DNA of 33,870 bases from Planctomycetota bacterium. GTDB taxonomy: Bacteria; Planctomycetota; Planctomycetia; Planctomycetales; Planctomycetaceae. Of this stretch, positions 1 through 33,870 are shown in pieces. The position numbers and the translations under genes are program-made. Position 1 is the first letter of the stretch. Each line of letters opens with the position of its first letter. The DNA lies in the NCBI GenBank assembly GCA_003670925.1, contig QWQG01000179.1, positions 1-33,870 of the forward strand, in the 5' to 3' direction. The notes beneath the pieces were generated by a model, which did no database searches, was not told the DNA's origin, and was given only the letters and a program-made list of their open reading frames with translations.

Positions 1-1101
1 AATCTCGCGCTGTTCTGCAGCGTGCGATGTGCCACATCCGGTCGCGCGGCTGGCATGGCTGGTGTGATTCTGGTTCTGATGTTTGTGCTGCCAGATCTCA
101 TCCTGCGAGGTCTGGCCGCATATCCGCCACAAGTTGTTCCGAGTGTCGTATTGGATACGCTCAACAGGATTCCCTCTGCGTTCGAAACGATCAGTATCTT
201 TGGACGGTTGCGGTGGCTCCTGCAGACAGACAACCCTGTCGTGTTTTTCGGCCAGCAGTTCTGGATTAGTATGGGGATTGCCATCGCCTTGTTTGCGATC
301 AGCACTCTGACGATTGATTTCTGGTCAGCAGCGGTGGAGGCAGGGGGGCCATCTGAGAACCCTACGATCCGCCGCTGGTCAGTGGGCCGCAGCTGGCCGA
401 TGGCTGTGATGTGGAAAGAATTTCTGTTCTTCACGGGTGGCCGCAGCTTTTTTATCGCGAAGATAATCGGTGGTGGACTTGTGTTTGCAGCATTCATCAT
501 GCTGCAACGAACCAATGGAGATGAAAGCTTCGTGACTTTGCAAGGCGACTATGCGTGGGCCGCGTTTCTGACATTCGCTGGATTTTTCGCGATCGAAGTG
601 CTGCTATATTCATCGGGGTGTTTGTTCTACGAAATTCGTCAAGCGACGCAATCAACGCTCGCCGCCATTCCTCTCTCCGGTGTCCGGATCCTGCTGGAAA
701 AAGCCGGCGGCTGTCTGATTGCATTAATCCCGTCGATATTTTGGCTGGGCATGACGGTGCTCGCTGGTTATGACGGCATCGCACGCGAATGCTCGATGAC
801 GATGGTCATCAGCGTTCTCATCGTGCTGGGCTTCAGCAGCCACATGGCCGTTATTCTGTCACTCTACACGCGCTGGGCCGCGTTACCATTGACAGTCCTG
901 CTTTCTGCTCCGGCCTTTTTCTGCCTTGCCGCACCAATCCTTAACCTCACCACCACCACCAATGCCATCGCCCGCAGCCAGCATATCGAATCGACGCTCC
1001 TGCTCAGTGCGTTTGTCAATCTCTTCTGGACCTGGCTCTTTATCCTGTTGCCATTACAACTGTGGATCAAGGATCGGTGGAACCATATCAGTCAGTTTTA
1101 A
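1..1101 (+). CDS. ABC-2-type permease-like membrane protein, 5' end missing
   Basis: The frame is open to the left edge, so the gene begins upstream. A GTG at 22 exists, but the residues before it (NLALFCS) read smoothly into the protein. At least eight hydrophobic stretches are visible, for example [13 protein letters not shown] near the start and [15 protein letters not shown] near the end, so it is a polytopic inner-membrane protein. The opening pattern (LFCSVR followed by a long hydrophobic helix) and the overall layout resemble the permease subunits of planctomycete ABC-2 exporters, whose ATPase is usually encoded next door. That gene would lie outside the window, so the substrate is unknown. 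The last 14 bases overlap the end of the convergent FabI-like gene. It could also be another kind of multi-spanning protein. Confidence 0.7.
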
Positions 1102-1882
1102 CGAGCCTGTCGTCGAAGTAGTTGATGCCCATGCCGGCGTCGATGACAAGGCCCTGAGCGTTGATGCCGGAGGAGCGAGGGCTGAGCAGGAAGGCGACAG
1201 CAGACGCGACTTCATCGGTCTGCACAGCTTGCTTTCGGAGTGTCGCTTTTTCCGCAAACAGGTAGCTATCGACGTAGCCTGGAATTCCAGCGGATGCAGA
1301 TGTTTTCAAGAGACCGGGACAGACGGCATTGAAGCGGATTTTCGAAAACTGCGAGAACGACTTCGCCAGAAAACACACGGAAGAGTCCAACGCGGCTTTA
1401 ATCGGTGCCATATAGCCGTAGTTTTCAGCGGCCATCCGCGTCGTCGAAATCGAAATCGTGACCACGCTGCCGGTTTCCGGGTCCAACATCGGCCTGAAGG
1501 AATCCGCCAGTGCCAACAGTGAAAAACACGAAATGTTTGCGGCCTGCAGGAATGCCGCACGCGGAGTCTGGTGGAAGGGCAGCCACCCCGCCGAAAAATC
1601 TGCAAAGGCAAGCGAATGCACAATGCCATGCAGCACACTTGTGGTGCTCGCAACGGCGTCACGAAGTGCATCGATCTGCTCTTGGTGTTCCACATCACAA
1701 ACAAAAACAGGGGAATTTGGAAATAGTTTCTTTACCGCATCCGCTCGCACCTGACTCCGCACCGAGAGCAGCACGTTTGCGCCAACTTCCTGCAGCAGTT
1801 GCGCCGTGTGCCACGCGACGCTTTTGCGATTCGCGACACCGGCGACAAGAATCGTCTTACCTGTGAGTTGCAGAAAATCCAT
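1088..1882 (-). CDS. fabI: FabI-like enoyl-[acyl-carrier-protein] reductase (SDR family)
   Basis: The 264 residues match the usual FabI length of about 260. Family marks are the N-terminal nucleotide loop [13 protein letters not shown] (residues 13-25), VHSLAFADF (about 88-96), the active-site pair Tyr155 and Lys162 in NYGYMAPIK, and [13 protein letters not shown] after the catalytic helix. The C-terminus ([11 protein letters not shown]) is also FabI-like. Such enzymes reduce the enoyl-ACP double bond with NAD(P)H in the last step of each fatty-acid elongation cycle in the cytoplasm. The position matching E. coli Tyr146 is Ile145 (SISTTRM instead of SYLGAERA), so substrate or inhibitor behaviour may differ and a specialised paralogue is possible. 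The ATG at 1882 has no clear Shine-Dalgarno sequence. It lies downstream of ettA on the same strand, 175 bp away. Confidence 0.85.
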
Positions 1883-2006
1883 AGTTCAGGGGACATTCTT
1901 TCTCTTAATTTCAATCCTACTCTTATTTGCAATCTGGTTCCGTGGTTGCCTCGACAGGCATCGCACAATGCACGAATCCACTGCGTGAAAAGAAGCGAAC
2001 TGATCG

Positions 2007-2055
2007 GATTTGAAATTTGAGATTTGAGATTTCGGATTTAAGATTTCGAATTTAT
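2007..2055. repeat. Heptamer tandem repeat, seven units
   Basis: Seven consecutive 7-base units follow the pattern (G/A)ATTTNN: GATTTGA, AATTTGA, GATTTGA, GATTTCG, GATTTAA, GATTTCG, AATTTAT. The array is AT-rich, lies between the FabI-like gene and ettA, and ends two bases from the ettA stop codon on the opposite side. It has no spacers, so it is not CRISPR. It is imperfect but in strict 7-base register. Confidence 0.85.
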
Positions 2056-2057
2056 GA

Positions 2058-3731
2058 CTAGCGGCTGAGCGGCTTAAAACGTCCATGCTGGGCGCGATCG
2101 GAATCAGCACCGGCGCGTTCATTTCGCTGCTTCTCGTAGATCTGGTAATTCCCTTCGCACCACACAACGGAACCGTCTGGTTCAAACGCAAGAATGTGCG
2201 TTGCGATCCGGTCGAGAAACCAGCGATCATGGCTCACGACAACCGCACAGCCGCCGAAGTTGGACAAACCTTCTTCAAGAGCGCGCAAAGTATCAACGTC
2301 CAAATCGTTTGTTGGTTCGTCGAGCAGCATCAGATTTCCACCTGACCGCAGCAATTTTGCCAGATGAACCCGGTTTCGTTCGCCTCCGGAAAGTTGACCG
2401 ACAAACTTCTGCTGATCTGACCCCTTGAAGTTAAAACGACCACAGTAGGATCTCGCGTGGATTTTTGATGTGCCGACTTCGAGCACCTCATGCCCTCCGG
2501 AAATTTCCTGATAAACGGTCTTACTGTCATCCAGTGAATCTCGCGACTGATCCACGTACGAGGCCTGTACGGTCTCACCGATTTTCAATGTTCCGGAGTC
2601 CGGCTTTTCAAGTCCCATAATCATCCGGAAGAGCGTCGTTTTTCCTGCTCCGTTCGGACCAATCACACCAACAATTCCACCTGGCGGCAGATCGAAGCTC
2701 AGATTGTCAAACAGGACGCGGTCTCCGAAACTCTTTTTCAGCTTGTCGGCCTGCACGACCAGTTGCCCAAGTTTGCGCGACGTCGGGATCTGAATCTGAG
2801 CGGCTTCGTCGCGTTCGTCGAATTGCTGTGCCGCCATTTCGTTGTAACGTTCCAGACGCGCTTTATTCTTGCTGGCGCGGGCTTTAGGTGACATGCGAAC
2901 CCATTCGAGTTCGCGTTTCAGATCTCGTTGACGCCGGGTTTCACCCCGTTCTTCGAGTTCCAAGCGTTTCCGCTTCTGTTCCAGCCACGACGTATAGTTG
3001 CCTTCGTAGGGAATACATCGACCGCGATCACATTCCAGAATCCAGCCGGCCACATTGTCCAGAAAGTAGCGATCGTGGGTGACCGCGACGACAGTGCCTT
3101 CAAACTTCTTCAGGAACATTTCCAGCCACTGGACCGACGATGCATCCAGATGATTTGTTGGCTCGTCGAGCAATAGTAAGTCTGGATTCATCAGGAGCAA
3201 CTGGCAGAGGGCCACGCGGCGTTTTTCACCCCCGGACAGGACTGCGACCTTGGCGTCTGCTGACGGAAGCTGCATGGCATCGGCAGCGATTTCGAGTGTG
3301 CGTTCCAGTTCCCACAGATTGTTGTGATCGATCTTGTCCTGCACTTTGGCAAGTTCATTCAGGACTTTATCCATCTCCTCCTGCGACAACTCTTCACACA
3401 GTTTCATGTTAAGTTCGTTGAAGCGTTCCAAAGTCGCCCGCGAATCGGACACCGCGTCTTCGATACATTCACCGACGGTCTTCTCGGGATCCAGCCGAGG
3501 CTCCTGCGAGAAATAACCGATGCGAATTCCTTTGGCAGGGCGCACGGTTCCCATGTAATCCGTGTCTTCACCAGCCATAATGCGCATCAGCGTGCTCTTG
3601 CCGGAACCGTTGCCTCCGAGCACACCGATCTTTGCACCAGGATAGAATGCCAGCCAAATGTCCGAAAGCACTTCCTTTTCGTCATACAGACGAGTCATGT
3701 GCTCAATCGTCATAATGTACTGCTGGGCCAT
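2058..3731 (-). CDS. ettA: Energy-dependent translational throttle protein EttA (ABC-F)
   Basis: This is a soluble ABC-F ATPase of 557 residues with two ABC cassettes and no membrane segments. Cassette 1 has Walker A GGNGSGKS (about 39-46), signature [11 protein letters not shown] and Walker [13 protein letters not shown]. Cassette 2 has [23 protein letters not shown] and [10 protein letters not shown]. The linker ([19 protein letters not shown]) is the tRNA-interacting PtIM region, and the opening [15 protein letters not shown] closely follows E. coli EttA. EttA binds the ribosomal E site and couples the first peptide bond to ATP/ADP state. The frame could start at a TTG (3737), but the ATG at 3731 gives [10 protein letters not shown], which lines up with the family N-terminus. 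xseA lies upstream on the same strand, about 200 bp away, a gap in which I see no gene. The heptamer repeat follows the stop. Confidence 0.96.
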
Positions 3732-3940
3732 TTTCAAAAATCTTTCGTGCTGAAAAATGCTATCGTGAGCGGAGTCGGAGTGTTGCCTCGTGTTGGCGAA
3801 TTATCCGGTTCGGAACTATAACCTGGCGTCACAGAAAACACAGGTATCCTCTCAATTTCATGCCCAAGGACGAGAACTTGATCGAGCCGGTGGTTTGCTC
3901 AGACTCCCACACAGCGGGAACGGCCTTAAGACTTCAAGAC

Positions 3941-5128
3941 TCATGTGACCGTGGAATGAACCACTCCATTTGCGAGCCGCGTGGTGAGCAGCTCGCCGGC
4001 TGCTACTTGGTCGGCGTCACGCAAGACATCGCCAGATGCTGTCTGCGTCAACGAGAAGCCTCGTGACAGTACCTGGAGTGGGCTTAGAGCATGCAGTGAC
4101 GCTGCCGTTCGTGCCACAGTTGTCTGGCGGCGTTCGATAAACAATTTCATGGCAGTGACGCCCCGTTGTCCTAGTTCGTCGCACGACATTCGGCGCTGAT
4201 CAATGAGCGTCATGGGCCGTTGCAATACCGCTCGAGCTTCAATCGCTTTCAACTGGAGGCGAACGCGCTCAACTCCGTTGCGGAGAACCTGCCGCATGCG
4301 TTGCACCGTCTGTTGCAGTGTGTCTTTAAGTTCCTGAACGGAGGGCACCACAAATTCACCGGCCTCACTGGGCGTCAGCGCGCGACGGTCGGCGACAAGA
4401 TCGGCGATGGAAACATCAATCTCATGTCCGACAGCGCTGATCACCGGTACGCGGCACGCCACTATTGCACGGGCCACTTTTTCTTCATTGAAGCACCACA
4501 TGTCTTCCAGACTTCCACCACCGCGCCCGGCAATCACGACATCCACGTCTGAAATACGATGCACGTTTCGCAAGGCCTTCACAATCTCGTCCGCAGCACC
4601 TTCGCCCTGAACGCGGACGGGCACGACAATGATCCGAGCGGCCGGCCAACGCCGTGTAATCACTTGAATCATGTCACGAACAGCCGCGCTCGATGGGCTT
4701 GTAATCAGGGCGATGCGTTTGGGAATCCGCGGAATCAGGCGTTTTCGAGATTCTTCAAAGAGGCCTTCGGACGCCAGTTTGTCGCGTAATTGGCGAAACG
4801 CCATTTCAAGTGCACCGACACCCTGTGGCATCAGTCTCGTAATCACAAACTGGCAAGTTCCCCGAGCCACATAAACTTGAAGCGCACCGGTCGCCAGAAC
4901 TTTCATCCCATCCTTGGGGGCAAACTTAATCCTAGCTGCCGCACTTCGCCAGATGACAGCGCTGATCTCGGACGTCTCATCCTTGAGCGTCAGATACCAA
5001 TGCCCGGCCGGACTCATCCGGCAATTCGAGACCTCACCCTCGACACTGCACGGTGGCAATGCGGTCTCGACAACCTCCTTGAAAGCGGTAATGAGTTCAG
5101 TAACACTGATGACGGGGAATTCGTTCAT
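3941..5128 (-). CDS. xseA: Exodeoxyribonuclease VII large subunit
   Basis: From the ATG at 5128 the protein starts MNEFPVISVTELITAF and has 395 residues. It has an N-terminal OB-fold (GEVSNCRMSPAGHWYLTLKD) and the catalytic core with ALITSPSSAAVRDMI, DVVIAGRGGGSLEDMW and the SAVGHEIDVSIADLVADRR motif. A helical region and the C-terminal tail (SPLQVLSRGFSLTQT, TTRLANGVVHSTV) follow. Exo VII degrades single-stranded DNA to short oligonucleotides together with the small subunit XseB. The frame is open further upstream to 5362, with another ATG at 5212, but those 78 codons resemble no Exo VII N-terminus. The helical part is shorter than in E. coli XseA (456 aa). No xseB-like small gene follows it; the next gene on the strand is ettA. 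The roughly 250-bp gap towards 5385 is a divergent promoter region. Confidence 0.95.
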   Translation of the reverse strand: MNEFPVISVTELITAFKEVVETALPPCSVEGEVSNCRMSPAGHWYLTLKDETSEISAVIWRSAAARIKFAPKDGMKVLATGALQVYVARGTCQFVITRLMPQGVGALEMAFRQLRDKLASEGLFEESRKRLIPRIPKRIALITSPSSAAVRDMIQVITRRWPAARIIVVPVRVQGEGAADEIVKALRNVHRISDVDVVIAGRGGGSLEDMWCFNEEKVARAIVACRVPVISAVGHEIDVSIADLVADRRALTPSEAGEFVVPSVQELKDTLQQTVQRMRQVLRNGVERVRLQLKAIEARAVLQRPMTLIDQRRMSCDELGQRGVTAMKLFIERRQTTVARTAASLHALSPLQVLSRGFSLTQTASGDVLRDADQVAAGELLTTRLANGVVHSTVT

Positions 5129-5384
5129 CTCATTAGAATAGCCAATCGGGACTTTCGGAGTAAAATGGTAGCGAAGCAGGAATTTGGAACTGGCGGAAAT
5201 TGGGTCATCCATCGTAGCATGCAAGGGGTTGTAGAAGTTGGCTTTCTGATTGAATATTGAATCAGTCGAGGTGGAAGATACTAGTAGTTGATACGTTGCA
5301 TGAATGCACAACACGCTGCGCACTTGTTCCCCGCCTGAAAAGGCTTTATTTGGCAACGGCAATTCACCGTTTTAAATTTGATCT

Positions 5385-5864
5385 ATGGGAAAAAACATCA
5401 ATATTTGCACTCTTTTCATGCGCCCTGCGGTTCTTGCAGTGTCAATTGTGGTGTCATTGTTGACCTGCGGCAACTGCAACGCTTCTTGCGGCGAGTATGT
5501 TTATTCGCGACATCGAACCACGCATCAAGCCCTCGAAGATCGCCCTGATGGAGCGATGCGCCAGCAAGGCATTTGGAAATCTGAACTCATCCGTTCAGCC
5601 AGTAAACATCCAGTCGCACGCGATGCGTCTTTCTCGTTGCAGATTCCTTGTCGTGGACCGAATTGTCAGAAAAGCCCGACTTCGTCGCTGCCAGTCCCCG
5701 CCCCGGAAACTGTCTCAAGCCGACAGATGGAACGCCTAATCTTGGGACGGCTTGCCGTTGCGATCCCGTCTGAGGTGTCTCGTTATCGAGACCTCGATGG
5801 CCAAGTTCGCGTGCGGCGAGGATTTCCGCTGCTCATTGAGATGCCTCCGCAGTTAGGCCCATAG
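5385..5864 (+). CDS. Small secreted cysteine-containing protein of unknown function
   Basis: This 159-residue protein is not recognised as a named family. It begins MGKNINICTLFMR, followed by a hydrophobic stretch (PAVLAVSIVVSLLTCG, about residues 14-29) typical of a signal peptide, then CNASCGEYVYSR. A second Cys pair sits in PCRGPNCQ, followed by a Pro/Ser-rich piece (SPTSSLPVPAPET). The C-terminal half is basic and contains no membrane segment. Short secreted proteins with a Cys-x-GPNC motif and a proline-rich middle occur in planctomycetes, by my recollection. The function is unknown; an extracytoplasmic location is an inference from the signal peptide. It is transcribed divergently from xseA and lies 118 bp before the multiheme cytochrome gene. 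Confidence 0.7.
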   Translation: MGKNINICTLFMRPAVLAVSIVVSLLTCGNCNASCGEYVYSRHRTTHQALEDRPDGAMRQQGIWKSELIRSASKHPVARDASFSLQIPCRGPNCQKSPTSSLPVPAPETVSSRQMERLILGRLAVAIPSEVSRYRDLDGQVRVRRGFPLLIEMPPQLGP

Positions 5865-5982
5865 TGGACTATTTTCCGCCCCGGATTGCCGACTGTTTTT
5901 CAGTCTCCGTTATTGCATCTGCCAGCATTCCTCGATCAGTCACATTGGGATTGATCGCGCATAGAGAAAGTGATCGTTGCGT

Positions 5983-8847
5983 ATGTCTGAAGTTCTCTCA
6001 AGTCCCGTAATTTCGGGTTCCGCAAAGAAGATTGTGCGGAAAGCCATCGGGCCAAAACTCCGAATTCTGTTTAACGTTGTGCTAGCTTTGTTGGCCGTGA
6101 TTGGAGCCAACAGTACGTACCTCGCGGGTGTGACTTGCCTGCAGTGGTGGACAAAACGCACGTACGAGGATCAATTCTACGCATGGATGTTTTTAGTCCA
6201 CATTGTTGTCGGGTTACTGATCGTGCTGCCGTTCATTGTGTTCGGTCTGATTCACATGCAGAACACAAAAGACCGCAAAATCCGCCGCACCGTGATGATT
6301 GGTTATGCGTTGTTTGCAGTCTGTATTCTGGTCCTGCTTTCCGGTTTCTTGTTGATGCGAATTGAAGGGCTGATTGATCTGAAGAATCCTCTTTCCCGCA
6401 GCGTGATTTATTGGGCACACGTGGGTGGCCCTGTAATCGGTGCGTGGCTCTATTTTATGCACCGTTTGGTCGGCCCGAAGATGCGCTGGAAGCGGGGATT
6501 GGTCTGGGCCGGTCTCGCGGGTGCTACGGCGATTGGTATGATCATGATGCAAGCCCGCGATCCGAGGGACTGGAACACGGTCGGACCGAAAGCGGGGGTC
6601 AAATATTTCGAGCCATCACTTGCCCGGACTGCCACCGGCAACTTCATTTCTGCTGAAATTCTGGACATGAACGACTATTGCCTGAAGTGTCATAAAGACG
6701 CGCACGACGATTGGGAAAAAAGCGCCCACCACTTCAGTTCATTCAACAATTCAGCGTATCTTGCCAGCGTGGCAGAAACTCGCGAAGTTGGTATGAAACG
6801 CGATGGCAACGTTCAAGGTTCGCGGTTCTGCGCGGGATGCCATGACCCCGTGCCGTTCTTCAGTGGAGCCTTCGACGATCCAAAATTTGACATGCTGAAA
6901 CATCCCACGTCGCAGGCGGGAATCACATGTACGGTGTGCCATGCAATCACGCATGTGAACAGCACTCAGGGTAACGCAGACTATACAATTGAGGAGCCCA
7001 TTCATTATCCGTTTGCGACCAGTAAGAATGACATCCTGCAATGGGTAAACAACCAGTTAGTCAAAGCAAAGCCATCATTCCACAAAAAGACGTTTCTAAA
7101 ACCGCTGCACAAGACTGCCGAATTCTGCAGTACATGCCACAAGGTAAACCTGCCATTCACGCTCAATCATTACAAGGAATGGCTCCGCGGACAGAACCAC
7201 TACGACAGTTGGCTATTGAGCGGCGTGTCAGGGCACGGAGCACGCAGTTTTTACTATCCTCCGAAAGCCCAAACGGAGTGTAACGGTTGCCATATGCCGC
7301 TGAAGGAATCAAGCGATTTTGGTGCAAAATACGTGGATGATTCTGGAAAACTCAAGACACACAATCATTTTTTCCCATCCGCGAATACGGGAATTAACTG
7401 GCTTACCAATAATGATTCTGCGATCGAAGCCCACAAAACATTCATGAAGGGCATCATGCGGGTGGATGTCTTTGGAGTTCGGGCGGGGGGCAGCGTTGAA
7501 GGACAACTTACAGCACCGTTAAGACCGGATGTGCCGACACTGAAGCCCGGGCAGAAATATTTGCTGGAGACTGTAATTCGCACGGTCAAAATGGGACATC
7601 ATTTTACGCAGGGCACAACTGATTCCAATGAAATTTGGTTGGAGGTCTCCGTGACGTCGGGTGACCAAAAAATCGGCGGCAGCGGAATGATGCAAGACGA
7701 CAACAGTGTTGATCCATGGTCACATTTCGTCAACAACTTTATGCTGGATAAGAATGGAGATCGCATTGATCGCCGCAATGCTCAGGATATTTTCACGCCG
7801 CTTTATATGCACCAAATACCGCCCGGAGCAGGCCAGACAGTGCACTACAGTTTCACGATGCCGAACGAGGTCACTGCGCCAGTGAACGTCAGGTTACGGC
7901 TGCTGTATCGCAAATTTGACTCAACCTACATGGAATTTGTCGACCAAAAATTGGCGGCGTTGGGGCGACCTATTCGCGGCCACCAAGATGGTCAAAAATA
8001 TCGCAATGAATTGCCCATCATCCTGTTAGCTGAGGATGAGGTGACATTTCCGGTAGAAGGCGTCACGGCAGAGATAACGAACCCTGAGCGTGACGTGCCG
8101 CAATGGCAGCGTTGGAATGATTATGGCATCGGTATGCTGCTCAAGGGGAAAGCTGAACTGAAACAGGCTGCTGCTGCGTTCACGGAACTGGAGAAACTCC
8201 AACGCTTCGACGGTCCGCTCAATTTAGCCCGCGTGCTTGTGGCCGAAGCCGGGCCAGGACAGTTGGACGAAGCTGCGGCGGCGATCACGCGTGCCGCTGA
8301 GTTTAAAGCAAAAGACAATACGCCCCCCCCTTGGACGATGGCGTGGTTAAGCGGCGTGATTAATCGGCAACAGGGACGTCTGGAAGATGCAGAGAAAAAT
8401 TTCCGGCAGGTACTGGAGTATCGCACGGAAGACACGGTGACTCGGAAGTTTGATTTCAGCATGGACTACGAAGTCATCAATCTGCTGGGGCAGACAATTT
8501 TTGACAGAGCCCTACAAATACGTGCTGAATCGAGGGTAGATGAACGCAATGGTCGCTTGCAGGAAGCGGTAGATGTCTTTCAGAAAACCTTGGCGATCGA
8601 TGCGGAAAACGTCGACGCCCACTATAACTTAAGTCAGCTGTATTCTCAGTTAGGGGACAAGGATAGGTCCACCGCACATCAGGCCCTGCACGCGAAGTAC
8701 AAACCAGACGATACGGCTCGTGGTCAAGCAGTGAGTGCAGCCCGCCAAAAATATCCCGCAGCAGATTTTGCTTCTGAGGCGCTAGTAATTTACGACTTGC
8801 AGCGGGACAAACCTGCAGCAGAGGCGGCGTACGAACCCCGGCCATAA
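5983..8847 (+). CDS. Membrane-anchored five-haem cytochrome c with C-terminal TPRs
   Basis: This protein of about 954 residues has three parts. Residues 26-190 hold about four transmembrane helices (LFNVVLALLAVIGA; FLVHIVVGLLIVLPFIVFGL; MIGYALFAVCILVLLSGFLL; GLAGATAIGMIMM), a layout like small cytochrome b-type membrane domains. Five CxxCH haem-c sites follow: CLKCH (about 233), CAGCH (283), CTVCH (316), CSTCH (382) and CNGCH (433). After a beta-rich middle, residues from about 710 form TPR-like helices (AEKNFRQVLEY, AVDVFQKTLAI, DAHYNLSQLYSQLGD). The CxxCH spacing and HxxxxH context resemble the cytochrome c554/nitrite-reductase superfamily. An extracytoplasmic electron-transfer role is likely; donor and acceptor are unknown. 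A TTG at 5977 is an alternative start, but the ATG at 5983 is preferred. The CRTAC1-like gene follows after 86 bp, suggesting one transcript. Confidence 0.88.
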   Translation: MSEVLSSPVISGSAKKIVRKAIGPKLRILFNVVLALLAVIGANSTYLAGVTCLQWWTKRTYEDQFYAWMFLVHIVVGLLIVLPFIVFGLIHMQNTKDRKIRRTVMIGYALFAVCILVLLSGFLLMRIEGLIDLKNPLSRSVIYWAHVGGPVIGAWLYFMHRLVGPKMRWKRGLVWAGLAGATAIGMIMMQARDPRDWNTVGPKAGVKYFEPSLARTATGNFISAEILDMNDYCLKCHKDAHDDWEKSAHHFSSFNNSAYLASVAETREVGMKRDGNVQGSRFCAGCHDPVPFFSGAFDDPKFDMLKHPTSQAGITCTVCHAITHVNSTQGNADYTIEEPIHYPFATSKNDILQWVNNQLVKAKPSFHKKTFLKPLHKTAEFCSTCHKVNLPFTLNHYKEWLRGQNHYDSWLLSGVSGHGARSFYYPPKAQTECNGCHMPLKESSDFGAKYVDDSGKLKTHNHFFPSANTGINWLTNNDSAIEAHKTFMKGIMRVDVFGVRAGGSVEGQLTAPLRPDVPTLKPGQKYLLETVIRTVKMGHHFTQGTTDSNEIWLEVSVTSGDQKIGGSGMMQDDNSVDPWSHFVNNFMLDKNGDRIDRRNAQDIFTPLYMHQIPPGAGQTVHYSFTMPNEVTAPVNVRLRLLYRKFDSTYMEFVDQKLAALGRPIRGHQDGQKYRNELPIILLAEDEVTFPVEGVTAEITNPERDVPQWQRWNDYGIGMLLKGKAELKQAAAAFTELEKLQRFDGPLNLARVLVAEAGPGQLDEAAAAITRAAEFKAKDNTPPPWTMAWLSGVINRQQGRLEDAEKNFRQVLEYRTEDTVTRKFDFSMDYEVINLLGQTIFDRALQIRAESRVDERNGRLQEAVDVFQKTLAIDAENVDAHYNLSQLYSQLGDKDRSTAHQALHAKYKPDDTARGQAVSAARQKYPAADFASEALVIYDLQRDKPAAEAAYEPRP

Positions 8848-8933
8848 AGTCGAGGGTTTTCAATCAGGATTTTGCATGTCGTTTGCGTGGCCCCGGCATT
8901 GAACCAACAGGTTCCCGCGACAATCTGAAAGAT

Positions 8934-10793
8934 ATGAAGATGCACTCCAATTCCAGTCAAGCGGATCCAGATGAAATCCAGAATGACGATGTCGTCGGGT
9001 CTGCTTTACGATGGTCGATCGCAGTGATCGTGTTGTTGACTGTCGCAGGCGTGTCGATTTGGTTGGCGATGCGTCCTGCGGCAGAGCAAGTTGCGACTTC
9101 TGGTGGGGTGACAGTCCTCCCGGTGGCTCGTGCGACACCGACAATGGTGATCCCTGAAATTCCATTCGAAGACATTACCATGTTGGCGGGCATTGATTTC
9201 GTGCATGAGAACGGGGCGGAGGGCGAGAAGTTGCTTCCGGAGACAATGGGAGGTGGCGGCGCGTTTCTGGACTTCGACAACGATGGCGATCAAGACTTAC
9301 TCTGCATCAACTCCAACGTTTGGCCGTGGGCGACAGAAAAGCCTGCCGCAGCACCGACGTCTGCGTTGTACGCGAATGATGGAACTGGCAGATTTACCAA
9401 TGTTACCATCGGCTCGGGCCTCGATGTTCCGCTGTATGGCAACGGGGTCGGTTGCGGCGATTTCAATAACGATGGCAAGGTTGATGTGTTCATCAGTTGT
9501 GTCGGTTCAAATCATCTGTTTCGCAACGAAGGCGGCGGCAAGTTTCGTGATATCACGGAAGAGGCTGGCGTTGCAGGCGGTGAAACTTCTTGGAGCAGCA
9601 GTTGTGGCTGGTTTGACTACGACCTTGATCAAGATCTTGATTTGTTCGTCTGCAATTATATTGAATGGTCGCGAGAAATTGATGCATCGATGGAATTCAC
9701 GCTCGATGGAAAACTGCGTGCCTATGGTCGCCCGACTGACTTTAAGGGTGCATTTCCGTATTTGTACCGGAACGACGGCGACGGAAAATTCACGGACGTC
9801 TCAGAGCCAGCCGGTGTTCAGGTTCGTGATCCAAATACCGGGGTGCCAGCATCCAAATCCCTTGGCGTGACATTTGCCGATGTGAACAGTGACGGGCTTT
9901 GCGACATTGTGGTGGCCAACGACACTGTTCAAAATTTGCTGTTGCTCAATCAACCCGGCGGCACATTTATCGAGAGTGCCGCAACTTCCGGCATTGCGTT
10001 TGACAACAGTGGTGCCGCTCGCGGTGCGATGGGAATTGACTCCGCGTTCTTTCGCAATACCGACGTACTGGGGATCGTAATTGGCAACTTTGCTACCGAG
10101 ATGACTGCATTGTATGTTTGCCAGGCTCCCGGTGCGGCGATTCCCGTGTTCCGCGATGAAGCCGTTTCCAATGGACTTGGGCCGGTGACGCGAACCGACT
10201 TGAAATTTGGCGTGTTGTTTCTCGACGCTGATCTTGATGGAAGAATTGATCTGTTTGAAAACAACGGCCACCTTGAAGAGGATATTCAGGTTGTCCAAGC
10301 GAGTCAGCATTATGCCCAACTCCCCCACCTACTCTGGAACTGTGGCCCTGATTTTGATAGCGAATTTGTGATGCTTCCGGAAGATAAAACCAGTGTCGAT
10401 TTTGTAAAACGCATGGTGGGACGAGGTGCTTCAATGGCAGACATCGACGCGGACGGTGACCTAGATCTGATGCTCTTTTCTTCGGGTGGTCATCCGCGTT
10501 TATTACGCAACCAGCAACAGACGGGAAACCATTGGCTTCGAGTTCGTCTGCATGGTACCAGCAGCAATCACAATGCGATCGGCGCTCAGGTTGATTTGAC
10601 GCTGGCCGACGGCACGGTTCTAATCCGAACAGTGATGCCCACCCGCAGTTATCAGTCGCAGGTAGAATTGCCTGTCACATTTGGCCTTGGCAAAGCAGAC
10701 ACTTATGAATCGCTGAAAATTCACTGGCCCGATGGACTATTGCAGGAACTGCCGGGTGGGGGTGTGAATCGAATGATTGAAGTAACGCAATGA
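8934..10793 (+). CDS. CRTAC1-type FG-GAP/VCBS repeat protein with ASPIC/UnbV domain
   Basis: The protein has about 619 residues. A single hydrophobic helix (LRWSIAVIVLLTVAGVSIWL, about 26-45) acts as an N-terminal anchor. The extracellular part holds repeated calcium-binding FG-GAP/VCBS motifs: DFDNDGDQDLL, DFNNDGKVDVF, DYDLDQDLDLF, DADLDGRIDLF and DIDADGDLDLM, as in beta-propeller proteins. The C-terminal 90 residues (NHWLRVRLHG, NAIGAQVDLTLADG, PTRSYQSQVELPVTFGLG, IHWPDG) are an ASPIC/UnbV domain. The family is often encoded next to multiheme cytochromes and TPR proteins in planctomycetes and acidobacteria, but its role is not settled. The frame is open from a TTG at 8883; the ATG at 8934 with GAAAGA just upstream and the helix in place is preferred. 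It lies 86 bp after the cytochrome gene, so joint function is likely but unproven. Confidence 0.9.
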   Translation: MKMHSNSSQADPDEIQNDDVVGSALRWSIAVIVLLTVAGVSIWLAMRPAAEQVATSGGVTVLPVARATPTMVIPEIPFEDITMLAGIDFVHENGAEGEKLLPETMGGGGAFLDFDNDGDQDLLCINSNVWPWATEKPAAAPTSALYANDGTGRFTNVTIGSGLDVPLYGNGVGCGDFNNDGKVDVFISCVGSNHLFRNEGGGKFRDITEEAGVAGGETSWSSSCGWFDYDLDQDLDLFVCNYIEWSREIDASMEFTLDGKLRAYGRPTDFKGAFPYLYRNDGDGKFTDVSEPAGVQVRDPNTGVPASKSLGVTFADVNSDGLCDIVVANDTVQNLLLLNQPGGTFIESAATSGIAFDNSGAARGAMGIDSAFFRNTDVLGIVIGNFATEMTALYVCQAPGAAIPVFRDEAVSNGLGPVTRTDLKFGVLFLDADLDGRIDLFENNGHLEEDIQVVQASQHYAQLPHLLWNCGPDFDSEFVMLPEDKTSVDFVKRMVGRGASMADIDADGDLDLMLFSSGGHPRLLRNQQQTGNHWLRVRLHGTSSNHNAIGAQVDLTLADGTVLIRTVMPTRSYQSQVELPVTFGLGKADTYESLKIHWPDGLLQELPGGGVNRMIEVTQ

Positions 10794-10908
10794 CGTCAGA
10801 TCATGGTTTGTGCATGAATGTCGTAGCTAATGCCGTGCCGTGTTTGATTTGACGGGTGGGATCGACATGACGTGGGAAAATTAGGCTCACCACCTTGAAA
10901 GGAAGACG

Positions 10909-12501
10909 ATGAAACCATCGCAAGTCAAGTGCCGCTACGACGCGGTGATTGTGGGGAGTGGTCATAATGGACTAGTGGCTGCAGCGTATCTTGCAAAGGC
11001 CGGGTTGTCGGTCTTGGTTCTAGAACGGAACGACTATATCGGTGGAGCGACGGCATCACAGCAAGTGTTTCCGGACTATGACGCATTCCTGTCACGCTAT
11101 GCTTATCTGGTGTCACTGCTGCCGCCCCTGATTGTGAATGAACTCGGCCTGCAGTTCGAAACTCGGCGACGGCGGACGGCGTCTTTTACACCATATACAG
11201 ATTGCTCTGGAACGAATCGCGGCCTCGTGATTTCCAATGTTGACGAGAACAGGTCTCGTGAATCAATGCGGGAGTTAACCGGTAACGACGAAGCATGGAA
11301 AGGCTACGAGCGTCTGCTGGCACTTGAATCTGCTGTCGCCCGCGTAGCATGGCCATCGCTATTGCAGCCGTTGCGAAGCCGTGATTCATTCAAATCGGCA
11401 TTGCAGACTCAAGACGAACGTGCAGCATGGCACGCCTTTGTCGAACGGCCACTTGGCGAGGTAATCGAACAACACGCCGAGCATGATATCCTTCGTGGTC
11501 TATTGCTGACCGATGCCAAAATAGGCGTCTTTACGCAGTCACACGATGCCTCGCTGCTGCAGAATCGTTGTTTCCTGTATCACGTCATAGGCAATGAAAC
11601 GGGTGAATGGCGAGTTCCTGTCGGGGGAATGAGGTCTCTGGTCGATGCATTGACCAATCGCTGCCGTTCATTGGGCGTGAATTTTCTTACCAGCGCGCCA
11701 GCCACACATGTAGCATGTGGTCCGATCTGCCACACGGTTTCCTATACGGTCGATCAAGAAGAATACGCAGTGGATGCAGTTCGCGTCCTTGTCAATGCCG
11801 GGCCCAAATGCTTTGCTCGTCTGCTGAATGAATCATGGAACCCGATTCCGACGGACGAAGGATCCGTTGTCAAAATGAACATGCTCTTGCGGAGATTGCC
11901 GCAGGTCAAAGCGGTCGGCGTTTCCTCCGAAGAGGCATTTTCAGGCTCATTTCATCTCGATGAAAGTTACCAGCAGTTGCATACGTCATGGGAACAGGCG
12001 TGCCGTATGGAATTGCCGTCCCCCGCGCCCGCTGAGATGTACTGCCACACGTTGACCGACAATTCGATTCTGTCGCCGGAACTGCGATTGAAGGGCTATC
12101 ATACGTTGACACTCTTTGGTCTTGATATGCCTTATCGCCTTTTTACAGACGACAACGACGCGCGTCGCATTGAAGTGAGACAACGGTACCTTGCAGGCCT
12201 CGATCGAATCTGCGCCGAATCTTTTAGCGAATGCCTGGCTCGCGATTCTTGTGGTGAACCGTGTATTGAAGTTAAAACGCCCGTGGATCTGGAACGTGAA
12301 GTGGACCTTGATCAGGGGAATATCTTTCACAACACGTTGTCCTGGTTCTTCACCGACGAACCTGAGGAGGTCGGCCGTTGGGGCGTCGAGACGCATCATC
12401 CTCGCGTTTACCGCGCCGGCGCATCGGCCCTGCGCGGCGGCGCAGTGAGCGGCATCCCCGGACGAAATGCGGCGATGTGCGTCATGGCGGAACTCGAGTG
12501 A
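10909..12501 (+). CDS. FAD-dependent oxidoreductase, PYROXD2/phytoene-desaturase-like
   Basis: The 530-residue protein opens with a dinucleotide-binding fold: DAVIVGSGHNGLVAAAYLAK, then VLVLERNDYIGG (about residues 10-46). The next block (SRYAYLVSLLPPLIVNELGL) is typical of the COG1233 branch containing human PYROXD2 and bacterial CrtI-like enzymes. The C-terminal FAD motif YRAGASALRGGAVSGIPGRN (about 503-522) is also characteristic. It should bind FAD and oxidise or desaturate a hydrophobic substrate. No carotenoid-synthesis genes sit nearby, so a phytoene substrate is not supported and PYROXD2-like is the safer name. The start is well marked by AAGGAAG a few bases before the ATG. It lies 115 bp after the CRTAC1-like gene on the same strand. 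Confidence 0.9.
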   Translation: MKPSQVKCRYDAVIVGSGHNGLVAAAYLAKAGLSVLVLERNDYIGGATASQQVFPDYDAFLSRYAYLVSLLPPLIVNELGLQFETRRRRTASFTPYTDCSGTNRGLVISNVDENRSRESMRELTGNDEAWKGYERLLALESAVARVAWPSLLQPLRSRDSFKSALQTQDERAAWHAFVERPLGEVIEQHAEHDILRGLLLTDAKIGVFTQSHDASLLQNRCFLYHVIGNETGEWRVPVGGMRSLVDALTNRCRSLGVNFLTSAPATHVACGPICHTVSYTVDQEEYAVDAVRVLVNAGPKCFARLLNESWNPIPTDEGSVVKMNMLLRRLPQVKAVGVSSEEAFSGSFHLDESYQQLHTSWEQACRMELPSPAPAEMYCHTLTDNSILSPELRLKGYHTLTLFGLDMPYRLFTDDNDARRIEVRQRYLAGLDRICAESFSECLARDSCGEPCIEVKTPVDLEREVDLDQGNIFHNTLSWFFTDEPEEVGRWGVETHHPRVYRAGASALRGGAVSGIPGRNAAMCVMAELE

Positions 12502-12541
12502 AGATTGCCGGCACGATTTGGTCTCTGCGAGCCCATCCGGA

Positions 12542-12572
12542 GTCGCGGCAAAGCGGGCCAGATTGCCGCGAC
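12542..12572 (+). repeat. 10-bp perfect hairpin in the leader of the PSD1 gene
   Basis: GTCGCGGCAA (12542-12551) and TTGCCGCGAC (12563-12572) are exact reverse complements around an 11-base loop. The hairpin lies 41 bases after the oxidoreductase stop and 80 bases before the PSD1 protein start. No T-run follows, so an intrinsic terminator is not well supported. It may be an RNA leader structure, a processing site or an operator. Confidence 0.5.
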
Positions 12573-12652
12573 AGCGAGGTTGGCCGGCATGGCATCAAGG
12601 TTGAGCACTTCCTACAATCTGGCTGCCTCGAACTTTTGCCGGAGTTATGAAG

Positions 12653-15073
12653 ATGAAATTCAACCTGTCGCCACTCCTGCTCTCATTCGCGATCACTGCC
12701 ACGCTGATTCCGCTGGATGCCCATGCGCAGGAGCAGCAGGAGCAGCAGCAGCGGTTTGATCAGGATGTGCGTCCAATTCTATCGAATCATTGCTGGAGCT
12801 GTCACGGACCGGATGAAGTTGCCCGTCAGGCTGGGCTGCGGCTCGATCGCCAAGACTCTGCGATGGCCGCAGGTGAAAGTGGTCGCTTCGCTATCGTGCC
12901 TGGGAAACCGGCAGAAAGCGAACTGATCGCTCGCATTCATGCGCACGATCCGGCTCTGCAGATGCCGCCAGCGTCAGCGAAGAAGCCCATCACCGATGCC
13001 CAAAAACTCGTGCTGCAACGATGGATCGAGGAGGGGGCTGAATTCACTTCGCACTGGGCTTATCAGGCGCCTGTTCGTGCGGCGGTTCCGACCGTGCAAA
13101 ACGCCTCGTGGCCAAAGAACACGATTGATGCCTTCGTGCTGCAACACCTAGAAAAGGAAAAGCTGCTGCCGTCAGAAGAAGCCGCTCCACACGTCTGGCT
13201 TCGACGCGTCACTTTTGACTTGACCGGACTTCCACCATCTCTGATGGATCTCAGCGATTTTGAAGATTGTCTCGAGACGACCGAGAAGGAAGGTGTCTAT
13301 GCGGAAGTGGTTGAACGCCTCCTCAAGTCGTCCCGCTATGGCGAGCGGATGGCAATGCAGTGGCTGGATGCTGCCCGCTACGCTGACACAAACGGCTACA
13401 ATAACGATGAAACGCGAACGATGTGGCCGTGGCGGGACTGGGTCATTAAGGCCTATACAGACGGGATGCCGTACGATCAGTTTCTGACCGAACAGTTGGC
13501 AGGAGATCTGCTGCCGGAGGCGTCGGTGTCTCAAAAGGTTGCCACGGGATTCAATCGCAACCATGTGTTGACGACCGAAGGCGGAATCTTTGAAGAAGAA
13601 TATCATGTCGAGTACGTTGCTGACCGCGTCCATACGACGGCAACCGTGTTTTTGGCAATGTCGCTGCAATGCGCGCGGTGTCATGATCATAAATATGATC
13701 CATTGACACAAAAGGAATATTATCAATTCGCCGCGTTCTTCAATAACGTGCCTGACAAAGTTGTGTCGTACAACAAAGCACGAATGGCGGAACCTTTGCT
13801 CCAGTTGCCGACACCCACCCAACAGGTGGCATGGAATCGTATCGAAGGACGTCTGGCGGCAGTAGAAGCTGAACTTGCAAAACTGGCAGGAGAACCTGGT
13901 GCCGATCCAACCTCTTTGCAAGCTGAAAAAACGTCGCTGACCGAACAGCGAACAACGTTACAATCTGAAATACCTGCCACGATGGTGATGGTTGAACCTG
14001 CGGAACCACGCGCCATTTTTGTTTTGAAGCGAGGTCAATACGATCAGCGTGGGGAACAAGTAACGGCCGCATTTCCGAATGCACTGGTGTCACTCGAGAG
14101 TGCGGTGAGCGCGACCGGACCAGAACCCCTTAACCGGTTGCAACTGGCACGTTGGCTGACTGATCCGGCTCATCCCCTGACTGCGCGAGTCGCCGTAAAT
14201 CGCCAGTGGGAAATGTTGTTTGGGATCGGCCTTGTTGAAACTGCTGAAGATTTTGGAATCCAAGGCGCGTTACCAAGTCATCCGGAACTACTTGACTGGC
14301 TAGCCACTGAACTGGTACGTCAGGGCTGGGACCAGAGAGCCATTCTGCAGCAGATTGTCCTGTCTGCGACGTATCGACAGTCATCTAATGTCAATGCAGA
14401 GCAACTTCACCGGGATCCACGAAACCTGTTGCTTGGCCGGGGGCCTCGTTATCGGTTGCCGGCTGAAACCGTCCGCGACAATGCCCTGTTTGTGAGTGGT
14501 CTGTTGCAGGAAAAGCTTGGGGGGCCCAGTGTTAAACCGTATCAACCCGCAGGACTTTGGGAAGACGTCAGCGTCGAGCGTCGCGATAAGTATGTGGCGG
14601 ACACTGATGACGGACTGTATCGACGCAGTATGTACACATTCTGGAAACGCACTTGCCCACCACCTAGCATGGCGACTTTTGACGCTCCTGATCGAGAAAC
14701 TTGCACCGTCCGCCGAGCGCGCACAAATACACCGCTGCAGGCGCTCATCCTGCTCAATGACCCGACCTATGTTGAGGCCGCACGCAAGGTGGCTGAGCGT
14801 GTCCTGTTGGCATCCGATAGTGACGAGGCCCGCATTGGACTGGCATTCCGGATCGTACTGTCGCGGCTACCAAGTGATTCAGAACAGGAGATCCTGCAGG
14901 AAATCTTGGACGACGCCCGCATCCACTTTACAAGTCACTCCACGGCTTCCGCGGAGTTTCTGAGCATCGGAAATGCACCGACCGACACGACGCTCAACCC
15001 GCTTGATCTCGCGGCCTGGTCGGCGGTCATGAGCGTGGTCATGAATCTCGATGAGTGCATCTCAAAACTGTGA
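12653..15073 (+). CDS. Planctomycete cytochrome (PSCyt1)-DUF1549 (PSCyt2)-DUF1553 (PSD1) protein
   Basis: The protein has about 806 residues and a signal peptide (LSPLLLSFAITATLIPLDAHA). PSCyt1 follows with one haem-c site in HCWSCHGPDE and a likely distal ligand region (LQMPPASAKKP). DUF1549 covers about 150-375 (VTFDLTGLPPSLMDL, MAMQWLDAARYADTNGY, QCARCHDHKYDP, which adds a second CxxCH). A short coiled coil (about 385-435) precedes DUF1553 (LARWLTDPAHPLTARVAVNR, SATYRQSS, NTPLQALILLNDPTYVEAAR). The ending AAWSAVMSVVMNLDECISKL is the normal family end, so it is full length. These abundant planctomycete proteins are exported and thought to act in polymer breakdown or redox chemistry; none of that is shown here. 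Two ATGs lie close together (12647, 12653); GGAG at 12641 is correctly spaced only for the second. The usual DUF1501 partner is absent downstream. Confidence 0.95.
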   Translation: MKFNLSPLLLSFAITATLIPLDAHAQEQQEQQQRFDQDVRPILSNHCWSCHGPDEVARQAGLRLDRQDSAMAAGESGRFAIVPGKPAESELIARIHAHDPALQMPPASAKKPITDAQKLVLQRWIEEGAEFTSHWAYQAPVRAAVPTVQNASWPKNTIDAFVLQHLEKEKLLPSEEAAPHVWLRRVTFDLTGLPPSLMDLSDFEDCLETTEKEGVYAEVVERLLKSSRYGERMAMQWLDAARYADTNGYNNDETRTMWPWRDWVIKAYTDGMPYDQFLTEQLAGDLLPEASVSQKVATGFNRNHVLTTEGGIFEEEYHVEYVADRVHTTATVFLAMSLQCARCHDHKYDPLTQKEYYQFAAFFNNVPDKVVSYNKARMAEPLLQLPTPTQQVAWNRIEGRLAAVEAELAKLAGEPGADPTSLQAEKTSLTEQRTTLQSEIPATMVMVEPAEPRAIFVLKRGQYDQRGEQVTAAFPNALVSLESAVSATGPEPLNRLQLARWLTDPAHPLTARVAVNRQWEMLFGIGLVETAEDFGIQGALPSHPELLDWLATELVRQGWDQRAILQQIVLSATYRQSSNVNAEQLHRDPRNLLLGRGPRYRLPAETVRDNALFVSGLLQEKLGGPSVKPYQPAGLWEDVSVERRDKYVADTDDGLYRRSMYTFWKRTCPPPSMATFDAPDRETCTVRRARTNTPLQALILLNDPTYVEAARKVAERVLLASDSDEARIGLAFRIVLSRLPSDSEQEILQEILDDARIHFTSHSTASAEFLSIGNAPTDTTLNPLDLAAWSAVMSVVMNLDECISKL

Positions 15074-15094
15074 TGTGATCGTGAAATATTCTTT

Positions 15095-15118
15095 TGCCCC
15101 TTGCGGACCCAAGGGGCA
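15095..15118 (+). terminator. Hairpin just after the PSD1 gene, possible terminator
   Basis: TGCCCCTTG (15095-15103) pairs perfectly with CAAGGGGCA (15110-15118) around a 6-base loop. It starts 22 bases after the PSD1 stop codon. There is no T-run on the 3' side, so it may be a weak or factor-assisted terminator or an RNA 3'-end stabiliser. Confidence 0.45.
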
Positions 15119-15142
15119 GTGTGACTGGATTCCCATAATTCA

Positions 15143-15198
15143 ACTCAGTTTGGTGATCGCCTGAACTTGTCCGAGTACAGGGGATCACCAAACTGAGT
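15143..15198. repeat. 16-bp perfect inverted repeat between convergent genes
   Basis: ACTCAGTTTGGTGATC (15143-15158) is the exact reverse complement of GATCACCAAACTGAGT (15183-15198). The 24-base interior can pair further (CCTG at 15160-15163 with CAGG at 15178-15181), giving a long stem-loop. It lies between the PSD1 gene and the convergent sensor kinase and would be symmetric for both strands. There is no T-run on either side. Options are a bidirectional terminator without a U-tract or a small palindromic mobile repeat. Confidence 0.75.
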
Positions 15199-15224
15199 GC
15201 GCTTGGGCAACTGCGCACCGGTCA

Positions 15225-16697
15225 TCAATGGACTTGGGATTTTGCTGGATGAACAATGGATGAATGAGAGCCAGTTTCCGATCCGGAATCCAAAACCGCG
15301 GGCAATGTGACAAAGAATTCGGTGCCTTGATGGGTCGATCTGACCAGCGTGATTTCTCCTCCAAGTGCATGTCGCGTGAGTTGCCGACACACAAAGAGCC
15401 CCAGTCCTGTGCCATGATCTTTCGTCGTATAATATGGTTGAAAAATCTGTTCCTGTGCTTCCTTTGGAATACCATGTCCTTCATCGCGAACATGAATTCC
15501 AATTCGCCCCGGGACGGAATCCGTCTCAGCGATCAACTCTGTTGTAATCTCGATCGCCGCACCTTCATTTGTAGCGTCCAACGCGTTAAGAATCAGATTG
15601 AGCATCACCTGCACCAGTTGATCGTAGACCGTACGAATATGCGGCAAGTTGAGTGCATAGCTTGAAACGATGGTCTTCCCTTTCCAGCGTTTGTAATATT
15701 TTGCGATGTTCAATGCGTCATTGATTGAAGCATGCACATCGACGGTAGATTGCTGTTGGTTAGTCGGGCGGCTGAATCCTGTCAACTCACGCAGGGTCCG
15801 CTGGATTCTGGTGAGCTGACCATCCACGAGGTCCAAACGCTGTTTCACATATTCGTCAGAATTTTTCCGACTGAGCATTTGAATGATAGAGCTGATTGAA
15901 GCCAGTGGATTGCCGACTTCGTGTGCGATACCAGCTGCGAGCAATCCAAATGCAGCTTGCTTCTCCTGCTGCACGAGCATTGCCTGTGATTCCTGCAACT
16001 CTTTTGATCTTACTGCGATTCGGCGTTCAAGCAATTGTTGATTGGACTGCAGTTCTTCATTCAGAATTACCAGTTTTTGCCCAGCGGATCTCAGGAGTCC
16101 TGTGAGCGAGATAATGGCCCATGCGGCCCAACCAAGGAAGACCAGCGTGAGAATCACCGTGACGATATCAGACTCCTGTTGCGGTGCCGCATAGAGCCCC
16201 AGCATGATATAGCTCAGTGAATGGAGGCCGAAAGTGGCGAACGTCAGCCGGGACGAATGGCGAATTGCGCAGACCAGTACCGAAAGAAAATAATAAAATC
16301 GGAACGGACTGCTGACACCCAGATCAAAATTGCAAAGCAGTCCGATAAACAACGCCTCCATCAACGAAATACCAATGCGATATTCCTTCAGTAGAACCTT
16401 CCCTTTCCAACTGGCGAGCGTGTCTAGCAATGCGTAGATAGCGCCCAATGTCAACATGCCGTTCAGTTCTGGTCGTCCGGTGCTACGCTCAACCAGATTG
16501 ACGTACAAATATCCGACACACAGGCCAAACCAGCGAATTCGTACGGTAATTGACTCCGCCTGGGCTTCGCGACTGGCTGGATCAAAATATCTCGCGGCGG
16601 CGGCCGCTGCTTTGAAGCTAGGTGGCAGTCGCATAATGCCGGAAGGTGTGTCCGGGTATGGTTTTCGCGAAGTGCGATCTAGTTCAGCAGGACTCAT
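15225..16697 (-). CDS. Membrane-bound sensor histidine kinase, orphan
   Basis: The protein has about 490 residues. The N-terminal half carries about six hydrophobic segments (for example LTLGAIYALLDTLASW, LMEALFIGLLCNF, TLVFLGWAAWAIISL). A coiled coil (LVILNEELQSNQQLLERRI) leads into the kinase core. The phospho-acceptor is His259 in AGIAHEVGNPLASI; the N box is QVMLNLILNALDATN (about 363-377), G1 is DEGHGIP (about 405) and G2 is GTGLGLFV (about 429). These are the marks of HisKA plus HATPase_c kinases of the NtrB-like type. No sensor domain outside the membrane is obvious and no response regulator is encoded nearby, so the partner is elsewhere. The ATG at 16697 has GAGGAA at good spacing; the frame's earlier start at 16742 is less likely. 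Confidence 0.93.
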   Translation of the reverse strand: MSPAELDRTSRKPYPDTPSGIMRLPPSFKAAAAAARYFDPASREAQAESITVRIRWFGLCVGYLYVNLVERSTGRPELNGMLTLGAIYALLDTLASWKGKVLLKEYRIGISLMEALFIGLLCNFDLGVSSPFRFYYFLSVLVCAIRHSSRLTFATFGLHSLSYIMLGLYAAPQQESDIVTVILTLVFLGWAAWAIISLTGLLRSAGQKLVILNEELQSNQQLLERRIAVRSKELQESQAMLVQQEKQAAFGLLAAGIAHEVGNPLASISSIIQMLSRKNSDEYVKQRLDLVDGQLTRIQRTLRELTGFSRPTNQQQSTVDVHASINDALNIAKYYKRWKGKTIVSSYALNLPHIRTVYDQLVQVMLNLILNALDATNEGAAIEITTELIAETDSVPGRIGIHVRDEGHGIPKEAQEQIFQPYYTTKDHGTGLGLFVCRQLTRHALGGEITLVRSTHQGTEFFVTLPAVLDSGSETGSHSSIVHPAKSQVH

Positions 16698-16931
16698 GAA
16701 ATTCCTCAATTTGAAATCAAAAACAGAAACCCCAAACGTCAAGCGAACACTGGCAGATGAGCATGAACTGCCGGAGACGGTTCACTTTACGGTATTCTTG
16801 ACGGCACCTTTAAATCTCTTGTCGTGGACTTTTACACTACCTTGAATTGTTGCGAAACTCATCGCCCCAGCGTCCGATACCACTGGCAGTAATTAATCCT
16901 CTTGTCGCGGCTTTGATGGAGCGAGCCTGAT

Positions 16932-17159
16932 ATGAGTCGAGCGGTTAACGTTCTAGCACTCGTAAGGGATGGTCAGAGATACATTTTCCTATACGACGAC
17001 AATAGCGTCCAGCAGGTTCTGTCACAACTTACGGACTTTGCAGGTGACCCGGAACTTGACTTCACATGGTACGATGCAGCAACATTGTCTGAACGCGTCC
17101 GCGATCTGCAGCGTGAGGAGGTTGATGTGGAAACCGAAGATTTCCCAACCTTTTTCTAG
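16932..17159 (+). CDS. Small 75-aa protein of unknown function
   Basis: I do not recognise a named family. The 75-residue protein opens with a beta-rich piece ([20 protein letters not shown]), then a short helix ([13 protein letters not shown]) and an acidic tail ([15 protein letters not shown]). There is no signal peptide, membrane segment or Cys motif, so it is probably cytoplasmic. The start has GGAG about ten bases before the ATG. The gene lies 44 bp before the Xer recombinase gene on the same strand, so the two may be co-transcribed. The composition and clear ribosome site make a real gene likely. Confidence 0.7.
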
Positions 17160-17203
17160 TTTATGCTGGCGGGCGTGCTGTCGATCGGATTTGGAGCCTT
17201 CCT

Positions 17204-18118
17204 ATGCACGCAGCGATTCAGGCATTTTTGAATTATCTGAAGATTGAACGCAATGCTTCCGAATTGACAATCAAATCGTACGCTGATGATTTGTCGCATA
17301 CCATCGAATTTCTGCAGGAACAGACAGGCGCGGTCCCAGATCCACGTCACATCGAGGTGGGAATCCTCAGAGCATACGTGTCTTACCTGCACGAATGTGG
17401 CTACGCGAGAACCACTGTCGCCCGACGGTTGGCTTGCCTCCGCAGTTTCTTTCGGTACTGTAATCGTGAAGGCATTTGCGAAACTAATCCTGCCAAACCG
17501 TTGCGAACACCTCGCAGTGGTCGCACACTCCCGCATTTCTTGACCACTGAACAGGTCAGTGCTTTACTCATCGCTCCACCCGGAAACTCCGACGCAGGAT
17601 TGCGTGATCGGGCAATTCTCGAAACAATGTACTCCGCCGGACTGCGTGTTTCAGAAGTTGTCGGAATTGATCTGAAAGATTGGGATCGCGCGGCTGGAAT
17701 CCTCCGAGTTCTTGGTAAAGGGCGCAAAGAACGTATTTCTCCCGTCGGAAGCTACGCGACTAAAGCCCTAGATCGATGGCTGGAAGTTCGCAGTCCTGAC
17801 GCAAAAGCTGCGGAAAAGCAGCGGTCGGCAATCTTTCTCAACCGATTCGGTCGGCGGCTCACCACGCGGAGCATCGGTCGTATGCTGGAAACGCACATTC
17901 TGACGGCTGGATTGTCGCAACAGACAACCCCCCACACGTTGCGGCACAGCTTTGCGACTCACCTCCTCGACGGCGGTGCTGACTTGCGGAGCGTCCAAGA
18001 ATTACTGGGGCACAAGAGTCTGACGACGACACAGATTTATACCCATGTGAGTACCCGTCGACTTCGGGAAACTTATGAAAAAGCCCATCCGCACGCAGCC
18101 AAGAACCGCGCCTCTTGA
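17204..18118 (+). CDS. Tyrosine site-specific recombinase XerC/XerD
   Basis: The 304-residue length is right for XerC/XerD. The N-terminal SAM-like DNA-binding domain covers about 1-90 ([35 protein letters not shown]). The catalytic domain shows all expected residues: Arg148 in SAGLRVSEV, Lys172 in LGKGRKER, His244 and Arg247 in [12 protein letters not shown], His270 in [13 protein letters not shown], and the nucleophile Tyr279 in QIYTHV. Such enzymes resolve chromosome dimers at dif sites near the end of replication and can be used by integrative elements. No cargo or attachment repeats flank it here, so a housekeeping role is more likely than a mobile integrase. Motifs alone do not separate XerC from XerD. 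The 75-aa gene lies directly upstream. Confidence 0.95.
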
Positions 18119-18308
18119 TCTGGATCTAACGATGGTGTCGTGAGATTGATTCCGGGAAAGGATCAAACTGCGAATCCTGTTCGCCTTCGCTAGCGCGATC
18201 TGCTAGGATAAACTGCGCAGATAGCCCCGCTCGTCGTGGAAACTGCTAGATTTCAGGGCAGGCATGGAAAGTCTGCTGGCTTTGGCAAACAGTCATGGAA
18301 GACATAAG

Positions 18309-19745
18309 ATGTCCCACCAACAACGACTCACGCTTCACGATTTCGAAATGCCTATGACACGCGGTCGGTTGATGCAATTTGCGGATGATCCGATTGGGTG
18401 CATGAAGCAACTCAATCGTGATCACGGTGATCTTGCCGTGCTGGCCGAAAACGACCAGCGACTGGTTTTCGTCTTTTCGCCGGAACTCAATCGCGAAGTT
18501 CTTTCTAACTCGCAAGTGTTTGAATCTCGTTTCTTTGCTGTGCGTGGCAATCGCAACTCTTCCCAACGCCGCGTGACGTCGGGTTTGCTCAGCCAGAACG
18601 GCACCGAACATCGTGATGCCCGCCGGATGATGAAGGATGCCTTTGCCAAAAAGATTCTTCCTGGATATCACCAGACTATTTGCCAGATCGCCTGTGAGCT
18701 GACGGACAGCTGGCATGCAGGAGATACCTGTGATCTGAATGCCGAAATGGTGCAGTTCATGCTTAAGATGACCGCGGCTCTCTTATTCGGCGTGGACGAT
18801 GCTGCATTTGCTTATCGCTTGGGCGCGTTGATCGACAGTTGGGTCCATCGCAATCATGAAATCGGAATGGGCGCGTTAGTGTCGTCGCCTCAATTTGCTG
18901 AGGGTTACGACGACTTGCTGCGACAGGCCGAAGAACTGGAACAGTCAGTACAAGAAATGTTTCAGTCACACCGTAGCTCAGAGCATGATCGCCTCAATAT
19001 ACTCAGTCTGCTGTTTCAGGTTCAACAATCGCAGGGTCAACTTACGGACAATCAATTGACGGGCCATGCGACGTTGCTTTTCGCAGCCGCACATTTGACG
19101 ACCGCTCATACCTTCAGTTGGACGCTGTTTCTTTTGTCGCAGCATCCGGAAGTGCTCCAGAAGCTTCAGGCTGAATTGAGGGCGAAAGTTGCCGGAGATA
19201 TTCCAACGCTTGCAGAACTGGACGGGTTGGCTTATTTGGACGCGGTGATCAAGGAAAGCATGCGGGTCCTCCCGGCGTCTTCTTATTCCCAACGCGTAGC
19301 CGTGGAGCCGACGTCGCTTGGCCCTGTTCACTTGAATCCTGGGACGCCCGTAATTTTCAGTCAGTACATCACTCATCACCGGTCCGACATATATGTCAAT
19401 GCGGATCGATTTATTCCGGAACGCTGGGCCACAATCACGCCTTCGGCGTATGAGTATTTGCCTTTTGGAGCTGGCCCGAGAATGTGCATCGGGGCGCCGC
19501 TTGCGATGGCTGAAATTCGGACCGCTCTCACCATTATGCTGAAGCGATTTAACTTCCAGATTCAGCCGATGAGTACCATCAACGGGCACGTGATCTCCAC
19601 AATGCTTGGCCCGACCAGCACAATTCCGGCGACGCTGCTGCCGTGTGGCAGCCTTCCAGAAAGTGTGCCGGTTTACGGTTCGGTGCACAACCTAGTTCAA
19701 CTCCCGGATGCAACGCGAATCGGTGCGATTCCGATTGCGGCCTAG
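18309..19745 (+). CDS. Cytochrome P450 monooxygenase
   Basis: The protein has about 478 residues. P450 marks appear in order: I-helix LLFAAAHLTTAHTFSW (about 256-271, with AAHLTT in place of the usual AGxDTT), K-helix KESMR (ExxR, about 316-319), PERW, and the haem loop FGAGPRMCIG with Cys393 as axial ligand. There is no N-terminal membrane anchor, so it is a soluble bacterial P450. It would insert one oxygen atom into an unknown substrate with electrons from a ferredoxin or reductase, neither of which is encoded nearby. The ATG at 18309 has GGAAGA six bases upstream and is preferred over the ATG at 18264. It stands alone, 190 bp after the recombinase gene, and converges with queC. Confidence 0.94.
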   Translation: MSHQQRLTLHDFEMPMTRGRLMQFADDPIGCMKQLNRDHGDLAVLAENDQRLVFVFSPELNREVLSNSQVFESRFFAVRGNRNSSQRRVTSGLLSQNGTEHRDARRMMKDAFAKKILPGYHQTICQIACELTDSWHAGDTCDLNAEMVQFMLKMTAALLFGVDDAAFAYRLGALIDSWVHRNHEIGMGALVSSPQFAEGYDDLLRQAEELEQSVQEMFQSHRSSEHDRLNILSLLFQVQQSQGQLTDNQLTGHATLLFAAAHLTTAHTFSWTLFLLSQHPEVLQKLQAELRAKVAGDIPTLAELDGLAYLDAVIKESMRVLPASSYSQRVAVEPTSLGPVHLNPGTPVIFSQYITHHRSDIYVNADRFIPERWATITPSAYEYLPFGAGPRMCIGAPLAMAEIRTALTIMLKRFNFQIQPMSTINGHVISTMLGPTSTIPATLLPCGSLPESVPVYGSVHNLVQLPDATRIGAIPIAA

Positions 19746-19808
19746 CGCGGTGCCACCACGTCAAGTCCCCAGATGTTCAGGAACTGAACTGTGAGTGTAT
19801 CGAGGTCT

Positions 19809-20498
19809 TCATCGATACTGAATCGGGTCCACAGCGTCCGCTTCGCGAAAGCCCTTAAGCCGAATCTGGCACGAATCACATTCGCCACACGAGATGCCAT
19901 TGGCTATGGGATCGTAGCAACTGTGAGTCAGTCCATAGTTCACTCCCAGACTCAGTCCACGCCTGATGATGTCCGCCTTTGTCAGGGAAATAAGCGGGGT
20001 ATGCACTGTCAAACGCTGCCCTTCGACGCCAGCCTTGGTGGCGAGATTTGCCATCACTTCGAAGGCCGCGATAAATTCCCGACGACAGTCAGGGTATCCA
20101 CTGTAATCCACGGCATTCACCCCGATGAAGATATCGTTGACACCGACTGATTCCGCAAGGCCCAGCGCGATTGAAAGAAAAATGGTGTTGCGCGCCGGAA
20201 CATAGGTCACCGGGATACCCGTCGACATATCGCTCTCATGTCGATTGTGCGGCACGGGAATATCGTTCGTCAGGGCCGAGCCACGAAATATATTTGTATC
20301 GATTCGGCACACAACGTGATCATGTACGTCCATCGATTTGCAGACCTTTACGGCCGCCTCGAGTTCAAACCGGTGCCGTTGGCCATAGTCGAACGAAATT
20401 GCGTGAATTGCAAATCCCTGTGCAAGGGCAATCGCTAAGACTGTCGCAGAATCTAGACCACCACTGACGAGAACCACTGCCTTCAATGGTGTATTCAT
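19809..20498 (-). CDS. queC: 7-cyano-7-deazaguanine synthase QueC
   Basis: The protein has 229 residues, the usual QueC length. The PP-loop ATP site [14 protein letters not shown] holds SGGLDS at 12-17. [37 protein letters not shown] and the C-terminal zinc site with Cys194, Cys204, Cys207 and Cys210 ([18 protein letters not shown]) are diagnostic. The enzyme converts 7-carboxy-7-deazaguanine to preQ0 using ATP and ammonia, a step in queuosine synthesis for tRNA. The other queuosine genes (queD, queE) are not in this window. The gene is single, converges with the P450 gene (63 bp apart), and its upstream gap shows no convincing preQ1 riboswitch. Confidence 0.97.
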
Positions 20499-20927
20499 CT
20501 TTAAAATTTCCGGTGAGACGACCTTCGCAATCCAAAAAAGACACGACCATCAAGGATGGCAGACAAGGGAACGGACATCAATCCCACCGCTGAGAGAAAT
20601 TGAAGTTCTTTGCCAAATCACGTGTTTTATTGCGATTTTTTTACTTAAAACTTTAAGAACATCATGCGTGCCACAATCAGTGCATTATCCAATCCGAGCG
20701 GTAACGACAGCGCCTAAATGGCATCATCCGGGATCCGCTATTCCCGGAACGGATTTACCGAAAAAACACTGGAATACGTGGTTGAGAAGACTTCCGAAAG
20801 TCGATACACTCCGCACTTCAATTTTCTGGCAGGGATTGGCTCAGCCGGAATGACTTGTGCTTCGCGTGGCATGGAATTGCCTGCGACCTGCCAAACTTAG
20901 TACTCAGAGCGCGATTGGAGCGTTGAC
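20499..20927. other. 429-bp intergenic region between queC and the small basic protein gene
   Basis: The two flanking genes are divergent, so promoters for both should lie here. It contains a poly-T stretch near 20636-20643, the short palindrome CTTAAA-AC-TTTAAG around 20645-20658, and an inverted repeat CCGGGA/TCCCGG around 20728-20747. A 60-codon frame (20718-20900) resembles nothing I know and lacks a ribosome site. No tRNA or known RNA is visible. Confidence 0.6.
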
Positions 20928-21176
20928 GTGTCAATTGACAAGACCCTCAAAATTCGACTTGGCCTATCAGGTTCTCGAAACGTCCTGAGCCGCGGTGAAC
21001 GGATTGCTCGGCTACTGGAAGAAGATCGCTTCGCAGTGGGTCGCAGCCCATTCGGCCTTCCTAAAGTTCGCGTGCAGAAAGCCATCGCCGGCAAGAAGAA
21101 AAAGAAGACTCCAGAAGAAGTCGCAGCTGCAGCTGCCGCAGCAGCTCCGGCTGCTGGTGGCAAAGGAAAGAAATAG
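20928..21176 (+). CDS. Small basic protein, TIGR04137-like
   Basis: This 82-residue protein reads MSIDKTLKIRLG, SRNVLSRGERIARLLEEDRF and SPFGLPKVRVQKAI, then a Lys-rich run (AGKKKKKTPEE), an Ala-rich stretch and the end GGKGKK. This matches the small basic protein family of the Planctomycetes-Verrucomicrobia-Chlamydiae superphylum (TIGR04137), in which the MSIDKSL start, LxRxERI and GLPKVRV are conserved. Its charge and size suggest RNA or ribosome association, but the role is not established here. It starts with GTG; GGAG lies seven bases before it and fixes the start. The Ala-rich C-terminal insert looks species-specific. A strong terminator lies 67 bp after the stop, so it is a single-gene transcript. 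Confidence 0.88.
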   Translation: MSIDKTLKIRLGLSGSRNVLSRGERIARLLEEDRFAVGRSPFGLPKVRVQKAIAGKKKKKTPEEVAAAAAAAAPAAGGKGKK

Positions 21177-21243
21177 TCAGCGGCTGGCCAAATTCGCGGA
21201 TCTGAAGGCAACCCGCATTCAAACACGGGTGTCTCACAACTAG

Positions 21244-21277
21244 GCATCTTCGACTACGATTCGAAGATGCTTTTTTT
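21244..21277 (+). terminator. Rho-independent terminator of the small basic protein gene
   Basis: GCATCTTCGA (21244-21253) pairs perfectly with TCGAAGATGC (21261-21270) around a 7-base loop and is followed directly by seven T residues (21271-21277). This is the clearest intrinsic terminator in the window, in the direction of the small basic protein gene, and it suggests strong expression of that gene. Confidence 0.92.
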
Positions 21278-21426
21278 ATTGCCTACGCGCTGTGAATTGG
21301 GTATGAGCCGAGATCTAAAAAACTTAGGTGTTCTGGTCTGGGCTGAATTTGTCATGAGCCACGCGGGCGCGTTAACACTGTTGGCCTTGAGTTAAACGAG
21401 TTCTCATCAACTGAGAGTGAGCCGAC

Positions 21427-23133
21427 ATGACGCAGGTTCCTGCTGCTTATCGACTACGTGCTTTTGCTGCCACTTTTTTTCGACGCAGTATTAATCACTC
21501 TCGGAATGAACTCCTCAACCTCGCGCAATCAGCGTGTCGTGAAACGCAATGCACGCTACTCGCAGATCTCCTGCGGCTGAATCAGTCGTCCGCATTTTCC
21601 CGCGACTACGGTTTAACCGGGCGAACGACCTTGCGTGAATTTCGTCAACGCGTGCCTGTCGGCGACTATGAACTCATCCGCAGTTACGTGGATCAGGTCG
21701 CCCACGGGAATCATGCAGCGCTCCTAGGGGAAACGAACAAGTTGCAGATGTTTGCCTTAACCAGTGGTACCACTGCCGCGCCCAAACTGATCCCTGTCAC
21801 AACCCGTTTTCTGAATGATTATCGCCGCGGTTGGCAAACATGGGGAATCGGAACATACTCCGATCACGCGTTGCTGCAGAAACTGAATATCGTGCAGATT
21901 TCCAGTAGCCATCAGAAAACGCGGACCGCTGACGGAACACCATGCGGCAACATCAGTGGTCTGGTCGCCGCCATGCAAAAGCGTTTTGTGCGATCGCTGT
22001 ACACCATTCCTGCTGTTGTGGCAGAAATTCTCGATGCGGAAGCCAAGCGGTACACAATCCTTCGCTTGGCTCTTGCAGATCCGTGGGTGGGCATGACAAT
22101 CACCGCCAATCCTAGTACGTTGCTGCAGCTCGCGGGATTCGCAAACACGCATGCTGAAGCATTGATTCGCGATATTCACAACGGTGGAATCAACGGTGTC
22201 GATCTGCCTGACTTGCAACGACGCGAGCTTAAAAATCGCCTGCGGCCAAACGTTCCCCGTGCTGCTCAATTGCAGCAAATCTTGGATCGGCACGGCGGAC
22301 TGCGTCCTCGCGAATGCTGGCCGATGCTCCAAGCACTCGGCGTGTGGTGTGGCGGAAGTGCTGCCGCCTATATTCCAAAACTTAAGCAAGTCTTCGATGG
22401 GATCACGATTCGTGATCATGGACTCCACGCCAGTGAAGGGCGGATGACGTTACCTTTGATGGATGAATGTTCGTCGGGGTTGCTTGAGATTCAAACTCAT
22501 TTTTTTGAATTTCTGCCGATGACTGAAGTTGGATCGGCAAGTCCCGTCGTTCTAGAAGCACATGAACTTGAGGTAGGCGTCGAGTACTATATTTTGCTGA
22601 CGACAAGTTCGGGACTGTATCGTTACAACATTCGCGACGTGGTGCGTTGTACGGGATTTTATGGAACAACTCCGCTCCTCGAATTTCGGCACAAGGGCGC
22701 ACATATCTCAAGTATCACTGGGGAGAAACTTGCGGAATCGCAAGTGGTGGAAGCGGTGAACGCTGCTGTCCGGGAGTGTGGCGTCAATCTCGAGTTATTC
22801 ACCTTGACTCCCCAGTGGGGCGAACCACCCGGCTATAAACTCTGCGTGCAGTGTGATTCCGCCGACGCCGGACACAATCCTGCACGATTGAATCGATTTG
22901 CGATGGTCGTGGAAGAGCATCTTGCTCGCCTCAACGTTGAATATAAAGACAAGCGAGAATCCGGCAGATTGGCCCCGCTTTACGTGCAGGCATTACAGCA
23001 AGAGCATTGGGACGCATTTACAAAAAATCGCCAATCCCGAAGCGGTGGCAGTCTCGAACAGTACAAACACCCTTGCCTGTTGCCGGACCCGGAGTTCCAG
23101 AATCTATTCGGTTGCACGCCGGAGACGCTGTGA
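21427..23133 (+). CDS. GH3-family acyl-adenylase-like protein
   Basis: The 568-residue protein belongs to the GH3 family, known mainly from plant auxin/jasmonate-amino acid synthetases. It has the ATP-binding loop LTSGTTAAPKLIP (TSGTT at 112-116), the motif HGLHASEGRMTLP (HASEG 334-338), GLYRYNIRDVVRCTGF (about 396-411) and SSITGEKLAESQ (about 428-439), which line up with the three ANL-type motifs of GH3 enzymes. It should activate a carboxylic acid as an acyl-AMP and may pass it to an amine; the acceptor is unknown. There is no signal or membrane segment. It lies 150 bp after the small basic protein's terminator, so it has its own promoter. The next gene is a cell-wall enzyme 215 bp on, with no obvious link. 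Confidence 0.9.
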   Translation: MTQVPAAYRLRAFAATFFRRSINHSRNELLNLAQSACRETQCTLLADLLRLNQSSAFSRDYGLTGRTTLREFRQRVPVGDYELIRSYVDQVAHGNHAALLGETNKLQMFALTSGTTAAPKLIPVTTRFLNDYRRGWQTWGIGTYSDHALLQKLNIVQISSSHQKTRTADGTPCGNISGLVAAMQKRFVRSLYTIPAVVAEILDAEAKRYTILRLALADPWVGMTITANPSTLLQLAGFANTHAEALIRDIHNGGINGVDLPDLQRRELKNRLRPNVPRAAQLQQILDRHGGLRPRECWPMLQALGVWCGGSAAAYIPKLKQVFDGITIRDHGLHASEGRMTLPLMDECSSGLLEIQTHFFEFLPMTEVGSASPVVLEAHELEVGVEYYILLTTSSGLYRYNIRDVVRCTGFYGTTPLLEFRHKGAHISSITGEKLAESQVVEAVNAAVRECGVNLELFTLTPQWGEPPGYKLCVQCDSADAGHNPARLNRFAMVVEEHLARLNVEYKDKRESGRLAPLYVQALQQEHWDAFTKNRQSRSGGSLEQYKHPCLLPDPEFQNLFGCTPETL

Positions 23134-23348
23134 CTCGCATCCTTGAAAATGCTCCAACGCAAACAACTCTGTACCGTTCCAAAAGCAGTGCTGTGCAAGG
23201 CCCCGTTTTGTCTGGAAAATCGGGATTTAGGCACTATTTCACGATTACGCCCCGCCCAGACCGGGGTAGCCGCAAATTCTGGGGTTTGCGATAATCTCTC
23301 TCAGAAGCAAAAGGAACACTTCAAAATGATCTTGAGGTAACGCCGAAC

Positions 23349-24497
23349 ATGGAACCGTTCGCTACAAAACCGATCCGACAGTCGAAACTCCATTGGTGGA
23401 TTGTCAGTGGCATCGCAGCTGCATTTTTGGTCTGGCAACTGGACCTGATCCCGCGCGTGCGGTCTGCTGCGACAGGTTCGGTCGCTAAGACAATACAGAC
23501 ATCCCCCGATAAGACGGATTCATTCCTCGACGATGACTGGGGAGACATTCGTGATGAATCATCTGGGGAAATTGATAGCGAGACCGTTGACAGCACAGAT
23601 CCGCTCGTTCATGCGCTCGCCGATGGCCAGCACCGCGACGTGCAAAGTGCCGCCGAGTCTGATCCACGAGATGCAGACGGTGAAAATAGAACAGCACCGA
23701 ATGTGCGGCGAAACTCTCAAGTCACTCAGGCGAAATATGAACCTGATGCCCCGGAAAGTACAAATTTGAATTCAATGCGTACTCCCCAACCCACAGTGCT
23801 GAGCGCCGGCATAGCCGCACGACTGCGACGTATCGAAAAATTTATGGAAGCAGACCTGATTCTAGAAGCTCATCAGGAAATGTCTGACATCTACTGGAAA
23901 CACCCGGAGCATAGACAGGTCATCCAAAAACAGATCGATGAAACGGCAGCACTCATTTTCACGACACCGGAGCGTCAGTTCGCAGAGCCACATTTCGTCG
24001 ACTACGGTGAGACACTAGGGTCGATTGCGAAAAAGTATGATGTGCCTTGGCAATATCTGGCTCGATTGAATCGTGTGGATCCGGATGACCTTCAGGCTGG
24101 ACAACAACTCAAAGTGGTCCGTGGGCCGTTCTCAGCGGTTGTAGATCTCCGAGATTTTTGCCTGACGGTTCACGCTCACGGCTGGTATGTGCATCGTTAT
24201 CCGATCGGCATTGGAGCAGACAATGGGACGCCCACGGGAGAATTCAAGATTGAAGAAAAACTGGAAAATCCGACATGGTACAATCCAGCTGGTGGGATTG
24301 TGGATGCCGATGATCCGGAAAATCCTCTCGGGGAATTCTGGTTAGGTCTTGGTAATCACATCGGAATCCACGGCACGATTGATCCAGATTCTATCGGCCA
24401 AGCGGTTTCAAGCGGCTGCATCCATCTGGATGACCAGAATATTGAAGAAGTCTTTGCATTATTGACAGTCGGTTCCAAGGTTTTGATCCGACGCTGA
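23349..24497 (+). CDS. LysM-YkuD L,D-transpeptidase
   Basis: The 382-residue protein has one N-terminal membrane helix (WWIVSGIAAAFLVWQL, about 16-31), then a long acidic, low-complexity linker to about residue 150. A short helical region and a LysM domain (about 215-257: VDYGETLGSIAKKYDVPWQY, LNRVDPDDLQAGQQL) bind peptidoglycan. The YkuD catalytic domain follows with His341 in HIGIHGTIDP and the nucleophile Cys357 in SSGCIHL. Such enzymes make 3-3 crosslinks in peptidoglycan or attach proteins to it, acting outside the cytoplasmic membrane. This fits the now accepted view that planctomycetes have peptidoglycan. The start at 23349 has GAGG about 12 bases upstream. The next gene begins 97 bp after the stop. 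Confidence 0.93.
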   Translation: MEPFATKPIRQSKLHWWIVSGIAAAFLVWQLDLIPRVRSAATGSVAKTIQTSPDKTDSFLDDDWGDIRDESSGEIDSETVDSTDPLVHALADGQHRDVQSAAESDPRDADGENRTAPNVRRNSQVTQAKYEPDAPESTNLNSMRTPQPTVLSAGIAARLRRIEKFMEADLILEAHQEMSDIYWKHPEHRQVIQKQIDETAALIFTTPERQFAEPHFVDYGETLGSIAKKYDVPWQYLARLNRVDPDDLQAGQQLKVVRGPFSAVVDLRDFCLTVHAHGWYVHRYPIGIGADNGTPTGEFKIEEKLENPTWYNPAGGIVDADDPENPLGEFWLGLGNHIGIHGTIDPDSIGQAVSSGCIHLDDQNIEEVFALLTVGSKVLIRR

Positions 24498-24593
24498 GAG
24501 CCTAGCGGATTGAATAACTTCCTCGTTGCGGGTACACTTCCGCGTTACGGATTGTCTAAATTTTGGACTTTTTCGAGGCCGGGGAAGTTTGCC

Positions 24594-25532
24594 ATGACGT
24601 TTAATCATTTTTCACGCCGTGAGTTTTTTCAAGCGACTGCCATGTCTGCTGCAGCGGGGGCGATGCTGACCGGGGCGGAGTCTATTCTTGCAGGTCCGGT
24701 GGCGGCTTTGACTTCGGAAGGCGATGGCCTCAAGGGCCGCTTGTGGAAGACACTGAAGATTGGGATGGTGCAAGTTCCAGGCACGCTGACTGAAAAGTTC
24801 AAAGCCGTAAAAGCCGCTGGGTTTGACGGAGTTGAGATGGATGCTCCGGGAATGAATGTGGCCGAAACAATTAAGGCCATCGCAGAAAGTGGGTTGCCGG
24901 TTGACGGGACGGTGAACTCAACACACTGGGATATTCGGCACACAAACGCAGATGCCGCAGTCCGTGCAAAGGCATTGGCGTCTCTGCAATCTGCCATTCG
25001 TGATACGCACGCCGTTGGTGGCCACTCGGTGTTGCTCGTCGTCGGAAAAGGAGCGGATGGGCCCGAGACTGAAATCCGGAAACGCTCGCTTGAAAACATA
25101 TCCCTTGCTGTGCCGCTTGCTGCGCAGTTAGGCGTGCAAATTGTGATCGAGAACGTCTGGAATCAGTTTCTTTACGATCACGACGGAGATCATACTCAGA
25201 CTGCCGCAAAGTTCGTCAGCTATGTCGATGAATTGAACTCACCATGGGTGGGGATGCAATTTGATATTGGCAATCACTGGAAATATGGCAGCATGGGCGA
25301 CTGGATTCGGCAACTTGGCAAGCGTGTGATGAAGCTGGACATTAAAGGCTACTCGCGCGCGAACGACGAGTGGGCTCGAATTTCAGAGGGCGACATCGAC
25401 TATGCGGATGTCCGCCAAGCGTTGCGAGAAATCAATTTTTACGGTTGGGTTGCAGCGGAAGTCGGTGGTGGTGACGCTGCGGAATTAAAACACATCGCTG
25501 CAGAAATGGATATGGTGTTCGGTCTTGTCTGA
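24594..25532 (+). CDS. Tat-exported sugar phosphate isomerase/epimerase-like TIM-barrel protein
   Basis: From the ATG at 24594 (GGGGAAG six bases before it) the 312-residue protein starts with a twin-arginine signal, HFSRREFFQATAMSAAAGAM. The mature part is an AP-endonuclease-2/xylose-isomerase-like barrel: MVQVPGTLTEKFKAVKAAGF, DGVEMDAPG, VLLVVGKGADG, GVQIVIENVWN, MQFDIGNHWKYG, VMKLDIKGYS and GWVAAEVGGGD. The conserved Glu, Asp and His residues in these strands are the usual metal ligands. These exported barrels are very common in planctomycetes and are thought to act on sugars or their derivatives; the exact substrate is unknown. The frame's earlier start at 24510 would bury the Tat signal. 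It is followed by rsmG at a 34-bp gap. Confidence 0.9.
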   Translation: MTFNHFSRREFFQATAMSAAAGAMLTGAESILAGPVAALTSEGDGLKGRLWKTLKIGMVQVPGTLTEKFKAVKAAGFDGVEMDAPGMNVAETIKAIAESGLPVDGTVNSTHWDIRHTNADAAVRAKALASLQSAIRDTHAVGGHSVLLVVGKGADGPETEIRKRSLENISLAVPLAAQLGVQIVIENVWNQFLYDHDGDHTQTAAKFVSYVDELNSPWVGMQFDIGNHWKYGSMGDWIRQLGKRVMKLDIKGYSRANDEWARISEGDIDYADVRQALREINFYGWVAAEVGGGDAAELKHIAAEMDMVFGLV

Positions 25533-25566
25533 TTCATCGCTAGAAATTGCTAATACGCTCTATTTT

Positions 25567-26235
25567 ATGCCACCAGCAAGTACTTCCGCGTCGCCTGAAG
25601 ATGTGCAGCAACTCCTGCGGGCCGTTGCTCTGCATCAGCTCTCAGTGACCGATGAACAGGCTGCGAGGCTGGCGCATTATTGTCATTTGCTCTGGGATTG
25701 GAACAGCCGTCTGAATCTGACACGTCATACAGATTGGGACTTATTTGTAACTCGCGACCTATTGGACACGATTGCACTATCGGCACATGTTCCCAAAGAT
25801 TCCACTGTGATGGATGTGGGTTCTGGTGGCGGAGTTCCGGGGATCGTGCTGGCCATTTTACGACCAGATCTGAAGGTGGCACTTTGCGAGTCGATTGGCA
25901 AAAAGGCGGTTGCCTTGCAAGCAATTGTCAAGGCATTGCGCTTGCCGATTGTGGTCCACGCGGATCGCGCCGAAACGATTCTCAAAAAACATCGATTTCA
26001 GGTTCTCACCGTGCGCGCCGTGGGGTCGATTAGCAAACTTCTTACATGTTTCTCACCAGTGTGGAAGTCTGTAGGACAAATGCTGCTCATTAAAGGACCG
26101 CGGTGGACGGAAGAAGTTGAAGAGGCTGAATCTGAGGGACTGTTGAATCGGTTAAAGCTGCAGTCGATCACGGAATGGCCGACGCCCGGTCGGGATGGTC
26201 AAAGCGTGCTGCTGCAGATCGTGAAAGCAAAATAA
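25567..26235 (+). CDS. rsmG: 16S rRNA (guanine-N7) methyltransferase RsmG
   Basis: From the ATG at 25567 the protein has 222 residues (E. coli RsmG 207). It opens with a helical stretch (QLLRAVALHQLSVTDEQAAR) and HLLWDWNSRLNLTRHTD, matching the RsmG N-terminal region. The SAM-binding core is VMDVGSGGGVPGIVLAI (about 80-96), followed by CESIGKKAVALQAIV and TVRAVGSISKLL. RsmG methylates G527 of 16S rRNA, and its loss is linked to low-level streptomycin resistance in other bacteria. A TTG at 25525, overlapping the previous stop codon, is another possible start and would add 14 residues. It is probably read from the same transcript as the TIM-barrel gene upstream. Confidence 0.94.
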   Translation: MPPASTSASPEDVQQLLRAVALHQLSVTDEQAARLAHYCHLLWDWNSRLNLTRHTDWDLFVTRDLLDTIALSAHVPKDSTVMDVGSGGGVPGIVLAILRPDLKVALCESIGKKAVALQAIVKALRLPIVVHADRAETILKKHRFQVLTVRAVGSISKLLTCFSPVWKSVGQMLLIKGPRWTEEVEEAESEGLLNRLKLQSITEWPTPGRDGQSVLLQIVKAK

Positions 26236-26423
26236 CCGACGGCTCGCAGAGTCGGCGGCAAGTCTTAAGAACGAGGGAAGGATAGTAGATCCGCTTCATT
26301 TAACGAGAGGCGATCGTTACAGTCGCACACGCTGATTGCACGCACATCATCTCCCACGCGGTGAAATGTTTACCGTCAACTCCTTCCACTCTGGTTACCC
26401 CACGGCTGGACGGAACGTCAGGG

Positions 26424-27779
26424 ATGTACTCAGAATTCATGAACACACCCGCACCAAATACCGCCCGCTTTGGCCTCACTACCATGACCTGTGTGGTGAT
26501 TGCCGGCATGATTGGTTCGGGGATCTTCACGACCTCCGGATTTGCCCTTGCAGACCTGCAGTCACCAGGGCGTGTCCTGCTCGCATGGTGCATTGGCGGG
26601 CTGATCGCGTTGTGCGGTGCCGTGGCCTATGGCGAGTTGGCTCGGCGATTACCACAGTCCGGTGGCGAGTACCTCTACCTTTCGAAACTGGTACATCCAT
26701 TTGTTGGATTTCAGGCAGGCTGGATTTCACTGACAGTGGGATTCAGTGGCTCAATTGCTTTGGTCGCTCTGACGTTCGAAGAGTACGTCGTACCCGCAGA
26801 GATACGCGCGTCATGGTTGCCGGCAGGTAGTCCGGCGATCGCCGTAATTGCGATCTTCGGATTCGGACATGCGTTTCTTGTGAGCTTGTTTGCCTCACTG
26901 CAAAATGCCATTGTGGGCATTAAGTTGATAGCGTTAGTTAGTTTTCTTATCAGCGCCGCATCAAAGATTCCGACACATGCATGGCACTGGGAACCAGTGG
27001 CCGAAACTCTGCCGCCCCTGTTTGCGTGGCCTACGTTGCTGACGATGTCTACGTCAGTGATGTTTATTTCACTCAGCTACGCCGGATTTAACTCTTCAAT
27101 TTACGTCGCGGCCGAAGTGTCGCATCCCGATCGTACAATTCCCCGATCGCTCATGCTGGGAACAGCGCTGGTGACGGTTCTGTACCTACTGCTCAATCTG
27201 GTGTTTGTTACCGCGACACCGGCGACGAAGATTCTGGGAAATCCAAGGGTGGCATCGATCGCTGCGGAAGCGATTGGTGGCCCGTCCCTAGAGTTATTGA
27301 TCCGGACGGCCATCGGACTTGGAACATTGACTTCCGTCGCCGGAATGATCATGGTTGGGCCACGCGTGATTTCACGCATGGCGGACGATGGTGTCTTCTT
27401 CACAGCTTTTCGCACGGGGCCAAATTCTATTCCTAGGTCGGTGTTGCTGCAGGCCAGTCTGGCAGCAACACTAGTACTCGTCAGTAACCTCCATGATTTA
27501 CTGGGATTTTTGGGATCGACGTTGTCATTGTCGTCAGCCATCACGGTCGCAACCTTGTTGATTCCGGTCCGGAACAAGGCGTCCATTGACACAACTGCGG
27601 CGCGGCGACCTTCATTGATCACATTGGCGGCAGCCTTGTTTTACGTGCTGAGCACCGTGGTGCTGATCGCCATGATGCTCCGCCACGACTGGCACGACCT
27701 CATTCGCACTGCAACGACTCTCTGTGTTGGCGTTGTTGTATGGCTATTAATCACCGCCTTTAGCGCTAAGAAACCGTAA
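26424..27779 (+). CDS. APC-superfamily amino acid permease
   Basis: The protein has about 451 residues with roughly 12 hydrophobic segments. The first helix carries the APC unwound-helix motif VVIAGMIGSGIFTTSGFAL, which binds the substrate backbone in LeuT-fold amino acid transporters. GAVAYGELARRLPQSGGEYLY and the segment SYAGFNSSIYVAAEVSHPDR are also characteristic of the LAT/APC family, in which the conserved acidic residue follows the amphipathic helix. It would move amino acids across the cytoplasmic membrane; the substrate cannot be read from sequence. The start is uncertain: ATGs at 26361, 26424 and 26439 are in frame, and 26424 is chosen from a GGAA nine bases upstream. It lies 188 bp after rsmG and 67 bp before selB. 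Confidence 0.9.
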   Translation: MYSEFMNTPAPNTARFGLTTMTCVVIAGMIGSGIFTTSGFALADLQSPGRVLLAWCIGGLIALCGAVAYGELARRLPQSGGEYLYLSKLVHPFVGFQAGWISLTVGFSGSIALVALTFEEYVVPAEIRASWLPAGSPAIAVIAIFGFGHAFLVSLFASLQNAIVGIKLIALVSFLISAASKIPTHAWHWEPVAETLPPLFAWPTLLTMSTSVMFISLSYAGFNSSIYVAAEVSHPDRTIPRSLMLGTALVTVLYLLLNLVFVTATPATKILGNPRVASIAAEAIGGPSLELLIRTAIGLGTLTSVAGMIMVGPRVISRMADDGVFFTAFRTGPNSIPRSVLLQASLAATLVLVSNLHDLLGFLGSTLSLSSAITVATLLIPVRNKASIDTTAARRPSLITLAAALFYVLSTVVLIAMMLRHDWHDLIRTATTLCVGVVVWLLITAFSAKKP

Positions 27780-27846
27780 ACGGTTGCTTGCGATACCAGA
27801 ATAAGCATACGCGCACACCGAATCGTGACTACAAGAATGATTCTCA

Positions 27847-29799
27847 ATGAAACCCTCTATCATGCAATCAGCTTCAGAGTCTGGCGTGACATCGACGCAA
27901 CTGCGGCCGTTGTTACTCGGGACGGCAGGGCATATTGACCACGGCAAGACGACGCTCGTGTATCGCCTTACGGGAACCAATACCGACCGCCTTCCGGAAG
28001 AAAAGGCACGTGGCATATCGATCGATTTGGGATTCGCGCATTTCGATGCTGCGACTTTTCGATTTGGAGTGGTCGATGTCCCGGGGCATGAACGCTTCAT
28101 TCGTCAAATGGTTGCCGGTGCTGCGAATATTGATATCGCTGTGCTGGTGGTTGCGGGAGACGACGGTGTGATGCCACAAACACAGGAACATCTGGATATC
28201 TTGCAATTACTGGGTGTGCAGTATGGAGTCATCGTCATCACCCGCTGCGATCTGATTGATGCAGAAATGCGGGAACTCGTAGCAGAAGAACTCCGCGAAG
28301 TTGTCGCAGGGACGTTTCTGGAGTCCGCTCCAATTTTGCCCGTGTCGGGGCTCACGGGCGCGGGGATCGAAGACTTAAAACAGGCATTGTGTCGGGTGGC
28401 TGCAGAGATTCCAGATCGCCGCCATGTGGCTGTGTTCCGGCTCCCGGTCGATCGGGTGTTTTCACTTGCCGGACGTGGCACTGTAGTGACCGGATCCGTA
28501 CTGTCTGGCAGTGTGTCGGCCGGTGATGAAGTGGAACTGTTGCCCGCACAGCGTCGCCTGCGAGTTCGCGGTGTACAGCATCATGGACAAAATGTCCCAC
28601 AGGCCGACGCGCACCGTAGAGCGGCCATCAATCTGGCAGGTGTTGCCGTTTCGGAAATTCAACGAGGCGACGAATTGGCGACACCGGGCGTCTTCACACC
28701 GACGACTCGTGTGCTTGCGGAGATTGCATGTTTGAGTACTGCGAAGAAACCGCTGCGACATCGTCAGGTGTTGACGCTACACGCAGGAACCACGACTGTG
28801 ACCGTGCGTCTGCGGTTGACACAAACACTGCTGCTGCCGGGAGAAAAAACCTATGCCGATCTTCGTTTGAAAGAATCGATTGTGCTGGCGTGGGGGCAGC
28901 GATTCATCCTGCGTTCCTCGTCGTCTCAGACTGTTGGTGGCGGACGAGTGGTGGACGGATTGCCGGGACGCCGTCGCGTCCGCAATCTACAATATCGCTG
29001 TTCTGGTGCGGGAGATGCACTGGAGGAAACTCGGATTGCCAGCTTACTCGAGCAGCAACCCTCGGTCTCAGATAGTGATGCAGTGCAGCGTCTCGGATTA
29101 TCAATTGTTGACGCAACTGAAACACTGCGATCCATGACTACCGGGAAACCGGTGAATGTGATCCACGACCCCGCGTCCGGGCATTGGATTTCGAAACACT
29201 GGCTGCGGCGACTGGGGATGAGTCTGCTGCGTATGCTCAGGGAAGAAATAAAACGACAAAGTCCACGCAGACTTTTGCCACGCGCCTTAGTAACGTCTCA
29301 GTGCCGAAGTTTTGACGGGGCTATCCACGTCCCGCTGGCTATCGACGCACTCGTCAAATCGGGAGAACTTATCCAACGCGGCGATCTGATCGGCCTTGCC
29401 GATCAGCAGGTTTCGCTAACGAAACGCCAGCGCGAAGTTCTTGATCTTCTGCTTCCGATGATCGCCGCCAACGAACGCACACCTCCAACCCATCGGGAAC
29501 TTTACGCCGCGACGGATCGTATGAATCCCAGTGATATCGAGCAGTTGCTGAAACTATGTATCGAAGACGGAAGTCTGATTGCCGTGAGTCAAGATCTTTC
29601 TTGGACACCGACCGGCCTCGAACTTCTCCGCACCGGATTGCGGGAGCTTTTTCAGATCAAGCCTGAAGTCACACTTGCCGAAATCCGCGATGCCTTGCGC
29701 ATGACACGCAAACATGTCGTGCCATTGGCTGAATACTGGGACGCTCACAAACTCACAATTCGCAACGGCGATGTCAGGACCGCCGGGCCAGAGTTGTGA
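27847..29799 (+). CDS. selB: Selenocysteine-specific translation elongation factor SelB
   Basis: The 650-residue protein has an EF-Tu-like GTPase domain (G1 GTAGHIDHGKTTL at about 25-37, G2 region EEKARGISIDLGFAHF, G3 DVPGHERFIRQMVAGA, G4 TRCD at about 132-135). The EARGISID pattern in place of the EF-Tu RGITI motif is typical of SelB. Domains 2 and 3 follow (VFSLAGRGTVVTGSV, VRGVQHHG). The last 250 residues are the winged-helix domains that bind SECIS RNA (LTKRQREVLDLLLPMI, RMTRKHVVPLAEYWD, RNGDVR). SelB delivers Sec-tRNA to UGA codons with a downstream SECIS. selA, selD and tRNA-Sec are not here, so they must lie elsewhere. The G4 motif has Arg in place of Lys (TRCD, not T/NKxD). Confidence 0.96.
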   Translation: MKPSIMQSASESGVTSTQLRPLLLGTAGHIDHGKTTLVYRLTGTNTDRLPEEKARGISIDLGFAHFDAATFRFGVVDVPGHERFIRQMVAGAANIDIAVLVVAGDDGVMPQTQEHLDILQLLGVQYGVIVITRCDLIDAEMRELVAEELREVVAGTFLESAPILPVSGLTGAGIEDLKQALCRVAAEIPDRRHVAVFRLPVDRVFSLAGRGTVVTGSVLSGSVSAGDEVELLPAQRRLRVRGVQHHGQNVPQADAHRRAAINLAGVAVSEIQRGDELATPGVFTPTTRVLAEIACLSTAKKPLRHRQVLTLHAGTTTVTVRLRLTQTLLLPGEKTYADLRLKESIVLAWGQRFILRSSSSQTVGGGRVVDGLPGRRRVRNLQYRCSGAGDALEETRIASLLEQQPSVSDSDAVQRLGLSIVDATETLRSMTTGKPVNVIHDPASGHWISKHWLRRLGMSLLRMLREEIKRQSPRRLLPRALVTSQCRSFDGAIHVPLAIDALVKSGELIQRGDLIGLADQQVSLTKRQREVLDLLLPMIAANERTPPTHRELYAATDRMNPSDIEQLLKLCIEDGSLIAVSQDLSWTPTGLELLRTGLRELFQIKPEVTLAEIRDALRMTRKHVVPLAEYWDAHKLTIRNGDVRTAGPEL

Positions 29800-29865
29800 A
29801 CTTGCTTCCGTAAATGCGAACACCCCGTCGAGGTTTTGGGCTTGGGTATCCGTCAACGCAGCCTG

Positions 29866-30624
29866 TTACCATTCTCCGCTTCGGGCAAACTTTTGCTGTG
29901 CATTGTCTCGAAATTGACGTGACGCTTTGCTGAGATTTTCCAAAATTTCCTCGGTCGTCAGCCCTGAGGAATTGCGAGCCGCAGCGATAACCGTTTCACA
30001 CTCGTTCGTATCCATGAATTTGGACGCTTCCAGCAGCTGAGGCTGTTCCTCCGGAGTGATCACCATAAACCCGTGCTTGTCGGCATGAATGAGATCGCCG
30101 GGGCTCACCTTGCGTCCGAAAACTTCCACGTCGCAATTGAATCGAATGGGCTGCACGGCCGCATGTCCGACACACAAGCGTCGCGCAATGGATTTTAGAC
30201 CGGCGTTGGTCATTTCGTCCACATCCCGAATCGCTCCGTCTGTAATTGTCCCGACGCACCCAAGTGCCTTGTGAATATTGGCGTTGACTTCACCCCAGAA
30301 CGATCCAATGACTCGCGGTTTGTCGAGATCCTGAATTACTACGATTTTTGGTCCGGCAACACTGCCAAGATAACGTCGATAGTCCGCCGTTGCATTTGGT
30401 AACGTCTTGCGATGACTAGCATTGCTGGGCTCAATCACGACTGTTACTGCGTAGCCGACCATCGGCCCCATCTGCGGCATAAAATCCCGAGTTTCCTCGA
30501 GGTTAAAACCATCTGCACAGAAATCACGTTTTGTAATCTGTTCCCAACCGTTATAGATGGTCGGGGTGTTCCAACGTTTGAGTTGAAGCAGGTCGGCATG
30601 GCTGAGTGGTCGAGGTGCGGTCAT
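29866..30624 (-). CDS. RraA-family protein (HMG/CHA aldolase-like)
   Basis: From the ATG at 30624 (MTAPRPLSHADLLQLKRWN) the protein has 252 residues. The RraA/4-hydroxy-4-methyl-2-oxoglutarate aldolase fold is shown by GPMVGYAVTVVIEP, IQDLDKPRVIGSFWGEVNAN, the substrate-loop segment KALGCVGTITDGAIRDVDEM (the GxxxTxGxxRD pattern that holds the metal and pyruvate), and SPGDLIHADKHGFMVITPEE. Family members either cleave short 4-hydroxy-2-oxo acids to pyruvate or inhibit RNase E; the full R-D site here favours aldolase-type chemistry. A TTG at 30666 would add 14 residues and overlap the upstream gene. The PLP-enzyme gene lies 38 bp upstream on the same strand, so the two form a probable operon. 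It converges with selB. Confidence 0.85.
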   Translation of the reverse strand: MTAPRPLSHADLLQLKRWNTPTIYNGWEQITKRDFCADGFNLEETRDFMPQMGPMVGYAVTVVIEPSNASHRKTLPNATADYRRYLGSVAGPKIVVIQDLDKPRVIGSFWGEVNANIHKALGCVGTITDGAIRDVDEMTNAGLKSIARRLCVGHAAVQPIRFNCDVEVFGRKVSPGDLIHADKHGFMVITPEEQPQLLEASKFMDTNECETVIAAARNSSGLTTEEILENLSKASRQFRDNAQQKFARSGEW

Positions 30625-30662
30625 GTCAAAATCAATTCTTGTGCAAGGAAATGAATAGAAAT

Positions 30663-31790
30663 TCAAATTGTAATTTTGCGGTTGCGACTGGTCACGTTCC
30701 AGTAATCCACAACCAATCCCTTGTCGATGATAGCAACGTGCTCATACAACGCACTTGTTGGGCAGATATGCATCGGAATCGCGAACAGGACATCGCCCGG
30801 ATGATATCGCTCAGCGGCCGGCGTAATCAGCCCCATGTGTTCTTCATTGTGACTGTCCTGTACGGCATCTGGCAACTCCGGGAAAAATACACGGGAACCC
30901 TTCGGGGGATCTGCGGCGACCGCTTTGTTGCCAATATCTAGGGTCATTCGGTCGCGGGCTGGCCGACTGACGACGCGTGTGATGACCGCAGCGGCAGGCT
31001 TAAACGGAAGATCTGGAAAACTCGTCCCGTATCCAGTGTCGTGCAGGACGCAAGTTCCCGGGCAAAGTTCGATTCCGGGGTCTGCCATCTCCGCGTAACA
31101 TGGAAACGTCGGAGTGCCCCCGCACGCTAGCGCTGGCACTGTTGCACCCGCAGCTTCGCATTTTTTTCGCAGTTCCTGAATGGCGGGCCAGTGAATTGCC
31201 ACAGCGGCCTTGCGGTCACTCAAAGACATGTGTCTCTGATGACCATCGTAAACATGAAATCCAGCAGCCCGCAAACCTAGCAACTTGGATACCTGCATGT
31301 ACAAAGTGAATGCCGCAGGATCACCCGGGAGAACTCCCGTACGATTCATACCCACATTGACGTCCAACATGACGCCGATGGTTACCTTTGCCCCAGCCGC
31401 TGCCGCCGCCAAAAGTTGCAATGGTTTTTCGTGGTCAGTGGTCACAGAAAAATGGCAGGCTGGAAACATGGCTGCAAGGGCGATGACGCGACCAATATTT
31501 GGGCCCACGGGGTTATAGGCCAGCAAAACATCTGTCGCCCCGGCTGCGGCCAGCATTTCGCATTCGGCGATCGTTGCGGCCTTGTGTTTCGTGACACCTT
31601 TTTCTATCCACAGCCGGATAATCTGCTCCATTTTATGAGTCTTGCAGTGCGGTCGCAATCGACTCGGATGGCCGGCTAGTACCAGCATGCTGTCAAGATT
31701 CGCGAATAATCGATCACGAAAAATCACCATTGAGGGACTCAGTAAATTTTCCAATGCAGACGTTTCGATGACAGGCAGAGTTTTTGACAT
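30663..31790 (-). CDS. Fold-type III PLP enzyme, D-serine dehydratase/D-threonine aldolase-like
   Basis: The 375-residue protein belongs to the DSD1/DTA family of alanine-racemase-like PLP enzymes. The PLP Lys is Lys50 in RPHCKTHKMEQI. Further marks are VMLDVNVGMNRTGV, GFHVYDGHQRHM and ALACGGTPTFPCYA. The C-terminal metal site is seen in HNEEHMGLI and in AIPMHICPTS, with His341 and Cys343 as likely ligands. D-threonine aldolases have His-x-Asp there, while vertebrate D-serine dehydratase has His-x-Cys with zinc, so this protein resembles the latter. It would act on a D-hydroxyamino acid in the cytoplasm. It is the first gene of a probable two-gene operon with the RraA-like gene. No good Shine-Dalgarno precedes the ATG at 31790. 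Confidence 0.9.
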   Translation of the reverse strand: MSKTLPVIETSALENLLSPSMVIFRDRLFANLDSMLVLAGHPSRLRPHCKTHKMEQIIRLWIEKGVTKHKAATIAECEMLAAAGATDVLLAYNPVGPNIGRVIALAAMFPACHFSVTTDHEKPLQLLAAAAAGAKVTIGVMLDVNVGMNRTGVLPGDPAAFTLYMQVSKLLGLRAAGFHVYDGHQRHMSLSDRKAAVAIHWPAIQELRKKCEAAGATVPALACGGTPTFPCYAEMADPGIELCPGTCVLHDTGYGTSFPDLPFKPAAAVITRVVSRPARDRMTLDIGNKAVAADPPKGSRVFFPELPDAVQDSHNEEHMGLITPAAERYHPGDVLFAIPMHICPTSALYEHVAIIDKGLVVDYWNVTSRNRKITI

Positions 31791-31980
31791 AGTGGCAGTT
31801 CAATCGTGCAAGTTGTAATGGACACGCTCCAATCTATGTAGGCTACCAGATCATCCGGAGTTATTGCAGTAACTAAGAATCGCCATCAGCTACTTTTGTG
31901 CCATTCAAAATTCTATGGGACAGGCACAGTTTCAAGCTCCAGCCAGCGAGCCCCGCAGCCGATCATTTACGTGGACAAGA

Positions 31981-32010
31981 CTGCTTGCGTTTTCGGACGC
32001 TGCAGTTTTT
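31981..32010 (+). terminator. Terminator-like hairpin with T5 tail
   Basis: CTGC and GCGT (31981-31990) pair with ACGC and GCAG (31997-32005) with a small internal loop, a 6-base apex and then five T (32006-32010). It has the shape of an intrinsic terminator reading +, yet no protein gene precedes it on that strand within the window's last 2 kb. It could end a small RNA or be chance. Confidence 0.35.
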
Positions 32011-32158
32011 CAGAATCGACTTCTGTAACCCCGACGGAGATCTCAAACCAACCGCGTAGGCCTGGATCACGAATGAGTGCACGTTTTAACGTGACTCGAT
32101 CCTCGTCTGATTCGCAAACGTATCCCCCGTTCGCAGTTCAAGTCGCTTCTGAGACAAA

Positions 32159-32195
32159 GAAAGACCGCGACCAGTTTCACTGGTCGCGGTCTTTC
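32159..32195. terminator. 17-bp perfect hairpin, likely bidirectional terminator
   Basis: GAAAGACCGCGACCAGT (32159-32175) and ACTGGTCGCGGTCTTTC (32179-32195) are exact reverse complements separated by three bases. T-rich runs follow on both strands (CTTTC; and TCTTTCTTTGTC on minus). It lies just beyond the 3' end of the transposase remnant. It resembles an intrinsic terminator but could also be part of a palindromic repeat element. Confidence 0.6.
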
Positions 32196-32222
32196 GCATT
32201 TGCAACGTAACCGTACTCCACC

Positions 32223-32474
32223 CTTCAGGTAAGCCCACACGTCGAGATCATTCCGCAGCGCGGTGCTAGTCAGTGTCATCAGAGTTGCTGCACGTTCACC
32301 GGCGTCGTATCCGTGTTCGTCACGCAGTCGCTCGAAGATCCGCCGCGCCGTGTGACGCTGCTTGCGGTGAACCTGCCGATCGCTCTTGAGGATCTCCTCA
32401 ATGATCGGCTCAAACGCATCCACGATCGATGATCGTGGTTTCGTTTTCTGATACCCCGGCGGCTCAGCATGACT
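32223..32474 (-). pseudogene. Mosaic remnant of IS21-type (IstA) and IS66-type transposases
   Basis: Reading leftward from 32474, the first part (SHAEPPGYQKTKP, then QVHRKQRHTARRIFERLRDE and HGYD, to about 32304) matches the region after the N-terminal helix-turn-helix of an IS21-family IstA transposase. It switches abruptly to RAATLMTLTSTALRNDLDVW and AYLK (32303-32223), which is the C-terminal region of IS66-family transposases. Neither continues: the catalytic DDE parts of IstA and the rest of the IS66 protein are absent. The frame happens to be open from 32615 to 32067, but its ends resemble nothing. This is best read as two nested, decayed insertion sequences. No terminal inverted repeats were identified. 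Confidence 0.65.
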
Positions 32475-32729
32475 GAACATTTGGGCGCTGCACGATTCAA
32501 CCGCCCGCCACGACCCGCCAAACGCCACGGTTTCTCGCCGCCGTTGACAGGCCTGATTGGCGATGTCTCTCCGTTGGCGCATGAAAAAAATCCGGGGGCG
32601 AATTAACTTCGACATCGGGGTTTAAGTGGTGTGACGTCAACCCTGCTCAAACTGGAACTGAGACAATTGGAAAATGGGGACTGCCGGGGCGAAAAAGAAT
32701 GTCGGGTTTGAACGCGTGACTCTGCACGG

Positions 32730-33104
32730 CTATTCCGACGTCATGACTTCCAGAATCACGGTTTTATTCGAGCCGGGTGAGCGTTGACCCTTTTTTGCCT
32801 TTGCTTTTGTGGTCTTCACCACGATCTTTCCCCCCGCCACTGTGAATGCACGAATCAGTTGATCCATCGAAACGTCGGACGCAGCTCGTTCAATCTTAGC
32901 GACGCGCGGTTGGCTCGTCTTAAGCATGGCTCCGAGTTGCTTCTGCGACAGATGGAGGGCTTCACGCTGCTGCCGGATCGCCAGGGCCAACTCGACACGC
33001 GTATCAAGCAACTGCCGCTCTTCGTCACTCATCTCCAGAAAATCAGCAGCATCGCCAACCTTCCAGCCCGCCGCTTCAATCAACTTCCGTTTTGCAGCAT
33101 CCAT
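32730..33104 (-). CDS. XRE-family antitoxin (HigA-like)
   Basis: The 124-residue protein has a helix-turn-helix domain in its middle (RQQREALHLSQKQLGAML, then TSQPRVAKIERAASDVSMD, about 43-82), typical of the antitoxins paired with HigB/Gp49-type toxins. The N-terminal 40 residues are acidic and helical and the C-terminus is Lys-rich (KTTKAKAKKGQR). It would bind and neutralise the toxin from the gene just upstream and repress their shared promoter. It starts 10 bp after the toxin stop codon, so the order is toxin then antitoxin, as in higBA. The stretch between it and the transposase remnant holds no gene. Confidence 0.88.
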   Translation of the reverse strand: MDAAKRKLIEAAGWKVGDAADFLEMSDEERQLLDTRVELALAIRQQREALHLSQKQLGAMLKTSQPRVAKIERAASDVSMDQLIRAFTVAGGKIVVKTTKAKAKKGQRSPGSNKTVILEVMTSE

Positions 33105-33114
33105 TTGTCTGTCA

Positions 33115-33504
33115 TCACTTTCCAGTTTGCTTCTTCGCCGCCTTCATGACCTCGTCATACTGTTTGAGCCGCTTGCTGCACCGCTCCATGACCTCGTCCG
33201 GGATCTTCCGAGTCTTCTTAGAATAGACTTCCAGAATCACGATGGCATCGGAGTCGATGCGATACATGATTCTCCAGTTGTGCTCCGCGTCACGAATTCG
33301 CAACGCACCGCATCGGGAGCCGACATCCGGCAATGCCTCTGCTTGAGGCATTCCCAATCGCTCCCCTTCCTGCAGCAGCCGCAGGAGCATTCCAGCCTCT
33401 TGTCTCCCTTCCGCCGTAAATGGCGGTGTCTTGATCTCGCCATGCAACCAAACCAGCGGCTTCCTGGCCTTGAATTCCGGTTTCGCAGGTTGCCTTTTTG
33501 CCAT
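33115..33504 (-). CDS. HigB/RelE-type toxin (Gp49-like, DUF891)
   Basis: From the ATG at 33504 the protein has 129 residues. The C-terminal core (LPDVGSRCGALRIRDAEHNW, RIMYRIDSDAIVILEVYSKK, TRKIPDEVMERCSKRLKQYD) is typical of phage-derived Gp49-like/HigB toxins, which are ribosome-dependent or free mRNA endonucleases of the RelE superfamily. The basic residues and the YRI and SKKTRKIP segments are the ones usually conserved. The N-terminal 20 residues are basic (MAKRQPAKPEFKARKPLVWL). GGGGAG lies nine bases before this ATG; the alternative ATG at 33513 would directly abut it. It is the first gene of a two-gene operon with the XRE antitoxin. Confidence 0.88.
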   Translation of the reverse strand: MAKRQPAKPEFKARKPLVWLHGEIKTPPFTAEGRQEAGMLLRLLQEGERLGMPQAEALPDVGSRCGALRIRDAEHNWRIMYRIDSDAIVILEVYSKKTRKIPDEVMERCSKRLKQYDEVMKAAKKQTGK

Positions 33505-33529
33505 TACTTCCATCTCCCCGCCACAAGCG

Positions 33530-33556
33530 AGTATATCGGATATGGTATTAACTCAA
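33530..33556 (-). promoter_or_regulatory. Putative promoter and operator of the toxin-antitoxin pair
   Basis: On the minus strand TTGAGT (plus 33551-33556) and TATACT (plus 33530-33535) resemble -35 and -10 boxes with a short 15-base spacer. The palindrome ATATC-G-GATAT (33533-33543) overlaps the -10 box. Antitoxins of this type usually repress their own promoter at such a site. The toxin start is 26-36 bases downstream. Confidence 0.45.
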
Positions 33557-33622
33557 TTCAGGCAAATCAATTCCCAAAATGGATTTCATCCGCAAAACCA
33601 GCCGCCAACCCCCAGTTGAGTC

Positions 33623-33679
33623 CTAAATGGCCTCAACATCAGCCTCGGCTTTGTCCGTCAACAGGACTTCGTATCGCAA
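33623..33679 (-). pseudogene. ParE/RelE-type toxin remnant, 18 codons
   Basis: Directly after the antitoxin stop on the minus strand, a TTG start at 33679 opens a frame reading LRYEVLLTDKAEADVEAI before a TAG at 33623. This is the normal N-terminus of a ParE/RelE-family toxin (usual length about 90-100 residues). The rest is missing: what follows carries no toxin motif and leads into the promoter of the HigBA-like pair. It is therefore the truncated partner of the antitoxin at the window edge. A short peptide could still be made. Confidence 0.6.
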
Positions 33680-33680
33680 T

Positions 33681-33870
33681 TCACTGCTCCGTCACCGGAA
33701 TGCCATACTTCTTCGCTAAGGTTCTAAGCGCCTTGCGGGCCGGTTTAATTCGTCCGGCTTCCGCGTCCGCAAGTCCTTCCCGAATGGCGGCCACCGCCTC
33801 TTCACGCTCGGCACGTTCCACCAACCGCTGGTAAGCCACCGCGTCCTGCACAACAATCTCCGCCTTGCCA
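33681..33870 (-). CDS. Antitoxin of the Phd/YefM or RelB type, N-terminus beyond the window
   Basis: The frame runs off the right edge; 62 residues and the TGA stop (33681-33683) are visible. The part seen is highly charged and helical: GKAEIVVQDAVAYQRLVERA, EREEAVAAIREGLADAEAGR, IKPARKALRTLAKKYGIPVT. AEIVVQDAVAYQRL and the IREGLADAEAGR-type stretch are typical of the C-terminal half of antitoxins paired with ParE/RelE toxins. Its stop lies one base before the start of the 18-codon ParE-like remnant, the usual antitoxin-then-toxin arrangement. With the toxin cut short it is probably an orphan antitoxin. Confidence 0.75.
   Translation of the reverse strand, partial: GKAEIVVQDAVAYQRLVERAEREEAVAAIREGLADAEAGRIKPARKALRTLAKKYGIPVTEQ

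Follow-up and report, generated by a model that had tools for sequence, protein, structure and literature searches.

Results

Gene and feature content of the locus

The window, by which we mean the whole 33,870-nucleotide stretch of planctomycete DNA that was analysed, carries at 5983-8847 on the forward strand an open frame of 954 codons, stop-free inside, with an in-frame TTG at 5977, two codons 5′ of its ATG. The product is a single chain consisting of a membrane domain resembling dihaem cytochromes b, a pentahaem c domain, a beta-sandwich domain and a TPR tail, and the gene occurs as a single copy in its own genome. There was no Rfam match within the window. Features are given below with the evidence for each.

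5983..8847, + strand: gene of the fusion protein, 954 aa; ATG start; open reading frame, Pfam matches and homologues
6052..6555, + strand: predicted five-helix membrane domain, residues 24-191; AlphaFold2 mean pLDDT 80.6 and a structural second look
6199..6462, + strand: span of four membrane histidines, H73 and H91 (helix 2) and H146 and H160 (helix 4), candidate axial ligands of two b haems; conservation
6679..6693, + strand: haem c site 1, CLKCH, residue 233; CX2CH in 133/179 and CX4CH in 46/179 aligned rows (window included)
6829..6843, + strand: haem c site 2, CAGCH, residue 283; 179/179 rows
6928..6942, + strand: haem c site 3, CTVCH, residue 316; 179/179 rows
7126..7140, + strand: haem c site 4, CSTCH, residue 382; 178/179 rows
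7279..7293, + strand: haem c site 5, CNGCH, residue 433; CX2CH in 177/179 rows, one CX3CH, one CX4CH
7456..8049, + strand: beta-sandwich, about residues 492-689, strands mostly of high pLDDT, matching 5ze8; H539 of a GHxFxxG motif is invariant (178/178)
8113..8844, + strand: TPR tail, residues 711-954, presumably periplasmic; TPR models and substitution pattern
8883..10793, + strand: partner gene with FG-GAP repeats and an ASPIC/UnbV domain (CRTAC1-like); TTG start, alternative ATG at 8934

Absent from the first-pass annotation of this locus were the partner gene, the match with pentahaem cytochromes already known and the set of four histidines in the membrane domain.

Conservation of the layout and distribution of homologues

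Homologues were collected after dropping open reading frames shorter than 600 aa (with the exception of L105) and duplicates, recognised by their identical final 200 residues, which left 180; for the alignment of histidines and haem motifs two frames longer than 1250 aa (L087 and L149) were also dropped, leaving 178 homologues, or 179 rows with the window protein. All five haem sites were kept in 177 of the 178, counted from the alignment columns of the two cysteines and the histidine, so that longer spacings such as CX4CH are included. A tail of TPR length (more than 150 residues) was present in 140, with 34 lacking the tail and four truncated or short. The earlier reading of one chain joining redox and TPR modules is thus borne out, the layout being conserved across homologues, and the fusion is old and real.

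Matches were found in 48 of 59 genomes of relatives, own genome included, at E ≤ 0.001, 42 of them at E ≤ 1e-100, and in at least 72 of 246 genomes of the phylum sample at E ≤ 1e-30. Beyond these, at E ≤ 1e-25, there were matches in at least 59 of 199 genomes from the phylum of L018 (Candidatus Sulfotelmatobacter, which we take to be an acidobacterium) and in at least 6 of 229 from the class of L017 (Gammaproteobacteria). These counts include distant, partial and TPR-less matches, and those for the phyla and the class are lower bounds because only the best three or four candidates per genome were scored. The fusion had been called unusual, which is true of the literature searched but not of nature, where homologues are common, as the 42 high-scoring genomes illustrate.

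Membrane domain and its histidines

Four membrane helices had originally been proposed, but AlphaFold2, with an alignment of 16 sequences, predicts five, at residues 24-57, 64-95, 101-123, 136-162 and 169-191. A hydropathy scan (19-residue window, mean ≥ 1.4) shows only four because it misses helix 4 (136-162), the bearer of two of the conserved histidines. Positive charges lie at the N-terminus and behind helices 2 and 4, which suggests a cytoplasmic N-terminus and a haem domain outside, an orientation that would put H73 and H146 on the outer and H91 and H160 on the inner side of the membrane.

All four membrane histidines were kept in 149 of 178 homologues. Positions 73 and 146 were histidine in every one of the 166 homologues with residues aligned there, and the other 12 were gapped; among these 12, L162 starts at a contig end, and nine (L162 included) were also without an adjoining partner gene. 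The inner pair was more labile, H91 and H160 having been lost jointly in 10 homologues that retained H73 and H146 (in one the loss is a gap at 91), with H91 alone lost in three and H160 alone in four. All 17 losses fell within one phylum, that of L018. Joint loss (Fisher p ~8e-11, uncorrected for relatedness) is what pairing of 91 with 160 at a bis-His haem site would produce.

In a structural second look with VIA-align, 19 of the first 20 rows for the membrane model were haem-b-type proteins or a designed dihaem bundle, with Z from 10.4 to 8.4, including hydrogenase-1 cytochrome b (10.4), b6f (10.3), superoxide oxidase (10.1), FdnI (9.6), NOX5 (8.9) and bc1 (8.6); the remaining row was a designed PARP-inhibitor binder (8.8), and unrelated helical proteins were also listed from rank 17 on. 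By the program's own caution a Z near 10 is within reach of unrelated helical bundles by chance, so the case for b haems rests on the fold matches combined with the four histidines. Together these suggest that the membrane helices bind two b haems. Foldseek gave no match to the membrane model at E ≤ 0.001, PDB sequences searched with a profile of the membrane part yielded chance matches only, and no Pfam cytochrome b family was above cut-off on this domain in the window protein, the 16 aligned members or four TPR-less homologues. There was one PF01292 match (E 0.033) among the membrane parts of the 16 members, and one of the four TPR-less homologues matched PF14358, PF01292 and PF03188, all below cut-off. 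Matches to EXPERA, Rhomboid and DUF7139, each in 2 of 16 members and below cut-off in the window protein, were discarded as helix noise.

Pentahaem and beta domains

The five CxxCH motifs lie exactly where they had been placed, and in 2000 residue shuffles of the protein the mean number of such motifs was 0.0065 and the maximum one. PF13435 (Cytochrome_C554) matches residues 233-320 at 35.4 bits (cut-off 20.8) and matches all 16 aligned members, window included. Besides the five histidines of the haem motifs, only four (249, 367, 462 and 539) were invariant in all 178 homologues, and at least one c haem is therefore without a universally conserved histidine as second ligand. A NapC/NirT type of anchoring was dropped as a candidate, the PF03264 match in the haem-beta part being weak and confined to 4 of 16 members.

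AlphaFold2 models the central beta region as a beta-sandwich. The model of residues 205-712 has a mean pLDDT of 62.8, with a poor haem half (most 10-residue blocks below 60) and a better beta half. Its first-ranked Foldseek match was 5ze8 (E 5.8e-8), pentahaem cytochrome c552 of Thermochromatium tepidum, which VIA also placed first (Z 12.3, rmsd 4.8 over 317 aligned residues, against 7.6 for the following row); the match covers model residues 19-485, of which the haem half is of low confidence. A sequence profile search found the same entry at E 2.8e-5, and the GHxFPxG of a distant homologue, at the H539 site, aligned with the HxxPxG of 5ze8, a stretch worth only 0.9 bits by itself. Because of this match we place the haem-beta part with the published PHC family, whose features it appears to share: five CxxCH motifs in one c554-type region, a beta (Ig-like) domain after the haems and, as modelled, the c552 fold. 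There was in addition a weak match to MccSep, and the ExtKL model NF040886 scored 23.4 bits, below its threshold of 250.

TPR tail

TPR-like helices near the C-terminus had been noted from the sequence, and TPR_11, TPR_19 and TPR_8 indeed match above their cut-offs at 856-919, with weaker TPR models matching between residues 759 and 820; TPR_11 was found at E ≤ 0.01 in 14 of the 16 aligned sequences, which include the window protein. Separate translation of this part had been named as an observation that would speak against a single chain. The tail is in frame and shows no sign of separate translation or decay. Compared with L004, its codons differ at 23 first, 12 second and 99 third positions (dN 0.057, dS 1.449), and the third-position bias is seen against four relatives, as in the other three parts of the protein, dS being saturated in most other comparisons.

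With 34 of 178 homologues lacking it, the tail is dispensable. Among homologues with a near-full partner, 30 are TPR-less, and these group as one clade in the cytochrome tree and again in the partner tree, so that in this sample the two forms are set apart by one gain or loss.

The CRTAC1-like partner

The product of the partner gene has six DxDxDG-like motifs, one hydrophobic N-terminal segment and no CxxCH. It matches PF07593 (66.3 bits) and PF13517 (102.3 bits), both above cut-off, and its sole good relative in the PDB is human CRTAC1 (9etn, 62.6 bits).

Counting only homologues with at least 1400 bases downstream, an FG-GAP/ASPIC gene was next downstream on the same strand in 135 of 164 non-redundant homologues and was missing there in 29. 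By distance class it was present in 71 of 79 close, 32 of 43 mid and 32 of 42 distant homologues (not next door in 8, 11 and 10, respectively); such a gene lay upstream in 11 of the 114 homologues with room there. Since the 5.78-Mb own genome has 13 PF07593 matches, the partner included, adjacency by chance would be rare. The association held in both forms, with the partner next door in 102 of 128 homologues with TPR and 31 of 33 without.

Cytochrome and partner also co-diverge. For 127 pairs, ASPIC matches shorter than 450 aa having been left out of the trees, the tree distances correlate at 0.88, a value reached in 0 of 999 permutations (shared ancestry uncorrected). In all 16 genomes with both paralogues and their partners (one TPR-less copy taken per genome), the partner of the TPR-less copy was nearest to the partner of another TPR-less copy, which indicates that the partner follows the paralogue and not the genome. 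There was no fusion of cytochrome and partner in one frame among the locus frames examined.

Genome context

The own genome (99.5% complete) has two matches to bc1-type cytochrome b and one to COX1, and no match to NrfD (PF03916). With a bc1-type cytochrome b and COX1 present, a role as the sole complex III was dropped, and the lack of an NrfD match removed alternative complex III from consideration. On the same grounds the protein would be an additional branch rather than a replacement of the main chain. Among the 19 window frames that were scanned with Pfam, a subset of those in the window, there was no porin, no other multihaem cytochrome and no ccm gene.

Discussion

The patterns described here are most consistent with a membrane oxidoreductase of two b haems and five c haems that is linked to quinone and has the CRTAC1-like protein as a subunit, and we consider that it probably is one. 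The N-terminus would be cytoplasmic, and the membrane helices would hold one b haem between H73 and H146 near the periplasmic face and a second between H91 and H160 near the cytoplasmic face. The chain would then exit into the periplasm, and there its five PHC-type c haems may link the b haems, by electron transfer, to a redox partner or substrate, with the beta domain packed against the haem domain. The TPR tail could be a docking arm for a further protein, and the CRTAC1-like propeller, anchored in the same membrane, would be the usual second subunit. The electron direction that we favour is from quinol to an acceptor. More tentatively, the pair may represent a new class of quinone-linked membrane complexes, built from a dihaem-b/pentahaem-c fusion and a CRTAC1-like propeller binding calcium and substrate, and occurring in Planctomycetota, Acidobacteriota and some Gammaproteobacteria in forms with and without TPR and in a form that keeps only the periplasmic-side b haem.

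The first-pass annotation had suggested a scaffolded redox complex. The frequent partner gene argues for the complex, but the scaffold fares less well, as TPR-less homologues keep the same partner (31 of the 33 with testable downstream sequence). For the same reason the idea that the TPR tail recruits the ASPIC partner was dropped; the tail is not needed for that pairing, and the scaffold idea may still hold for a third protein.

Several other explanations could account for parts of the data. As the own genome is an assembly of 259 contigs, neighbouring genes might have been fused by an assembly or annotation error, but homologues, that of Rhodopirellula sp. JC639 (L006) among them, show the same series of domains in a single frame, and 140 of the 178 non-redundant sequences continue into a tail of TPR length; this conservation of layout refutes an artefact. 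It is conceivable, although we think it unlikely, that the protein is an enzyme and not a relay, with one c haem that lacks a distal histidine reducing or oxidising a small periplasmic molecule while the membrane part feeds electrons. The c haem without a universally conserved second histidine would fit such an enzyme, as would the grouping, in section 14 of PMC11976967, of the related sPHC and lPHC with cytochromes having at least one pentacoordinated haem. Against this, the AlphaFold2 model bears no haems and is poor over its haem half, and less conserved histidine, methionine or lysine residues could serve as ligands lineage by lineage.

A component of extracellular electron transfer seems improbable. 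It would be consistent with the clear match to 5ze8, with the weak ones to the ExtKL model and MccSep, and with the links between PHC, ExtKL, c552 and the archaeal nanowire AvECN drawn in PMC11976967, where the relation of the pentahaem core to AvECN is a suggestion. Against it, the protein is anchored by its five-helix membrane domain, a TPR tail follows the beta domain, the ExtKL score is less than a tenth of its cut-off, and neither a porin nor another multihaem cytochrome was among the scanned window frames. TPR domains are also known to act in cytochrome c maturation (CcmH, NrfG), and the tail and propeller might recruit clients for assembly or sensing, with the haems sensing redox state. 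One of the 16 aligned members does match TPR_CcmH_CycH at 1.5e-10, the window protein reaching only 0.022, but such a role is improbable given that the TPR-less homologues keep the other domains and, in 31 of 33, the partner, and that the scanned frames include no ccm gene.

The quinone-linked oxidoreductase that we prefer offers a widespread cytochrome family a testable architecture, in which a pair of likely b haems and five c haems are combined with a beta domain and a partner that can be named. There is a lead to the function of FG-GAP/ASPIC-UnbV proteins as well: one of their subfamilies, at the least, keeps company with a redox protein and diverges along with it. Should the pair indeed be a quinone-linked complex, there would be an extra branch of the respiratory chain in planctomycetes and acidobacteria, of which domain searches show only a c554-type match and TPRs.

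Comparison with known systems

The dihaem cytochromes b (b6f/bc1, FdnI, hydrogenase cytochrome b and E. coli superoxide oxidase) resemble the membrane domain in having a helical bundle with histidines on two helices, at Z of 8-10. They differ in that no sequence match was above cut-off, in that the fifth helix of the window protein is outside most of the alignments, and in the pentahaem c domain fused here. Histidines in bc1 cytochrome b are spaced by 13-14 residues, and the H73-H91 spacing of 18 is longer. Alternative complex III combines, as here, a membrane quinol site with a pentahaem cytochrome (ActA), but has NrfD-like subunits, for which the own genome gave no match. Human CRTAC1 (9etn) is related to the partner protein, and we know of no link between it and a cytochrome.

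In the c552 of T. tepidum, too, a beta domain with an HxxPxG motif comes after five c haems, but the 435-residue chain of c552 aligns only with the haem-beta part and has no room for such a membrane domain or a TPR tail. The PHC family of cable bacteria and Geobacter (ExtKL, Gsu2801, sPHC, lPHC) also joins a pentahaem to an Ig-like domain, and fusions to extra domains, such as a truncated haemoglobin, are known (PMC11976967). Section 14 of that paper describes them as soluble and extracytoplasmic and connects them with neither a cytochrome b domain in the membrane nor a TPR or CRTAC1-like partner. A search of the open-licence PMC literature found no description of a dihaem-b-like domain, TPR or CRTAC1-like partner with the pentahaem core. 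The pentahaem-Ig core is already known, and what is added here is the dihaem-b-like membrane domain, the TPR tail and the CRTAC1-like partner.

Variation among homologues of the fusion protein

Variation in the membrane domain was of two kinds. In the alignment, 17 homologues had lost one or both histidines of the inner pair (H91/H160, candidate b-haem ligands in helices 2 and 4) while keeping the outer pair (H73/H146), and all of these (L018, L163, L167, L168, L169, L171-L175, L177, L178 and L180-L184, each L-number being a locus that holds a homologue) belong to the phylum of L018. A comparable membrane domain was absent from another 11 homologues (L164-L166, L170, L176, L179, L185, L186, L190, L191 and L196), and in 8 of the 11 the partner gene, which encodes an FG-GAP/ASPIC-UnbV protein, was also missing from the adjoining position; L164-L166 retained it.

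Homologues were also present in L004, L005, L013 and L020, all labelled Candidatus Kuenenia stuttgartiensis. The L004 homologue has 91% identity with the protein of the window and is identical in sequence to that of L022, the genome of which is listed under the window's own genus. The Kuenenia label of these four entries looks doubtful.

Other genes in the window and genome

12647-15073, protein of planctomycete type carrying PSCyt1, DUF1549 and DUF1553, second gene downstream of the partner
21427-23133, GH3-family protein, three GH3 domains, all well above cut-off
27847-29799, SelB-like protein (selenocysteine elongation factor)

In the neighbourhood table, matches to the PSCyt1/DUF1549/DUF1553 protein occurred near the cytochrome and partner pair only in L003, L072 and L084. 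The whole genome of the window had 13 ASPIC/UnbV matches; contig C171 accounts for four of them and C206 for three. It was also observed that this bacterial genome encodes a GH3-family protein, of the plant auxin-conjugating type. The fusion gene itself (5983-8847, forward strand) contains no in-frame TGA; the pentahaem cytochrome family model ExtKL (NF040886) takes in selenoproteins.
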